Positions 1-64,000 of a stretch of DNA of 64,000 bases are shown in pieces. Every line of letters starts with the position of its first letter. Within the stretch, counting starts at the first letter, position 1. The notes beneath the pieces are model-generated. The model made no database searches. It had not been told where the DNA came from and saw nothing but the letters and a program-made list of their open reading frames with translations. Location of the stretch: NCBI GenBank assembly GCA_029552825.1, contig JAKPDL010000060.1, positions 1 to 64,000 of the forward strand, written 5' to 3'. Position numbers and translations under genes: made by a program. The stretch comes from Bacteroidota bacterium. Its GTDB lineage: Bacteria > Bacteroidota > Bacteroidia > Bacteroidales > VadinHA17.

Positions 1-2
1 GG

Positions 3-511
3 CGGCCCGCTGATACTGTTTATGAAGTTCAGGGAGTGATGCCGTTTTTATTCCCCCTTCACCCGGGAGTGTTTCCGGTTTGATGTCAGATCTGGAAAAA
101 TTTCTGCATTACGATAAAATTTTACTTCCGCATCTTATTAAAATTGCCGTAGCACATTATCAGTTTGAGACCATACATCCTTTTCTGGATGGCAACGGAA
201 GAAAGGGCATTGATATCACCTCACAGAAAGCCATTGATTCTTTTCAGCGAATTATTAGGATTAAAGAGTATTCTCAAAACATTCTGACTGCAATGGTGAA
301 GCGGCAGAAGAAGGCATTACGGCTGCTAGAATATTTATTCTCCAGGCCGGTTGGGGATATTAAATCGGTTGCGGAGTTTCTGGAAGCAGATTTTTCTACG
401 GCTAAACGTCTCGCAGATGAGCTTGTGAAAAACAATTTGTTGACAGAAGTAACGGGTTATAAGCGAAACAGGTTATTTATATTCGAAGAGTATTTAAGAT
501 TGTTTAAATGA
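3..511 (+). pseudogene. Broken Fic-domain protein gene (5' end outside the window)
   Basis: This is the remains of a Fic AMP-transferase with a C-terminal winged-helix region. The open part from 80 reads MSDLEKFLH, then HYQFETIHPFLDGNGRKG, which is the Fic loop (HPFxDGNGR). Two lesions are visible. Upstream, the RPAD segment that normally precedes MSDLEKF lies in another frame (from base 3) and stops at 78-80. After GNGRKG the sequence jumps straight to a KAIDSFQRI segment that normally lies about 70 residues further on, so the Fic core helices after the loop are deleted. The rest (AEFLEADFSTAKRLADELVKNN) resembles the usual C-terminal HTH. It is unlikely to make an active enzyme. An intact but different Fic gene lies at 9168-10271. 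Confidence 0.75.
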
Positions 512-1006
512 AGGAGGTATGTTGTTTACGTTTTCGGGCAGTATAGAGGAACGACATAGATTTTTCTGGATAAATCACTACCGTTTTTATTTAAATATCG
601 ATCCGGTATTCAATGTCCCGCATAGGCGGGATAGGCGGGATGAAGGTTTACCCTCCAGGGAATTTGATTGGTTTTGGTAGTGTAAATGTCTGTGTCAGGA
701 TAGGTTAGGTTTAAAAAATTTACTCAGGTCATATATATTCTGGAAGAAATTTCTTAACTTGGGATGGAATTGGAAGGTGAAAAGGCATAAGGGCGTAAAG
801 GCAAAATGGCGAAAGGGCAAATGACAGTAAGCAGTAGGCAGTTGGCAGTAAGGAAATTATGTGCATATTGGGTTTAAATTGGTCAACTGAAGGGTTGTTG
901 GAGTTGGGGGCGTGGTTTGCCGGAGAGAAGATCCCGGTAGCGATACATATCGGAAACTATTGAATTAAAGCGAAGCTGAATGAACTTATCAGAAACAACA
1001 GGCTAG
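512..1006. other. Intergenic, no gene seen; decayed sequence with short repeats
   Basis: No ORF here resembles a protein family. The stretch contains a small hairpin with tandem 9-mers (616-639) and a simple-sequence patch (about 781-855) built from variants of AAAGGGCGTAAAGGC and GGCAGTTGGCAGTAAG. It lies between two gene remnants and looks like a scar region of an accessory island. Confidence 0.5.
616..639. repeat. Short hairpin with tandem 9-bp repeat
   Basis: TCCCGC (616-621) and GCGGGA (626-631) form a 6-bp stem around ATAG. The unit ATAGGCGGG is repeated at 622-630 and 631-639. Function unknown; similar short GC-rich palindromes are common as dispersed repeats between genes. Confidence 0.5.
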
Positions 1007-1279
1007 TTGAACTATTTTACTGCTCAATTGATGGAAAGAGGTAATGATATAAGGTTTATTCAAAAGTTGTTGGGTTCTTCAGAGCTTAAAACGATATTGA
1101 TTTATACTTATTTGAGCAAGAAAAGTCTTACAAATATTGCAAGTCCGATTGATGCAATTTTCAAGCATAATAAACTAATTAACAATGATTTGACAAACGA
1201 TGATGTATATCCATATAAATGTAATTTTACTTTTACAGGGATGTTGTGTGAAAATGCTATAGGAAATAAATATAATTAA
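1007..1279 (+). pseudogene. C-terminal remnant of a tyrosine recombinase (XerC/D or integron-integrase type)
   Basis: The peptide FTAQLMERGNDIRFIQKLL, followed by GSSELKTILIYTYLSKKSL, matches the end of the catalytic domain of tyrosine recombinases (family pattern [23 protein letters not shown], then KTTEIYTHVS). The catalytic Tyr is kept (IYTY), but the HxxR box and everything before it are missing, the His after LLG is Ser, and the only possible start is a TTG. It is therefore a dead fragment. It ends two bases before the DUF4338 gene and suggests that a recombinase once neighboured this cassette. Confidence 0.7.
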
Positions 1280-1281
1280 TT

Positions 1282-2409
1282 ATGCACAGAGAAGAATTAA
1301 AAAATAGACTAATAGATGCTTTGAAAGCACAGGGATTTAAAATTAATCCTCATGTTCAACCAACTACACAAAATAAATTTACTTATAGATATTTACAGCA
1401 AACGTCTAGACTTGAACAAATTTCTTTTCATAAAAAATTCTTAAAGGCCAATGCCAAAAAAGTTAAAGAATTTCTTTTAAATATAAATAATTTCAATCCT
1501 CACAATATTGATTTAGAGTTACGAGAAGTTAAACCAGATAGTATTGAAGAACTAATTTTTAAATGGTGGAATCTTGTATGGTGGAGTGTACCATATCAAA
1601 GAGCTTACGGGCGTCAAATGCGTTTTGTACTTTGGGATATAGGACATAATGCTCCATTTGGGCTTATTGGACTTCAAAGTCCTGTTTTAAAGATGGCAGT
1701 AAGGGATAATTATTTAAATATACCAAAAGATGAGTTGGATTTGTGGGTAAATAAATCTATGCAAGCTCAACGGCTTGGTGCACTGCCTCCGTACAACTAC
1801 CTCATTGGTGGGAAAATGACAGCTTTAGCAATGACCTCCAATGAATTAAGAAAATGTTATAGAGAAAAGTATAAAAACTACAAAACAGAAATACAGGGCA
1901 GAATAATCGAACCAGAATTACTTTTTATAACAACAACCAGTGCTTTTGGGAAAAGCAGTATTTATAATAGGTTAAAATATAAGAATCAACCTGTAGCAAA
2001 AAGTTTAGGTTATACAAAAGGGGCTGGTTCTTTTCATATTCCCGAAAACTTGTACAAGGAAATACGGGAATTTCTTAAAGACAATGGTGTTAATGTTAGT
2101 ACTACTTTTGGTAACGGACCATCCCGCAAAATTAAGTTACTTTATACAGCATTCAGATTGTTAAAAGTACCTGATTATTCATATCATAACTTAAAACGAG
2201 AATTTTTCTTGTTTCCGCTTGCTTCCAATTTGCAAGATATCATTCAAAAAAAGGAAACTCCAATTTATTATAATAGGCCTCTTAAAGATTTAGTTGATTT
2301 CTGGAAAGAACGATGGTGTTTACCAAGAGCAGAGCGAAAGGAAGAATGGAAACGATATAAAGGGGAATTTTTTTTTAATCAATTACTGCAAAAACACGAT
2401 TTGAATTAA
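1282..2409 (+). CDS. DUF4338 (DruA-like) protein, first gene of a DUF4338-NurA-HerA operon
   Basis: A 375-residue protein. Residues about 115-185 carry the DUF4338 signature: FVLWDIGHNAPFGLIGL, then SPVLKMAVRDN, then SMQAQRLGALPPYNYLIGGK, then a region starting ELLFITTTSAFGKSS. The same domain defines DruA of Druantia anti-phage systems, where its biochemical role is not clear to me. The N-terminal ~100 residues are basic and unrecognised. The stop codon is separated by one base from the ATG of the NurA-like gene, so the two are surely co-transcribed. Base composition is more AT-rich than the housekeeping genes to the right, consistent with transfer. Family assignment is fairly firm; a role in defence is inferred from domain and partners. 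Confidence 0.75.
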   Translation: MHREELKNRLIDALKAQGFKINPHVQPTTQNKFTYRYLQQTSRLEQISFHKKFLKANAKKVKEFLLNINNFNPHNIDLELREVKPDSIEELIFKWWNLVWWSVPYQRAYGRQMRFVLWDIGHNAPFGLIGLQSPVLKMAVRDNYLNIPKDELDLWVNKSMQAQRLGALPPYNYLIGGKMTALAMTSNELRKCYREKYKNYKTEIQGRIIEPELLFITTTSAFGKSSIYNRLKYKNQPVAKSLGYTKGAGSFHIPENLYKEIREFLKDNGVNVSTTFGNGPSRKIKLLYTAFRLLKVPDYSYHNLKREFFLFPLASNLQDIIQKKETPIYYNRPLKDLVDFWKERWCLPRAERKEEWKRYKGEFFFNQLLQKHDLN

Positions 2410-2410
2410 T

Positions 2411-3559
2411 ATGGAAAATATTGAGCAGCCTTTTTACCAGTTACCAGAAGCATTAGTTGAAGAAATGCTTTTAAAAAGTCAGAAGATTGGGGATTTTCTT
2501 TTGCAATCATTAACTGAAGTAAGTAAGAAAAAGGAAATATACAGAAACGAATTATTTAATACTGGTCTATTAAAGCGCGATGCAGATTTACCTCATATTT
2601 CACCTCCCACAACCTGTGGAATTGATGGTTCTTATGTGGTAGAACGGTTGATGGCAACCGATTTGGTTGCTGTAGCAGCAGTTGCAATAGAAGGATTAAC
2701 ACCACCATCAGAAAAAAGGGAATGGGGAAAGCCATATCACAAAGTTTTTATTAGTTCAGTAAGTCATAATCCCGATACAACTGTTGTTGTGAGAGGAATT
2801 ATGTGGGAAATGGAATTAATACTTGCAGCTGAGGCACCTCACGATATAGTATTTCTAGATGGTTCTATTACAAACCCTTTTTTAAATTTAAATACTGCGA
2901 TAAGTAAGTTTGAAGATTTTAGAAACAATGAAGTTGGAAAAACTCTTGCAGAAAATTTTGAAAAATTTTTAGATAGTTATTTAAAAATTGTTTGTTCCAA
3001 CCGAACGGATAAACTTTGGGTAGGTCTTCCAAAATATACATCTAAAAGAGAAATTGGAAAGAAATTCAATTGGCCTACAAATTTTGATGATAGAGCTATG
3101 CTTACCTCTTTGTTGAAAGCTGGTGAATACATCACTCCTATTAAATATGAACAACCTAACGAAAAATGGCATATTGGAATGGAAGGTTTAACAACATACT
3201 ATAAATCAGAATTTGATAAAAAGTTGGAACAAATTGTTAATTCAATCAATAACTTGCATGTTTGTTATTACAAACCACACCCATATACGCCAGCCCTTCG
3301 TATTGAAGTCCCCCAATCAATTTGCACCAATAAGTATCAATTAGCAACTTTGTTAAATGCAATTAATTTTCAATGTGGTACGCCAGGAATATTAGAACCG
3401 TATCCGCTTTTCATGTCAGACAGAATGGTTAAAAATCTAAGTAAAGCTATTCCTGCTTTTCGCCAAACAGCAACGAGACAAATAGCGGAAAAATATGAAG
3501 ATGACTTATCAGAAATTTTTTTCAATATGAATAGTTATAGAACCGAAAACGGAAAATGA
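2411..3559 (+). CDS. NurA-domain nuclease
   Basis: A 382-residue protein with the two acidic motifs of NurA nucleases: GIDGSYVVERL (Asp about residue 71) and IVFLDGSITNP (Asp about residue 148), which in the family coordinate Mn2+ in an RNase-H-like fold. C-terminal GTPGILEPYPLFMSDRMVK also fits NurA. In archaea NurA works with the HerA hexameric translocase to resect DNA ends; here a HerA-like gene follows one base downstream (TGATATG junction), so a NurA-HerA nuclease-translocase complex is the likely product. In bacteria this pair often sits in defence loci. Residue numbers are estimates from the coordinates. Confidence 0.8.
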   Translation: MENIEQPFYQLPEALVEEMLLKSQKIGDFLLQSLTEVSKKKEIYRNELFNTGLLKRDADLPHISPPTTCGIDGSYVVERLMATDLVAVAAVAIEGLTPPSEKREWGKPYHKVFISSVSHNPDTTVVVRGIMWEMELILAAEAPHDIVFLDGSITNPFLNLNTAISKFEDFRNNEVGKTLAENFEKFLDSYLKIVCSNRTDKLWVGLPKYTSKREIGKKFNWPTNFDDRAMLTSLLKAGEYITPIKYEQPNEKWHIGMEGLTTYYKSEFDKKLEQIVNSINNLHVCYYKPHPYTPALRIEVPQSICTNKYQLATLLNAINFQCGTPGILEPYPLFMSDRMVKNLSKAIPAFRQTATRQIAEKYEDDLSEIFFNMNSYRTENGK

Positions 3560-3560
3560 T

Positions 3561-5330
3561 ATGGCAGAAGAATTAAACATAAATAAGATCATTGATGCTG
3601 CTGAGAGGATTGGAACCATTGGTTCTCCGTCTTCAACTAAAGAATTGACTTTAGACATTCTGGGCTCTGCAGTAGAAAAAAAACTTGTAGGCGAGTTGGC
3701 ATTCTTCAAATACCTGCAGGATGGTATGGAAAATTATGCACTTGGACAAATTACAGATGTGGAACTTAGAAATGCTTGGCTGGAAGACCCTACCATGCGC
3801 TCATTGGCAAGACAAAGAGGCCAGGTGAATCCTATTAGCGGACAGCAGGATACTCATCTTGGTATAATGACACTCAGTGCAGTGTTTGCAAACAATGGCA
3901 ATGGTTATGAGCCAAGTATTTTAGGTACAGTTCCGCAAACAGGAACAAATATACAATTAGCAAATGATGAGTTAATAAAAACTTTGCTATATCAGTATCA
4001 GCAAGAAATATTCTATTTGGGAAATGTCTATGGTTCAAAACCACGGCTGCCATTATGGTTCAAGCATTTCGATACTGGAAAAAATGGAGCAGGAGAAGCA
4101 TATCATCTTGGAATTTTTGGAAAAACAGGATCTGGTAAATCTGTATTGGCAAAAATGGTTTTGACGGCATATATGCGTTATCCAAAAATGGCAATATTGG
4201 TTATTGACCCTCAAGGAGAATTTTCAAAAGATTTTCGAGAAGAAGTAACAACTGGGCAATTTAAATTACCATTAAAGAAGATTGCCGATTATAATGGTAA
4301 AGAAACATTTGTTATATCAGTAAAAAACCTTGTACTAGACAGATGGGAGTTGTTCGAAGAAATCTTGTATGAATCACTTTTTTTTGAAAGATTGTCTGTT
4401 CCTTATGGAGAAAACCGGGCACTAGCTTGCAATGTCATACGTGAAAGATTGGAACGCCAGAATTTCAAATTGGAAAACTTATATGAAAGAAAAACCTTTG
4501 ATGCTGCTTGGGAAATACTTTCCAATACTGATGTACAAGTTGAATTTTATCGTTCAGAGGCCTCTCGCACAAGATTTAACAATAAACTAATTGCATCAAA
4601 TAAAGACGATTTTTTTAACCAATACTGGACACCTGTAACAAAACTATTTCGAAAAGATAGAGAAAATGCAAGAACCGCAGACTCAGCACTTACGTGGCTC
4701 TTGTCTGTTGAAGATAAAGAGGGAAATCAAAAGAAAACTAGGCCAATGCTCATAATTGACTTATCAAAAGAGCAAGCAGAAGGACTTTATTGGACAGAAA
4801 AAATACAGGCCCTTGTAATAAAACGAATATTGGATGGTCTAAACTATACGGCAGAACAATTTTACAAAGGAGGAAAAAACCTTAATACTCTTGTCGTAAT
4901 TGATGAAGCACATCGTTTAGCACCTCGAGAAACCCCACAAAATGAAAGTGAAGCAAGAGTTAGAAGTGTACTTGTTGATGCAGCAAGAACTACACGAAAA
5001 TATGGTTTGGGATGGTTATTTATCAGTCAGACATTGTCCAGTTTGCACAAGGAAATTATTTCGCAATTAAGGATTAATTTCTTTGGCTTTGGCTTATCAA
5101 TGGGAACAGAGTTTATGGCATTGAAGGAGTTAGCAGGTGGTGACCAAAATGCTCTTAAATTATATCAATCATTTCGTGACCCACATAGTGCTTTTGACTC
5201 TAAGTCAAGGCAGTATTCCTTTATGACAATAGGTCCGGTATCTCCATTATCATTTGCAGGAACACCTTTATTTTTTACAGCATTTAATGAAGTGCAACAA
5301 TTATTAGATGCAAATAATATTAGAGTATAG
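3561..5330 (+). CDS. HerA-like DNA translocase ATPase
   Basis: A 589-residue FtsK/HerA-clade P-loop ATPase. Walker A is GIFGKTGSGKSVLAK near residue 190; after it comes ILVIDPQGEFS. Walker B is LVVIDEAHRLAPRETPQN near 446, followed by the arginine-rich SVLVDAARTTRKYGLGWLF and the sensor-like FISQTLSSL. The family forms hexamers that pump double-stranded DNA and activate a NurA partner. It is the third gene of a tight operon (1-nt gaps). About 60 residues more than typical compact HerA proteins lie at the N-terminus, which may hold the barrel domain that docks the nuclease. Confidence in the ATPase family is high; the in vivo role as defence translocase is inference. Confidence 0.85.
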   Translation: MAEELNINKIIDAAERIGTIGSPSSTKELTLDILGSAVEKKLVGELAFFKYLQDGMENYALGQITDVELRNAWLEDPTMRSLARQRGQVNPISGQQDTHLGIMTLSAVFANNGNGYEPSILGTVPQTGTNIQLANDELIKTLLYQYQQEIFYLGNVYGSKPRLPLWFKHFDTGKNGAGEAYHLGIFGKTGSGKSVLAKMVLTAYMRYPKMAILVIDPQGEFSKDFREEVTTGQFKLPLKKIADYNGKETFVISVKNLVLDRWELFEEILYESLFFERLSVPYGENRALACNVIRERLERQNFKLENLYERKTFDAAWEILSNTDVQVEFYRSEASRTRFNNKLIASNKDDFFNQYWTPVTKLFRKDRENARTADSALTWLLSVEDKEGNQKKTRPMLIIDLSKEQAEGLYWTEKIQALVIKRILDGLNYTAEQFYKGGKNLNTLVVIDEAHRLAPRETPQNESEARVRSVLVDAARTTRKYGLGWLFISQTLSSLHKEIISQLRINFFGFGLSMGTEFMALKELAGGDQNALKLYQSFRDPHSAFDSKSRQYSFMTIGPVSPLSFAGTPLFFTAFNEVQQLLDANNIRV

Positions 5331-5338
5331 ACATCAGC

Positions 5339-5468
5339 ACACAACAAAGCGTATATGCCATAAGGGTTTCAGTGGGTATTCAGGCGTTGTAGCCCGCTCA
5401 AACTTTCGTGTAGGCGGTCAGGATACTGCCCCGCAATCCCTTACGGCACAAACACTCAGCCGTTAGGT
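5339..5468. repeat. attC-like long imperfect hairpin at the end of the DUF4338-NurA-HerA operon
   Basis: Starting 8 bases after the HerA stop codon, a ~130-bp imperfect palindrome begins with ACACAAC (5339-5345) and ends with GTTAGGT (5462-5468). The end fits the integron core site GTTRRRY exactly; the beginning matches its complement ACCTAAC at 5 of 7 positions. The arms pair well inside: TGCCATAAGGGTTT against AATCCCTTACGGCA (12 of 14), then less perfectly inward. Length, terminal boxes, unpaired bases and position just 3' of a gene are those of an attC recombination site. Related-looking hairpins are, to my recollection, scattered in Bacteroidota. No integrase or second site is visible in the window. 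Confidence 0.5.
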
Positions 5469-5570
5469 GGAATAGAAAAAATCTGTTAAAAAATTAATAT
5501 ATATACAATTAGGATGGTAAACCAATCAATAATTAGCCACGTCACATGACGATTAAATATTAAACATAAA

Positions 5571-6029
5571 ATGGATAGGAAAGTACATCAAACTCAATGG
5601 GCCGAACAATTCGACGTTGCTCATGAAATGACACGTCGAGGTTATCTTGTAGCTTTTACAATGGGAAATGCTCCAACTACGGACTTATTATGTAAAAGTC
5701 CACATGGAATCGAGTTTTCAGTTCAAGTAAAATCTCTCAGATCCAAAAATTATTTCCTTTATCAGGATTCATTAATTAATACTAGCTCAAATTTGTTTTT
5801 TGTTTTTGTACTAGTCCCGACAACAATTGGATTCAATAATCTTAATCCACCAGAATACTTTGTTCTGAATAAGCAACAATTCTTGAAAGTGGTTGAAGAG
5901 GAAAATTATAGGCTTAAAGAAGAAGAAAAGAGAAGGGGTCGCCCATTTGCCAAATTTTCTCCTGGGATAAATTATAGAACAATCAACAAAGACGAATTCC
6001 GTAATGCTTGGCATAATCTACCTGCATAA
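5571..6029 (+). CDS. Small PD-(D/E)XK-like endonuclease-fold protein
   Basis: A 152-residue protein of unknown family. The N-terminal third has the layout of a PD-(D/E)XK nuclease or Hjc-like core: helix EQFDVAHEMTRRGY (Glu12, Glu19), NAPTTDLLCKS with Asp38, then FSVQVKSLRSKN giving Gln52-x-Lys54. The variant Q-x-K in place of E-x-K is seen in several restriction-enzyme-like families. The rest is charged and unrecognised. It lies 240 bases after the HerA gene on the other side of the attC-like hairpin, so it may be a separate cassette or an accessory nuclease. The ATG start is preceded by an AT-rich leader without Shine-Dalgarno. Confidence 0.5.
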   Translation: MDRKVHQTQWAEQFDVAHEMTRRGYLVAFTMGNAPTTDLLCKSPHGIEFSVQVKSLRSKNYFLYQDSLINTSSNLFFVFVLVPTTIGFNNLNPPEYFVLNKQQFLKVVEEENYRLKEEEKRRGRPFAKFSPGINYRTINKDEFRNAWHNLPA

Positions 6030-6625
6030 AAGGTAGTGTCCATAATTTTTTGTAAATGAAAAGGCAGCTGCATTTGGGACACCAACCAGGCTGGAGCCGG
6101 AAAACGAGCTCAAAGTCTGATTAGTTAGGAGGAAAAATTTGTTTTTCAATATATCGAGCTGGTTGTTATACTTGTAATAGTCGTAGTAGTTACAGTTCTG
6201 CCTTAAAAGCTGTTTATCTGGCTCTTGCTAATGTTGAGTCTGGATATTTCATAGCAACCTAACCCCGGTAAATGGGAAAATATTTCACCGCTTTCCGAAA
6301 TAAATATTTATTACAAAATCCAAATCTGATACTCAATGTTTCAATTTTGATATTGGACGGATTCTAAAACCAAACCCCCGTCATCCAGAAAATTACGACA
6401 ATTGAGAATCAGGGAGCAATGTTAACACCCTTTGGGCCTGTTTGCCTTTTTTAACCCCCTGTAAATCTGTCCAATTTACAGTTTTCAAAGCCAACAAAAG
6501 TGAATAGAATAACACAATAAGAAAATGTATTAACTTAGCAGGATGCCGTTAACTTCTGTAAGGCGAGTCAGATATAACGAGGGGCAGGCTTAAAAGTGTC
6601 ATATATGAAAAGATAATACTTGTTT
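6030..6625. other. Intergenic, no convincing gene
   Basis: About 600 bases of AT-rich sequence between the small nuclease-like gene and hsdR. The phrase GTGTCCATAATTTTTTGTAA at 6036-6055 resembles an insertion-sequence end, but no partner repeat or transposase was found. A frame at about 6140-6206 would encode a short valine-rich hydrophobic peptide but lacks a start codon. The hsdR promoter is presumably in the last 100 bases; TAACTTAG at 6532-6539 is one mismatch from TAnnTTTG. Confidence 0.4.
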
Positions 6626-9154
6626 ATGTCTCAAAAAGAAGCAAAAGCACGGATAAAAATAAACAAACTCCTAGAAGAAGCAGGATGGCGATTCTTTGAC
6701 GATGAAAATGGAAAGGCAAATATTCTCCTTGAGAATAACGTTAAAATCACAAGAGAAAAATTAGATGAGTTAGGTGAGGACTTTGAAAAAACAGGAAACG
6801 GATTTATTGATTTTCTGCTGCTCGATGAACGGGGTTTCCCTTTCATCGTTTTAGAGGCAAAGGCAGAGGACAAAAACCCACTGTTTGGCAAAGAACAAGC
6901 CCGCCGTTATGCTCTGTCACAAAACTGCCGCTTTATAATTCTTTCCAATGGAAATATCCATTACTTCTGGGACCTTGAAAGAGGCAATCCTCACATCATC
7001 AGCCGTTTCCCTTCGCCTGAAACAGTTAAAGGCTATGCTGATTTCAAACCCGATAAAAACAGACTGGTCGCTGAAACCGTAGAAGATGACTATATTGTTC
7101 TGACTCAAAAACCAGATTATAAAACAGATCCTTCATATATCAACGCAGAAAGCCGGAAGAGCTATATCGAAATCAACAAACTACGATTTTTACGAAAATA
7201 TCAACTCAATGCTGTCAGGGCAATTCAAAAAGCTGTAGAACAAGGGAAAGACCGTTTTCTGTTTGAAATGGCTACAGGTACAGGAAAAACTCTTGTATCA
7301 GCCGCAGTTATAAAACTATTTTTGAGAACCGGCAATGCCCGGCGTGTTTTGTTCCTGGTTGACCGTCTCGAGCTTGAAGACCAGGCTTATAAAGCTTTCG
7401 TATCATATCTGAAAAATGACTACCAGACTGTTATCTATAAAGAAAACAGGGATGACTGGAGGAAAGCAGATATTGTAGTTTCAACAGTTCAAACCTTTTT
7501 ATCAAAGAACCGATATAAAAGGCTTTTTTCACCCGATGATTTCGACCTTGTTATTTCCGATGAAGCTCATCGCAGTATCGGAGGTAATAGCAGAGCGGTT
7601 TTTGAATACTTTATAGGTTATAAATTGGGTTTGACTGCCACACCCAAAGACTACCTGAAACATATCGACATGGCACAGCTTGGCGAAAATGATCCGCGAC
7701 AGCTGGAACGCCGTTTATTACTCGACACATACAAAACTTTTGGGTGTGAAAACGGGGAACCTACTTTCCGCTACTCTCTTGTTGAGGGTGTAAAAGATGG
7801 TTTCCTTGTTAATCCGGTTGTTGTTGATGCAAGAACGGAAATAACCACACAACTGCTTTCTGACGAGGGTTATGCAGTAATAACGCAAAACGAAGAAGGA
7901 GAAGAAGCAGAAGAAATATTTGTCCATAAGGATTTTGAAAAAAAGTTTTTTTCCGAAAACACAAACAGAGCATTTTGCAAAGCCTTTCTGGAAAATGCTT
8001 ACCGCGATCCAGTAAGCGGAGAGATTGGAAAAACAATTGTCTATTGTGTTTCGCAAAACCATGCCGCAAAAATTACACAGATTCTCAATGAAATGGCACA
8101 CCAGATGTTCCCCGGGAAATATCAGTCCGATTTTGCTATTCAGGTAACTTCTGTAATTCCCGACTCTCAGCAGTTTGCTATCAATTTTACAAACAACCGC
8201 CTTTCAGGCACGGGAAATTTTAATTCGTCTTACAGAACAAGCAAAACACGTGTTTGTGTTACTGTAGGTATGATGACAACAGGCTATGATTGCCCTGATA
8301 TTTTGAACCTCTGCCTTATGAGACCAATATTTTCCCCAACTGATTTTATTCAGATTAAAGGACGGGGAACAAGAAAATATAACTTTTCAATTGATATAAT
8401 TGACCCGCAACTGAAAGCTCAAATAGGAGATAAGCAAAAAGAAAATTATAAGATGTTCGATTTCTTCGCAAACTGTGAATACTTTGAAGAGAAATTTAAT
8501 TACGATGAAGTGCTTAAACTTCCCAGACCCGGTCCGGGAGAACCTGCCATATCAGAGGTCTGGGAGCCATCGGGCATTGATGAGTATGTAAGCACACGAG
8601 CGGACCAGATAACACATTTGCAGCATACCATTGTTGGTCCCGACGGCATGAAAATTGACAGAATGTATTTTGAGAAATTTGAAAAAACAATTATCCAGCA
8701 CCCGGTTATTAAGGAACAGGCTGAAGCCGGCAAGTGGGATGAACTGATGGATTATCTGGAAAAGCATATACTTGACAAACCTGAAGAATATTTTACCCTT
8801 GAAAAACTCCGTGCTTCCATTCAAATCGACCGCCGTATTACCATGCGGGAAATTATAGAAAAGATTTTCGGCATGATCCCCTATTTCAAAACAAGGGATG
8901 AACTTCTGGATGAAGAGTTTGACAGGTTCGACAGCAGATATTTGCCAAAAGAAGAGTATTTTACTTATGCAAAAACTGTTTTTAAGGCATATATCCTCGA
9001 CGCCGACTTCAGAGCTATTATTGATAACAAAAATTTTGCACTCTTAAATGTTTCTCCCTACGGCGAGGCATATAAAAAGTTACCTTACGACCTGCGAAAA
9101 GCAATCCCGGAATATATTAAGGATTTTGTACCACTAAATAAGTTTGTTGCATAA
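6626..9154 (+). CDS. hsdR: Type I restriction enzyme R subunit (translocase/endonuclease)
   Basis: An 842-residue HsdR of the EcoEI-like size class. The N-terminal nuclease domain shows GFIDFLLLDERGFP then FIVLEAKAEDKN (Asp about 62, Glu-Ala-Lys about 76-78), the PD-(D/E)XK site. Superfamily 2 helicase motifs follow: ATGTGKTLVSA near 216, VISDEAHRSIGG near 311, LGLTATP, and the C-lobe VGMMTTGYDCPDILNL and IQIKGRGTRK. The last ~220 residues match the EcoEI R C-terminal region. I chose ATG 6626; a TTG two codons upstream is possible. It needs the M/S partner encoded at 10358-12898 for ATP-driven translocation and cutting of unmodified DNA. Confidence 0.92.
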   Translation: MSQKEAKARIKINKLLEEAGWRFFDDENGKANILLENNVKITREKLDELGEDFEKTGNGFIDFLLLDERGFPFIVLEAKAEDKNPLFGKEQARRYALSQNCRFIILSNGNIHYFWDLERGNPHIISRFPSPETVKGYADFKPDKNRLVAETVEDDYIVLTQKPDYKTDPSYINAESRKSYIEINKLRFLRKYQLNAVRAIQKAVEQGKDRFLFEMATGTGKTLVSAAVIKLFLRTGNARRVLFLVDRLELEDQAYKAFVSYLKNDYQTVIYKENRDDWRKADIVVSTVQTFLSKNRYKRLFSPDDFDLVISDEAHRSIGGNSRAVFEYFIGYKLGLTATPKDYLKHIDMAQLGENDPRQLERRLLLDTYKTFGCENGEPTFRYSLVEGVKDGFLVNPVVVDARTEITTQLLSDEGYAVITQNEEGEEAEEIFVHKDFEKKFFSENTNRAFCKAFLENAYRDPVSGEIGKTIVYCVSQNHAAKITQILNEMAHQMFPGKYQSDFAIQVTSVIPDSQQFAINFTNNRLSGTGNFNSSYRTSKTRVCVTVGMMTTGYDCPDILNLCLMRPIFSPTDFIQIKGRGTRKYNFSIDIIDPQLKAQIGDKQKENYKMFDFFANCEYFEEKFNYDEVLKLPRPGPGEPAISEVWEPSGIDEYVSTRADQITHLQHTIVGPDGMKIDRMYFEKFEKTIIQHPVIKEQAEAGKWDELMDYLEKHILDKPEEYFTLEKLRASIQIDRRITMREIIEKIFGMIPYFKTRDELLDEEFDRFDSRYLPKEEYFTYAKTVFKAYILDADFRAIIDNKNFALLNVSPYGEAYKKLPYDLRKAIPEYIKDFVPLNKFVA

Positions 9155-9167
9155 ATGTGAGCCTGTT

Positions 9168-10271
9168 ATGAACGCTTATTCATTGTCACCAATTCCACCT
9201 CACCGTGATGTGGAAACCAAGCCAATACTTAAACAGCTTGCTTTAGCTCATCGCCACCTTGCAGAATTAAAAGGAACCGCTAAAACTATCCCTAATGAAG
9301 TTATTTTGATAAATACTTTGCCACTTCTTGAAGCAAAGGATAGCTCTGCAATTGAAAACATTATCACTACTCACGACGAAATTTATAAAGAAGACCTTTT
9401 TGAAAATTTTATATCTAACCCAAATGTAAAAGAAGTACATAAATATGCCAAGGCAGTACAGGTAGGTTTTAAATCCCTGCAACAAAACGAATTAATTACC
9501 AATAAAATAATTTTATCTCTTCAGGAAATTATCGTTGAAAATAATGCAGGTTTACGAAAGTTGCCCGGAACGGAGCTTAAAAATCTCGCGACAGGTGAAA
9601 CTGTTTACATCCCCCCACAGGATTATAACACCATTGTAAGCCTTATGCAAAATCTTGAAGAATATATTAATGACGATTCTTTGCACCCTGTTGACCCATT
9701 AATTAAAATGGCAATTATTCATTATCAGTTCGAATCAATTCATCCATTTTACGATGGAAACGGACGAACAGGTAGGATACTTAATATCCTCTACTTAGTC
9801 CAAAAAGGTTTGCTTGATTTACCCATACTTTATTTAAGCAGCTATATTATCAAAACTAAAATAGATTACTATCGTTTACTTCAGGAGGTCAGGGACAAAG
9901 AAAATTGGGAAGACTGGATTTTGTATATGCTCAAAGGAGTAGAGATTACATCAAAAGGTACAATCTATCTTGTCAAAGAAATATCAAGACTTATGATGGA
10001 ATATAAACATAAGATAAGAACACAATATAAATTTTATTCACAGGACTTAATCAATAACCTTTTTAAACATCCATATACTAAGATTGAGTATTTGCAGAAA
10101 GATTTGAATATTCACCGTCATACTGCTGCCAGTTATCTCGAAGAGCTTGTTAAAGGCGGGTTGCTAAGAAAAGAAAAAGTAGGACGAAACAATTATTTCA
10201 TTAACGAACCTTTGTTTTTATTATTCAAAAACTTTGACTTAAGTGCAGAAATTTCATCATACCCCGTTTAA
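9168..10271 (+). CDS. Fic family protein AMP-transferase with winged-helix C-terminus, inside the type I RM locus
   Basis: A 367-residue protein from ATG 9168, 13 bases after the hsdR stop; a TTG upstream would overlap hsdR. The active-site loop HPFYDGNGRTGR starts near residue 192, complete with catalytic His and the phosphate-binding GNGRTGR. An N-terminal SSAIEN near residue 60 fits the (S/T)xxxE(G/N) inhibitory motif, so this would be a self-inhibited class II Fic enzyme that transfers AMP to a protein Ser/Thr/Tyr. The C-terminus (YLQKDLNIHRHTAASYLEEL) is a winged helix typical of this subgroup and could bind DNA. Fic genes between type I RM subunits are a known association; target unknown. 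Confidence 0.88.
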   Translation: MNAYSLSPIPPHRDVETKPILKQLALAHRHLAELKGTAKTIPNEVILINTLPLLEAKDSSAIENIITTHDEIYKEDLFENFISNPNVKEVHKYAKAVQVGFKSLQQNELITNKIILSLQEIIVENNAGLRKLPGTELKNLATGETVYIPPQDYNTIVSLMQNLEEYINDDSLHPVDPLIKMAIIHYQFESIHPFYDGNGRTGRILNILYLVQKGLLDLPILYLSSYIIKTKIDYYRLLQEVRDKENWEDWILYMLKGVEITSKGTIYLVKEISRLMMEYKHKIRTQYKFYSQDLINNLFKHPYTKIEYLQKDLNIHRHTAASYLEELVKGGLLRKEKVGRNNYFINEPLFLLFKNFDLSAEISSYPV

Positions 10272-10343
10272 TATGTCGAAAAAATTAAATATTTTCGACA
10301 TATTATAATAAATATGGTGAAAAAATTAAATATTTTCAATATT
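10272..10343. promoter_or_regulatory. Two operator-like 31-bp repeats before the hsdM/hsdS gene
   Basis: Copy 1 (10272-10302) is an inverted repeat: TATGTCGAAAA and TTTTCGACATA flank a 9-bp AT centre. Copy 2 (10313-10343) matches it at 26 of 31 positions, with the 19-bp core GAAAAAATTAAATATTTTC identical. The two start 41 bp apart, close to four helical turns, so dimers on both would face the same side. This fills almost the whole 86-bp gap between fic and the M/S gene. It suggests a repressor site for methylase or Fic expression; the Fic winged helix is one candidate binder. Confidence 0.6.
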
Positions 10344-10357
10344 CAGAAAATAAAACC

Positions 10358-12898
10358 ATGCTTGACAACGAAACCAAACGACGAATTGATACCGCCCGCG
10401 ATATTCTTGTAGGTAAAATACCCGACCCAAAAAGTCAGGTAGAGCAGATTACCATTGCTCTTGTGTATAAGTTCATGGACGATATGGATAAGGAAGCCGT
10501 TGAACTAGGCGGCAACCCCCTCTTTTTTACCGGAGATTACGAGCGTTACGGCTGGAGCAAGATATTTGATCCTCGCATCGGTGGATACGAAATGCTCAAT
10601 CTGTACGCCGAAGCCATTACCCGCATGAGCCAGAATCCCAATCTTCCTGAACTCTTTCGTAATATTTTCAAAAACGCCTACCTTCCTTACCGCGACCCCG
10701 AAACGCTCAAGCTGTTTTTAAAGACCATCAACGAATTTACCTACGACCACTCCGAGCGACTGGGTGATGCCTTTGAGTATCTGCTATCGGTTATGAGTAG
10801 CCAGGGCGATGCCGGGCAATTCCGCACTCCGCGCCATATTATCGATTTTATGGTGGAAATAGTGAGTCCGCAGAAACACGAAACCATCCTTGACCCTGCC
10901 TGTGGAACTGCTGGATTCTTGATTTCTGCATACAAACATATTTTAAGAGAAAACACCTCACCTAAATATCGCAATCAGAACGGTACCAATAGAGGCGACT
11001 TACTAAATTCTGAAGAACGTAAAAAACTACTCACCAATTTCAAAGGTTACGATATATCGCCCGATATGGTGCGGCTTTCGCTGGTGAATATGTATCTGCA
11101 TGGCTTTGTTCAGCCGCAGATAATGGAATACGATACCCTGACCAGTGAAGAACGCTGGAATGAATACGCTGATGTGATACTTGCCAATCCGCCTTTTATG
11201 ACACCGAAAGGCGGCATCAAACCTCATAAACGCTTTAGTGTACAGAGCAACCGAAGCGAAGTACTTTTTGTTGATTATATTGCCGAGCACCTTACCCCTG
11301 CTGGCAGGGCTGCGGTGATTGTACCCGAAGGCATTATCTTCCAGAGTGCAAATGCGTATAAGCAACTGCGTAAAATGCTGGTCGAAAACCATCTTTATGC
11401 GGTAGTATCGCTTCCTGCAGGTGTGTTTAATCCCTATTCCGGGGTGAAGACCTCTATACTGCTTATGGACAGGCAACTTGCAAAGAAGACCGATTCTATT
11501 CTATTTGTAAAGATCGAAAACGACGGCTTTGATCTTGGTGCCCAGCGCCGACCAATAGACAAAAACGACCTGCCCGATGCGTTGAATGTTATTAAGGATT
11601 ATATTACTGCTGTCAGAAATAATACACCGGAATTATTTATTGCAGAAGAAAAGCCCTGTAATGCTTTGCTGGTAAAAAAAGAAAAGCTGGCAGAAAATGG
11701 GGAATACAACCTGACCGGGGATAGATACAGAATTGTAGAAAAACGAAAACACCAGAAATGGCCGATGGTGAGGTTGATGAAAGTATGTGAGATTGAAAGT
11801 GGTTCTCGCCAAAAAGGAGGTGCGGTAAGTGAAGGTGTCTATAGTATTGGCGGTGAACAGATAGCAGAAGATAGTTCAATCCGTTTTGATAAAATGAAAT
11901 ATATCACCAGAGAACATTTCTCAGAAATGAGACGAGGAATTCTCAGAGAGAACGATGTATTAATGGTAAAAGATGGTGCAACCACTGGAAAAATTGGATT
12001 TTGGAAATATTCCTACGAAGCGGCAGTAAATGAGCATGTTTATATTTTTCGTGCTAATGAATATATCGAAAGTTATTTTCTTTTTAGAATATTACAGTCG
12101 GAAAAGTTTCAAGATTTATTGAAACCGTATAAAAAAGGAATAATCGGTGGTGTGAGTTTGGAGATTCAAAATATCCAAATCCCCCTTCCGCCGCTTGAGG
12201 TCCAGCGCGAGATTGTTGCCGAGATAGAGGGTTACCAGAAGCTGATTGACGGCTGCCGTCAGGTGGTCGATTCGTGGAAACCGCAGATTGATATTGACCC
12301 CAAATGGCCAATGGTGAAGTTGGGGGAGGTGTGTGAATTGATAAGGGGAATTACTTTTAGTAAAAAAGATCAAGTAGAAATAGAGAATGATAACACCGTA
12401 AGAATAGCAACAACAAAAGCTGCACAAGAGAATGGAATTGTTGAAAAAGATTTGTATTATGTAAACAAGAAACTTGTTACAGATGAAGAAAAATTACTTA
12501 GAGATAAAGATATTTTGATATCTACAGCAAATAGTTTGAACTTATTAGGTCGTACTACTTTTGTAAGAAATATAAATTATAAATGCTCATTCGGTGCTTT
12601 TATGACTTTAATTAGAATTACTAATGATAAAGTTTTACCGGAATACATATATTATCAATTAAACAGTTCTAAATCAAAAGAATATTTTTTAAAAGTTGCA
12701 AATACAACAACAAATATTTCTAATTTATCTCATACTGACTTAAAAAACCTCCAAATCCCCCTCCCGCCGCTTGAAGTCCAGCAAAAAATTGTTGCCAAAA
12801 TCGAAGCCGAACGCAAGGTGATAGATGGCTGCAGGGAGCTTATCAAAGTTTACGAGGAGAAAATTAAGCAGGTGATTGATAAGGTGTGGGGTGAGTGA
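10358..12898 (+). CDS. Fused type I methyltransferase and specificity subunit (HsdM-HsdS)
   Basis: An 846-residue fusion. Residues 1-460 are HsdM: an N-terminal helical domain, QFRTPRHIIDFMVEIV, motif I DPACGTAGFL near 178 (S-adenosylmethionine binding) and motif IV ILANPPFM near 274 (N6-adenine methylation). From about 466 it continues into HsdS with two target-recognition domains, each opening with KWPMVxLxxVCE and each closing with IPLPPLEVQ plus a coiled-coil spacer. The enzyme should methylate a bipartite site and guide HsdR. Family members usually encode M and S separately. The second recognition domain (about 12350-12745) is clearly more AT-rich than its flanks, as expected from domain exchange. 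Confidence 0.9.
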   Translation: MLDNETKRRIDTARDILVGKIPDPKSQVEQITIALVYKFMDDMDKEAVELGGNPLFFTGDYERYGWSKIFDPRIGGYEMLNLYAEAITRMSQNPNLPELFRNIFKNAYLPYRDPETLKLFLKTINEFTYDHSERLGDAFEYLLSVMSSQGDAGQFRTPRHIIDFMVEIVSPQKHETILDPACGTAGFLISAYKHILRENTSPKYRNQNGTNRGDLLNSEERKKLLTNFKGYDISPDMVRLSLVNMYLHGFVQPQIMEYDTLTSEERWNEYADVILANPPFMTPKGGIKPHKRFSVQSNRSEVLFVDYIAEHLTPAGRAAVIVPEGIIFQSANAYKQLRKMLVENHLYAVVSLPAGVFNPYSGVKTSILLMDRQLAKKTDSILFVKIENDGFDLGAQRRPIDKNDLPDALNVIKDYITAVRNNTPELFIAEEKPCNALLVKKEKLAENGEYNLTGDRYRIVEKRKHQKWPMVRLMKVCEIESGSRQKGGAVSEGVYSIGGEQIAEDSSIRFDKMKYITREHFSEMRRGILRENDVLMVKDGATTGKIGFWKYSYEAAVNEHVYIFRANEYIESYFLFRILQSEKFQDLLKPYKKGIIGGVSLEIQNIQIPLPPLEVQREIVAEIEGYQKLIDGCRQVVDSWKPQIDIDPKWPMVKLGEVCELIRGITFSKKDQVEIENDNTVRIATTKAAQENGIVEKDLYYVNKKLVTDEEKLLRDKDILISTANSLNLLGRTTFVRNINYKCSFGAFMTLIRITNDKVLPEYIYYQLNSSKSKEYFLKVANTTTNISNLSHTDLKNLQIPLPPLEVQQKIVAKIEAERKVIDGCRELIKVYEEKIKQVIDKVWGE
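11756..12322. repeat. Direct repeat at the start of each target-recognition domain
   Basis: AAATGGCCGATGGTGAGGTT at 11756-11775 recurs with a few changes as AAATGGCCAATGGTGAAGTT at 12302-12321. It encodes KWPMV(R/K)L at the start of both HsdS recognition domains. It is part of the duplicated architecture of the gene and provides homology for swapping a domain. Confidence 0.75.
12175..12796. repeat. 46-bp direct repeat after each target-recognition domain
   Basis: The segment at 12175-12220 (encoding QIPLPPLEVQREIVA) is repeated at 12751-12796 (QIPLPPLEVQQKIVA) with only a few base changes. These are the conserved regions bounding the two HsdS recognition domains and are natural crossover points. 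Confidence 0.8.
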
Positions 12899-13094
12899 TC
12901 TGGGAACTGTCTTTCTTTGAATGATATAACTACTGAATGTCGGAATCCCGGCCTGCCGGGGCGATGATTGCGATAACGAAGCGTATCGGGTAAAAACGAA
13001 TTAGATAGATCTCTCTTCCAGGATATTAAAAATTCTTTATTCCATACTCGAATCAATTAAAATAGTTTAACTTTATGTTTTAAAATCAGATAGT

Positions 13095-14030
13095 ATGAAA
13101 ACAAAACTGTTTCTGTTATCACTGGCGGCAATGCTTGTTTTAGGTACTTCCGCCGAGGGCCAGATAGGAAGGGCACTGAAAGAAAAAGCCTCACAGGCTA
13201 TAGGAAATATCGGCAAAAAAGCTGCCGGCAAGGCTGAAAGAGAAGCCGACTCGCTTGCACAGCAGAAAGCCGAAGAGCAAATAGACCGCCAGGCCGAAGC
13301 CGCCGTAGAAAAAAGAGAACAGAAAGGCATAAATCTTGGCGGCATATGGGGAGGTAAAGTAACTCTTAAGTACGAAAACGAATATTCGTTCAGAAACTAT
13401 ATGTATATGCAGTCGGAGATATACAGCGATAAAGACATCATAAAAGTGGACTATTACATCTATTACAACAATGATAACCTGAACGGATGCGTTGAGACAA
13501 GCACCTACGTTGACACTCAGGACAATTCAACTCCGATGAAAACCTCCATCGTATACGATGCTGCCAACAAATGCATGCTTATGCTCACCGACATGGGCAC
13601 CACGAAAATCGGAATGATAAGCGAAGTACCCGATGAGGATAAACCCGGAGCCGGCCAGGAGGCAACATCAAAGCCCACCATAACCAAAACCGGAAATACC
13701 CGCACCATTGCAGGATACAAATGTGATGAATATATATACAGAGAACCTGATGAGAAGGGCTACGGAAAGTTATGGGTGACACGCGATTTCAAAATGAACA
13801 CCAACCAGAAAGCAATGAGCAAATCGGGTCTGCCGGCTTACTACAGCGAACTGCCCGAAGGCGGTGTGGTGCTGGCAATGGAAGCTTACGACGAGAACAA
13901 CAAAATGACAATGAAATCGGAAACAAAAGAGATAAAGAAAAATATTTCATATGCCGTTAATGTGAGCGGCTATCCTCTGCGGCAGATAAATATCAACCAG
14001 ATGGAGAGCCAGCAGCCAGGTAAAAAATAG
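13095..14030 (+). CDS. Secreted DUF4412-domain protein
   Basis: A 311-residue exported protein. Residues 1-23 are a signal peptide (KTKLFLLSLAAMLVLGTSAEG). Residues about 25-75 form an Ala/Lys/Glu-rich helical stretch with heptad-like spacing. The rest matches the DUF4412 pattern: tyrosine-rich strands, SIVYDAANKCMLMLTDMGTTK, and TIAGYKCDEYIYREP then LWVTRDFKMN. The domain is common in Bacteroidota and its function is unknown. The gene runs convergently with uvrD; only 9 bases separate the stop codons. Confidence 0.7.
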   Translation: MKTKLFLLSLAAMLVLGTSAEGQIGRALKEKASQAIGNIGKKAAGKAEREADSLAQQKAEEQIDRQAEAAVEKREQKGINLGGIWGGKVTLKYENEYSFRNYMYMQSEIYSDKDIIKVDYYIYYNNDNLNGCVETSTYVDTQDNSTPMKTSIVYDAANKCMLMLTDMGTTKIGMISEVPDEDKPGAGQEATSKPTITKTGNTRTIAGYKCDEYIYREPDEKGYGKLWVTRDFKMNTNQKAMSKSGLPAYYSELPEGGVVLAMEAYDENNKMTMKSETKEIKKNISYAVNVSGYPLRQININQMESQQPGKK

Positions 14031-14039
14031 ATATAACGG

Positions 14040-16322
14040 CTATAATTTCTTCAGTCGGGCAAACCTGAGCAGCAGCTTCTTGCGCCCGCTCTCCTCAAAC
14101 TCCACAACAGCTGTCGTGTTTGGCGGTTCCCCGTCTATCTCCACTATTGTACCCGTGCCGAAACGCTCATGAGACACCACGTCACCTTCCCTGAGCGTGG
14201 AGTTCATTGCGGAATAGGTTTCATTATTATGCTCGCTCCTGTTTTCAGTAACTTTCAGCAGCTTCTTTTCTTTTGGCTTAACGGAATACTCAGGTTCCTC
14301 TTCGTCGAAACGGTAGCTACGGGGTTTTTCCTGTCTGTTGTTGAACCTCGAGGCAAGTTGCGGAAACTCAATATACGAAGGGTCTATCTCCTTCAGAAAC
14401 CTGCTAGGCCTGCTGAATTCAAGATTCCCATACCTGTACCGGTTGAGTGCATAGGTAAGAGTCGCCATCTTCTTTGCCCTGGTAACAGCAACATAAAACA
14501 ACCGCCTCTCCTCCTCAAGCTCTTTTGGATTATCAAGTGACATTGGCGAGGGGAAAATGGATTCCTCCATACCGGTTACGTAAACATGGTCGAACTCGAG
14601 ACCCTTAGCCGAATGCATGGTCATAAGGGTAACCTTGTCACCACCCTTGCGGTCTTCAGTATCCTGGTCGGTGAGCAGAGCAACATTCTGCAGATATGCC
14701 CCGAGTGAGGCGGGCTCGCCATTGGTCTTTGCCGACTCGGTAAACTCCTTTATGGCATTCATCAACTCCTCGAAATTCTCAAGACGGCTCACCTCCTCGG
14801 GCGTCTGACCCTCCTGCAGCTCTTTCATCATCCCCGAAGCTGAAGCAATCTCACGCGCAGCCTGATATGCATCCATATCCTGTGTGGTGGCTGCAAAACC
14901 TGCTATCATCTCCCGGTAAGCAGTGAGCTTTTTACGTGTCGACTCATTGAAGTATGCACTGAAATCATCTATTCTGCAAAGTATGCTCCATGATGAATCC
15001 CCGTACATCGATGCAATATCAGTTACCTTTTTTACCGTTGTGTCGCCTATCCCGCGCTTCGGGTAATTAATCGTCCGTTTGAATGCTTCCTCATCTTCGG
15101 GGTTGATAACCATCCTGAAATAGGCAAGAATGTCCTTTATCTCCTTCCTCTCGTAAAACGATAAGCCACCGTAAATGCGATAAGGAATATTCTTCTTCCG
15201 GAGTGTCTCTTCAAATATTCTCGACTGGGCATTTGTACGGTATAATATCGCAAAATCATTCCATCGGAGCTGATAGGTATATTTTCTGTCGAAAATATCG
15301 GAAGCGACCATAAATCCTTCTTCCGTGTCGGTCATTGCCTGAAGAATCCTTATTTTTTCTCCGGGTTCGTTCTTTGAAAATACTTTTTTATGTATCTGTT
15401 CAGTGTTATTGGCGATAATTGTATTTGCAGCATTGACAATGGTTTGTGTGGAACGGTAGTTCTGCTCCAGTTTGAAAACCTTTGCTTCAGGGTAGTCGTT
15501 CCGGAACTCTAGAATGTTTTCTATGCGAGCACCTCTGAACGAATAAATGCTCTGCGCATCATCACCCACCACACAGATGTTTTTATGCCTCTCGGACAGT
15601 TTTTTGACAATAAGATATTGTGCATAGTTGGTGTCCTGATACTCATCAACAAGTATATAATCGAACTTTTTCCGGTACTTCTCGAGCAACTCGGGGAAAT
15701 CCCTGAAAAGTATGTTTGTGTTGAGCAGCAGATCGTCGAAATCCATAGCATTGGCTTTGAAGCATCGGGCAGAATAGGTCTTGTAGATTTCTGCCAGAAG
15801 GGGCATCCTTACGGCTCTGTCGTACGATGTAAGCTCCGGACTGGCAGCATACATTGCCGCAGTGATAAGATTATTCTTTGCTGCGGATATCCTTGCGGCA
15901 ATAACTCCGGGCTTGTAAACATCATCACCAAGGTTCATCTCCTTTATGATGCTACGTATCAGACTCTTGCTGTCGGTGGCATCGTATATGGTATATGATG
16001 GTTTATATCCGAGTTTTTCGGCTTCGTTGCGCAGTATACGGGCAAATATCGAATGAAAAGTGCCCATCCAGAGGTGCCTGGTTATCTCTTCGCCAACAAT
16101 CCCTGCAATCCGGTTTTTCATTTCTCCGGCAGCCTTGTTCGTAAAGGTGAGGGCAAGAATACGGTGCGCCTTAACCCCCCTGCTCAGAAGGTAGGCAATC
16201 CGGTATGTCAGTACCCTGGTTTTACCGGCACCGGCACCCGCAATTACAAGTGCAGGTCCTTCAGTGTTTATAACAGCCTCACGCTGAGCCTCGTTCAATT
16301 CATCAAGAAAATCTTTTACCAT
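14040..16322 (-). CDS. pcrA: UvrD/PcrA-type superfamily 1 DNA helicase
   Basis: A 760-residue 3'-5' helicase for nucleotide-excision and mismatch repair and fork clearance. All SF1A motifs are present in order: LNEAQREAV (Q motif), AGAGAGKTRVLTYRIAYLL (Walker A), ILVDEYQDTNYAQ (Walker B), VGDDAQSIYSFRGA, LEQNYRSTQTI, GLEFDHVYVTGMEESIFP, and EERRLFYVAVTRAKK. The final 55 residues (REGDVVSHERFGTGTIVEI) form the Tudor-like domain that in PcrA contacts RNA polymerase. Length is normal. ATG start at 16322; the divergent neighbour at 16592 leaves 269 bases for promoters. UvrD and PcrA cannot be told apart by eye. Confidence 0.93.
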   Translation of the reverse strand: MVKDFLDELNEAQREAVINTEGPALVIAGAGAGKTRVLTYRIAYLLSRGVKAHRILALTFTNKAAGEMKNRIAGIVGEEITRHLWMGTFHSIFARILRNEAEKLGYKPSYTIYDATDSKSLIRSIIKEMNLGDDVYKPGVIAARISAAKNNLITAAMYAASPELTSYDRAVRMPLLAEIYKTYSARCFKANAMDFDDLLLNTNILFRDFPELLEKYRKKFDYILVDEYQDTNYAQYLIVKKLSERHKNICVVGDDAQSIYSFRGARIENILEFRNDYPEAKVFKLEQNYRSTQTIVNAANTIIANNTEQIHKKVFSKNEPGEKIRILQAMTDTEEGFMVASDIFDRKYTYQLRWNDFAILYRTNAQSRIFEETLRKKNIPYRIYGGLSFYERKEIKDILAYFRMVINPEDEEAFKRTINYPKRGIGDTTVKKVTDIASMYGDSSWSILCRIDDFSAYFNESTRKKLTAYREMIAGFAATTQDMDAYQAAREIASASGMMKELQEGQTPEEVSRLENFEELMNAIKEFTESAKTNGEPASLGAYLQNVALLTDQDTEDRKGGDKVTLMTMHSAKGLEFDHVYVTGMEESIFPSPMSLDNPKELEEERRLFYVAVTRAKKMATLTYALNRYRYGNLEFSRPSRFLKEIDPSYIEFPQLASRFNNRQEKPRSYRFDEEEPEYSVKPKEKKLLKVTENRSEHNNETYSAMNSTLREGDVVSHERFGTGTIVEIDGEPPNTTAVVEFEESGRKKLLLRFARLKKL

Positions 16323-16591
16323 CGCTGTTCTCTCCAGTATTTTATAGTGCCGGTCACGGCAAAATTAACAATAAGCATCCGATAACTTCCAGCTGCATCA
16401 GGAAAAAGATAAATATTTATAAACAATAATGACTTTATGAATATTAAACCGTTAATAAATTGATATAAAATGAATTATTTTAATTGTATATTTCAGTTAA
16501 CCTCTGTTTCGCGGGATTTTATTATACTTGCCTGAAATATTATAACAAAGAGTGACATTTGTCGTTTTAACTTACAAAAACCTGTTGTTCT

Positions 16592-17818
16592 GTGCGTAAA
16601 ACACTGGCAGCATATACATTAATAATTATACACTCTGTCTGTGGAGCACAGATCTCTTCGCCTTCTGCCAGCGCTGTCAGATATACCCAGTATCCTTCTC
16701 TGCCCGGTGTGAAACATCCTGTGTTTATTTTCTGCAACTCTACGGGAAATGTAAAGGGTGTGCTCGAGGCTGTAAGCCCTGGAGGGACTGGCCCGTTCAC
16801 TTTTACATGGCACCGGTGGGATGTGGCGGCTAAAGATTTCAGCATATTCATCAAAGCAGATGCAAATGTTCTAAGTTCTTCATTGACAGGTCTGGATGAA
16901 GGCGGTTACAGAGTAAGGATAACAGACGGTGGAGGATACGACACATCGCTTGTGGCATGGGTTCATCTCGACAGGCCGTATGCCGAGGCAAAACTTCAGA
17001 ACTTCACCTGCGACTACGTGGCACTGTCGGGTAAAGTTGCCATTGATACCTTTTATTATTATGACCCTGTAAACGGTTTGCCTGTGAGGCTGAAAAACGC
17101 AGTCTCGTTTCTATGGTCTTCCACTCCCGAGTCTGCCATACCTTACCCGTCGCTTGAACTCAATCCTGTAACCTATAGCCCGCCCCTCGAAGATGTAGTT
17201 TACAAACTGCAGGTTGCCGACAGCTTTCAGTGCACTTCCGAATCATCGTTTCCCTATACCTCAATACATGTAAAAGCCGATTTTGAAGTGAGCCCTCTGC
17301 AGGGCGAGGCACCGCTGGAAGTAACTTTTACCGATAAGTCAATAAGAGCCTTGCATTATGAGTGGAAATTCGGCGACGACTCAGTATCATATCTTAAAAA
17401 CCCGCCTCCGCATATCTATTACAAACCCGGAGAATATTATGCAACTCTTATTGTGACGAGTGAACACCTTTGCATCGATTCAATCAGAAGTGAAAAAATA
17501 ACAGTCGACCCGTCTGAACTCTCCATACCCAATGTGTTCACACCCGACGGCGACGGTATAAACGACTATTTCATTGTGAAAGGAAAATCACTCAGAAGTC
17601 TCAGCATTCAGATATACAGCCGCAGCGGAATGATGGTTTACAGTTTCGAGGGCGAAGGTGAACGGCTTTCCGAATGGCAGGGATGGGACGGCTGTATCAA
17701 CCGCTCCTCAATCAAGGCTGCACCGGGGATATATTTCTACATCGTAAGGGCCAGAGGCTGGGACGATGTCATCTACGACGGCAAAGAATACAGGGGATTC
17801 TTTTACCTCTACCGGTAA
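16592..17818 (+). CDS. Secreted PKD-domain protein with type B T9SS sorting domain
   Basis: A 408-residue protein exported across both membranes. A GTG start (16592) precedes a signal peptide ending near HSVCGAQ. Residues about 225-300 are a PKD domain: FTDKSIRALHYEWKFGDD, then YKPGEYYATLIVTS. The C-terminus from PNVFTPDGDGINDYF to GIYFYIVRARGW and YRGFFYLYR is the gliding-motility-associated (CHU-type) sorting domain read by the type IX secretion system. Probably a cell-surface or released protein; ligand unknown. A short cysteine-containing segment (NFTCDYVALSG) precedes a middle domain I do not recognise. Confidence 0.85.
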   Translation: MRKTLAAYTLIIIHSVCGAQISSPSASAVRYTQYPSLPGVKHPVFIFCNSTGNVKGVLEAVSPGGTGPFTFTWHRWDVAAKDFSIFIKADANVLSSSLTGLDEGGYRVRITDGGGYDTSLVAWVHLDRPYAEAKLQNFTCDYVALSGKVAIDTFYYYDPVNGLPVRLKNAVSFLWSSTPESAIPYPSLELNPVTYSPPLEDVVYKLQVADSFQCTSESSFPYTSIHVKADFEVSPLQGEAPLEVTFTDKSIRALHYEWKFGDDSVSYLKNPPPHIYYKPGEYYATLIVTSEHLCIDSIRSEKITVDPSELSIPNVFTPDGDGINDYFIVKGKSLRSLSIQIYSRSGMMVYSFEGEGERLSEWQGWDGCINRSSIKAAPGIYFYIVRARGWDDVIYDGKEYRGFFYLYR

Positions 17819-17897
17819 CGCCATTTAAAATCTATTCTCCATTCACCGGTGGTTTTCACCCGTTTACTGATTTTAACAGATTTTTAACGGAAAAAAC

Positions 17898-17928
17898 TTT
17901 GTAAACGAAAAAAGTTTTCTCATTTTTG
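17898..17928 (+). promoter_or_regulatory. Bacteroidota-type promoter of the efflux operon
   Basis: TTTG at 17898-17901 (-33 box), a 19-bp spacer, and CATTTTTG at 17921-17928 (-7 box, one mismatch from TAnnTTTG). Transcription would start near 17935, about 11 bases before the inferred tetR start. This supports starting the protein at 17946 rather than at 17985. Confidence 0.55.
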
Positions 17929-17945
17929 CGAAGTTTTTTAAAGCT

Positions 17946-18551
17946 ATAGACTACAGGACAAAAATACTCGAAGGGGCAGCTGAATTGTTCCGCAGGTACG
18001 GAATAAGATCAGTAACCATGGATATGATCGCCTCACATGTCGGAGTATCGAAAAGAACAATTTATGAAATTTTTTCGGACAAGAATGAACTTCTTGCCGG
18101 AGTTCTGAGTTTGATGGCGAGCAAACAGAAGAACCTCATTGAAAAAATACTCAGCGAGTCGGAAAATATTATTGCAGCCATTTTCAGACTGATGGAAGTT
18201 CACATCGAACATATCCAGTCAATGAGTCCGGGGTTCTTTGACGACATGAAGAAGTTCCATCAGGAACTTGCCGGCAGAAAAGACCTCAAGTGTGAAATAC
18301 CCGACTACAGAAACAACAGGCAGGCAATTGAAAGGGGAGTTAAAGAGAAACTCTTCAGAAAAGACATTAATATAGATATTGTGAACAGGACACTTTACGG
18401 GATGATGTTCAGTGTTATGAACAATGACCTTTATCCCTTTGAACAGTTCAGCAGGCGAGATGTACTGAAGAATACTATCGTAATATACCTGAAAGGTATA
18501 GCAACGCCTGAAGGATTGGAAATAATTCAAAAACTTGAAAAAAATCTTTAA
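17946..18551 (+). CDS. TetR/AcrR-family regulator of the efflux operon, with an unusual start codon
   Basis: A 201-residue repressor. The DNA-binding domain is complete only if translation starts upstream of the TTG at 17985: codons from 17949 read DYRTKILEGAAELFRRYG, the normal first helix, then VTMDMIASHVGVSKRTIYE (recognition helix). The codon in the start position, 17946, is ATA. No ATG, GTG or TTG occurs in frame between the upstream stop (17874) and 17985. Either ATA is used, or the start has mutated from ATG, or a shortened protein is made from TTG 17985. The C-terminal ligand domain is normal in length. It leads a tolC-MFP-RND operon (14-base gap) and probably represses it. Confidence 0.85.
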   Translation: MDYRTKILEGAAELFRRYGIRSVTMDMIASHVGVSKRTIYEIFSDKNELLAGVLSLMASKQKNLIEKILSESENIIAAIFRLMEVHIEHIQSMSPGFFDDMKKFHQELAGRKDLKCEIPDYRNNRQAIERGVKEKLFRKDINIDIVNRTLYGMMFSVMNNDLYPFEQFSRRDVLKNTIVIYLKGIATPEGLEIIQKLEKNL

Positions 18552-18565
18552 AACTCTATAACATT

Positions 18566-19906
18566 ATGAAAACCGTGAAATATTTTTTTGCATTGATTTG
18601 CGCTTTAATGCCGTCTCTGGCACTTTTATCCCAGAGCAGCAGCACGATGGAGTTGAGTCTGACACTCAAGGATGCACAGGATTATGCCGTCAAAAAGAAC
18701 AAGATGGTTGCTGCTGCCAGGATGGATGTAATTGCTTCGAAGGATGCTTTGTGGGAAACCATTTCTAATGGTCTTCCGCAGATAAATGCTACAGGTTCAT
18801 TTACCGACAATCTTAAACTGGTGACCACACTGTTGCCGGGCGAGTTTTTCGGGCAGCCTGGCGTGAAGATACCTGTGAGGTTCGGTTCGCAGTTCACCTC
18901 AGGAGCCACTTTTCAGGCTTCTACCCTTATTTTTAACGCACCATATCTGATTGGTGTAGAAACCGCCAAACTTGCCCAGAAACTTAGCGAACATAACCTG
19001 ACTCGAACAGAGCTTGATACCAAGGAAACAGTTAGCATGACATATTTTCTGATACTTGTTTCGGAACGCTCTCTGCAGATTGTTGAGCGCAATCTGGCAA
19101 ATCTCAATGAGACACTCAAAGCCACGCAGGCAATGCTTGCCGCGGGTATGGCAGAGCAGACAGACGTGGATCAGATGATGGCAAATGTGAAGAGTGTTGA
19201 AAACACAAAAAGCCAGCTTGAACGAACAATAGAACTAAACTATAACATGCTCCGTTTCCAGCTTGGAGTTCCTGCCGATACAAAAATAGTACTTAAGGAG
19301 ACTCTAGAAACGATTGAATCACAGGTCAATGTCGAAGCACTTCTGTCGAAGGAGTTTGATTACAGGCAGAATGTGAACTATATACTTTCAGAAGATCAGG
19401 AGAAACTTTCGCTTCTGGCTCTTAAAAGCCAGAAAGCAGCGATTCTTCCTACACTTTCAGGCTTCTATAATTATGGTGTTAACGGAATGGGAGATAAAAT
19501 AAGCGACCTGAGATGGTTCAAAAACTCAATGACAGGTCTTCAACTCTCGTTCCCGATATTTGCAAGCGGACACAGATATGCGGGAATCAGGAAGGCGCAG
19601 ATAAATCTTGAGAAAGCCCGCACAACAAAAGAGATGGTGACAGAGCAGCTCCTTATCCAGGAAAAACAGCTCAGATATAACCTTATCAATGCCAACATGC
19701 AGTATAAAACTCAGAAAGAGAATGTTGAGCTTTCGAAAAGGGTTTATGAAAGTATGGAAAACAAGTACAGGCATGGCATGGCTTCAAGTATTGAACTAAC
19801 CCAGGCAAACAGCCTTTACCTGCAGGCCGAAAATAATTGCATCTCGGCTCTTATGAGCCTTTTACAAACCAAAATAGCACTTGATAAACTTCTTAACAAC
19901 TTGTAA
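18566..19906 (+). CDS. TolC-family outer-membrane efflux channel
   Basis: A 446-residue outer-membrane factor. Signal peptide about 1-22 (KYFFALICALMPSLALLSQ). Two homologous halves of long helices follow: LSLTLKDAQDYAVKKNK begins the first, and the second carries KAQINLEKARTTKEMV and NKYRHGMASSIELTQANSLY, typical of TolC/OprM-like trimers. It provides the outer-membrane exit for the RND pump encoded two genes downstream. It is the second gene of the tetR-led operon. Confidence 0.9.
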   Translation: MKTVKYFFALICALMPSLALLSQSSSTMELSLTLKDAQDYAVKKNKMVAAARMDVIASKDALWETISNGLPQINATGSFTDNLKLVTTLLPGEFFGQPGVKIPVRFGSQFTSGATFQASTLIFNAPYLIGVETAKLAQKLSEHNLTRTELDTKETVSMTYFLILVSERSLQIVERNLANLNETLKATQAMLAAGMAEQTDVDQMMANVKSVENTKSQLERTIELNYNMLRFQLGVPADTKIVLKETLETIESQVNVEALLSKEFDYRQNVNYILSEDQEKLSLLALKSQKAAILPTLSGFYNYGVNGMGDKISDLRWFKNSMTGLQLSFPIFASGHRYAGIRKAQINLEKARTTKEMVTEQLLIQEKQLRYNLINANMQYKTQKENVELSKRVYESMENKYRHGMASSIELTQANSLYLQAENNCISALMSLLQTKIALDKLLNNL

Positions 19907-19941
19907 AATAATATTTTGTATAACCTTTAAACCGTAATATA

Positions 19942-20979
19942 ATGAAACGTTTTGGAACATTAATCGCTGTAGTGATTTCAGGAGTGATATTAGTATCATG
20001 TACCTCAACTCCCGGAGAAACAACGGGAGAAAGCAAAACAGCAGCACCAGTAAAGGTAACACCGCTTACCAGAACAAAAATTGCAAAGACGATAGATTAT
20101 TCTGCTACCATACAGGCTTTCGAGGAAGTTAATGTAGCACCTTCTTCACCCGGAAGAATTGAAAAGATATATGTGGAAGCAGGCGACAGGGTGAATAAGG
20201 GCGACAATCTTTTCCTGATGGACCGTACCCAGCTTTATCAGTTGAAGCTCCAGCTCAGCAGTCTTGAGAAAGATCTCTGGAGACTCGACACTTTGCTGAA
20301 GGCGGGCAGTGCAAAACAGCAGCAGTACGACCAGCTTAAAACCCAGTACGAGGTGACAAAAACCAATGTCGAATTTCTTGAACAGAATACTCTGCTTAAG
20401 GCACCCTTCCAGGGGATCGTCACTGGGAAATATTATGAAGATGGCGAGATGTACTCCGGAGCCCCATCAATGAGCGGTAAACCTGCTGTTGTGACACTCA
20501 TGCAGATTAATCCCCTTAAAGTTATAGTAAGCCTTTCAGAACAGTACTATCCGCTTATTAAAAAAGGAATGGAAGCTGTTATTACTGCAGATGTGTATAA
20601 GAATGAAAAATTCACCGGCAGGGTTTACAGGATTGCTCCTACCATAAACGCCGTAACCAGATCATTTAATGTCGAGATTGAGGTTCCCAACAGAAACGAA
20701 ATGCTCAAACCCGGCATGTTTGTAAGAGTATCGCTGAACCTCGGTGAGGTTGAGACATTTGTGGTACCTGCCTTTACAGTATTGATGCAGGAGGGTACCA
20801 ACAGAAGGTATGTAATGATTGCAGGTGACGGCGTTGCAAGAAGAGTGGATGTAGCTGTCGGAAAAAGATTTGATGATAATCTCGAAATAATATCCGAAAC
20901 ACTTAAAGAAGGTGATTTGCTGATTACTGAAGGCCAGTCGAGACTTTCAGACGGCGATAAAATTGAAGTTGTTCAATAA
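19942..20979 (+). CDS. RND efflux periplasmic adaptor lipoprotein (HlyD/AcrA family)
   Basis: A 345-residue membrane-fusion protein. The N-terminus is a lipoprotein signal (AVVISGVILVSCTST, Cys about 21). The barrel-sandwich and lipoyl half-motif reads GRIEKIYVEAGDRVNKGDNL; the hairpin (QLSSLEKDLWRLDTLLKAGS and the returning QYDQLKTQYEVTKTNVEFLE) is short; then TLLKAPFQGIVTGKY and the beta-barrel LKPGMFVRVSLNLGEVE. It bridges the RND pump and TolC-like channel. 35 bases after tolC and 21 before the pump gene. Confidence 0.92.
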   Translation: MKRFGTLIAVVISGVILVSCTSTPGETTGESKTAAPVKVTPLTRTKIAKTIDYSATIQAFEEVNVAPSSPGRIEKIYVEAGDRVNKGDNLFLMDRTQLYQLKLQLSSLEKDLWRLDTLLKAGSAKQQQYDQLKTQYEVTKTNVEFLEQNTLLKAPFQGIVTGKYYEDGEMYSGAPSMSGKPAVVTLMQINPLKVIVSLSEQYYPLIKKGMEAVITADVYKNEKFTGRVYRIAPTINAVTRSFNVEIEVPNRNEMLKPGMFVRVSLNLGEVETFVVPAFTVLMQEGTNRRYVMIAGDGVARRVDVAVGKRFDDNLEIISETLKEGDLLITEGQSRLSDGDKIEVVQ

Positions 20980-21000
20980 TTAAATTAAAGAAGAAACAAA

Positions 21001-24000
21001 ATGAGCATATACAGTTCATCGGTAAAAAGGCCGGTTACAACTATCCTGGTTTTTGTGGCAATGATAGTAATAGGTCTGTATTCTTTAGTACAGCTCCCGG
21101 TGGATCTTTATCCCGAAATTGAATTGCGATATATCACTGTACTTACCACTTATCCGGGTACAAGTGCATCGGATGTCGAAACAAACGTAACCAGGCCCAT
21201 TGAAAACGCTCTTAACAGCGTGGGTAATCTTAAAGAACTTACATCAACATCGAGCGACGGGCTTTCGGTGGTCTTTCTCCAGTTTGAGTACGGAAGCAAC
21301 CTCGATGAGGCGATGAACGACATCAGAAGTAACCTGAACTTTGTCAGGAGGACTCTTCCTGACGGCTGTGAGGAACCAACCATTATCAAGTTCAACTCGA
21401 GCATGATGCCCATAATTTTCTATGCAATAACTGCTAAGGAGAGTTATGAAGGGCTCGAGAAGATACTTGATGAGAGGGTGGTTAATCCGCTTAACAGGAT
21501 TGATGGTGTCGCTGCTGTGAATCTTTCGGGCGTACCGGGCAGAAGGATTTATATTGATATTGATCCCCAGAAACTTGAAGCTTACCACCTTACTCTCGAA
21601 CAGGTGGGAAACGTTTTGAGGTCGGAAAATATAAACATGCCTGCAGGTTCTCTGGAGATGGGCCAGAGCGATTATGCCTTGCGTGTCCAGGGCGAGATAC
21701 CCGAGAGTGACCTGCTTCGCGATCTTGTTATAAGCAATTATAACGGTGTAACCGTTTACCTGAAGGATATAGCCGAAGTAAGGGATACTATCCGCGAATC
21801 GAAATTCGACACAAAGGTCAACCGCAGCTTCGGCATGGGACTCTATGTGCAGAAGCAATCGGGTGCCAATACGGTGAAGATTACAAAGGAAATTGAAAAG
21901 ACTATTGAAAGCGTCAAAAAGGATCTGCCGCCCGATGTGAAAATTGAGAAGCTCTTTGCCAGTGCTACATTCATCCAGGATGCAATACGCAACCTGTCGG
22001 AGACGCTCCTTTTTGCTGCAATCTTCGTTGTGCTTGTTGTGCTTTTCTTCCTTGGAAGGTGGAGAGCTACATTTATAATAATATTAACAATACCAGTCTC
22101 ACTAGTTGTAGCATTCATATACCTGTTCGTTGCAAACGCCTCAATAAATATCATATCACTGGTATCACTCTCGATTGCCATCGGTATGGTTGTTGACGAT
22201 GCCATTGTAGTGCTTGAGAATATAACGCGGCACATTGAGAGGGGCAGCCGGCCGCGCGAAGCGGCTATATACGCAACAAACGAAGTATGGCTTGCGGTTA
22301 TCGTGACATCACTTACCGTTGTAGCCGTCTTCTTCCCTCTAACATTCGTAAAAGGACTTACCGGCGTCCTGTTCAAGCAGCTTGGTATGAGTGTTACAAT
22401 AGTTATTACCACCTCCACACTGGCTGCCATTTCGCTTACACCAACACTTAGCGCACTTCTTCTTAAATATACCCCCATTAAACCAGATGCACCTTTCTGG
22501 ACATACGATGGCAGCATAAGAAAAGGGCTCGACTGGTTTGATAAATTCTATGAAAAAACACTGCGCTGGGCACTGAGGCACAAAACCTTTGTGATTATTA
22601 TGTCTTTTACAGTTTTTATTTCGTCGATGGCTCTCTTCGCATTCGTTCCCACTGAGTTTTTCCCTCAGGCCGACGAATCGAGAATAATGACGACCATCGA
22701 ATTGCAGACCGGTACACGGGTTGAAAACACTATCAAGGTAGCCGACCGGCTCGACAGCATCTTCAAGGCAAAATACCCGGAGGTGAACCTTATTTTAACC
22801 TCAACCGGTTCAGACGATCAGGGTGGCTGGGCGTCGATATTAAGTGCCGGAGGTACTCACGTCATACGCCAGAGAATCAGATTGGTCCCGTTAGAGGAAA
22901 GGCAACGCTCTGTATGGGATCTTGCCGAGGAGATGAGAAAAGATATCTCTGCATTTCCTGAGGTGATAAACTTTACGATTTCAACCACTGCAAGCATGGG
23001 AAGCTTCGGGGGAAATACCGTAGAAGTGGAGATTTACGGATATGATATTGCAGCCACAAATATCGTTGCAAATGAACTTGCTGAAAAGATCAAGAAGATA
23101 CCCGGAGCAAAGGATGTTGCAATAAGTCGAGGAAAATCAAAGCCTGAGCTACAGATTATTTTCGATCAGAATAAACTCAGTGCCAGCGGACTCAATACCG
23201 CAATGGCGGCTTCAGCATTAAGAAACAGAATAGGCGGACTTACGGCAACCCAGCTGCGCCAGGCAGGTGATGAATACGATATTATTGTCAGATTCAGGAA
23301 AGATGCAAGAAACACACTTACCAAAATTGAAAACATTGGCATACCCACGCCATCAGGTCAGCTTGTTCGGTTGGGTGAGGTTGCACAGATTAAGGAATAC
23401 TGGGCACCGCCAAGCATCGAAAGAAAGCGGAAGGAGAGGGTGGTAAGAGTATCACTTACACCATACAAGCGTTCGCTCACTGCTCTTCAGATGGATATAC
23501 AGAAAGCCATCGATTCAACACCGAAACCTGCTGGAGTAATGGTCCAGATATCAGGTGCCATAAAGGAGCAGATGGAAGCATTTAAAGATCTAGCTATGCT
23601 TCTCGTGGTCAGCCTTATTCTAGTTTACCTGGTGATGGCTTCTCAGTTTGAATCACTCAGAATGCCATTCATCATCATGTTCTCAATACCTTTCGCCTTT
23701 TCAGGTGTAGCAATTGCGCTTTTCCTGACAGGTACTGCCCTTAACGTCATCTCCGGTATCGGTGCAGTACTATTGATAGGTATTGTTGTAAAGAATGCAA
23801 TTGTGCTTGTTGACTTCATTAACCTTATGCGGGGAAGAGGACTTGAACTGTATGAAGCTATTGCCGTTTCCGGAAAATCAAGACTGAGGCCGGTTTTCAT
23901 GACTTCTGCCACAACAATTCTTGGCATGTTCCCTCTTGCCCTCAGACTGGGTTCAGGTTCTGAGCTCTGGAGTCCAATGGGTGTTGCAGTTATTGGAGGC

Positions 24001-24135
24001 CTGATTTTCTCAACTTTTGTGACACTTGTTCTTGTTCCTGTGGTATATGCCATCTTTGTAAAGAAGGGAATAGAGAGAAGAAAACGGGCTGAGTATGCCG
24101 ACATTAATTTCCTTAACGGAAACGGACAGGCCTGA
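21001..24135 (+). CDS. RND-superfamily inner-membrane efflux transporter (AcrB/HAE-1 type)
   Basis: A 1044-residue, 12-helix proton-driven transporter. The first helix is TTILVFVAMIVIGLYSLVQL. The proton-relay pair is in GMVVDDAIVVLENITRH (helix 4), and the matching helix-10 motif is GIVVKNAIVLVDFINLMRGRG with the relay Lys. The porter loops contain the usual PGTSASDVETNVTRPIE. Length equals that of AcrB-type pumps for drugs, bile salts or lipids. Substrate cannot be read from sequence. Third structural gene of the tetR-controlled operon. Confidence 0.93.
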   Translation: MSIYSSSVKRPVTTILVFVAMIVIGLYSLVQLPVDLYPEIELRYITVLTTYPGTSASDVETNVTRPIENALNSVGNLKELTSTSSDGLSVVFLQFEYGSNLDEAMNDIRSNLNFVRRTLPDGCEEPTIIKFNSSMMPIIFYAITAKESYEGLEKILDERVVNPLNRIDGVAAVNLSGVPGRRIYIDIDPQKLEAYHLTLEQVGNVLRSENINMPAGSLEMGQSDYALRVQGEIPESDLLRDLVISNYNGVTVYLKDIAEVRDTIRESKFDTKVNRSFGMGLYVQKQSGANTVKITKEIEKTIESVKKDLPPDVKIEKLFASATFIQDAIRNLSETLLFAAIFVVLVVLFFLGRWRATFIIILTIPVSLVVAFIYLFVANASINIISLVSLSIAIGMVVDDAIVVLENITRHIERGSRPREAAIYATNEVWLAVIVTSLTVVAVFFPLTFVKGLTGVLFKQLGMSVTIVITTSTLAAISLTPTLSALLLKYTPIKPDAPFWTYDGSIRKGLDWFDKFYEKTLRWALRHKTFVIIMSFTVFISSMALFAFVPTEFFPQADESRIMTTIELQTGTRVENTIKVADRLDSIFKAKYPEVNLILTSTGSDDQGGWASILSAGGTHVIRQRIRLVPLEERQRSVWDLAEEMRKDISAFPEVINFTISTTASMGSFGGNTVEVEIYGYDIAATNIVANELAEKIKKIPGAKDVAISRGKSKPELQIIFDQNKLSASGLNTAMAASALRNRIGGLTATQLRQAGDEYDIIVRFRKDARNTLTKIENIGIPTPSGQLVRLGEVAQIKEYWAPPSIERKRKERVVRVSLTPYKRSLTALQMDIQKAIDSTPKPAGVMVQISGAIKEQMEAFKDLAMLLVVSLILVYLVMASQFESLRMPFIIMFSIPFAFSGVAIALFLTGTALNVISGIGAVLLIGIVVKNAIVLVDFINLMRGRGLELYEAIAVSGKSRLRPVFMTSATTILGMFPLALRLGSGSELWSPMGVAVIGGLIFSTFVTLVLVPVVYAIFVKKGIERRKRAEYADINFLNGNGQA

Positions 24136-24161
24136 AATACAAACTTTAAAACATATTTATT

Positions 24162-24455
24162 ATGAAAGCGATAATGATAGTATATAACCAGGCTCTCACT
24201 GAGAAAGTAGAATATATGCTCGAGAAACTGGGCATCAGAGGCTACACATTGTGGGAAAATGTTCAGGGACGCGGTACTTCAACAGGTGTTCCTCATCTCG
24301 GAACTCATGTATGGCCCGAAATTAACAAAAGCCTGCTTACAGTGGTTGAGGATGATAAGGTTGACAGAGTACTGGAGGCAGTTAAAAAGATCGACAACAT
24401 CAATGAAGAAGTTGGCATAAGAGCCTTTGTGTGGGATGTTTTAAAAACTGTTTGA
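24162..24455 (+). CDS. PII-superfamily-like small protein at the end of the efflux operon
   Basis: A 97-residue protein with the compact ferredoxin-like layout of PII-like signalling proteins: MKAIMIVYNQALTEKVEYML, an exposed glycine-rich loop (ENVQGRGTSTGVP, in the T-loop position), and LLTVVEDDKVDRVLEAVKKI. It lacks the PII uridylylation Tyr and ATP signature, so it is a divergent member. It sits 26 bases after the RND gene and ends at a clear terminator. In other bacteria small PII-like proteins accompany transporters and modulate them, so a role in controlling this pump is plausible but inferred. Confidence 0.65.
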   Translation: MKAIMIVYNQALTEKVEYMLEKLGIRGYTLWENVQGRGTSTGVPHLGTHVWPEINKSLLTVVEDDKVDRVLEAVKKIDNINEEVGIRAFVWDVLKTV

Positions 24456-24476
24456 TGTGGAAAGGTATTTGAAAAA

Positions 24477-24506
24477 AGAAAGCCGTTCATTTGTGAACGG
24501 CTTTCT
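24477..24506. terminator. Bidirectional intrinsic terminator
   Basis: Perfect 13-bp arms AGAAAGCCGTTCA (24477-24489) and TGAACGGCTTTCT (24494-24506) around a 4-base loop, with T-rich sequence after and A-rich before. It lies between the convergent efflux operon and the EF-G paralogue and can end both. Confidence 0.85.
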
Positions 24507-24527
24507 TTATATTATTAGGAATAGTAA

Positions 24528-26684
24528 TTATTCTTCCTCCTGTTCGGCCTGGTAAGCCTTGATAACAGCCTCCTGGACGTCGGGTGGAACCTGAGCGTAC
24601 TCGGCAAATTTCATTGTATAGAATGCTCTTCCGCCGGTAAGTGAACTCAGTGCAGTGGAGTATTTGTTCATCTCAGCAAGCGGTACTCTTGCCTTGATCA
24701 CTTCAAACCTTTTTTCGCTCGACATACCCAGAACCATTCCCCGCCTGCTCTGAAGGTCGCTTATTACATCACCCATTCTGTCGGAAGGAACCATTATCTC
24801 AACATCATATATAGGTTCCAGAATCTTCGGGGCTGCATTTTTGAAGGCGATGCTGAAAGCATTTCTTCCTGCCAGCCTGAAGGAGATATCGTTCGAATCG
24901 ACAGGGTGCATCTTGCCATCGTATACGTAAACTCTGATATCCCTTGCATAGGAGCCGGTAAGCGGACCGACTTCCATCTTTTCCATTATTCCCTTAAGGA
25001 TGGAAGGCATAAAGCGTGCATCGATGGAACCACCTACTATGCAGTTTACGTATATCAACTTACCGCCCCACGGCAGGTCGATCTCTTCTTTATCGCGTAT
25101 TGAAAGTCGATATTCTTTTCCTCCGATCTTAAAGAATGATGATTCGGTAGAACCTTCTTCGTAAGGCTCGATAATTAGATGCACTTCACCGAACTGTCCG
25201 GCTCCACCCGATTGTTTCTTGTGCCTGTAATCGGCCTGGGCTATCTTAGTTATAGTTTCACGGTAAGGAATTCTCGGCGGGTTAAATACTACGGGAATCT
25301 TATAAATATTGTCAAGATGCCATTTAAGAATATTTAAATGGTATTCACCCTGTCCGTGAACTATGATCTGTTTCAGCTCTTTCGAGTATTCAACTATGAT
25401 TGTCGGGTCTTCAACGTGCATCTTGTAGAGTGCTTCGCCCAGTTTTTCATCGTCCCCTTCCGAAACTGCCTTGATGGCTGTGCGGAATTTCGGCTCGGGG
25501 AATTCTATTCCTTTGTAAGTCCAGTCGTTGCCCGGTGCATTAAGTGTATGATTGGTTTTGGTGTTTTTGAGTTTTACAACGGCACCGATATCACCGGTAT
25601 GCAGCTCGGGAACTTTTGTCCTGTTCTTGCCGGCGCATACAAAAAGCTGGGCAAGCCTTTCCTTTGTGCCGTTGCTGGTATTTATCATATCAATGTTTTC
25701 GGTGAGTTTTCCTGAATATACTCTGAAATAGTTGATTTCACCGATATGTTCTTCAATTGATGTTTTGAACACGAAAACTGAAGGTGGCCCTGCGGGGTCG
25801 ACTTTAACAGGCTGGCCGTTGCTGTTAAGAGGTGCAGGGACATCAGTGACAGTGGGTACTTCAGATACTATGAAATCCATCAGGTCGTCAACACCGATAT
25901 TGTTCTTTGCCGAGATGCAGAACACCGGGAACATTGTACGGGCAAGGAGGCTCTTTGTGATACCTTTTCTTATTTCAGCTTCCGAGAGGGTGTCGTTTGA
26001 AAAGAAGAGCTCCATAAGTGATTCGTCACACTCAGCAGCTTTTTCAACCAGTACTGAATGAAGTTCTGCTGCCCTCTCGGCCTGGTCGGCAGGAATATCG
26101 AGAACCTCAGCTTTACCTCCGTCTTTTCCGTATTTCAGCATCTTCATCTTCAACACATCAATAACAGCATTGAATCCGACACCTTCGTTAACAGGATACT
26201 GTACAATAACAACATCATTACTGAGGCGCTCTTTCATCATTTCGATCGACTTTTCGAAGTTCGCCTTCTCATGGTCGAGTCCGTTAATCACCATTATCAC
26301 CGGTTTGTTTAGCTGTTCGGCATAACGGAAATGGATTTCGGTACCCACTTCCACGCCGTTCTGGACGTTGATAAGCATCAAGGCGCAGTCGGATGCAAAA
26401 AGAGATGAAATTACACCTCCACAGAAATCATCAAGTCCCGGTGCATCGAGTATATTGATTTTTTTGTTCTGATATTCGGTATAAAGAACTGTTGAGAAGA
26501 TTGAGTTTCCGCTTTCCTGTTCCACAAGGCGGTAATCCGAAACGGTGTTTTTAGATTCAACTGTGCCCCTTCGGTCAATTACTCCTCCGTTAAAGAGCAT
26601 TGCTTCGGCCAGGGTTGTTTTTCCGGAATTTGAATTACCAATCAGCGAAATAGTTTTAATCTGGTCAGTTGTGTATGTTTTCAT
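24528..26684 (-). CDS. Divergent second elongation factor G (EF-G2-like) with altered GTPase motifs
   Basis: A 718-residue EF-G paralogue. All five domains appear to be present (domain IV/V: MPSILKGIMEKMEVGPLTG, VEIMVPSDRMGDVISDLQSRRG). The G domain departs from canonical fusA at each motif: G1 is GNSNSGKTT instead of [10 protein letters not shown]3 is DAPGL instead of DTPGH, so the switch-II His needed for GTP hydrolysis is Leu; G4 is NGLDH instead of NKMD. Canonical EF-G is encoded at 28020. Bacteroides carry a second EF-G reported to support slow, hydrolysis-independent translocation under starvation; this may be that type, which is an inference from the missing His. Confidence 0.85.
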   Translation of the reverse strand: MKTYTTDQIKTISLIGNSNSGKTTLAEAMLFNGGVIDRRGTVESKNTVSDYRLVEQESGNSIFSTVLYTEYQNKKINILDAPGLDDFCGGVISSLFASDCALMLINVQNGVEVGTEIHFRYAEQLNKPVIMVINGLDHEKANFEKSIEMMKERLSNDVVIVQYPVNEGVGFNAVIDVLKMKMLKYGKDGGKAEVLDIPADQAERAAELHSVLVEKAAECDESLMELFFSNDTLSEAEIRKGITKSLLARTMFPVFCISAKNNIGVDDLMDFIVSEVPTVTDVPAPLNSNGQPVKVDPAGPPSVFVFKTSIEEHIGEINYFRVYSGKLTENIDMINTSNGTKERLAQLFVCAGKNRTKVPELHTGDIGAVVKLKNTKTNHTLNAPGNDWTYKGIEFPEPKFRTAIKAVSEGDDEKLGEALYKMHVEDPTIIVEYSKELKQIIVHGQGEYHLNILKWHLDNIYKIPVVFNPPRIPYRETITKIAQADYRHKKQSGGAGQFGEVHLIIEPYEEGSTESSFFKIGGKEYRLSIRDKEEIDLPWGGKLIYVNCIVGGSIDARFMPSILKGIMEKMEVGPLTGSYARDIRVYVYDGKMHPVDSNDISFRLAGRNAFSIAFKNAAPKILEPIYDVEIMVPSDRMGDVISDLQSRRGMVLGMSSEKRFEVIKARVPLAEMNKYSTALSSLTGGRAFYTMKFAEYAQVPPDVQEAVIKAYQAEQEEE

Positions 26685-26749
26685 TCTGTAAAATTGTTAT
26701 TGATGTTATACATTATTACTATATATATCAATTTGGAGAAATGAGGGGA

Positions 26750-26757
26750 CAAAATTA
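26750..26757 (-). promoter_or_regulatory. Possible -7 box for the EF-G paralogue
   Basis: On the minus strand TAATTTTG matches TAnnTTTG, about 66 bases upstream of the ATG at 26684. No good -33 TTTG is visible at the expected spacing, so support is partial. Confidence 0.35.
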
Positions 26758-26817
26758 ATAATTTTTTAAAATCTTCCCTTGTAATGCATTATAATTCGGG
26801 AAATTTTATTTTCTTTG

Positions 26818-26985
26818 CACCAGTTTTTTGAAAAGAAACAGGAGTACCGGTGTTTCCCTCCTATGTAAGTTTACAAAAGAATTCAATCGGGAAAGATCGG
26901 GAAGGAACCTGCTGATAACTTACACAAGAAGTAAGTAAATAGTAACTGAAGTAATTGCAAATGCCGGACTGGCATTTATCTGTTC
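26818..26985 (+). ncRNA. Candidate small structured RNA upstream of rpsL
   Basis: A non-coding stretch with ordered secondary structure. GAAACA (26835-26840) pairs with TGTTTC (26851-26856); GGAG in the loop (26841-26844) can pair with CTCC at 26858-26861, giving a compact pseudoknot. TGTAAGTT (26864-26871) pairs with AACTTACA (26917-26924) enclosing GATCGGGAAGGAACC. A 7-bp hairpin AAATGCC/GGCATTT (26959-26977) followed by T-rich sequence could terminate it. A weak -7 box TTTCTTTG ends at 26817. The rpsL promoter lies further downstream, so this is probably a separate transcript. The GGAAGGAA phrase recalls SRP RNA, but the required AGCAG is absent. Family not identified. Confidence 0.4.
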
Positions 26986-27034
26986 GGCTTTTGCGTGATT
27001 ATATATATTGTTTTTGAAAAAAGTAAAATAACGA

Positions 27035-27067
27035 TTTGCAAAAAAGAAAATAAAATTAGTAACTTTG
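27035..27067 (+). promoter_or_regulatory. Promoter of the str-S10-spc-alpha superoperon
   Basis: TTTG (27035-27038), 21-bp AT-rich spacer, TAACTTTG (27060-27067), a full match to TAnnTTTG. Transcription should start near 27074, about 38 bases before the rpsL ATG. This is the clearest primary-sigma promoter in the window. Confidence 0.75.
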
Positions 27068-27111
27068 CAGCCCGTTTTTTAATGAAAAATTAATGTTAAA
27101 CAATTGAATTT

Positions 27112-27489
27112 ATGCCGACAATACAGCAATTAGTAAGAAAAGGCAGGGAAAAGCTGATAGACAGAAGCAAGGCTCTGGCTCTTGATTCTTGCCCGCAGCG
27201 AAGAGGTGTTTGTATCAGGGTTTATACCACAACACCCAAGAAGCCCAATTCAGCAATGAGAAAGGTGGCAAGGGTGAGGCTTACCAACCAGAAGGAGGTT
27301 AATGCCTATATCCCGGGTGAAGGACATAACCTGCAGGAGCACTCAATTGTTCTGGTAAGAGGGGGTAGGGTTAAGGATCTGCCAGGAGTCAGATATCATA
27401 TCGTAAGAGGTACTCTCGATGCTTCAGGTGTTGAGGGACGTTCCCAGCGCCGTTCGAAGTATGGTACTAAGAGACCCAAGAAACAGTAA
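27112..27489 (+). CDS. rpsL: 30S ribosomal protein S12
   Basis: 125 residues, full length. Decoding-centre protein. The streptomycin-site loops are wild type in form: [16 protein letters not shown] and [14 protein letters not shown], both with the conserved lysines. First gene of the superoperon, directly behind a strong TAnnTTTG promoter. Confidence 0.98.
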
Positions 27490-27516
27490 TGAAGTTTAAG
27501 ATTTAAGATTAAGATA

Positions 27517-27993
27517 ATGAGAAAAGCAAGAGCAAAGAGGAGAATATTGCCGCCGGATCCTAAATTCAACGATCCGCTCGTTACAAGGTTTGTTAATAAC
27601 CTTATGAAAAACGGCAAGAAAACGGTTGCTTTCAGAATTTTCTACGATTCGCTTAACATAATTGGCGAAAAGTTAAAGGTTGAGGGCAAAACACCTATCG
27701 ACATCTGGAAACAGGCGCTCGAAAATATTACTCCTCAGGTTGAAGTAAAGAGTCGCAGGGTTGGTGGTGCCACTTTCCAGGTGCCGGTTGAGATCAGACC
27801 CGAAAGGAAGGTTAGCGTCAGTATGAAAAACCTGATCTTTTTTGCACGCCAACGGCCCGGTCATTCTATGGCCGAGAAGCTAGCTGCAGAGGTGATAGCC
27901 GCATACAACAACGAAGGCGGCGCCTTCAAAAAGAAGGAAGACACCCACAGAATGGCTGAAGCCAATAAGGCATTTGCTCATTTCAGGTTCTGA
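27517..27993 (+). CDS. rpsG: 30S ribosomal protein S7
   Basis: 158 residues. Primary 16S 3'-domain binder ([15 protein letters not shown] at the N-terminus, [17 protein letters not shown] at the end). In many bacteria S7 feeds back on str-operon translation; no such leader could be recognised in the 27-base gap after rpsL. Confidence 0.98.
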
Positions 27994-28019
27994 TAAAAGG
28001 CTGAATACCACAGACAGGA

Positions 28020-30122
28020 ATGGATAAAAACCTGAAATATACCAGAAACATCGGGATAATGGCCCATATCGACGCCGGTAAGACTACAACTACCGAAAGG
28101 ATACTCTATTATACCGGCCGTACTCACCGCATGGGTGAGGTCGATAATGGAAATGCCCAGATGGACTGGATGGTTCAGGAACAGGAAAGAGGTATAACAA
28201 TCACATCAGCTGCAACAACAACATACTGGAAAGTTAATAACGAGGAATATAAAATAAATATAATTGACACACCGGGACATGTCGACTTTACTGTGGAAGT
28301 GGAGAGGTCGCTGCGCGTACTCGACGGCGCCGTGGCTATATTTTGTGCTGTCGGAGGTGTTGAACCCCAGTCGGAAACAGTATGGCGGCAGGCAAATAAA
28401 TATCACGTCCCGAGAATAGCCTTCGTAAATAAAATGGACAGAATCGGTGCCGATTTCTTCGGTGTAGTGCACCAGATACACACTAAACTCGGAGCCAAAC
28501 CGGTGCCTGTCCAGATACCTATTGGCGCAGAAGAAACATTCATCGGTGTGGTAGATCTTATTGAAATGAAGGCATATATATGGGACGATGAAGCTTCTCT
28601 CGGTACAAAATTCAGAGTTGACGAGATACCTGAAGAACTTGTCGAAGAGGCTGAGGAGTGGAGAATGAAAATGATCGAATCGCTTGCCGAGGTGAATGAT
28701 ACCATCCTGGAAAGATATATAGAAGATCATCACTCAATAACAGAGAAGGAACTTATTGAAGCATTGAGAAAATGCACTATTTCGGGTATAGCTGTACCCG
28801 TTCTGTGCGGGGCTGCTTTCAAAAACAAAGGCATTCAGAAGCTCCTCGATGCTGTGGTCAACTTCCTTCCATCACCTCTCGATATAGGTCCTGTGCAGGG
28901 AACAGACCCGAAAACCAATGAGAAGATAACGCGCGAGCCTGATAATGATGCTCCGCTGGCTGCACTTGCATTTAAGATAGCCACCGACCCTTACATGGGG
29001 AGGCTGGTATTCATGCGGATATATTCAGGAAAGATGCGAACTGGAGATATGGTTCTGAATGTTCGCACAGGTAAGAGGGAACGCATCAACAAGCTTTTCC
29101 GCATGCATGCAAATAAACAGCAGCCGGTGGAAGTCATGGAAGCCGGAGATATATGTGCAGGTGTTGGTCTGAAAGACCTTCGCACAGGCGATACGCTGTG
29201 TGCCATCCATAAACCCATCGCACTTGAATCGATGGATTTCCCCGAACTGGTTATAGGTGTTGCTATTGAACCAAAAACGCAGGCCGATTACGACCGTCTT
29301 TCAAATGCATTGAATAAACTCGCCGAAGAAGATCCTACTTTTAGAGTAAAGATTGACCCCGACAGCGGGCAGACAATTATTCAGGGAATGGGCGAGCTGC
29401 ACCTCGAAATACTCATCGACAGGCTTAAGAGGGAATTCCAGGTTGAGTGCAATCAGGGTGTTCCTCAGGTGGCTTACAAGGAAGCTATCACAACATCGTG
29501 CGAATATCGTGAACTCTTCAGAAAGCAGACAGGTGGTAAAGGAAAATATGCCGATATACTTGTTGAACTTATGCCTGCTGACGACGGTTTTAAAGGGCTG
29601 CAGTTTGTAAATGAGGTGAGTGGAGGCAATATACCAAGGGAGTTTATACCGGCAATAGAAAAGGGTTTCCGTGAGGCGATGATGAATGGCCCGCTTGCCG
29701 GCTTCCCGCTCGAAAGTTTGAAAGTGATACTCAAAGATGGGTCGTATCACCCGGTCGATTCTGATTCACTTTCCTTCGAGATAGCTGCACGCCAGGCTTT
29801 CAGACGTGCTGCCGTAAAATGCAACCCCGTGCTGCTCGAACCAATCATGTCAGCCGAAGTCGTTACACCCGAAGAATATGTCGGCGATATCATAAGCGAC
29901 TTCAACAGAAGAAGAGGAAGGATAGAAGGCATGGAGACGAGAGGGGGCGCACGCGTGATAAAGGCAAAAGTGCCTCTTGCCGAAAATTTCGGTTATGTAA
30001 CAGCACTGAGAACAATAACATCAGGAAGGGCCACTTCAACAATGGAGTTTTCACACTACGAAGAAGTGCCCGAAGAAATTGCAAAGAGAATAGTGGAAAT
30101 AACAAAAGGAATAATTCTATAA
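28020..30122 (+). CDS. fusA: Elongation factor G (canonical)
   Basis: 700 residues. The GTPase that drives ribosomal translocation. All G motifs are canonical: [30 protein letters not shown] with catalytic His, and NKMDR; domain IV ends in the usual [14 protein letters not shown]. Sits between rpsG and rpsJ. tuf, which follows fusA in many phyla, is absent here as is common in Bacteroidota. Compare the divergent paralogue at 24528-26684. Confidence 0.98.
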
Positions 30123-30126
30123 TTAT

Positions 30127-30432
30127 ATGAGCCAGAAAATTCGCATTAAACTTAAATCTTACGATCATAATCTGGTGGATAAATCTGCCGAAAAGATCGT
30201 AAAGACTGTAAAATCAACAGGTGCCGTTGTAAGCGGACCTATACCGCTTCCAACCCACAAAAGGATTTTTACAGTAAATCGCTCACCCTTTGTTAACAAG
30301 AAGTCAAGGGAGCAGTTTCAGCTTTCGTCATATAAAAGGCTGCTAGATATTTACAGCTCGACTCCAAAAACAATTGATGCACTGATGAAGCTTGAACTGC
30401 CCAGCGGTGTTGAGGTTGAAATAAAAGTCTGA
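30127..30432 (+). CDS. rpsJ: 30S ribosomal protein S10
   Basis: 101 residues ([19 protein letters not shown]). Structural 30S protein that in other bacteria also binds NusB in antitermination. Only 4 bases separate it from fusA, which fuses the str and S10 operons. Confidence 0.98.
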
Positions 30433-30453
30433 TAACAGATAAAAACTTTAAAT

Positions 30454-31074
30454 ATGCAGGGATTAATTGGAAAAAAGGTGGGAATGACTTCCCTTTTCGA
30501 TGAAAACGGGAAAAATGTTCCCTGTACAGTACTGCAGGCCGGACCTTGCGTTGTGACCCAGATAAAGACTGTGGAGAAGGATGGCTATTCGGCGGTGCAG
30601 CTGGGCTTCGACGACAAGAAGGAGAAAAACACTAATAAGCCTGAGCTTGGTCATTTCAAGAAGGCCGGCGTTACTCCGAAAAGAGTACTGATTGAATTCA
30701 CCGGTTTTGACACCAGCGAAGTTAAGGCCGGAGACGTTCTGACAGCCGATATCTTCAAAACAGACAACTTTGTCGACGTAAGAGGCTGGTCAAAAGGAAA
30801 AGGGTTTCAGGGTGTAGTAAAGCGCCATGGTTTCGGAGGCGTAGGCGGTCAAACCCACGGCCAGCACAACAGGGGCAGAGCACCGGGTTCGCTGGGAGCT
30901 TCTTCATTCCCTTCAAGAGTCCTGCCAGGAATGAGAATGGCAGGCCGTACAGGCGGAAAGAAAGTTATGGCCATAAGCCTTAGAATAATGAAACTTATAC
31001 CTGAAGAGAATATATTAATAGTGAAAGGATCAGTACCTGGTCCGAAAGGTGGTTACGTAATAATTACAAAGTAA
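30454..31074 (+). CDS. rplC: 50S ribosomal protein L3
   Basis: 206 residues ([19 protein letters not shown]; peptidyl-transferase-facing loop [18 protein letters not shown]). The stop TAA overlaps the start of rplD (TAATG at 31072-31076), implying translational coupling. Confidence 0.98.
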
Positions 31075-31703
31075 TGGAAGTAAGTGTATATAATATCAAC
31101 GGTGAAGAAACCGGGAAAAAGGTAAAACTCGACGATACCATATTCGGCATCGAGCCTAATGACCATGCCATTTACCTCGACACCAAGCAGTATCTTGCAA
31201 ATAACAGGCAGGGCACTGCAAAAGCCAAGGAACGCAGCGAGGTATCGGGCAGTACCCGGAAGATCAAACGTCAGAAGGGAACCGGAACCGCAAGGTTCGG
31301 CGATATCAAGAACCCTCTATTCAGAGGCGGCGGAAGAATCTTCGGGCCAAGGCCAAGAGATTACAGCTTTAAACTGAATAAAAAGGTCAAGGACCTTGCA
31401 CGTAAATCGGCCCTTTCATATAAAGCCGCATCAAACAATATCATCGTGGTGGAGGACTTTAACTTCGAAGTTCCGAAAACAAAAGAGATGAAGAAAATAA
31501 GCGATAATCTCAAGCTTTCCGATAAAAAATCACTCTTTGTTTTACCGGAACAAAATAAAAATGTATATTTGTCCTCTCGTAATTTGCCGGGGGTTGAAGT
31601 TGTAACTGTCAGTGAATTAACGACATACAAGATAATGAACGCTTCAACTCTTGTACTTGCAGAGAGTGCAGTTGAAGTTTTGCACGGGACTTTTAAAAAC
31701 TAG
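31074..31703 (+). CDS. rplD: 50S ribosomal protein L4
   Basis: 209 residues. The exit-tunnel loop with [16 protein letters not shown] and [15 protein letters not shown] is intact. In enterobacteria L4 represses its operon; no matching leader is seen. One-base overlap with rplC. Confidence 0.98.
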
Positions 31704-31718
31704 TAACTGAAAAAAACA

Positions 31719-32009
31719 ATGAGTATTCTACTGAAACCGATAGTAACAGAGAAAATGACAGGCCAGGGGGAAAAGCTGAACCGGTACGGATTTATCGTGG
31801 CAAAAAATGCCAACAAGATACAGATAAAGAAGGCCGTGGAGGAACTTTATGGCGTCACTGTTAAATCGGTTAATACAATGCGATGCCCTGGCAAAGAAAA
31901 AATAAGGTACACCCGTTCGGGGATGGTAAAAGGCAGGACTGCTTCAGTTAAGAAAGCAATAGTAACTCTTGCCGAAGGTAATACTATTGATTTTTATAGC
32001 AATATTTAA
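31719..32009 (+). CDS. rplW: 50S ribosomal protein L23
   Basis: 96 residues ([40 protein letters not shown]). It forms the docking site for trigger factor and SRP at the tunnel exit. Normal length and operon position. Confidence 0.97.
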
Positions 32010-32011
32010 AA

Positions 32012-32836
32012 ATGGGAGTAAGGAAATTAAAACCTGTTACACCAGGTCAGAGACACATGCTTATCAGTGCATTTGATGATATCACATGCGCTGAGCCGGA
32101 GAAATCTCTGCTTGTGCCGCTTAAGAAAACGGGCGGAAGGAACAATGATGGCAAAATGACGATGCGCTATATAGGCGGCGGGCATAAGAGAATGTACCGG
32201 CTTATTGATTTCAAAAGAGATAAGGATGGAATTCCGGCCACGGTGAAGACCATTGAATACGATCCAAATCGTTCGGCACGTATAGCTCTGGTCTGTTATG
32301 CTGATGGAGAAAAGAGATATATTATTGCTCCTCAGGGACTTAAGGTAGGGCAGCAGATAATGTCGGGCAAAAATGTTGCACCCGAAATAGGAAATACTCT
32401 TTTTCTCAGCGACCTGCCACTGGGTGCAATGATACACAACATTGAACTTAAACCCGGCAAGGGAGCAGCTCTGGCACGCAGTGCCGGAACTTATGCTCAG
32501 CTGATAGCCCGTGAAGGAAACTATGCAACTATAAAACTTCCTTCGGGCGAAACCCGTATGGTACTGGCATCATGCCGTGCAACAGTTGGAATCGTCTCCA
32601 ACCCCGACCATAACCTTGAAAAGTCGGGCAAGGCAGGCCGCTCACGCTGGCTGGGAAGGAGGCCGCGTACCAGAGGTGTCGCAATGAACCCGATCGACCA
32701 TCCGATGGGTGGCGGCGAAGGAAAAGCCTCGGGAGGCCACCCGCGCTCCAGAAAAGGTATCCCTGCAAAAGGTTATAAAACAAGGGATAAGAAAAAATAT
32801 TCGACAAAGTATATCGTAGAAAGAAGAAAGAAATAA
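32012..32836 (+). CDS. rplB: 50S ribosomal protein L2
   Basis: 274 residues. Contains the conserved [20 protein letters not shown] with the His implicated in peptidyl transfer and subunit association. Starts 2 bases after rplW. Confidence 0.98.
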
Positions 32837-32846
32837 TAAGGATATT

Positions 32847-33110
32847 ATGAGTAGGTCACTCAAAAAGGGTCCATTTATCGATTACAAGCTACTGAAGAGA
32901 GTGCTTGAAATGAACGAATCAGGTAAGAAATCGGTTATCAAAACCTGGTCGAGAAGATCAGTCATTTCACCCGATTTCGTGGGACATACTATTGCAGTCC
33001 ATAACGGAAATAAATTCATTCCGATTTATATTACCGAAAACATGGTAGGCCATAAACTCGGTGAATTTGCTCCTACACGTACATTCAGAGGGCATTCCGG
33101 AAATAAATAG
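32847..33110 (+). CDS. rpsS: 30S ribosomal protein S19
   Basis: 87 residues ([33 protein letters not shown]). Binds the 30S head near S13. Normal length. Confidence 0.98.
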
Positions 33111-33142
33111 TGAATGGTATAGATTATTGATACAGTAAAAAA

Positions 33143-33583
33143 ATGGGTGCGAGAAAAAGAAAAAGAGCCGAACAGATAAAAGAGGCAAAAGCCAGCCAGA
33201 CAAGGGCTATACTCAGAAATTGCCCTACCTCACCGCGCAAAATGCGCCTTGTTGCAGACCTTATTCGCGGTGTGGAAGTCAATAAGGCACTTGATATTCT
33301 GAAGTTCAGTAAGAAAGAAGCTTCACGCCGTCTGGAAAAACTGCTCCTTTCTGCCATATCAAACTGGCAGCAGAAAAACGAGGGAGCCAAGGTGGAAGAG
33401 AGCGGACTCTATGTCAAAGAAATTTATGTTGACGGCGGACGTACTCTCAAACGACTCAGACCGGCACCACAGGGCAGAGCCTACAGAATCAGAAAACGCT
33501 CCAACCATGTAACAGTGATACTGGGCAGCCGGCTCGAGGAAAAACCTGAAACAGCTGAAGTAGTAGAAAACAGTTCAAAATAA
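33143..33583 (+). CDS. rplV: 50S ribosomal protein L22
   Basis: 146 residues, longer than the ~110 of E. coli because of a basic N-terminal extension ([19 protein letters not shown]) and an acidic C-terminal tail; both are usual in Bacteroidota. The tunnel hairpin [19 protein letters not shown] is intact. Confidence 0.97.
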
Positions 33584-33588
33584 AATAA

Positions 33589-34287
33589 ATGGGACAAAAA
33601 GTAAATCCGATAAGTAACCGACTGGGTCTCATAAGAGGCTGGGATTCAAACTGGTATGGAGGTAAGGACTTCTCCGGCAAGCTCCTTGAGGATACAAAAA
33701 TCATAGAGTACCTCAATGCAAGACTTGCCAAAGCCAGTATCTCAAAGATTATTATCGAAAGAACACTTAAGCTCATAACCATCACAGTCAATACCGCACG
33801 CCCGGGTATAATTATAGGTAAAGGAGGGCAGGAGGTTGATAAGCTGAAGGAAGAGCTCAAGAAAATAACCAAAAAAGAGGTTCAGATAAATATCTTCGAG
33901 ATAAAGAGACCCGAACTGGATGCCTGTATAGTTGCAAATAATATTGCCCGTCAGATTGAGGGCAAGATATCGTATCGCAGAGCTATCAAGATGGCTATAG
34001 CATCTACCATGAGAATGGGAGCCGAAGGCATTAAGGTGCTGATATCTGGCAGGCTCGGGGGAGCCGAAATGGCACGTAGCGAAACTTACAAGGAAGGCCG
34101 CATTCCTCTCCATACTTTCAGAGCCGACATCGATTACGCTCTTGCCGAAGCCCATACAAAGGTTGGACGTATCGGCATCAAAGTATGGATATGTAACGGA
34201 GAGGTTTACGGAAAAAGAGACCTCAGCCCCAATATCGGAGCAAAAACAGCTAAGGTAAAGGGACTGAAGAGAAAAGGAAAGAAATAA
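33589..34287 (+). CDS. rpsC: 30S ribosomal protein S3
   Basis: 232 residues. KH domain [18 protein letters not shown], and [15 protein letters not shown] in the C-domain. Part of the mRNA entry helicase site with S4. 5 bases after rplV. Confidence 0.98.
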
Positions 34288-34322
34288 ATCAACGCTGATT
34301 AAAAATTTTATAGAATACTGCA

Positions 34323-34745
34323 ATGTTACAGCCAAAGAAGACAAAATACAGGAAACAGCAGAAAGGCAGAATGAAGGGCAACGCCCAGAAGGGCACTCAG
34401 CTTGCTTTTGGGTCGTTCGGAATTAAAGCGCTGGAGTCGGCATGGATTACTGGCCAACAGCTTGAAGCTGCCCGTCAGGCTATTACACGCTATATGAAGC
34501 GTGAAGGCCAGATATGGATAAGAGTCTTCCCCGACAAACCCATCACAAAGAAACCTGCTGAGGTACGAATGGGTAAAGGTAAAGGTGCACCTGAAGGATT
34601 TGTGGCACCTGTAACCCCGGGCAGAATACTTATCGAAGCCGACGGTGTTCCCCTCGAAGTGGCAAAAGAAGCTCTACGATTGGGAGCACATAAGCTTCCG
34701 ATAAAGACAAAATTTATAATCAGACGCGATTACGTAACAGCTTGA
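34323..34745 (+). CDS. rplP: 50S ribosomal protein L16
   Basis: 140 residues ([37 protein letters not shown]). Late assembly protein at the A-site tRNA elbow. The arginine hydroxylated in other bacteria lies in the same MGKGKG loop. Confidence 0.98.
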
Positions 34746-34760
34746 TAAAAATATATAAAG

Positions 34761-34964
34761 ATGAAAATGTCGGAAATAAGGGAATTAAGCACACAGGACC
34801 TTCTGGAGCGTCTCGACTCGGAAAGGTTGATGCTTACACGCATGAAACTTAACCATGCGATTTCTCCCATTGACAACCCGCAGAAAATAAAACAGACAAG
34901 AAAAAATATAGCACGTATTTTAACCGAACTGCGGGCAAGAGAACTTAACAAGAAAACAAAATAG
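34761..34964 (+). CDS. rpmC: 50S ribosomal protein L29
   Basis: 67 residues ([34 protein letters not shown]). Two-helix protein at the tunnel exit. A start two codons later (MSEIREL) is equally possible. Confidence 0.97.
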
Positions 34965-34977
34965 CCAGATTCTGATC

Positions 34978-35232
34978 ATGGAAAGGAAATTAAGAAAAGA
35001 AAGAACAGGCGTTGTCGTAAGCAATAAGATGGACAAATCTATTGTCGTGGCCATAAAAAGAAGGGTTAAACACCCCGTTTATGGAAAATATGTTACCAGA
35101 ACAAAGAAAGTTATGGCTCACGACGAGAATAATGAATGCAACATTGGAGATGTTGTAAGAATTGCAGAGACAAGGCCTCTCAGCAAAAATAAAAACTGGA
35201 GATTGGTTGAAATAATTGAAAAAGCCAGGTAA
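34978..35232 (+). CDS. rpsQ: 30S ribosomal protein S17
   Basis: 84 residues. Signature [21 protein letters not shown] and [17 protein letters not shown]. Primary binder of 16S helix 11. 2 bases before rplN. Confidence 0.98.
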
Positions 35233-35234
35233 CT

Positions 35235-35600
35235 ATGATACAGCAGGAATCGAGACTTAACGTTGCCGACAATACCGGAGCCAAGGAAGTATTGTGCATC
35301 AGGGTATTGGGAGGTACCAAAAAACGCTATGCAACCGTAGGAGATCAGATTATTGTTACGGTAAAGAGTGCTTTACCTTCAGGTGAAGCCAAAAAGGGGA
35401 TGGTTAGCAAAGCTGTGGTGGTAAGAACAAAGAAGGAGATACGCCGGCCCGACGGCTCCTATATCAGATTCGATGATAATGCCGTTGTGCTTCTTACCAA
35501 TCAGGATGAGGTAAGGGGAACACGTATCTTCGGACCGGTTGCAAGAGAATTGCGCGATAAATACATGAAAATTGTATCCCTTGCTCCGGAAGTTTTATAA
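35235..35600 (+). CDS. rplN: 50S ribosomal protein L14
   Basis: 121 residues ([33 protein letters not shown]). Subunit-interface protein and the target of the silencing factor RsfS in other bacteria. Confidence 0.98.
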
Positions 35601-35621
35601 CAGAATATTAATAAAAGAATT

Positions 35622-35945
35622 ATGCAGAAGAAGCTACATATTAAAAAAGGAGATACAGTAATTGTGATTTCGGGCGAGTCGAAAGGACAAAAAGGCCGAG
35701 TTCTTGAGGTTGACCGGAAGAAAATGAGAGCTATTGTTGAGGGTGTGAATATGGTGCACAAGCATACAAAACCCAATGCAAAAGCACCTCAGGGCGGCAT
35801 AATCAAGAAAGAAGCCCCGATTCACATTTCGAACCTTATGCTTATCGATCCTACAAGCGGAAAACCCACAAGGATCGGCCGGAGGCTTAATGAGAAAAAC
35901 AAACTTGTTCGTTATTCTAAAAAATCAGGGGAGGAGATCAGATAA
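35622..35945 (+). CDS. rplX: 50S ribosomal protein L24
   Basis: 107 residues with the KOW motif [20 protein letters not shown]. Assembly initiator. Its stop overlaps the rplE start in a TAATG junction at 35943-35947. Confidence 0.97.
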
Positions 35946-36496
35946 TGTATATACCTGAATTGAAAAAGAAATATAAGGAAGAGATTGTTCCTGCACTGAT
36001 GAAGGAATTCAACTACAAGTCAGTGATGCAGGTACCAAGGCTCGAAAAGATTGTTATTAGCCAGGGTGTCGGAGCAGCCATTGCCGATAAGAAGATTCTT
36101 GAAGCAGGTTTGAAGGAGATAACCGATATTGCAGGGCAGAAGGCTGTGGCAACTTATTCGAGAAAAGATATATCCAACTTCAAGCTGAGGAAGAACATGC
36201 CCATTGGCATTATGGTGACTCTCCGGCAGGACAGGATGTATGAGTTCCTTCAGAGGCTCATCTGTGTTGCACTCCCGCGTATCAGGGATTTCAAGGGAAT
36301 CAATCCGGTGCTTGACGGCCGCGGTAACTATACACTGGGAATTACCGAGCAGATAATCTTCCCGGAAATTGACCTTGACAAGGTTGTGAAGATTATGGGT
36401 CTTCAGATAACTTTTGTAACATCAGCAAAGACCGATGAAGAAGCTCTTGCGTTACTCAAGCATTTTGGTTTACCGTTTAAAAACCTTAAAAACTGA
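35945..36496 (+). CDS. rplE: 50S ribosomal protein L5
   Basis: 183 residues ([37 protein letters not shown]). 5S rRNA-binding protein of the central protuberance. Coupled to rplX by a one-base overlap. Confidence 0.98.
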
Positions 36497-36502
36497 TAAT
36501 AT

Positions 36503-36772
36503 ATGGCAAAAGAGTCGATGAAGGCCCGCGAGGTGAAGCGCGCAAAACTGGCTCAGAAATATGCTGCAAAAAGAGCACAGCTCAAGGCAGCAGGCGATTA
36601 TATAGGATTGAGCCGTCTTCCCAGAAACTCAAATCCTATTCGCCTGAGAAACCGCTGCAAAATCACCGGAAGGCCAAGAGGATATATACGACAGTTTGGA
36701 CTGAGCAGAATAACCTTCAGGGAAATGGCATCAAAAGGCCTTATCCCGGGAGTGAGAAAAGCCAGCTGGTAA
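36503..36772 (+). CDS. rpsN: 30S ribosomal protein S14, zinc-free form
   Basis: 89 residues, the long C-minus form. The region that carries CxxC zinc ligands in the short form reads [20 protein letters not shown] with a single Cys, so no zinc is bound. L36 later in the operon is likewise zinc-free. Confidence 0.97.
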
Positions 36773-36801
36773 TTTATAATTGTGTGAAAATAATTTGATA
36801 T

Positions 36802-37203
36802 ATGATGACTGATCCCATTTCAGATTTTTTGACAAGAATAAGAAACGCTATAATGGCGGGACACAAGGTAGTGGAAGCACCTTCATCAAAGATGAAGATA
36901 GAAATAGCACGGATCCTGCTTGAAAAAGGTTATATCCGCGCCTATAAGGTTGTTGAAGGTGAAGGACCATATGATGTTCTGAAAATTGCGCTCAAGTATC
37001 ACCCGCGAACCAAAATGCCTGCAATAAAAGGTATTGAAAGAGTTAGTACACCGGGTTTGAGAAAATATACCAATGTAAAAGATATGCCAAGAGTCCTTAA
37101 TGGCCTTGGAATTGCAATTATTTCCACCTCAAGAGGTCTTATGACCGATAAGGAAGCCAGGAAAGAAAATATTGGCGGTGAGGTGGTTTGCTATGTTTAT
37201 TAA
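36802..37203 (+). CDS. rpsH: 30S ribosomal protein S8
   Basis: 133 residues (TDPISDFLTRIRNAIMAGHK; ISTSRGLMTDKEARKENIGG). Two ATG codons are adjacent (36802, 36805); the second gives the usual MTDP start. S8 is the spc-operon repressor in E. coli; such control is not evident here. Confidence 0.97.
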   Translation: MMTDPISDFLTRIRNAIMAGHKVVEAPSSKMKIEIARILLEKGYIRAYKVVEGEGPYDVLKIALKYHPRTKMPAIKGIERVSTPGLRKYTNVKDMPRVLNGLGIAIISTSRGLMTDKEARKENIGGEVVCYVY

Positions 37204-37220
37204 CAGAGGAGGATAAACAG

Positions 37221-37775
37221 ATGTCACGCATAGGAAAATTACCGATTAATCTGCCCAAAGGGGTGAATGTAAGTGTTGATGAAAACAATGTTGTTCATGT
37301 GCAGGGCCCTCTTGGAAAGCTGCAGCAGGCTGTTGACCCCGACATCAAAGTTGAAGTGACTGATAATCAGGTCAGAGTCATCAGACCATCCGATTCGAAG
37401 AGGCACAAATCTCTTCACGGGCTCTATCGTGCCCTGATTGCAAATATGGTGGAAGGGGTTTCGAAAGGATATAAGAAAGAGCTTGAAGTTGTTGGAGTAG
37501 GCTACAGGGCTGAAGCCAAAGGGCAGAATCTTGAACTGAGCCTTGGATATTCCCACGATATCATTTTCGTTATGCCACCGGAGGTTAAGGTGGAGACAAA
37601 AACCGAAAAGAGAAGCAACCCGATTATCACACTGACGAGCCACGACAAGCAGCTCATTGGTCAGGTTGCAGCCAAAATAAGATCTCTTCGTCCACCTGAA
37701 CCTTTCAAGGGCAAGGGTATACGGTTTGTTGGGGAATACATCAGAAGGAAAGCTGGTAAATCGGCCAGCGCTTAA
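37221..37775 (+). CDS. rplF: 50S ribosomal protein L6
   Basis: 184 residues from ATG 37221 (MSRIGKLPINLPKGVNVSV). An upstream extension in the same frame overlaps rpsH and is not part of the protein. The start is preceded by AGAGGAGGA at 37205-37213, a strong Shine-Dalgarno match that is rare in this phylum. Ends PPEPFKGKGIRFVGEYIRRK, as in the family. Confidence 0.98.
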   Translation: MSRIGKLPINLPKGVNVSVDENNVVHVQGPLGKLQQAVDPDIKVEVTDNQVRVIRPSDSKRHKSLHGLYRALIANMVEGVSKGYKKELEVVGVGYRAEAKGQNLELSLGYSHDIIFVMPPEVKVETKTEKRSNPIITLTSHDKQLIGQVAAKIRSLRPPEPFKGKGIRFVGEYIRRKAGKSASA

Positions 37776-37802
37776 TTTCATTATTAGATAATTTTTAAAA
37801 TT

Positions 37803-38162
37803 ATGGCTTTAACAAAACTGGAAAGAAGGACAAGAATAAGGAAAAGGATAAGGAAAAAGATAACCGGGACACCAGAACGCCCGAGACTGTCTGTTTTCCG
37901 CAGCAACAGGCACATTTACGCCCAGCTAATTGATGATACCAGGGGTGTAACACTTGTTGCCGCCTGTTCACGCGAAAAAGAGGTGGCTGACAAAAAGGGT
38001 ATTAAGAAAACTGAACAGGCTTCACTGGTAGGAAAACTGATTGCGTCAAAATGCCTTTCAAAGGGAATCGAAAAGGTAGTTTTCGACAGAGGAGGCTATA
38101 AATATCACGGAAGAGTTAAATCACTGGCAGAAGCTGCAAGAGAAGGCGGACTTAAATTCTAA
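37803..38162 (+). CDS. rplR: 50S ribosomal protein L18
   Basis: 119 residues ([40 protein letters not shown]). 5S rRNA binder. Preceded by a 27-base AT-rich gap after rplF and followed 7 bases later by rpsE. Confidence 0.98.
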
Positions 38163-38169
38163 TGAAATT

Positions 38170-38685
38170 ATGGCAAACGGAATACGAAAAGTAAAAACCA
38201 CGGATATCGAGCTTAAGGACAGGCTTGTAAGTATCAACAGAGTGACCAAAGTCACTAAAGGCGGACGAACATTCAGTTTTTCGGCTATAGTGGTTGTTGG
38301 CAATGAAGATGGTATAGTGGGTTACGGGCTTGGAAAAGCCAGTGAGGTGACAGCCGCAATAGCAAAAGGAATTGAAGATGCCAAGAAGAACCTTGTCAGG
38401 ATTCCTGTAATAAAGGGGACCATACCGCATGAACAGAGTGCAAAATTCGGGGGAGCAAAGGTTTTTCTGAAGCCTGCATCAGAAGGTACCGGAGTAAAGG
38501 CAGGAGGTGCTATGCGTGCTGTTCTCGAGAGTGTCGGGATTAGAAATGTGCTCGCAAAATCGAAGGGCTCATCAAACCCGCACAACCTGGTTAAAGCTAC
38601 TATTAAAGCACTTCTGCAGCTCAGGGATGCCTATACAATAGCTGAACACAGGGGAATCCCCATCGAAAAAGTGTTTAACGGATAG
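38170..38685 (+). CDS. rpsE: 30S ribosomal protein S5
   Basis: 171 residues. N-terminal dsRNA-binding fold ([20 protein letters not shown]) and the [18 protein letters not shown] loop. Accuracy protein at the S4-S5 interface. Confidence 0.98.
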
Positions 38686-38696
38686 AAAATCTGCAT

Positions 38697-38879
38697 ATGG
38701 CAAAGATCAAAATAACCCAGATAAGGAGCAAGAACAGAAAACCTGAGAGACATAAAAGAATTCTTGCTGCACTTGGAATACACAGGCTACACCAGAGCGT
38801 GGTGCATGAGGCTACTCCTCAGATTCTAGGAATGGTTGAGAAAATAAAACATCTCGTCAAAACAGAAGAAGTTGAATAG
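38697..38879 (+). CDS. rpmD: 50S ribosomal protein L30
   Basis: 60 residues (KIKITQIRSKNRKPERHKRI, then ALGIHRLHQSVVHEATPQIL). Normal bacterial short form, between rpsE and rplO. Confidence 0.97.
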   Translation: MAKIKITQIRSKNRKPERHKRILAALGIHRLHQSVVHEATPQILGMVEKIKHLVKTEEVE

Positions 38880-38902
38880 AATTAATTTTTAACAAACAGG
38901 GT

Positions 38903-39349
38903 ATGGATCTTAGTAATTTAAAACCGGCAAAAGGCTCAGTAAAGGCGAGGAAAAGAATCGGACGCGGACAGGGTTCAGGTAAAGGAGGCACCTCAACCAG
39001 AGGTCACAAAGGAGCCCAGCAGAGATCCGGTTATGAAAGAAAACTTGGTTTTGAAGGTGGGCAGATGCCACTGCAGAGAAGGGTACCCAAATACGGATTC
39101 ACAAACAGAAACCGTGTTGAATATAAAGCCATCAACATTGGTACACTTCAAAACCTCGCTGAAAAGCTTAATGCTGATAAGATAGATATACCGACTCTTT
39201 TATCGGCCGGGCTCATATCTAAGAATGATCTTGTTAAGATACTTGCAAAGGGTGAACTTAACAGAAAACTCGAAGTTCATGCCCATGCATTCAGCAAAAA
39301 GGCTATTGAAGCAATAGAGGCAAAAAATGGTACAGTAGTAAAAATCTAA
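38903..39349 (+). CDS. rplO: 50S ribosomal protein L15
   Basis: 148 residues with the glycine/arginine-rich N-terminus (RIGRGQGSGKGGTSTRGHKG) that threads into 23S rRNA. 4 bases before secY. Confidence 0.98.
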   Translation: MDLSNLKPAKGSVKARKRIGRGQGSGKGGTSTRGHKGAQQRSGYERKLGFEGGQMPLQRRVPKYGFTNRNRVEYKAINIGTLQNLAEKLNADKIDIPTLLSAGLISKNDLVKILAKGELNRKLEVHAHAFSKKAIEAIEAKNGTVVKI

Positions 39350-39353
39350 CCAG

Positions 39354-40682
39354 ATGAGGCTGATTCAGACCATAAAGAATATTTTCAAGATAGAGGACCT
39401 GAGGGCCCGGTTGCTATATACTCTTAGTATAATAATGATTTACAGACTGGGTAAATATGTGACACTGCCGGGTATTGACCCTGCCCAGCTGGAAAATCTG
39501 AAAAGCCAGACTTCGTCAGGTATTATGGGCCTTCTCGATATGTTTTCGGGAGGCGCCTTTTCCCAGGCTTCGATTTTTGCCCTCGGTATTATGCCATATA
39601 TCTCAGCTTCAATCGTTGTGCAGCTTCTCGGAATAATTTTTCCTTATTTCCAGAAACTGCAGAAAGAGGGCGAAAGCGGCAGAAGAAAACTGAATCAGTA
39701 CACAAGATATCTTACAGTCCTCATACTTGTTCTCCAGGCACCGACGTACCTCTATAATCTGCAGGCACAGCTTCCTGCATCAGCATTTATCATATCAGGA
39801 ACCTTCTTTCTGGTTTCATCGGTGATAATTCTTACAGCGGGAACTATATTCGTAATGTGGCTCGGGGAAAAAATTACTGACAAGGGTATAGGTAACGGCA
39901 TTTCGCTGCTCATAATGATAGGTATCGTTGCACGACTGCCTGCAAACTTCATATTTGAAGCAGGTGCAAGAATGAATGGTGCAGGTGGTGCAATTGCCCT
40001 TGTTGTGGAAATGGTTTTCCTCTTTGTCGTGATCCTCGGCACAATACTGCTTGTGCAGGGTACCCGCCGGGTGCCTGTTCAGTATGCACGCCGCATAATT
40101 GGCAACAAACAGTATGGCGGTGTAAGACAATATATACCTCTTAAAGTAAATGCCGCAGGCGTTATGCCAATAATCTTTGCCCAGGCAATTATGATGCTTC
40201 CGATTATTATTGCAGGATATTCAAATTCAAGCTCGGGCTTTGTTGTGGCATTTTCAAATATGTATGGATTCTGGTACAACCTTGTGACAGGATTGCTTAT
40301 AATCCTTTTCACATACTTTTACACAGCTATCACTATCAATCCGGTTCAGATGGCTGAAGATATGAAGAAAAACGGAGGGTTTATACCCGGCATCAAACCG
40401 GGCAGAAAGACGGTTGAGTTTATTGACCAGATTATATCGAGAATCACACTACCCGGTTCCATTTTTCTTGCTATTATAGCCATACTGCCGGCAATAGCTG
40501 TTAAAGCAGGTGTATCTCCTCAGTTTGCGCAGTTTTACGGTGGCACATCACTACTTATTCTTGTTGGTGTGATACTTGACACCCTGCAGCAAATTGAGAG
40601 TCATTTGCTTATGAGACATTATGACGGCTTGATGAAGTCGGGCAGGGTGAAAGGCAGAACAGGAGCTGTTGCAGCATATTAA
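39354..40682 (+). CDS. secY: Preprotein translocase channel SecY
   Basis: 442 residues, ten membrane helices. Plug and pore region MDMFSGGAFSQASIFALGIMP; cytoplasmic loop with RRVPVQYARR; C-terminal VIGLVLDTLQQ-type segment reads LVGVILDTLQQIESHLLMRHY. Central pore of the Sec pathway that also feeds the T9SS cargo found in this window. Usual place after rplO. Confidence 0.98.
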   Translation: MRLIQTIKNIFKIEDLRARLLYTLSIIMIYRLGKYVTLPGIDPAQLENLKSQTSSGIMGLLDMFSGGAFSQASIFALGIMPYISASIVVQLLGIIFPYFQKLQKEGESGRRKLNQYTRYLTVLILVLQAPTYLYNLQAQLPASAFIISGTFFLVSSVIILTAGTIFVMWLGEKITDKGIGNGISLLIMIGIVARLPANFIFEAGARMNGAGGAIALVVEMVFLFVVILGTILLVQGTRRVPVQYARRIIGNKQYGGVRQYIPLKVNAAGVMPIIFAQAIMMLPIIIAGYSNSSSGFVVAFSNMYGFWYNLVTGLLIILFTYFYTAITINPVQMAEDMKKNGGFIPGIKPGRKTVEFIDQIISRITLPGSIFLAIIAILPAIAVKAGVSPQFAQFYGGTSLLILVGVILDTLQQIESHLLMRHYDGLMKSGRVKGRTGAVAAY

Positions 40683-40700
40683 TCTGCTTAACGTTCTTTG

Positions 40701-41477
40701 ATGTTGATTTGCAGAACAAAAGAAGAGATCGAACTGCTGAGGGAAAGCAACCTGCTGGTGTCGCGTACACTGGCTGAGATTGCAAAGCACATCGCCCCGG
40801 GAGTTACAACGAAAAGCCTCGACAGGATAGCAGAGACATTTATCCTTGATCATGGAGCTGTCCCTGCTTTCAAAGGCTATAACGGATTCCCGTCAACATT
40901 GTGCACTTCAGTTAACGAGGAAGTGGTACATGGCATACCGTCAGATTACATCCTGAAAGAAGGAGATATCATCTCGATCGACTGCGGAGTAATTCTGAAC
41001 GGTTATTACGGCGACAGTGCTTTTACTTTTGCTGTGGGTGAAGTAAGCAGCGAAATCAGAAAACTGCTCGAATATACCCGGGCTTCTCTTGAGGATGGAG
41101 CAAAGGAAGCCGTGGCAGGAAATCGAATAGGAGATATTTCGTTTGCTGTACAGACCAGAGCAGAGAGCGGAGGATTCTCAGTGGTGAGGGAACTGGTTGG
41201 TCATGGCCTGGGAACGAAGCTTCATGAACCCCCCGAAGTGCCCAATTTCGGCAAAAGGGGAACAGGGCCAAAGCTGCTGAAAGGTGTGGTAATATGCATC
41301 GAACCCATGATAAACATGGGAGTTAAAGAAACACTGCAGAAGAGCGATGGATGGACTATCGTTACAGCAGACGGTAAACCTTCGGCACATTTTGAGTATG
41401 CCGTGGCAGTAGACACCGGAAAAGCAGATGTGCTAACAACATTTAAATACATCGACGAAGTGTTAAACAAAAAATAA
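40701..41477 (+). CDS. map: Type I methionine aminopeptidase
   Basis: 258 residues from ATG 40701 ([17 protein letters not shown]); a TTG just upstream is not needed. Removes N-terminal Met from new proteins. Metal ligands are in place: [21 protein letters not shown] (two Asp), [20 protein letters not shown] (His), CIEPMINMG (Glu) and the last Glu in FEYAVAV. Between secY and infA, as in many phyla. Confidence 0.97.
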
Positions 41478-41481
41478 ACCT

Positions 41482-41700
41482 ATGGCCAAGCAACCCCCGA
41501 TAGAACAGGACGGAACCATTATTGAGGCCCTGTCAAATGCCATGTTCAGGGTCGAACTCGAAAATGGACACGTGATAACAGCACATATATCCGGTAAAAT
41601 GAGAATGCATTACATTAAAATTTTACCGGGCGATAAGGTCAGGGTTGAAATATCACCCTACGACCTGACTAAAGGAAGAATAACATTCAGATATAAATAG
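41482..41700 (+). CDS. infA: Translation initiation factor IF-1
   Basis: 72 residues, single S1/OB domain ([39 protein letters not shown]). Binds the 30S A site during initiation. 4 bases after map. Confidence 0.98.
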
Positions 41701-41705
41701 GATAT

Positions 41706-41822
41706 ATGAAAGTAAGAACATCAGTAAAAAAACGCAGCGCCGACTGCAAGATAGTCAGGCGGAAAGGACGTTTGTACGTTATTAATAAGAAAAATCCCAG
41801 ATTTAAACAAAGACAGGGATAA
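41706..41822 (+). CDS. rpmJ: 50S ribosomal protein L36, zinc-free form
   Basis: 38 residues read directly from the [23 protein letters not shown], then [18 protein letters not shown]. Of the four zinc ligands of C-plus L36 only one Cys is kept (first Cys to Ser, third to Asn, His to Phe), so this is the C-minus form. Short gene easily missed between infA and rpsM. Confidence 0.95.
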
Positions 41823-41828
41823 AATGAC

Positions 41829-41836
41829 TAACTTTG
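41829..41836 (+). promoter_or_regulatory. Possible internal -7 box before rpsM
   Basis: TAACTTTG, identical to the rpsL -7 box, lies 20 bases before the rpsM ATG. No TTTG occurs at the -33 spacing, so it may be a weak internal promoter or chance. Confidence 0.3.
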
Positions 41837-41856
41837 CAAACTATTAAAAAAGAGTT

Positions 41857-42234
41857 ATGGCACGTATAGTTGGGGTAGATTTACCAAGAAACAAGAGGGG
41901 TGAAATAGCCCTCACATATATCTATGGTGTTGGACGGAGCACCGCTCAGAAAGTGCTTGATCAGGCAGGTGTTGACCGTAACATCAAGGTTAAGGATTGG
42001 ACTGATGAACAGGTTAATGCCATCAGAAAAATACTGAGCGAGAATTACAAGCTTGAAGGTGAGCTTCGTTCGGAGATGCAGATGAACATCAAGAGGCTGA
42101 TTGACATTAACTGTTACAGAGGCATACGTCATCGCCTTGGCCTTCCGGTACGTGGACAGAGGACCAAAAACAATGCCCGTACCCGTAAGGGAAGGAAAAA
42201 AACTGTTGCAAACAAGAAAAAGGCTACTAAATAA
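41857..42234 (+). CDS. rpsM: 30S ribosomal protein S13
   Basis: 125 residues ([40 protein letters not shown]). Head protein contacting L5 and P-site tRNA. First gene of the alpha-operon part. Confidence 0.98.
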
Positions 42235-42244
42235 GATTTGAATT

Positions 42245-42634
42245 ATGGCGAAGAAGACAGGAGCTTTAAAGAGGAAAAATGTACGGATAGAACCAGCCGG
42301 ACAGGCTCACATTCATTCATCATTTAACAATATTATTGTAACCATAACCAATAACTCGGGTCAGGTAATTTCATGGTCATCAGCCGGGAAAATGGGTTTC
42401 AGAGGTTCAAAGAAAAATACTCCTTATGCAGCACAGATGGCTGCTGAGGACTGCAGCAAGGAGGCTTATGACCTTGGAGTGAGAAGAGTAAAGGTGTTTG
42501 TGAAAGGACCCGGTGCCGGACGTGAATCGGCTATTAGGGCAATAGCTAATGCCGGAATCGAAATAACAGAAATCGTAGATGTTACACCACTTCCACATAA
42601 CGGATGCCGCCCACCAGGAAGAAGAAGAGTTTAA
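42245..42634 (+). CDS. rpsK: 30S ribosomal protein S11
   Basis: 129 residues ([38 protein letters not shown]). Platform protein near the E site. A 52-base AT-rich gap follows before rpsD. Confidence 0.98.
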
Positions 42635-42686
42635 TTAACTATAAGATTAACAATTGTTTAAGTTGAATTTTAATATAATAAAATAA

Positions 42687-43295
42687 ATGGCTAGATATAT
42701 AGGACCAAGAACAAAAGTTGCGAGAAAATTCGGAGAACCTATTTTTGGACCTGACAAATACCTGGAAAGGAAAAATTATCCTCCAGGCCAGCATGGTCAG
42801 AACAAGAAAAGAAGAAAGGTATCGGAATACGGTCTTCAGTTAAGGGAAAAAGTAAAGGTCAAATATCTTTACGGATTGCTTGAAAGACAGTTCAAGAATG
42901 CATTTGAGCGTGCTTCCAGAAGCAAAGGCGTAACTGGTGAAGTACTGCTTCAGATTCTGGAATCACGTCTTGACAACACTGTTTACCGTCTGGGTATTGC
43001 ACCTTCAAGGGCTGCAGCACGCCAGCTTGTTTCGCACCGCCATATCACCGTTAACGGAAAAGTTGTAAATATTCCTTCATACCAGCTTAAACCTGGTGAT
43101 ATTGTTGGCGTCCGCGAAAAGTCAAAATCACTTGAGGTTATAGTAAACTCCCTATCCGACCGCAGATACCAGAAAGTGCCCTGGCTGGAATGGGATGAAA
43201 ACCTTATGGCCGGAAAATTTATGTCGGTTCCGCAGCGCGCCGATATTCCAGAAAATATTAATGAACAATTAATTGTTGAACTATATTCCAAATAA
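42687..43295 (+). CDS. rpsD: 30S ribosomal protein S4
   Basis: 202 residues ([21 protein letters not shown]4 domain [20 protein letters not shown]). The zinc-binding Cys residues of some S4 proteins are absent. Primary binder and accuracy factor. Confidence 0.98.
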
Positions 43296-43302
43296 AATAA
43301 CC

Positions 43303-44295
43303 ATGGCCATCTTAGCATTCCAGAAACCTGATAAAGTCATAATGCTTGAAGCGAACGACAAATTCGGCAAATTCGAATTTCGTCCGCTCGAGCCAGGATA
43401 TGGCATTACAATCGGAAATGCCCTGCGGAGAATCCTTCTTTCTTCCCTCGAGGGTTATGCTATAACACTGGTGAAAATCGAAGGAGTCGACCATGAATTC
43501 TCGACAATAAAAGGCGTTATTGAGGATGTAACAGAAATATTACTTAACCTTAAACAGATCAGATTCAAAAGAAAAACAGAAGATATCGAGTCGGAAAAGG
43601 TTGTAATAAAAGTTACAGGAAGGGATACCTTCAAAGCAGGCGACCTTAATTCAGTGCTTGCACATTTCGAAGTACTCAATCCCGACCTTGTAATATGCAG
43701 AATGGAACCCTCGGTGAAGCTTAATGTTGAACTGTCAATTAACAAGGGAAGAGGGTATGTGCCTGCTGAAGAGAATGAACCTGCCAACCCTGAGTTCGGG
43801 GTAATTGCAATAGACTCAATATTCACGCCAATCAGAAATGTAAAATACACGGTCGAAAACTACCGTGTTGAGCAGAAAACTGATTATGAGAAACTTATCA
43901 TTGAAATAGAGACAGACGGCTCCATTCATCCGAAAGATGCTTTGAAAGAAGCAGCCAAGATTCTGATTTACCACTTTATGCTTTTCTCGGATGATAAGAT
44001 TACCCTCGATTCGGGTGAGAAGATGGCAAGTGAGGAGTTTGATGAAGAGATCCTTAAGATGCGCCAGCTGCTCAAGACAAAACTTGTTGACCTCGACCTT
44101 TCGGTCAGAGCTCTCAACTGTCTGAAAGCAGCCGAAGTTGAAACACTGGGCGACCTTGTGAAATTCAACAAAAATGATCTGTTGAAATTCAGAAACTTCG
44201 GGAAAAAATCTCTTACCGAACTGGATGAACTTCTCGAATCACTGAATCTCTCGTTCGGTATGGATGTGAGTAAATATAAACTTGATAAAGATTAA
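43303..44295 (+). CDS. rpoA: RNA polymerase alpha subunit
   Basis: 330 residues from ATG 43303 ([16 protein letters not shown]). N-terminal dimerisation domain includes [20 protein letters not shown]; the C-terminal domain ends in [20 protein letters not shown] and [16 protein letters not shown]. An upstream in-frame extension would overlap rpsD and was rejected. Confidence 0.98.
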
Positions 44296-44302
44296 ATAAG
44301 CC

Positions 44303-44881
44303 ATGCGACATCAGAGAGTAATTAACCATTTGGGAAGGACAAGTTCTCACAGGAAGGCTATGCTTGCGAACATGGCTGTATCGCTAATTCTGAATAAGAG
44401 AATAACTACAACAACGGCCAAGGCAAAAGCACTTCGTTCATATATTGAACCTCTTATAACTAGATCCAAAGAAGATACAACACATTCCAGAAGAATGGTA
44501 TTCAGGTATCTTCAGGACAAAAAGGCTGTAACAGAACTCTTCAGGGAGATCTCCCCCAAGGTTGCAGATCGCCCCGGAGGTTACACAAGAATACTTAAAA
44601 CCGGCAACAGGTTGGGAGATAATGCCGAGATGTGCATTATTGAACTGGTTGATTTCAATGAAGCCAGACTGGCGGCTCAAACAAAACCGGAAAAGACAAC
44701 TACCCGGCGCAGAAGAGCTCCAAAGAAGAAAGCTGCAGGAACGGCTGAAACAGCTGCCACAGCAACCGGAACAGCACCGCAGGATAATGCCACCAAAGAT
44801 GTAACTACTGATAAAGCAGAACCCGACCAGGAAAAAAGTAGCGGATCAGCTACGGGGGAAGATGCAAATAAGGCAGAATAA
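44303..44881 (+). CDS. rplQ: 50S ribosomal protein L17 with a long C-terminal tail
   Basis: 192 residues. The first ~125 are L17 ([41 protein letters not shown]). The last ~65 form a low-complexity tail: a basic [12 protein letters not shown] patch, then Ala/Thr-rich and acidic segments. Tails of this kind occur in Bacteroidota L17, though the function is unknown. Last gene of the superoperon. Confidence 0.96.
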
Positions 44882-44909
44882 ACTGCTATCTCACTGAATA
44901 TTAGCATAT

Positions 44910-44956
44910 TATCAACATCGAGAGTTATTAACAATTGTTAATAACCCATGTTGATA
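44910..44956. repeat. Nested palindrome after rplQ
   Basis: A perfect 22-bp palindrome (44924-44945, half-site GTTATTAACAA) is enclosed by 9-bp arms TATCAACAT (44910-44918) and ATGTTGATA (44948-44956). As RNA it makes a long stem 28 bases after the rplQ stop, so it may end or protect the superoperon transcript, though no T-run follows. As DNA it looks like a strong operator for the RNA promoter downstream. Confidence 0.65.
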
Positions 44957-45007
44957 TTGCGTTTACAACAACGGTGTTTTTTATTTTATTATTCGAGATA
45001 CTTATTC

Positions 45008-45015
45008 TATTTTTG
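45008..45015 (+). promoter_or_regulatory. -7 promoter box for the large RNA candidate
   Basis: TATTTTTG fits TAnnTTTG exactly. Transcription would begin near 45021-45022, where the GC-rich structured region starts. The -33 area (about 44977-44988) is T-rich but has no exact TTTG. Confidence 0.5.
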
Positions 45016-45020
45016 ATTCA

Positions 45021-45505
45021 GCAGGCGAGAGATAAAAGGCTGCTCAAAGATGTGGAACCCGATAAAGGGTTGCTTAAGTGTGACTCTGAAGGGTTCGGTC
45101 AGACCTCCGGGTCTGCGCATCAGAGAGCCGAAGCCTGAACTAAGGAACCCTGCAAAAGAGTTCCCGATGTTCAGCAGGTCGCTGAAAACGCCAACGCTCT
45201 TTCAACGACTGGGTCACAGGGCTGCAGGAGACAAAGGACTTCGGTCCGATGAAACCTGCAAACTGAACAACCCTACGGGGTTGATCAGCGCATGCCTGAA
45301 TGACGCTTCGTCCCGGAATCCCGAGTAATCGGGAGAAAGGACGGCTGGAAGGCACCGCCCTAAAAAGCAGTGCCGGAAAGCTCAGGGTTGCCTCCCTCAG
45401 ATCGTAAGACCTGAAAGGCAGCCGGCCAGAATAACTGTAGCCTGCCACCGTATGTGGCTTCGGCTGCAAACGGTGAGTGGGAACTAATCGAAAGAATAGT
45501 TCCCA
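45021..45505 (+). ncRNA. Large GC-rich structured non-coding RNA, family not recognised
   Basis: About 485 nt with no convincing ORF, much richer in GC than its surroundings, and packed with hairpins: CAGACC/GGTCTG (about 45099-45116), GGAC-TTCG-GTCC (45236-45247), CAACCC/GGGTTG (45268-45284), CCCGA/TCGGG (45319-45332), GGCAC/GTGCC (45351-45375), CACCGT/ACGGTG (45446-45475). The first bases GCAGGC (45021-45026) can pair with GCCTGC (45440-45445), closing the molecule. It has an upstream TATTTTTG box and a 3' terminator hairpin. Hallmark sequences of RNase P RNA (GAGGAAAGTCC), tmRNA, rRNA and SRP RNA are absent. TCGTAAGACCTGAAAG at 45404-45419 loosely recalls IscB-associated omega/HEARO RNA, but no IscB gene is nearby. 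Confidence 0.6.
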
Positions 45506-45516
45506 TTACTGTTTTT
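45479..45516 (+). terminator. Intrinsic terminator of the large RNA candidate
   Basis: GGGAACTA (45479-45486) and TAGTTCCC (45497-45504) form a perfect 8-bp stem with an ATCGAAAGAA loop, followed by ATTACTGTTTTTA. Confidence 0.65.
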
Positions 45517-45674
45517 ATACCCACCTTCATTCCAGTCCGGACAGGAAATACCAGAAAAAACAACCATTCCTGACCCCTGACACAAATCCTGGAAAACCAA
45601 TTACAGACCAAAATGTATTTTCCCCCGAAAATGTTACTAATTTAGCCCATACAAAAAAACATTGTTATTTCCTG

Positions 45675-47567
45675 ATGACATCAAAAGGACTTGCTGGTTT
45701 TATCCATGTGCTTGAACGGGAGGGAGAACTTAAAAGGATATCCGTTTTCGTTGACCCTGTTCTTGAAATTGCAGAGTTTGCCGACCGGACAATAAATTCA
45801 GGTGGTCCGGCCCTATTATTTGAAAACAACGGAACATCATTTCCGGTACTCATAAATGCTTTTGGATCAGAAAAAAGGATGAATCTGGCACTTAAAACGG
45901 AAGAGCCGGAAAATATATACAGCGAAATTGATAAAATATCTGATCTTCTTACACCGGGAAGTAGTAACCCATTAAGCAAAATTTCAGATTTTTTTACCCT
46001 CTTTCGCCTGAGAAAATTCATACCTGTAAGAACCTGCCGGAGAGGCCGATGCCAGCAGGTTATTCTAAAAGACCCCGATCTTGATATACTTCCTGTTCTG
46101 AAATGCTGGCCGCACGACGGGGGAAGATTTATTACCCTTCCGATTGTTCATACATACAACCCATTCACCCTTGCACCCAATGCCGGTATGTACCGGATGC
46201 AAATACTTGACAAATGCACAACAGCCATGCACTGGCAGCTTCATAAAACCGGAGCAAACCATTACAGGCTGTGGAAAGAAACAGGGAAAATGATGCCTGT
46301 CTCAGTCGTTCTCGGAGGCGACCCTGTTTATACCTATGCGGCAACAGCACCCCTTCCGGAAAATATCGACGAATATATCCTTGCAGGATTTCTTACACGG
46401 CGTAGAATAAAAATGGTAAAATGTGTTACAAACGACATCTACGTTCCTGAAGATGCCGACATTGTAATTGAAGGTTATGTCGACCCTTCCGAACCCCTGG
46501 TTTCAGAAGGTCCTTTCGGCGACCATACCGGCTTCTACTCTCTGTCCGACATGTATCCAAAGTTTCATGTTACCTGTATCACCCATGCCCGCGATGCCGT
46601 ATATCCCGCTACTGTGGTAGGCATACCACCTAAGGAAGATCTTTTCTTTACCAGAGCTACTGAGAAAATTTTTCTCAAACCACTCCAGATGGTGCTTAAC
46701 AGTGAAATAACCGACCTGCATATGCCCCCTGCAGGAGTGGCACATAACCTGGTGATAGTCAGTATGAAAAAAAATTATCCCGGACAGGGACTTAAGGTAA
46801 TTAATTCGCTTTTAGGAGCAGGACAGATGATGTTCTCAAAATACATCATTGCAGTAAGTGATGGCATTGATATCAGAAATTATAGTGAGGTTCTCGAGGA
46901 GGTAATTAATAATACTGATGTAGAAAAGGATGTAATTTTTTCACGCGGACCGCTCGATGTACTCGACCATTCATGCGACGTCCCTGCATTCGGAGGTAAA
47001 GCAGGTATCGATGCAACAAGGAAATTGCCTTCTGAAACAATTCCCGGTAATAAGAACATAACAGATGAGAATAAAATTACAGATGTTCTTAATGAAATGG
47101 TAAAACATCAGATGATTTCATCATACCATATTTTAAGAAATAGATCATTTTATCCGGTAGCTGTTATTTCAGTAAAAAGGGAAGGAAAGCTCGTAAATAT
47201 TGAAAAAATTGTGCAATTCCTGAATAATACCGGAGCAGGGGATGTTTTAAAAGTTGTACTTGCCGTTGATGAAGAAGTTGACACAGGGGATCTGAATATG
47301 GTAGCATGGCAGTTGCTTGGTAATTCGGATCCTTTGAGGGACCACAGGTATTTTGGGACATCTTCAATACTTTTTGATGGCACGGTGAAAGCTTTCAGAC
47401 AGGGAGGTTTCCCAAGGCCCTGGCCTGATATCGTTTGTTCGGATAAAGGTACTATAACATCGGTCGATGAAAAATGGAGTGTTGCCGGAATGGGTAATTT
47501 AGTGAACTCTCCTTCATTGAAATACTTAAAATTACGGAAGGGAAATTCGGCAACCGTAATGCCGTAA
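45675..47567 (+). CDS. UbiD-family decarboxylase (menaquinone-pathway type)
   Basis: 630 residues from ATG 45675 (MTSKGLAGFIHVLEREGEL), which aligns with the usual UbiD start; a longer frame back to 45477 runs into the RNA terminator and was rejected. UbiD enzymes use prenylated FMN to decarboxylate aromatic acids, here probably in menaquinone synthesis. Seen are VDPVLEIAEFADRTI, PVLKCWPHDGGRFITLP, the conserved SEGPFGDHTGFYSLSDMYP, and a C-terminal PRPWPDIVCSD. Longer than E. coli UbiD (497), matching the ~600-residue Bacteroidota form. The flavin-prenyltransferase partner UbiX is not in the window. Confidence 0.88.
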   Translation: MTSKGLAGFIHVLEREGELKRISVFVDPVLEIAEFADRTINSGGPALLFENNGTSFPVLINAFGSEKRMNLALKTEEPENIYSEIDKISDLLTPGSSNPLSKISDFFTLFRLRKFIPVRTCRRGRCQQVILKDPDLDILPVLKCWPHDGGRFITLPIVHTYNPFTLAPNAGMYRMQILDKCTTAMHWQLHKTGANHYRLWKETGKMMPVSVVLGGDPVYTYAATAPLPENIDEYILAGFLTRRRIKMVKCVTNDIYVPEDADIVIEGYVDPSEPLVSEGPFGDHTGFYSLSDMYPKFHVTCITHARDAVYPATVVGIPPKEDLFFTRATEKIFLKPLQMVLNSEITDLHMPPAGVAHNLVIVSMKKNYPGQGLKVINSLLGAGQMMFSKYIIAVSDGIDIRNYSEVLEEVINNTDVEKDVIFSRGPLDVLDHSCDVPAFGGKAGIDATRKLPSETIPGNKNITDENKITDVLNEMVKHQMISSYHILRNRSFYPVAVISVKREGKLVNIEKIVQFLNNTGAGDVLKVVLAVDEEVDTGDLNMVAWQLLGNSDPLRDHRYFGTSSILFDGTVKAFRQGGFPRPWPDIVCSDKGTITSVDEKWSVAGMGNLVNSPSLKYLKLRKGNSATVMP

Positions 47568-47583
47568 ATTATTGATTTTACCC

Positions 47584-47614
47584 TTTACCTTCTCTTCAAT
47601 TAAATGTATTTTTG
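47584..47614 (+). promoter_or_regulatory. Possible promoter of the PP2C phosphatase gene, near-leaderless
   Basis: TTTA (47584-47587), 19-bp spacer, TATTTTTG (47607-47614). The expected transcription start falls at about the ATG (47622), so the message would have almost no leader. Confidence 0.4.
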
Positions 47615-47621
47615 AATTAGA

Positions 47622-48629
47622 ATGATTCTTACTTTAATATATGATGTTTTTTCAGTTGATTTTCTGAGGGAATTGAACTGTGAGACGTCATTGAATCCCG
47701 GTAAGGTAAATTCACTCAGTAATTTATATTTTATTGTCTTTCTGCTTATTACGATTATTTTAATTGCATCATTGATTTATTTATGGAGGGGATTGATAAG
47801 AAACCGGAAAACTCTCACCAGTACAATTTCAGAGCTCAATGAAACAAAGGAAAACCTGTCAATTCTGGAATATAAATTAAGGAATGTTACTGACAGTCTT
47901 GTTTATGCACGTCATATTCAGAAAGCTCTTCTTCCTTCCGAATCATTTCTTGCAAATCACTTCAATGACTATTTTATATTTTATCAGCCACGCGATGTTG
48001 TTAGCGGTGATTTTTACTGGTTTGGTATTACGGGTGATAGAATTTGTGTGATTTCAGCCGACTGTACCGGTCATGGAGTACCGGGGGCTCTGATGTCAAT
48101 TATAGGACAGAATATTTTGAATCAGGTTATCAGCAATGGCATTTCTGATAATCCTGCAGAAATTCTGGAAAAGCTTGATGCATCAGTCAGAAATTATTTT
48201 TCCAGGGAAGGGGAGTATTACATCAGAGATAGTATGGATATCGGCATCTGTATGATAGATTATAAAAAGAAAGTTATTGAGTTTGCGGGTGTTTTTTCAT
48301 CTATGTATTTCATAAAGGATAACAGACTTAAGGAGATTAAAGGAGACAAACAGATTCTGGGAATGAAGCCTGAGAAGTTCAGATTTACCTCACAGGTTGA
48401 AAACTTTTCAGGTGGTGAAGTTGTCTATCTTTTTACCGACGGATATGCTGACCAGTTTGGAGGTGAGGAGGGCAAGAAATTTATGTACCGCCGTTTCAGG
48501 TATCTTCTTACAACAATAAACATGCTGCCTCTTCACGAACAAAAGACAATTCTGGAGGAAACACTGAATTCATGGAAAGGAAATAATGAACAGGTTGATG
48601 ATATACTTGTTATCGGATTAAGGCTGTAA
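47622..48629 (+). CDS. Membrane-anchored PP2C/SpoIIE-type serine phosphatase
   Basis: 335 residues. One membrane helix at about 32-56 (LYFIVFLLITIILIASLIYL), then a coiled linker (LTSTISELNETKENLSILEY), then an RsbU/SpoIIE domain: YARHIQKALLPSESFL, PRDVVSGDFYWFG (metal Asp), VISADCTGHGVPGALMSIIG (metal Asp and Gly loop), and VVYLFTDGYADQFGG. Family members dephosphorylate anti-sigma antagonists or kinases. The adjacent convergent gene is a kinase/receiver hybrid (10 bases away), so both may belong to signalling circuits, though no direct link is proven. Confidence 0.88.
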   Translation: MILTLIYDVFSVDFLRELNCETSLNPGKVNSLSNLYFIVFLLITIILIASLIYLWRGLIRNRKTLTSTISELNETKENLSILEYKLRNVTDSLVYARHIQKALLPSESFLANHFNDYFIFYQPRDVVSGDFYWFGITGDRICVISADCTGHGVPGALMSIIGQNILNQVISNGISDNPAEILEKLDASVRNYFSREGEYYIRDSMDIGICMIDYKKKVIEFAGVFSSMYFIKDNRLKEIKGDKQILGMKPEKFRFTSQVENFSGGEVVYLFTDGYADQFGGEEGKKFMYRRFRYLLTTINMLPLHEQKTILEETLNSWKGNNEQVDDILVIGLRL

Positions 48630-48639
48630 TTGTCAGGTT

Positions 48640-49995
48640 TTAGAGGTGTTTCTTAATTATATCGATTAGTGAAGAGGGCTGGAAGGGTTTGCTTATATAA
48701 TCATCCATTCCTGCTGCAAGGCACCTTTCTTTGTCACCCAGCATAGCATTTGCCGTTATAGCAATAATTGGTGTATGCCTGCTGGTGCTTGCTTCAAGTG
48801 CCCTTATTTTTTCAGCAGCAATAATTCCACTCATAACTGGCATCTGTATATCCATAAGAATCAGATCATAGGAGGAACTTCCGAACTTTTCGAGAGCCTC
48901 CCTTCCATCAGAAGCAGTATCAATGCTATTTACCAGCGGTTTAAGAGTGAGTAATGTAATTTTCTGGTTTATGGGGTTATCTTCAACAAGGAGAATATTG
49001 GCATCTTTGAGTTCTTTTTTATGTTTTTCCTTAACCCTTAGTGCTTCTATGGCTGGTGAAGCTATTGGTTTTTTCTTCTCTTCAGCAATAGAAACAAACT
49101 TCAGTGTGAAAGTAAATACTGAATAATTCTCGCTCAGTTCCTGGGTATAATTACCTCCTCCTGAACTGATAAGTTTAATCATGTGATTGCTTGTGGCATT
49201 CCGGTCATCTAAAAAAATAATCCTTCTATCAGTTTGTATCCTGAACGATACAATGCATTCACGGTCTTTTTCCTTCTCCTTTTTTATACTGGTGGTTACT
49301 TTTGTAAGAAACTCCCTGCTCTGTTCACTGATAATATTAAAAATATCAAGAAATATTTGTTTTAATATTATAGGATCCCCCGTTACTTCAAAGTTGGCAG
49401 CATCCTTTTTATGTAAAATAAAATCAATATTCTGAGGACTTTTCAAACGAAAAAGGTCAATAGTGTTTTCTATTGCCGCCCCTATGTTGAACCGGATTTG
49501 TTTTCTTTCTTCATAGCTGGCCACTGCACTCTGCACTGTCAGATCGTTCAGAATGTCGGCCATGTTGTTTGTTGATGCTATTAATGTTTCGACAAGATCT
49601 TTTTGTTTTTTGCTGAGTTCAGAACTTGCAAGCATTTCACCAACAACGACCAGGTTGTTAAGTGGTTCCCTGATATGATGTGAAAATCTGCTTATTACAT
49701 CTCCTGTTTTTTCGTTCAATTCAGAAATTTCTTCAATCGTGTTTTCCAGAGCCCTCGTTTGTCTTAAAAATTGCTGTAACAATAATATTTCAAGTGCACA
49801 TACTGCTATAAGTGTTACACCAGCAGCCAGAACCAGCCTTAAGAAAATAAGTATAATTGATGCAGTCAGAAGCAGTAATATTATCGTAAAAAGATTCTTA
49901 ATAATGTATCTTTTTGATTCTGAAAGCATTTTCAATCCCCGACTTATGTGGCCACTTTCGCCTTTCTTCCTGATTTTAAACATAACAGGCCTCAT
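48640..49995 (-). CDS. Hybrid histidine-kinase-like protein with receiver domain and decayed ATPase domain
   Basis: 451 residues. Two membrane helices (about 33-78: NLFTIILLLLTASIILIFLR and the following LVLAAGVTLIAVCALEILLL). The HisKA-like dimerisation helix keeps the H-box FSHHIREPLNNLVVVGEML. The region where HATPase should lie lacks the N, G1 and G2 boxes (ILKQIFLDIFNIISEQ in place of the N-box), so autophosphorylation is doubtful. The C-terminus is an intact receiver: ILLVEDNPINQ, LILMDIQMPVMSG (phospho-Asp), IIAITANAM and DDYISKPF. It may work as a phospho-acceptor or scaffold rather than a kinase. Confidence 0.8.
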   Translation of the reverse strand: MRPVMFKIRKKGESGHISRGLKMLSESKRYIIKNLFTIILLLLTASIILIFLRLVLAAGVTLIAVCALEILLLQQFLRQTRALENTIEEISELNEKTGDVISRFSHHIREPLNNLVVVGEMLASSELSKKQKDLVETLIASTNNMADILNDLTVQSAVASYEERKQIRFNIGAAIENTIDLFRLKSPQNIDFILHKKDAANFEVTGDPIILKQIFLDIFNIISEQSREFLTKVTTSIKKEKEKDRECIVSFRIQTDRRIIFLDDRNATSNHMIKLISSGGGNYTQELSENYSVFTFTLKFVSIAEEKKKPIASPAIEALRVKEKHKKELKDANILLVEDNPINQKITLLTLKPLVNSIDTASDGREALEKFGSSSYDLILMDIQMPVMSGIIAAEKIRALEASTSRHTPIIAITANAMLGDKERCLAAGMDDYISKPFQPSSLIDIIKKHL

Positions 49996-50117
49996 TATCA
50001 GGCGTAAAATTATGATATTTTTATTATCTCAGCTAAAAACGATGAAAAAATAATATATGTTAAAAACATTCTAATTTTGGATTAATTCAAAATTCAAATT
50101 GTTTATAGGAAGTTGAG

Positions 50118-50798
50118 TTGAGGTCAGGAAAAACAATACCGTTAGTTGTTTTCGCGATACTGTTTCCACTGTCGCTGGAAGCTCAGTTTACTGAATCCAG
50201 AATAATACTTCCTTTCAGGTTTAAGGACGGTATATACAAAGATTTTGATCAGGTTCTCAGGAATGAGCCTGTCCCCAAGTCCAGTCTTCTTATTGCAGAA
50301 GATTTTACTGATGCTAAATTTTACAAAAGAATTTTAAAATCAAAACAGATCATATATTCAACTGCTGAAGGAAAGCAAGAGTATATTGATAATAGAAAAG
50401 TATGGGGATTTGCTTCGGATGGGATTTTATATGTACACTGGAAAGGGTATTACAGTCCGCTTTATATGCTGGGTACCATTAGTTGCTTTTTTTTGCATGA
50501 CAGTCAGTTTGAAATTTATGAGAGTATTATTTCAGAAAATTATGGAAATGAAATGGAGTTAACTGCGGGGGATGGGAAGCTGGTGGTAAGATACAGGGAT
50601 TTGAAAAAATATCTTCTTGATTTCAGGACAGGAAAAATCATGAAGCTGAATGTCAGAAATCTCAGCAGGTTATTGAAAAATGAACCGGAAATCTTTTCCG
50701 AATACCGGCAGCTTCCACAGTACAGAAAGAGATCCAGGATCTTTTTATACATCAGAAATTATAATGAAAAAAACCCTTTATCTTTACCTTTGAATTAA
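50118..50798 (+). CDS. Secreted protein of unknown function, first of two tandem paralogues
   Basis: 226 residues. Only a TTG start (50118) gives a normal signal peptide (TIPLVVFAILFPLSLEAQ). Shares with the next gene the N-terminal FRFKDGIYKDFDQVLRNEP, the middle VWGFASDGILYVHWKGYY, and the end YIRNYNEKNPLSLPLN. I do not recognise a family. Probably periplasmic or outer-membrane associated. 60 bases before its paralogue; the pair plus the next exported protein may be one operon. Confidence 0.7.
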   Translation: MRSGKTIPLVVFAILFPLSLEAQFTESRIILPFRFKDGIYKDFDQVLRNEPVPKSSLLIAEDFTDAKFYKRILKSKQIIYSTAEGKQEYIDNRKVWGFASDGILYVHWKGYYSPLYMLGTISCFFLHDSQFEIYESIISENYGNEMELTAGDGKLVVRYRDLKKYLLDFRTGKIMKLNVRNLSRLLKNEPEIFSEYRQLPQYRKRSRIFLYIRNYNEKNPLSLPLN

Positions 50799-50858
50799 AA
50801 TATTTCAATATATACGGTATAATTTTTGATATATGAATGAGGAAAGGAGGGCTGGAAT

Positions 50859-51620
50859 ATGAAGAAAACCAGTAAAATATCATGGAATGCACTGCTCTAT
50901 TTCATTATATCTTATTTAATAATACCAACTGCCGTTGCACAGGAGACTTCAGAAGAGAAAGTTAAATATACTTCTGATTTTCGTTTTAAGGATGGCATTT
51001 ATCTTAATTTTGAACAGGTTAAAGCAAACAGTCCCATTCCGAAAGCAAAGATTCTTACATCAGCCGATTATAACGACAGGGACTTTTTCAATAAGGTTTT
51101 TGCCTCAGAGAAAATTTACTTCTACGATGAGATGGGTGTAAGGCAGGAAGTTAAGAAAGAAGATATATGGGGATTTGCGCGTAACGGTATCCTTTATGTG
51201 ATGGTTCAGGGAAATTTTAACAGAATTACTTTCTTCGGAAATATATGCCACTTTGTGGCAGACGTAACCACTTACGACAACAGATATTACTCACCTTATG
51301 GCTATTACGATCCATATTATTATCCTTACTCATACTACCCGTATTATTATCCATATGGTGGATATCCTTACGGTTATTACCCGCCATATTACTACCGTCC
51401 ATATACAGCGAGCCGTACAGAGTTGAGACAGTATCTGATTGATTTTGAAACTGGTAAGATATATGAGTTTGATGTGGAAAGCGTTAAAGTTCTGATAATG
51501 AGAGATCCAGAACTATATGAAGAATTCGTAAAACTGACAAAGAAGAAACAGAAGGAACTTATGTTTGTTTATATCAGGAAGTTTAACGAGAGAAATCCTT
51601 TATATTTACCTGCAAAATAG
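50859..51620 (+). CDS. Secreted protein of unknown function with a Tyr/Pro/Gly-rich insert, second paralogue
   Basis: 253 residues. Signal peptide about 1-27 (LYFIISYLIIPTAVAQ). Core matches the previous gene: FRFKDGIYLNFEQVKANSP, DIWGFARNGILYVMVQG, LIDFETGKIYEFDVESVKVL, YIRKFNERNPLYLPAK. Between the conserved halves (about residues 140-185) is an insert made almost only of Tyr, Pro, Gly and Ser with PYYYPY-type repeats that the first paralogue lacks. The insert is likely disordered or adhesive. A GGAAAGGAGG stretch lies 20-30 bases before the ATG. Function unknown. Confidence 0.75.
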   Translation: MKKTSKISWNALLYFIISYLIIPTAVAQETSEEKVKYTSDFRFKDGIYLNFEQVKANSPIPKAKILTSADYNDRDFFNKVFASEKIYFYDEMGVRQEVKKEDIWGFARNGILYVMVQGNFNRITFFGNICHFVADVTTYDNRYYSPYGYYDPYYYPYSYYPYYYPYGGYPYGYYPPYYYRPYTASRTELRQYLIDFETGKIYEFDVESVKVLIMRDPELYEEFVKLTKKKQKELMFVYIRKFNERNPLYLPAK

Positions 51621-51629
51621 ATAGATTCC

Positions 51630-52481
51630 ATGAAAAGATTATTGCTTCTTTCAGTTTTTTGCTCCGCGGTTCTACTGTCCAGAGCTCAGGCTCCGTTTCC
51701 AAGCGCTGAAGAGATCAAGCAGTTCATGAATTCCAAAACCTGTGTCGTTCTGGAAGATGATCCCTTTTCGGCATGGAATTCTTTTATTAAAAAGGCTGTT
51801 ACTTCTTTCTGGACAATTACTCCGTATGAATTCATAAATATTGTTGAATTCAACAAAAGGCGCACCGACCCTGCATACTCTTTTATAGTACTTACTCAAA
51901 CTCATTTCGAGAAAGACAAGACAGGCGGATTGTTTAATTTCATCAATCTTATACAGGGGAAAAGGGTGAGGGATCTGAGTGACAATCCCGAGATATGTGC
52001 TGTTCCTCTCTCATTTGCAGATGAAGATGATACAGGCTATGGTTATAAGCTCGGTATTATACTGGCTTTTATTCAGAAACATGCAAAGCTTATTTCGGAG
52101 GATCCATCAATCACCGGAAGAAGATATCTGAGGTATTACAATGTAAATGCCCCTGAAGTTGTCAATAAAACCATTCTGGCAAAGAAAGAGGATCTGGCTC
52201 CAGAAATAAATACAATTGAAGCTGTAAAGGCAATCTACCCCTTCTCGTTTAAGATTGTGGAGGAAGAAGAAATTGTAAAGGCAATAAATGATAAGGCACC
52301 TGCCACTCTGATTCTCCATAAAGTGGGGCCTTCAGACAATCGTACAGGGAGCTTTTGCTTTAAAATACTAATTGGCACCGACGATTCAAATATGTACTAT
52401 TTCGGGCAGCACAGGATAAATAATAGTAACCCCAATGCTTTCCTCGAATCGGATCTGCGTCGTCTTGCCAGGTATAAATGA
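51630..52481 (+). CDS. Exported protein of unknown function
   Basis: 283 residues with a clear signal peptide (KRLLLLSVFCSAVLLSRAQA). Mixed alpha/beta composition without a motif I can assign; contains ITPYEFINIVEFNKRRTDPA and ITGRRYLRYYNVNAPEVVNK. It begins 9 bases after the second tandem paralogue, so it is probably co-transcribed and may act with them at the cell envelope. Confidence 0.65.
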   Translation: MKRLLLLSVFCSAVLLSRAQAPFPSAEEIKQFMNSKTCVVLEDDPFSAWNSFIKKAVTSFWTITPYEFINIVEFNKRRTDPAYSFIVLTQTHFEKDKTGGLFNFINLIQGKRVRDLSDNPEICAVPLSFADEDDTGYGYKLGIILAFIQKHAKLISEDPSITGRRYLRYYNVNAPEVVNKTILAKKEDLAPEINTIEAVKAIYPFSFKIVEEEEIVKAINDKAPATLILHKVGPSDNRTGSFCFKILIGTDDSNMYYFGQHRINNSNPNAFLESDLRRLARYK

Positions 52482-52527
52482 TGCAGCAAAGTAAGATTAT
52501 TTCCGTCTTTAGTTAAAAAGAAAGACC

Positions 52528-52884
52528 ATGAAAGAGATAAGAGTTTTATCGGAAAGCGAGCGCACCTGGGCAATGTTCTGCCACCTGTCGGCATTTGCCT
52601 GTTTTATTTTTCCTTTCGGGAATATTCTGGGTCCGCTTATTTGCTGGCTTTCACGACGTGATGATTCTACATGGGTGAACGAAAACGGAAAGGCTTCACT
52701 GAATTTTCAGCTCTCGTTGTTGCTATACACACTACTGCTGATACCGTTATGTTTTATCCTTGTTGGAATTCCGCTTCTGATTGCCCTCTGGATACTAAAT
52801 ATAGTATGCGTTACTATTGCATCAATCAAGGCATCAAGAGGCGAAGAGTTCAGATATCCGCTGGCAATTCCGTTTATTCAGTAA
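52528..52884 (+). CDS. DUF4870 / Tic20-like small membrane protein
   Basis: 118 residues. Pattern typical of DUF4870: SERTWAMFCHLSAFACFIFP, then GNILGPLICWLSRRDDSTWV, then NENGKASLNFQLSLLLYTLL, and a final YPLAIPFIQ. Three to four membrane helices. Function unknown. Confidence 0.85.
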   Translation: MKEIRVLSESERTWAMFCHLSAFACFIFPFGNILGPLICWLSRRDDSTWVNENGKASLNFQLSLLLYTLLLIPLCFILVGIPLLIALWILNIVCVTIASIKASRGEEFRYPLAIPFIQ

Positions 52885-52980
52885 TAGTAACAGATCATTC
52901 CAGTTGTTATCTTACTGAGAATAGTAAATTTGCCCTGGTTTTTAGTCGCGCAGAGAGCTAATATCTTAATATTTTGTTCA

Positions 52981-53005
52981 TTGTCAATATTTTAGCTATT
53001 GGCAA
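52981..53005. repeat. Short inverted repeat
   Basis: TTGTCAATA and TATTGGCAA (8 of 9 complementary) around 7 bases, followed by GATATTCTTTTCTC. It lies about 100 bases after the DUF4870 gene and 96 before ppk2; a weak terminator or an operator. Confidence 0.4.
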
Positions 53006-53100
53006 GATATTCTTTTCTCATACTGCTAAAAATTTTAATTACCTGAGGTAGTATGTATTAAAAAAATTGTCTAACTTTCTGTTATTAAAACATTAATGCC

Positions 53101-54003
53101 ATGGCTTCAAAAAAGAAAACCAGGGAAGAAAAGGAAAAGAATAAAAAGGATGAAAAGCAGAAAGTTGACAAAATTGAAGTGTTTGATAAGGATGAGCTCT
53201 ATCATGATGAGGAAGTGAAGATAAAGAAAAAGATGAAGAAGAAGGTCTATTTTAAAGAGCTCAGAAAACTTGAAATAGAGCTTATTAAACTTCAGGAGTG
53301 GGTTAAGGCTAAAAAGCTGAAAGTTGTAGTAATATTTGAGGGCAGGGATGCTGCAGGCAAGGGAGGAGTAATAAAAACCATAGCCGGATGTCTAAATCCT
53401 CGCATCTGCAGGGTAGTTGCTCTTGGTGTTCCTACAGAAAAGGAGAAAACACAGTGGTATTTTCAGAGATATGTTGCTCATCTTCCGGCAGGGGGTGAGA
53501 TTGTTCTCTTCGACAGAAGCTGGTATAACAGGGCAGGAGTGGAAAAAGTAATGGGCTTCTGTACAAACGAAGAATATGAGGAATTTCTGAGATCATGCCC
53601 GGAATTTGAAAAAATGCTTATTCGTTCAGGCATAATATTAATAAAATACTGGTTCTCAGTAAGCGACCATGAACAGGAGAAAAGATTTCAGGACAGAATA
53701 AAAGACCCGACAAAACGATGGAAGATAAGTCCAATGGATATTGAATCGCGTGATAAATGGGTGGAATATTCCATGGCAAAAGATAAAATGTTCGCTTATA
53801 CCGATACGAAACAATCTCCATGGTATGTGGTCGAGGGAGATGATAAAAGGAGAGCAAGGCTTAACTGCATTCACCACCTGCTTTCATTAATCCCTTATGA
53901 GGATCTGACACCAAAACCATTCAAACTGCCTCCCTTAAAACACGACGTTGCCTATGTGAGACCACCAAAAACAGAACAGACATACGTGCCTGAGGTATAT
54001 TGA
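53101..54003 (+). CDS. ppk2: Polyphosphate kinase 2 (PPK2)
   Basis: 300 residues. Transfers phosphate between polyphosphate and nucleotides. A charged Lys/Glu N-terminal tail (1-60) precedes the core: Walker A VVIFEGRDAAGKGGVIKTIA near residue 80, the lid Arg in PTEKEKTQWYFQRYVAHLPA, and Walker B EIVLFDRSWYNRAGVEKVMG near 137. The family usually runs ADP or GDP phosphorylation; direction cannot be read here. A single gene, with TAACTTTC (one mismatch from the -7 consensus) about 30 bases upstream. Confidence 0.93.
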   Translation: MASKKKTREEKEKNKKDEKQKVDKIEVFDKDELYHDEEVKIKKKMKKKVYFKELRKLEIELIKLQEWVKAKKLKVVVIFEGRDAAGKGGVIKTIAGCLNPRICRVVALGVPTEKEKTQWYFQRYVAHLPAGGEIVLFDRSWYNRAGVEKVMGFCTNEEYEEFLRSCPEFEKMLIRSGIILIKYWFSVSDHEQEKRFQDRIKDPTKRWKISPMDIESRDKWVEYSMAKDKMFAYTDTKQSPWYVVEGDDKRRARLNCIHHLLSLIPYEDLTPKPFKLPPLKHDVAYVRPPKTEQTYVPEVY

Positions 54004-54094
54004 ATTTTGACATTTAAATTACCGCGTTGTCTTAATATTTACTTTTTACTTTCAAAGTATATGTATACTTTTGCCCGTTACATTATGCATTATC

Positions 54095-55465
54095 ATGGCT
54101 CTTAAACCGTCAATACCAAAAGGCACCCGCGACTTTTCACCGGCAGAGGTTTTAAAAAGGGACTATATATTCGGCACCATAAAGGAGGTTTTCAAACTGT
54201 ATGGTTTTCAACCACTTGAAACACCGGCAATGGAAAACCTCTCGACACTGCTTGGGAAATATGGTACAGAAGGCGATAAACTTCTTTTCAGAATACTCAA
54301 TTCGGGAGATTTTCTTGAAGGTGTTTCAGAAAGTGAACTTCAGAATCCCGACCATTCCGTTCTTTCATCAAAAATATGCGAAAAAGGTTTACGGTATGAC
54401 CTTACAGTACCATTCGCAAGATATGTGGTGCAGCACAGGAATGAGATTACCTTCCCATTTAAGCGCTATCAGATACAACCTGTATGGAGAGCCGACAAAC
54501 CTCAGAAAGGCAGATACAGGGAGTTTTACCAGTGTGATGCAGATATTATTGGCAGTGACTCACTTTTGAATGAATATGAGCTTATCAGGATAATTGATGA
54601 TGTTTTTTCGAAGCTCAATATACCGGTTGCTGTCCGTCTTAATAACCGCAAGATTTTGATGGGCATTGTCGAAGCTGCAGGTGTGTCAGGAAGGTTCAGT
54701 GAAATAGCGGTAGCTATCGACAAACTTGACAAGGTGGGAATGCAAGCAGTTGAGGAAGAGCTGGTTGGGAAGGGGATCCCGCGCAGTGCTGTTGAGAGTC
54801 TGAAAAACATTCTTGAAGTTGAAGGCTCAAATGCCGGAAGGATGGAAAAGCTGAAACAGTTTCTGGTTAATTCAGAAACAGGGAAGAAGGGTATTGAAGA
54901 AATGGAAACCATGTTCCGGCTTATAAATTCCGACCCGCCAAGCTCGGAGATAGTTTTTGACCTTACGCTGGCAAGGGGGCTTGATTACTACACCGGAACA
55001 ATAATTGAAGTAAAGGCAACCGGTGTTAACATTGGCAGTATTTGCGGTGGCGGCCGTTATGATAATTTAACTGGAATTTTTGGACTGGAAGGAGTCTCAG
55101 GCGTTGGGATATCTTTTGGAGCTGACAGAATTTACGATGTGCTTACCCTTAAAGAAGGTTTTTCGTCATTAGGAACATCTGCATCGAAGGTACTCATTGT
55201 AAATTTCGGTGATACAGAACTGCAGTATGCACTCAGGATACTGAAAATTCTGCACAGTCATGGGATTAGTGCCCAGATTTACCCTGATGCAATAAAAATA
55301 GGGAAGCAGTTTGCTTATGCCAATTCGTTAAATATTCCTTATGTAGTTGTTGCGGGTGAGGATGAAATAAAGGGAAGTGAAGTTACAGTGAAAAACATGG
55401 CAGAAGGCTCCCAGACAAGAATCAGTATCGAGAAACTTGGTGATTTTTTAACCATGCAAACCTGA
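54095..55465 (+). CDS. hisS: Histidyl-tRNA synthetase
   Basis: 456 residues from ATG 54095 (MALKPSIPKGTRDFSPAEV); an upstream TTG is inferior. Class II synthetase motifs: motif 2 IQPVWRADKPQKGRYREFYQ, the His-specific LARGLDYYTGTIIEV, motif 3 GGGRYDNLTG, GVGISFGADRIYDVL. Anticodon-binding domain at the C-terminus. TACTTTTG at 54066-54073 may be the -7 box. Confidence 0.96.
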   Translation: MALKPSIPKGTRDFSPAEVLKRDYIFGTIKEVFKLYGFQPLETPAMENLSTLLGKYGTEGDKLLFRILNSGDFLEGVSESELQNPDHSVLSSKICEKGLRYDLTVPFARYVVQHRNEITFPFKRYQIQPVWRADKPQKGRYREFYQCDADIIGSDSLLNEYELIRIIDDVFSKLNIPVAVRLNNRKILMGIVEAAGVSGRFSEIAVAIDKLDKVGMQAVEEELVGKGIPRSAVESLKNILEVEGSNAGRMEKLKQFLVNSETGKKGIEEMETMFRLINSDPPSSEIVFDLTLARGLDYYTGTIIEVKATGVNIGSICGGGRYDNLTGIFGLEGVSGVGISFGADRIYDVLTLKEGFSSLGTSASKVLIVNFGDTELQYALRILKILHSHGISAQIYPDAIKIGKQFAYANSLNIPYVVVAGEDEIKGSEVTVKNMAEGSQTRISIEKLGDFLTMQT

Positions 55466-55472
55466 CAGTAAG

Positions 55473-55955
55473 TCAGTTATTTCTCAGTCGGCGTTGCGGA
55501 ACCTGTTCAGCCGGTGCAGCAGGTGCATTTCTTAATTCCCTCAGAAGTTCAAGCCGGTACTGATTTTCAGCCTGATATAACCTTATGATCTTTACCGGTG
55601 ATAGTATCTCTCTAAATTTTTTATGATATTCGGCGGTAAGGTTTGCATCCTGCAGTTCAAGAGAAACAAGACGGTCGGCAGCTTCCGTAAGCTCTTTTTC
55701 TGACATGTTGAGTTCATTCTGAGCAGCTCTTCTGATAATTGAAGTTCGCTCTTTCTGAAGTTCATTCTTTTTCACCTGAAGCTCATTGTATACAGGCCAG
55801 AAGCGCTGTGCTTCCTCAGGTGTAAGATTTAGCCTTTTTGTCAAAAATGCCACCTTATAAGCGTAAAGCCTGTCACCCGGTGCATCTTGCTGTGAAAATA
55901 CGAACTGAAACGCTGCGAACAGGAGCAGAACAGTTATTATAAGTCCCTTTTTCAT
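55473..55955 (-). CDS. CpxP/Spy-like periplasmic helical protein
   Basis: 160 residues. Signal peptide (ITVLLLFAAFQFVFSQ), then long amphipathic helices with LTPEEAQRFWPVYNELQVKK, an LTxxQ-like pattern found in Spy/CpxP folding chaperones and in sensors beside ECF sigma factors. It is the third gene of a sigma/anti-sigma operon (12 bases after the anti-sigma gene), so an envelope-stress output or sensor is likely. A short Ala/Pro tail (NAPAAPAEQVPQ) ends it. Confidence 0.7.
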   Translation of the reverse strand: MKKGLIITVLLLFAAFQFVFSQQDAPGDRLYAYKVAFLTKRLNLTPEEAQRFWPVYNELQVKKNELQKERTSIIRRAAQNELNMSEKELTEAADRLVSLELQDANLTAEYHKKFREILSPVKIIRLYQAENQYRLELLRELRNAPAAPAEQVPQRRLRNN

Positions 55956-55967
55956 ACCCTGTATTTT

Positions 55968-56393
55968 TTATAAAAGTTCATAAATTTCAGATGGTTCAAT
56001 ATTTTCATTGATAAGATAATCAATTATTTCTTCACTGTCTAACCCTGTAAGTCCGGTTTCAAACCATGAATCAGAAATTTCCTGTTCGAGGGTTGGAATG
56101 TCAATATCGTAAATTATTGTTTCAAGAACCTGTTCAGAATTCAGGTCGATGAAAGCGATATCCCGGTTACCGTTTCTGGTGTTGGTGAGCAACCCGGTAA
56201 TACCTATAATTGTAAGTGCGGCAACTGAAGCTGCAATTGCAATTATATACCTTATCCTGATTACTTTTCCGGGATGTTTCTGTTTTCCTCCGGCTTCCGA
56301 AGTTGCCGCAATTATTTTTTTACTGACATCCTCGAAATAGTTATCAGGCACCCTGAAGGGATTCTGTTTCGGTATTTTGTCGAGATTTTTCAT
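55968..56393 (-). CDS. Probable anti-sigma factor, single-pass membrane protein
   Basis: 141 residues. A short cytosolic N-terminus (LDKIPKQNPFRVPDNYFEDV), one membrane helix at about 48-68 (YIIAIAASVAALTIIGITGL), and an acidic periplasmic C-terminus (ENIEPSEIYELL). No zinc-binding HxxxCxxC. Position directly after the ECF sigma gene (34 bases) is the main reason for the call; sequence alone would leave it hypothetical. Confidence 0.6.
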   Translation of the reverse strand: MKNLDKIPKQNPFRVPDNYFEDVSKKIIAATSEAGGKQKHPGKVIRIRYIIAIAASVAALTIIGITGLLTNTRNGNRDIAFIDLNSEQVLETIIYDIDIPTLEQEISDSWFETGLTGLDSEEIIDYLINENIEPSEIYELL

Positions 56394-56427
56394 TGTTGTC
56401 TTTTAGATGGTTCAAAATCATTAAAGT

Positions 56428-56973
56428 TTAAAGTGTTTGCAGATATTCTTCAATCTTTTTTACTGCATGATGATAAGAAGCTTTCAGAGCGCCTACTGAG
56501 GTATTAAGAACTTTACTCATATCCTCGTAAGGCATTTCGTCATAATATCTCAGGTTGAAAACCACCCTCTGTTTTTCAGGAAGCTTTAGAATAGCATTCT
56601 GCAGTTTCCTCTGGGCTTCATCGCCGTCGAACCAGGTACTGCCCTCAACGGATCTTGCAAGGATGCCGGCAAGGTCATCGAGCGATGCGGTACCGTTTTT
56701 ATTTCTTCTGTTTAATATTGCAAGTGCCTCATTAGTGGCAATGGCATATAGCCATGTGTACAATGAACTTTCGTGCCTGAAGCTGCCCAGATTTTTCCAT
56801 GCGTTCATGAAAGTGTTCTGGAGAGCATCGTCGGCATCCTCGTGAAGAATAACCAGTCGGCGGATATGCCAGTATAACTTCCGGCTGTAGCGTTCAACCA
56901 GAAGCCTGAAGCCTTTACTGGTATCCTTTTGAAGAAGGTCTGTAATATCCCTGTCGCAGTCTTTGCCTTCCAA
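56428..56973 (-). CDS. ECF-family RNA polymerase sigma factor
   Basis: 181 residues. Region 2: YWHIRRLVILHEDADDALQN then TFMNAWKNLGSF; region 4: LPEKQRVVFNLRYYDEMPYE then VGALKASYHHAVKKIEEYL. Of the RpoE-like group. Heads an operon with the anti-sigma and CpxP-like genes; likely an envelope-stress regulon that includes its own operon. Confidence 0.92.
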   Translation of the reverse strand: MEGKDCDRDITDLLQKDTSKGFRLLVERYSRKLYWHIRRLVILHEDADDALQNTFMNAWKNLGSFRHESSLYTWLYAIATNEALAILNRRNKNGTASLDDLAGILARSVEGSTWFDGDEAQRKLQNAILKLPEKQRVVFNLRYYDEMPYEDMSKVLNTSVGALKASYHHAVKKIEEYLQTL

Positions 56974-57073
56974 ATTGAACCTCCTTTTGAATTATTAGAT
57001 TGTAATTTTCAAAAAAGTTTAAAAAGATGTAATCCAAATTTCAGTAAAAAAATAATCTCAAAGAAGGAAATTG

Positions 57074-57081
57074 TACCTTTG
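57074..57081 (+). promoter_or_regulatory. Probable -7 box of ychF
   Basis: TACCTTTG matches TAnnTTTG, 22 bases before the ychF ATG. No clear -33 TTTG. The region also serves the divergent sigma gene. Confidence 0.45.
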
Positions 57082-57102
57082 TATGATCTTTCTTAAACGC
57101 TT

Positions 57103-58200
57103 ATGGCACTGCAATGCGGAATTATAGGGATTACAAATGTAGGTAAGACAACGATTTTCAATTGTCTCTCAGGCACAAGGGTTGAAACCAGTAGTGCGGC
57201 TTTCAGTGCGTCGAAATCTAACATAGGTGTCATTCATGTTCCCGATCCCCGGCTTTATGAGCTCAGGAAGTTTCAGGTAACGGAAAAGATAGTCCCCACA
57301 ACTGTGACTATAGTTGATATACCGGGGCTTGTACGTGGCTCAAGCAGGGGAGAAGGTGTGGGAAACAGGTTCCTTGCCGATATAAGAAACACAGATGCAC
57401 TTATACATGTTCTCAGATGCTTCGACGATGAGTTACTCCCGCATGTTGATGGTTCGGTTGATCCCGTAAGGGATATTGAAACTGTAAACCTCGAGCTGCA
57501 GGTCAAAGACCTTGAATCGGTGGAGAAGAAAATTGAACGACTGTCGAAAATTGCCAAGTCGGGAGATAAAGATGCAAAACGGGGGATTGAAATTTTGTCG
57601 CATCTGAAGGAACATTTTGAAAATTTTGGCAATGCTAGAGACCTGAATCTGACCGGTGAAGAGAAAAAATATATTGATGACCTGTTTCTTCTCACAATAA
57701 AGCCGGTGTTATATGTATGCAATGTGGACGAAAAATCGGTGCACACCGGCAATAAATATGTTGAACAGGTTAAAGAGTATCTTAAGGGGAAGGACGCTGA
57801 GGTGCTGGTGATTGCAGGTAAAATGGAAGCTGAGATTGCCGAACTTGAAAACGATGAAGACCGGATGGCTTTCCTGAATGATGCGGGTCTTGATGAACCT
57901 GGTGTCAATAAGCTGGTAAGGGCAGCCTACCGATTGCTTAACCTGATTACATTTTTTACTGTGGGACCAAAAGAAATCAGGGCATGGACAATAAAAAAAG
58001 GAACTAATGCCCAGCAGGCTGCAGGTGTTATTCATTCTGACCTTGAAAGGGGATTTATCAGGGCTGAAGTGATGAAATACAATGACTTTGTTACACTGGG
58101 CTCTGAACATGCCTGCAAAGAGGCCGGGAAATTTCATGTGGAAGGGAAAAATTATATTGTAGAAGACGGAGATATACTTCATATCCGTTTTAACGTTTAA
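57103..58200 (+). CDS. ychF: YchF/OLA1 family ATPase
   Basis: 365 residues. P-loop GITNVGKTTIFNCLSGT; G3 VDIPGLVRGSSRGEGVGNRF; G4 region CNVDE (NxxE rather than NKxD), the change that makes YchF prefer ATP. TGS domain at the end (FFTVGPKEIRAWTIKKGTNA). Ribosome-associated stress regulator. 5 bases before the carboxypeptidase gene. Confidence 0.96.
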   Translation: MALQCGIIGITNVGKTTIFNCLSGTRVETSSAAFSASKSNIGVIHVPDPRLYELRKFQVTEKIVPTTVTIVDIPGLVRGSSRGEGVGNRFLADIRNTDALIHVLRCFDDELLPHVDGSVDPVRDIETVNLELQVKDLESVEKKIERLSKIAKSGDKDAKRGIEILSHLKEHFENFGNARDLNLTGEEKKYIDDLFLLTIKPVLYVCNVDEKSVHTGNKYVEQVKEYLKGKDAEVLVIAGKMEAEIAELENDEDRMAFLNDAGLDEPGVNKLVRAAYRLLNLITFFTVGPKEIRAWTIKKGTNAQQAAGVIHSDLERGFIRAEVMKYNDFVTLGSEHACKEAGKFHVEGKNYIVEDGDILHIRFNV

Positions 58201-58205
58201 AGGAT

Positions 58206-59903
58206 ATGAACACCCGTATCATCATAATATCCTTGCTAATTTTTCTGTTATCTGCTGTTTCTTTTTCACAGGTTACCAGGAATGAAAAGCTTTTTGAGGA
58301 AGTTAAAAAGTACGGCGAGGCTGAGGTAGTTATATCATATCCGGGCAGGAATGCTATAGAGCTGATAACAAGGAATGTTTCAATTACGGCAGTGAAGGAT
58401 AAAAAAGTTTACATTTCTTTGACGGCTGCCACTTTAAACTGGTTTTTATCGCAAAAGTTTGATTATGAGGTTGTTGAAAAAGAGCCTGCAAAAGGTATCA
58501 TATCTGCTTCTTCGGTAAGCGGTGCAATGGAGTGGGACAGCTATCCTACTTATACCCAGTATGATTCGATAATGAGGAAATTTCAGGCAGACTATCCCCA
58601 ATTGTGTCGTCTCGATACAATTGGCACAAGTATTATGGGACGCCTTGTTCTTGTTCTGAAAATTTCTGATAATGTAAACGATGATGAACCTGAGCCTGAG
58701 GTATTCTATTCATCAACAATACATGGCGATGAGCTGGGAGGCTTTGTCTTGATGTTAAGGTTGGCAGATTATCTTCTAAAAAATTACAATACAGATTCAA
58801 GAGTAAGAAATCTTGTAGACAACCTTGAAATCTGGATAAACCCACTTGCCAACCCTGACGGAACCTACAGGACCGGGAATGAAATAATTTCTCCCACAAG
58901 GTCGAATGCAAACGGTATCGACCTTAACCGAAATTTTCCCGACCCTATGAATCCTTCTATTGTTCCTGAGAAGGAAAACATCGACATGATGGCTTTTATG
59001 CGTAAAAGAAGGTTCGTACTCTCTGCTAATTTTCATTCCGGCTTCGAAGTGGTAAATTTTCCGTGGGACAGATGGCTCAGTAAATATCATGCTGATCATG
59101 ACTGGTTTTATTATATAAGCAGAAAATATGCCGATACGGTACATGTATATTCTGGCCCGGCCTACATGAATTATTATGACAACGGGGTTGTAAGAGGTGC
59201 TGAATGGTATATAATATATGGAGGGAGGCAGGATTTCATAACCTGGGAGTTACAGGGCAGAGAGGTAACCATAGAACTGGATGACATAAAGCAGACTCCT
59301 GCAGCACAGCTGGAGCTTCTCTGGCAATATAACCGGCAATCCCTGATTGGTTATCTGGAAAATGCTCTTTATGGCATTCACGGAAGGGTGGTAGATGCAG
59401 TTACTAAGAAACCTGTACCCGCTAAAATATATATTGCCGGACATGATAAAGACAGCTCTCATGTTTATGCTGATTCGTTGACAGGATATTTTACCAGGTT
59501 TCTGGCCCAGGGTAGCTGGAACCTGACTTTCTCAGCCACAGGGTACAGAGACACTGTTGTTCAGGGAGTAAACGTTGTAAATAATCAGCGTACTGATCTG
59601 TATGTTGAGATGAAATCTACTCCTACCGATATCGATTCAGTAAACCCGGAGAAACCACTTCTGTTTCCCAATCCATCATCTGATATAATCGAATGCCGGT
59701 TGCCTGATTCTATCACAGGTCAGGTAAAAGTCTCAGTAATAAACAGCAATGGTGTAAAAATACTTGAGTACTTGACTTCAGATAGACCGGTGATATTAAA
59801 CGTCGCTTACCTCGATGCAGGTGTATATACTGTAGTTTTTAAATCAACGGTGACCGGACACTCAGCAAGCAGCCGATTTGTTGTATATTCAAGACATTAT
59901 TGA
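58206..59903 (+). CDS. Secreted M14 zinc carboxypeptidase with T9SS type A sorting domain
   Basis: 565 residues. Signal peptide (IIISLLIFLLSAVSFSQ). The peptidase domain from about 105 shows zinc ligands HGDE in SSTIHGDELGGFVLML and His in LSANFHSGFEVVNFPWDRW, substrate Arg/Asn in GIDLNRNFPDP, and catalytic Glu in VTIELDD. A carboxypeptidase-regulatory-like Ig fold follows (GIHGRVVDAVTKKPVPAKIY). The end (LLFPNPSSDIIECRLPDSIT, LDAGVYTVVFKS) is a type A T9SS signal. Likely surface-exposed or released peptide scavenging. Confidence 0.92.
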   Translation: MNTRIIIISLLIFLLSAVSFSQVTRNEKLFEEVKKYGEAEVVISYPGRNAIELITRNVSITAVKDKKVYISLTAATLNWFLSQKFDYEVVEKEPAKGIISASSVSGAMEWDSYPTYTQYDSIMRKFQADYPQLCRLDTIGTSIMGRLVLVLKISDNVNDDEPEPEVFYSSTIHGDELGGFVLMLRLADYLLKNYNTDSRVRNLVDNLEIWINPLANPDGTYRTGNEIISPTRSNANGIDLNRNFPDPMNPSIVPEKENIDMMAFMRKRRFVLSANFHSGFEVVNFPWDRWLSKYHADHDWFYYISRKYADTVHVYSGPAYMNYYDNGVVRGAEWYIIYGGRQDFITWELQGREVTIELDDIKQTPAAQLELLWQYNRQSLIGYLENALYGIHGRVVDAVTKKPVPAKIYIAGHDKDSSHVYADSLTGYFTRFLAQGSWNLTFSATGYRDTVVQGVNVVNNQRTDLYVEMKSTPTDIDSVNPEKPLLFPNPSSDIIECRLPDSITGQVKVSVINSNGVKILEYLTSDRPVILNVAYLDAGVYTVVFKSTVTGHSASSRFVVYSRHY

Positions 59904-60023
59904 TACTGACTGAAAAATTTTATTCGAATCGTAGCCTGCTAATTGCATCTGATGTTAAAAAGACTATTTTTGCTGATTCGGTTTTTTCTGTAATTAAATG
60001 AGTTTAACCTAACAGGGGAAAGC

Positions 60024-61703
60024 ATGGTTTTTTCAAAGTATGAGAAGCATTTAGCATTTCTTTTTATTGTAACATTCTTTTTCCGGTTTTTTTCAGTAAC
60101 AGGTCAGGTTGCGTATATACCTCCTGAAAAGCCAAAGCTGATTGTTTCGATAATTGTTGAGCAGCTCAGATATGATCAGATAGAAAAGCTGAAGGACAGG
60201 TTTGGGGAAGACGGAATCAGAAGGTTGATTAATGAAGGCACAACATTTAAGAATGCAAACTTTAATTATGTACTGACACAATCATCTACAGGTCATGCCA
60301 CCATTGCTTCGGGTACTGAACCCTCTTTTCATGGAATTATATCCGATTACTGGTATGTGCCGCTCAAAAATGAAATTATTTATTGCACACAGGATAAAGA
60401 AGTTGGACCCGTCGGTGGCAGCTACGAGCAGGGGTTACATTCTCCTGCACAGCTTCTCACTTCGACATTTTCTGATGAGCTTGCTTTAGCCACAAAAGGA
60501 AAGGCAAGGATTTTTTCGATTGGGCTTAAGGAGAGTTCTGCTATTCTCTCGGCAGGGCATGCTGCAAATGGTGTTTTCTGGTTCGACAATACAACCGGGA
60601 CGTGGATGTCGAGTTCATGGTATATGAAGGAGCTTCCTGCATGGGTTAATGATTTCAATGCAATGAAGCTTTCCGAGACGTATTTAAATAATATATGGTC
60701 GCCACTGAGGGGAAAAGAGGTCTATTCCGACTTTTTACCCGACTCAAACAGTTTTGAGGCTGGTTTTGGAGGCATATGCTGGTTCCCGTATGATCTTAAA
60801 AAGATGCGCTCGAAAGGCATACCCGACGGCATGAAGGATTATTACCTTATCAGGGAAACCCCTTTTGGCAACAGCTTTACCAAAGATTTTGCAATCAGGC
60901 TTATTAAAGAAGAAGCACTCGGACAGGATGATATAACTGATTTTCTATCAGTATGTTTCTCTGCAAATGATTATATAGGGCACCGTTTCGGACCTTCATC
61001 GGTTGAAGCCGCTGATGCCATACTCAGGCTGGATGCCGACATTGCAGAATTGATAAAATTTCTGAATGAAACCATAGGTAAGAAAAATGTACTGGTATAT
61101 CTTACAGCATCACATGGTGTATCTGAAATACCTGCTGTGCTTGAAAGTAACAGAATCCCTTCGGGCTATTTCAGGCCGAACCAGGCAATGCAGTTGCTGA
61201 GGTTATATCTTAATGCTGTTTATGGCCAGGGAGACTGGGTAAAAGGATACTGGCAGAATCAGGTGTTTCTGAACCGTACACTTATTGAAGATGCCAGAAT
61301 TTCCCTTGATGAAATGCAGAAAAAGGTAGCAAGGTTTCTTGTTCAGCATTCGGGTGTTGCTGCTGCATTTCCCCTTTCGGTTTTCGAAGCAAATGAATTT
61401 ATTTCAGGTAGTCTTCCGGATAAAGCTTCTAACAACTATATTCCACAGCGTTCAGGTGATGTTTTAATAGTGTTGAGTCCGGGATGGGTGGAGAAATCAG
61501 ATAACAGGGTTACAGATCATAATTCTCATTATGATTACGACACGCATGTGCCACTTATATGGTATGGCTGGACGGTAAACAGGGCAACTGTTACAAGGAA
61601 AGTAAACATGACGGATATTGCACCTACTCTTTCGGTAATGTGTGGTATACCATTGCCCAATGCCTGTACTGGAGAGCCAATTAATGAGCTGGTTATAAGG
61701 TAG
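60024..61703 (+). CDS. Alkaline-phosphatase-superfamily protein, PafA-like but with changed active-site residues
   Basis: 559 residues. Signal peptide or anchor about 8-27 (LAFLFIVTFFFRFFSVTGQ). PafA-type layout: IVSIIVEQLRYDQIEKL (PafA has VDQMRWDY, so the metal Asp is Glu here), NYVLTQSSTGHATIASGTEP (nucleophile region; PafA uses Thr, the aligned residue here is Ser), FSIGLKESSAILSAGHAANG (PafA has KDR; here KES), FSANDYIGHRFGPSS and DYDTHVPLIWYG (metal ligands kept). Likely periplasmic phosphate monoester or diester hydrolase; the substitutions suggest different specificity or weakened activity. Residue comparison is from memory. Confidence 0.75.
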   Translation: MVFSKYEKHLAFLFIVTFFFRFFSVTGQVAYIPPEKPKLIVSIIVEQLRYDQIEKLKDRFGEDGIRRLINEGTTFKNANFNYVLTQSSTGHATIASGTEPSFHGIISDYWYVPLKNEIIYCTQDKEVGPVGGSYEQGLHSPAQLLTSTFSDELALATKGKARIFSIGLKESSAILSAGHAANGVFWFDNTTGTWMSSSWYMKELPAWVNDFNAMKLSETYLNNIWSPLRGKEVYSDFLPDSNSFEAGFGGICWFPYDLKKMRSKGIPDGMKDYYLIRETPFGNSFTKDFAIRLIKEEALGQDDITDFLSVCFSANDYIGHRFGPSSVEAADAILRLDADIAELIKFLNETIGKKNVLVYLTASHGVSEIPAVLESNRIPSGYFRPNQAMQLLRLYLNAVYGQGDWVKGYWQNQVFLNRTLIEDARISLDEMQKKVARFLVQHSGVAAAFPLSVFEANEFISGSLPDKASNNYIPQRSGDVLIVLSPGWVEKSDNRVTDHNSHYDYDTHVPLIWYGWTVNRATVTRKVNMTDIAPTLSVMCGIPLPNACTGEPINELVIR

Positions 61704-61705
61704 TA

Positions 61706-62434
61706 CTATTTTCTTTTTCTGTAGGAATCTCTTATTTTGCATGCTTCTGCCAGCAGTGCAGGTCGTTTTTCGCATCCGTTTCCAAGGATAATGAGGTCGG
61801 CACCTGCATTAAAGGCTTCTTTAACCTGTTCAGCCGTCTTCAGTCCGCCGCCAACGGCTAAAGGCAATGTAATGTTCTCTTTAACTGCCCTGATGACTTC
61901 TGATGGGATGGGTTTTATTGCTCCGCTGCCTCCCTCAAGATAGATCATTTTCATTCCGAGCATTTCTCCTGCTAGAGCTGTTGCGGTTATTATGTCAGGT
62001 TTATCTGAGGGTATTGCTTCTGTCTGACTTAAATACTCAACTGAAGTCTTCGAACCGCAGTTAATCAGGATATATCCTACCGGAACAACCCTGTCGCGAA
62101 TATCTTTAAGAAAAGGTGCTGCAATAACATGGTTCCCTATTAGAAGCTCGGAGTTGCGTCCGGAAATGAGTGATATAAAATATATTCCGTCAACCGATGT
62201 ATTCAGCTGTAGAAGATTGCCAGGGAAGAGAATAACCGGTATTGAGCATTTATTCCTGACGTGTTTTATTAACGGATCAATGTTGCAGAAGGTTAAACTT
62301 CCACCTGTAAGTATGTAATCTACTCCTGCTGAAACGGCTGTTTCAATTATATTGTCGAGCGCTTTTCCCTTCGCCTTGTCGGGGTCGAGCAGAAGGGCGA
62401 CCGACTTACGGGATGGGAGTATGCCTGATTTCAT
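61706..62434 (-). CDS. Geranylgeranylglyceryl-phosphate synthase family protein (PcrB/GGGPS)
   Basis: 242 residues from ATG 62434; the ATG overlaps the stop of the upstream PPTase gene (ATGA), so this start is preferred to a GTG at 62455. A TIM-barrel prenyltransferase: VALLLDPDKAKG, VDYILTGGSLTF, PVILFPGNLLQLN, KMIYLEGGSGAIKPIP and LPLAVGGGLKTAEQ all fit. The family joins a polyprenyl diphosphate to sn-glycerol-1-phosphate; in Bacteroidota the product is an ether-lipid precursor of unclear role. Confidence 0.85.
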   Translation of the reverse strand: MKSGILPSRKSVALLLDPDKAKGKALDNIIETAVSAGVDYILTGGSLTFCNIDPLIKHVRNKCSIPVILFPGNLLQLNTSVDGIYFISLISGRNSELLIGNHVIAAPFLKDIRDRVVPVGYILINCGSKTSVEYLSQTEAIPSDKPDIITATALAGEMLGMKMIYLEGGSGAIKPIPSEVIRAVKENITLPLAVGGGLKTAEQVKEAFNAGADLIILGNGCEKRPALLAEACKIRDSYRKRK

Positions 62435-63072
62435 AATATTTTCTTTTTTGTCCACACAATTGCGTAGTTGTCATATTTTGCGTATGAAAGGTCGAATGTA
62501 AGGTTTATTTTGTCAGTTTTAACTATTCCCTTCATTTCTCCTGAGTCTTTCAATTCAAAAGGCTGAATGATAATATTATTCTTTATGCTTATACCTTCTT
62601 TGTCACAAATTTTATAAAGGGCTTCTTTGGCACACCAGTGAAGATAGAGGTGATACTTTGCTCTTGCATGGTCTTTTACTATTTTTTCTTTTTTGTTCAT
62701 GAATTTTGAAGCGAACGCAGCAATATTTGCGTTCATATATTCAAGATCTATTCCCACCTGTTCGTTGGTGCTCAACAGTATTGCGGTAAGGCGGTATGAA
62801 TGGGAAATACTTATAAAATGACTTCCATCTTTCAGAAATGGCTTGTTGTTTTTATTGTATACTATTTTTGCTTCTTTGCCAAGAAGTTCAGCAAGGAGTG
62901 CTCTCACGCTCAGAAATTCAAGCTTTCGGGAATTGCTTCTGAATTCACGAAATCTTTTTCTGTCATCGCTGTCGAGCTCTACCATCCCCAGCAGTGTATC
63001 TATATCTTCTTCAATTTTCCAGACACCAAGGACAGAATACTCGTTCAGATAATGTTTTGTTATGCACCCCAT
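62431..63072 (-). CDS. 4'-phosphopantetheinyl transferase superfamily protein
   Basis: 213 residues from ATG 63072 (MGCITKHYLNEYSVLGVWKI). Transfers phosphopantetheine to acyl-carrier or peptidyl-carrier domains. Motifs of the Sfp group: HFISISHSYRLTAILLS, VGIDLEYMN (metal Asp and Glu pair), and HLYLHWCAKEALYKICD (WxxKEA). Downstream gene overlaps by 4 bases; upstream gldD ends 10 bases away, so all four minus-strand genes are likely one transcript. Confidence 0.88.
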   Translation of the reverse strand: MGCITKHYLNEYSVLGVWKIEEDIDTLLGMVELDSDDRKRFREFRSNSRKLEFLSVRALLAELLGKEAKIVYNKNNKPFLKDGSHFISISHSYRLTAILLSTNEQVGIDLEYMNANIAAFASKFMNKKEKIVKDHARAKYHLYLHWCAKEALYKICDKEGISIKNNIIIQPFELKDSGEMKGIVKTDKINLTFDLSYAKYDNYAIVWTKKKIL

Positions 63073-63082
63073 GTTTGCTTTG

Positions 63083-63664
63083 CTAATTTTTCCAGCGGAA
63101 AGATTCAATGAAATGAACAATATCTTTTCGGAAAAAATCAATTACCGGTGCCAGTGAATCTTCGTTTGGAATGGATGAGAAATAGAGTGCGCCCCTGAGA
63201 AAGTGGTTCAGACTGTCGGTCAGGACGAACTGAATCGCTGAAGCAGCATTACCCTTTATATCGTACAATATTCCGTATACTCTCTCTTCCCGGTTATACC
63301 ATGGTTGTTCACTTATGGCATCGGCCTTTATTGTATGACTGTAAACGAAATCGTTTGCCTCTTTGACGATAAGAGGCAGATTACCTTTCAATTTTTTGTA
63401 ACTTATGTGCAAAGTGGCTCTGAAGGATGGAAAATAAAGATTAAACCAGCATGGTTCAGCTTTATCGCTTAAGTCGTAAGATATTTTTCCATATGCAGGA
63501 TATTCAAAAATAAAAGGACAGGAAGTGTCATAAAGAATATATTGCTTTTCCGGAAAATCTATTCTGAAATACCCCCTGGGTCTGGGTATGGTTTTTTCCC
63601 TGCATGATATAAACAGGGATAATAATCCTGCCAGGATGATGATTTCAATCTTTCTTCTTTTCAA
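63083..63664 (-). CDS. gldD: Gliding-motility lipoprotein GldD
   Basis: 193 residues. Lipoprotein signal IIILAGLLSLFISCREK (lipidation Cys about 21), then PRPRGYFRIDFPEKQY, the GldD signature. Required for gliding and T9SS in Flavobacterium. Overlaps the end of gldE by 20 bases, the conserved gldE-gldD order. Confidence 0.92.
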   Translation of the reverse strand: MKRRKIEIIILAGLLSLFISCREKTIPRPRGYFRIDFPEKQYILYDTSCPFIFEYPAYGKISYDLSDKAEPCWFNLYFPSFRATLHISYKKLKGNLPLIVKEANDFVYSHTIKADAISEQPWYNREERVYGILYDIKGNAASAIQFVLTDSLNHFLRGALYFSSIPNEDSLAPVIDFFRKDIVHFIESFRWKN

Positions 63665-64000
63665 AATTGTCTTTTTTAAGTATTACCCTTATCTCTTTTA
63701 TTCTTCTTTTATCAGAAGCTTCTACAATAAAAGTAAACTTTCCGTAATTAATTTCTTTGTTTTTCGGAGGAATTTCACCAGTCATTTCAAGAATAAGTCC
63801 TGCAAGAGTTTCTGAATCACCTCTTATTTCACTGAACGGGTCATCTTCTATTTCAAAAACTTTGTAAAAGTCGTTAAGCAGAATCTTGCCTTCAAAAATA
63901 TATGTGTGATCATCAACTTTCTTATACAGGGGAACTGTTTCATCACTTTCATCGGTTATTTCTCCCACTATTTCTTCAAGTATATCTTCCAGAGTGACAA
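63645..64000 (-). CDS. gldE: GldE, C-terminal part (gene continues beyond the window)
   Basis: 118 residues visible: VTLEDILEEIVGEITDESDE is the end of the second CBS domain, followed by the CorC/HlyC domain (TYIFEGKILLNDFYKVFEIE, then ETLAGLILEMTGEIPPKNKE). This matches the C-terminal half of GldE, a membrane CBS protein of the CorC/HCC family that stabilises GldD. The N-terminal membrane region lies to the right of the window. Confidence 0.88.
   Translation of the reverse strand, partial: VTLEDILEEIVGEITDESDETVPLYKKVDDHTYIFEGKILLNDFYKVFEIEDDPFSEIRGDSETLAGLILEMTGEIPPKNKEINYGKFTFIVEASDKRRIKEIRVILKKDNFEKKKD

What the first reader, a model, noticed from the sequence alone, without database searches (positions are those of the whole stretch)
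1282..5330. DUF4338-NurA-HerA operon: candidate undescribed anti-phage system
Three genes with 1-base gaps encode a DruA-like DUF4338 protein, a NurA nuclease and a HerA translocase. DruA marks Druantia, but the other Druantia genes (large DruE helicase and so on) are absent; NurA-HerA pairs are a translocase-nuclease module seen in other defence loci. I do not recall a named system with exactly these three parts. The operon is AT-rich, sits next to restriction genes, and is bounded by a recombinase remnant and an attC-like hairpin, all signs of a mobile defence cassette.
Basis: partly seen in the sequence, partly recalled or inferred. Interest (0 to 1): 0.8.

Follow-up and report, generated by a model that had tools for sequence, protein, structure and literature searches.

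The report
Mobile DruA–NurA–HerA candidate defence operon
Three genes found side by side in a few bacteria and bacterial viruses probably form a small, travelling DNA-destroying defence unit that pairs a known DNA-shredding motor (HerA–NurA) with DruA, a protein so far known from a different phage-defence system.

Summary
Window 1282-5330 (+) encodes DruA (DUF4338), a NurA nuclease and a HerA-type ATPase with 1-base gaps. The same gene order occurs in four further loci: another Saprospiraceae MAG and three viral contigs (two near phage replication or recombination genes, one beside a tail gene). Identity falls to about 30%, and purifying selection between the two closest copies is strong. The unit is not Druantia: no DruB-E or DruH lies in the operon, and NurA-HerA takes the effector place. 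PADLOC models cover DruA and HerA but have no NurA, and no paper in the searched library mentions the three together. An attC-like site of a family dispersed through Saprospiraceae follows herA, and an integrase C-terminal remnant precedes druA, so here the operon looks like an integron cassette beside a type I R-M locus. NurA keeps its catalytic triad and HerA its Walker motifs. Trees of DruA conflict strongly with those of NurA and HerA, so the pair has partnered different DruA lineages. Most likely HerA-NurA destroys incoming DNA and DruA supplies self/non-self discrimination, perhaps by marking host DNA. Anti-phage function and DruA's activity are inferred, not shown. New variant of a known kind.

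The parts
1007..1279 (+). remnant of an integron-integrase/XerC-D-type tyrosine recombinase (C-terminal ~47 residues only, then an unrelated tail)
   Evidence: TIGR02249 positions 268-314/315, E=1e-9
1282..2409 (+). druA: DruA/DUF4338 protein, 375 aa
   Evidence: PF14236 E=4e-63; PADLOC DruA1 E=6e-81; 76% identical homologue in L002
2411..3559 (+). nurA: NurA-family nuclease, 382 aa; conserved acidic triad D72, E135, D150
   Evidence: PF09376 E=3e-13; model matches NurA structures 9x1m Z 12.8, 2ygk Z 12.1; triad invariant in five loci, residues checked
3561..5330 (+). herA: HerA/FtsK-type translocase ATPase, 589 aa; Walker A K193, Walker B D448/E449, arginines 476/479, sensor Q490
   Evidence: PF01935 E=6e-13; profile matches anti-phage HerA and TdpA structures; motifs invariant and read off
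5343..5465 (+). attC-like site, 12 bases after the herA stop
   Evidence: member of a ~122-bp family in 19/98 Saprospiraceae genomes with sharp AAC...GTTA edges
5571..6029 (+). 152-aa ORF beyond the attC-like site; no family found; role unknown, probably not part of the operon
   Evidence: no significant hit in Pfam, PADLOC or NCBIfam
6620..12898 (+). neighbouring type I R-M locus: HsdR-like 6620-9154, SoFic-type Fic 9144-10271, HsdM-HsdS fusion 10358-12898 (context, not part)
   Evidence: Pfam and PADLOC matches

Best explanation
A mobile three-gene DNA-targeting defence operon. HerA is a hexameric dsDNA translocase that feeds DNA ends into a NurA dimer, which degrades both strands (inferred from characterised HerA-NurA complexes). 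DruA provides self/non-self discrimination. The most likely specific version (about 40% given defence) is that DruA, a GNAT-like protein, marks the cell's own DNA or otherwise shields it, so that HerA-NurA destroys unmarked incoming DNA, in the manner of a restriction-modification pair. Shown here: the family identities, intact catalytic motifs, conserved operon, purifying selection, mobility and R-M neighbours. Inferred: complex formation, DNA degradation, defence, and everything about DruA's activity.
For: Same gene order in five loci. dN/dS window vs L002 of 0.11 (druA), 0.055 (nurA), 0.031 (herA N-terminal part). Catalytic motifs invariant. The NurA model matches NurA and also the TdpAB complex's NurA-like subunit (8wfd chain G, Z 8.2); the HerA profile matches anti-phage HerA and TdpA structures. 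HerA-nuclease complexes are proven phage-defence engines: DUF4297-HerA (PMC11291478). Archaeal HerA-NurA digests both strands, and its authors propose antiviral use (PMC12977600). R-M genes lie near the triple in the window and immediately after it in L059 (type IIG, E=6e-234). Carried on an attC-flanked segment and in three phage-like contigs. Trees show the NurA-HerA pair has partnered different DruA lineages. For a marking role: other NurA-HerA pairs share operons with N6/N4 methyltransferases (L043, L045) or adjoin type I R-M (L044); phage DruA relatives occur without Druantia genes, beside Mom (L085) or ParB (L083) genes; DUF4338 has been described as a GNAT domain (PMC10853773), and the low-confidence DruA model's best matches are GNATs (SpeG Z 6.9).
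Against: No phage assay exists. The DruA model is poor (mean pLDDT 56) and Z of about 7 is within the range of unrelated folds. Profile comparison of DruA with the Mom family is negative (hhalign probability 0.5%). Only five loci are known. NurA-HerA relatives without DruA exist (Rhizobium, Euzebya, Natribaculum), so DruA is not obligatory for the wider pair. In Druantia I DruA works with quite different partners, which fits a sensor or adaptor as well as a marker.
Confidence: 0.6

Rival explanations
1. Defence, but DruA is a sensor or recruiter: it recognises a phage molecule or DNA structure and switches on HerA-NurA, and does not mark DNA.
For: DruA is swappable between lineages while NurA-HerA is kept, as expected of a recognition module; it also serves in Druantia I with unrelated partners; DruA is less constrained than its partners (dN/dS 0.11 against 0.055 and 0.031).
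Against: Phage DruA relatives occur apart from any Druantia effector (L076, L083, L085, L086), which suggests a self-contained activity; GNAT-like description of DUF4338.
Confidence: 0.35
2. A mobile-element function rather than cell defence: phages and integrons use the triple for their own DNA processing, or to break down competitor or host DNA.
For: Three of five loci lie in phage-like contigs, two of them near replication or recombination genes.
Against: In the window and L059 it sits near R-M genes; the phage contigs carrying it are unrelated in layout, and no match to HerA or NurA was found in 50,697 GenBank phage records, so it is not a core phage module; phages often carry defence genes.
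Confidence: 0.15
3. Ordinary housekeeping DNA-end resection by a HerA-NurA repair pair with DruA as bystander.
For: HerA-NurA was first described in end resection, and canonical NurA genes exist in other Bacteroidota (38 of 395 genomes have a NurA).
Against: These proteins are far from the canonical repair NurA (triple profile scores only 6.7 bits or less against them); rare and sporadic distribution; tight DruA linkage across five loci; phage and integron carriage.
Confidence: 0.05

Closest known systems
Druantia type I (DruABCDE)
   Same: Shares DruA; the Druantia-type DruAs on plasmids are about 30% identical to the window's DruA.
   Different: DruB, DruC, DruD and the DruE helicase are absent from the operon; NurA-HerA is present instead.
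HerA-nuclease defence systems (DUF4297-HerA, SIR2-HerA/Nezha)
   Same: HerA-type hexameric ATPase paired with an effector enzyme; the HerA profile matches solved anti-phage HerA structures.
   Different: The nuclease is NurA (RNase H-like fold), not DUF4297 or SIR2; a third gene, druA, is added.
HerA-NurA end-processing complex of archaea and Deinococcus
   Same: Same two kinds of enzyme; the NurA model matches 9x1m, 2ygk and 7f6d.
   Different: Sequence-distant, mobile, rare, and with DruA in these five loci.
TdpABC phosphorothioation-linked defence (TdpA/TdpAB structures 8wet, 8wfd)
   Same: HerA-like TdpA and NurA-like TdpB; a modification protein (TdpC) completes the set. The function of TdpABC is from own knowledge; no paper on it was in the library.
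   Different: DruA in place of TdpC; no phosphorothioation gene is present.
Mom DNA-modification family (PF25680)
   Same: GNAT-type fold proposed for both (Mom: own knowledge); a Mom gene lies beside a DruA-like gene in phage contig L085.
   Different: No detectable sequence relationship to DruA.

Membership tests
Druantia type I | DruA (DUF4338) | tested here: met
   PF14236 E=4e-63; PADLOC DruA1 E=6e-81
Druantia type I | DruB, DruC, DruD and DruE in the operon | tested here: not met
   ORFs flanking the operon are an integrase remnant, a 152-aa ORF and type I R-M genes; none matched DruB-E. The contig begins 1281 bases before druA
Druantia type III | DruH plus DruE | tested here: not met
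   neither matched in the operon or its immediate flanks
HerA-nuclease anti-phage systems | HerA/FtsK-type ATPase with Walker A/B and arginine finger | tested here: met
HerA-nuclease anti-phage systems | partner is DUF4297 or SIR2 | tested here: not met
   partner is NurA; no DUF4297 or SIR2 hit
HerA-nuclease anti-phage systems | demonstrated phage protection | not testable with these tools
   needs an infection assay
NurA nuclease family | NurA domain and catalytic acidic triad | tested here: met
   PF09376 above cut-off; fold match Z 12.8; D72/E135/D150 invariant in five loci
TdpABC | phosphorothioation protein TdpC | tested here: not met
   third gene is DruA; nothing else is in the operon
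Mom-like DNA modification enzymes | sequence relationship to PF25680 | tested here: not met
   hhalign of DruA against an 11-member Mom alignment: probability 0.5%; Pfam scan of DruA shows no Mom hit
GNAT acetyltransferases (DruA) | GNAT fold | tested here: inconclusive
   low-confidence model (pLDDT 56); best VIA matches are GNATs at Z 6.9; published description of DUF4338 as GNAT (PMC10853773)
Integron gene cassette | attC site just after the gene(s) | tested here: met
   attC-like family member 12 bases after the herA stop
Integron gene cassette | attI or attC at the 5' junction and a functional integrase | tested here: inconclusive
   only an integrase C-terminal remnant at 1007-1279; no 5' site was identified; the contig starts at base 1

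The most novel reading that the evidence does not exclude
DruA is a DNA-modifying acyltransferase that marks self DNA, and HerA-NurA degrades unmarked DNA: a restriction-modification system with a non-methyl mark and a processive motor-nuclease. This would also explain DruA's role in Druantia.
Probability: 0.22. Interest if true: 0.85.

Novelty: new variant of a known kind. Interest (0 to 1): 0.6.

Why it matters
DruA's function is unknown although it helps define Druantia type I. A minimal three-gene unit in which DruA works with two enzymes of known biochemistry makes that role directly testable. The recurring theme of HerA-NurA with a DNA-modification or R-M neighbour (methyltransferases, TdpAB, now DruA) suggests a modular class of motor-nuclease restriction systems that the defence models searched here do not list.

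Tried and rejected
DruA as a Mom homologue: profile comparison negative (controls 116, 117). The unknown gene upstream of the Rhizobium NurA-HerA as a distant DruA: negative. PDB sequence searches with the NurA and DruA profiles: nothing significant. Fold search with the DruA model: no significant Foldseek match. Literature for DruA/DUF4338 + NurA + HerA: none; a TdpABC paper: none in the library. The HerA viral scan with the single protein, and the first NurA and DruA viral scans, found nothing; broader alignments found the viral loci. Rfam and tRNA scans of the window: none. Druantia membership rejected for lack of its other genes. A strict attC consensus scan of the window gave no site; the element's outer core departs from the RYYYAAC consensus, so it was tested by comparing relatives instead.

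Full report
Observation. Pfam assigns DruA (E=4e-63), NurA (3e-13) and DUF87/HerA (6e-13), all above the curated cut-offs. PADLOC matches DruA1 and several HerA models and has no hit for NurA. The NurA assignment is also supported by structure: the AlphaFold model (pLDDT 67.5) matches HerA-NurA of Thermococcus (Z 12.8), Sulfolobus NurA (Z 12.1), Deinococcus HerA-NurA (Z 8.2) and chain G of the TdpAB complex (Z 8.2). The acidic residues D72, E135 and D150 are invariant in all five triple loci and have a spacing close to that of the catalytic residues of the Pyrococcus enzyme (own knowledge). HerA keeps Walker A (GKTGSGKS), Walker B (VVIDEAH) and the downstream arginines and glutamine.

Conservation. 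Four more loci hold the same three genes in the same order. L002 is a Saprospiraceae MAG contig (DruA 76%, NurA 81%, HerA N-terminal part 91%), in which herA runs off the contig end and the upstream flank differs. L050, L051 and L059 are IMG/VR contigs with HerA 61, 42 and 35% identical to the window's; in L050 druA is cut by the contig start. L051 places the triple between a phage serine integrase and a single-strand-binding protein, helicase and primase block; L059 has a minor-tail gene just before it and a type IIG R-M gene overlapping its end; L050 is followed by sigma-factor-like and exonuclease genes. Between the window and L002 synonymous change is high (dS 1.4-1.95) while dN/dS is 0.11, 0.055 and 0.031, so all three are under strong purifying selection. 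The triple is rare. In a sample of 395 Bacteroidota genomes DruA is in 9 and NurA in 38; only the window's genome and one other have both, and only the window's has them on one contig. The HerA profile finds only the window (the tool scored at most three candidates per genome). Among 98 genomes of the same family only distant HerA matches turn up besides the window. No HerA or NurA match appears in 50,697 GenBank phage records.

Modularity. DruA trees put L050, L051 and L059 together (with a lone viral DruA, L076) and the window with L002 elsewhere; HerA and NurA trees put the window with L050. Forcing window+L002+L050 together in the DruA tree is rejected (AU p=2e-9), as is forcing L050+L051+L059 together in HerA (3e-7) or NurA (4e-4). 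Long branches are present and the groups were chosen after seeing the identity table, so the p-values are optimistic, but the conflict is large in log-likelihood units (32-131). In the HerA tree, pairs without DruA (Rhizobium; Euzebya and the Corynebacterium-Rhodococcus-Dietzia group) interleave with triples. The simplest reading is that the NurA-HerA pair has gained, lost or exchanged DruA more than once.

Surroundings. In the window the operon lies between the last ~47 residues of an integron-type integrase (1016-1156) and an attC-like site. That site (5343-5465) is one of a family: 19 of 98 genomes of the family hold matches, and the nine best relatives, aligned with the window copy, share a ~122-bp body from AAC to GTTA with unrelated flanks. 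The integrase is not functional as it stands, and no 5' recombination site was identified, so 'integron cassette' is likely but not proven. A type I R-M locus with a SoFic-type Fic gene follows at 6620-12898.

Mechanism. HerA-nuclease complexes are established phage-defence engines: in DUF4297-HerA both activities are required, the complex degrades dsDNA and infected cells lose their DNA (PMC11291478). Thermococcus HerA-NurA digests both strands of dsDNA, and its authors suggest antiviral use (PMC12977600). So HerA-NurA here is very probably a DNA-destroying motor-nuclease that must be restrained or targeted, and DruA is the candidate for that. Three lines favour, without proving, a marking role. 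(a) Other Bacteroidota NurA-HerA pairs share operons with N6/N4 methyltransferases (L043, L045) or adjoin type I R-M (L044), and TdpA and TdpB, which work with a phosphorothioation protein (own knowledge), are the same kinds of enzyme. (b) DruA relatives occur in phage contigs without Druantia partners, in one case beside a Mom modification gene (E=7e-52), in another beside ParB. (c) DUF4338 has been described as a GNAT domain (PMC10853773), and the best structural matches of the weak DruA model are GNATs. Against it, DruA shows no sequence link to Mom and the model is poor. A sensor or adaptor role remains nearly as likely.

Known or new. It is not Druantia: no DruB-E or DruH. It is not DUF4297-HerA or SIR2-HerA: the nuclease differs. 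It is not TdpABC: there is no TdpC. No paper in the library mentions DruA or DUF4338 with NurA and HerA. A newer defence catalogue could still list it. The best filing is a new variant of HerA-nuclease defence with DruA as a third component. That it is a defence system at all is an inference from parts, mobility and neighbours.

Noticed in passing
window 5343-5465; L098-L106: A dispersed ~122-bp attC-like repeat family in Saprospiraceae (19 of 98 sampled genomes) with sharp AAC...GTTA edges; possibly an uncharacterised integron cassette population in this family.
   Followed up: partly
L043 4392-9144 (-), L045 4020-8364 (+), L044 5441-13060 (+): Divergent HerA-NurA pairs: in L043 and L045 in one operon with an N6/N4 DNA methyltransferase, in L044 next to type I R-M genes; look like further motor-nuclease R-M-type loci.
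   Followed up: partly
L085 660-2806; L083 6177-7963: Phage contigs with a DruA-like gene near a Mom-family gene (L085) or directly after a ParB-like gene (L083).
   Followed up: partly
L003 3737-9967: Rhizobium leguminosarum plasmid pRlX5 has NurA-HerA with an unknown 387-aa gene upstream and a GHKL-ATPase gene downstream instead of DruA.
   Followed up: partly
L074 6842-12984, L075 6848-13000: DruA beside an oppositely oriented three-gene set; two of its proteins match PADLOC CARF6 models (checked in L074), a further DruA context outside Druantia.
   Followed up: no
window 80-511: Partial SoFic-type Fic gene (C-terminal part) near the contig start; a second, complete SoFic lies inside the R-M locus at 9144-10271.
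   Followed up: no
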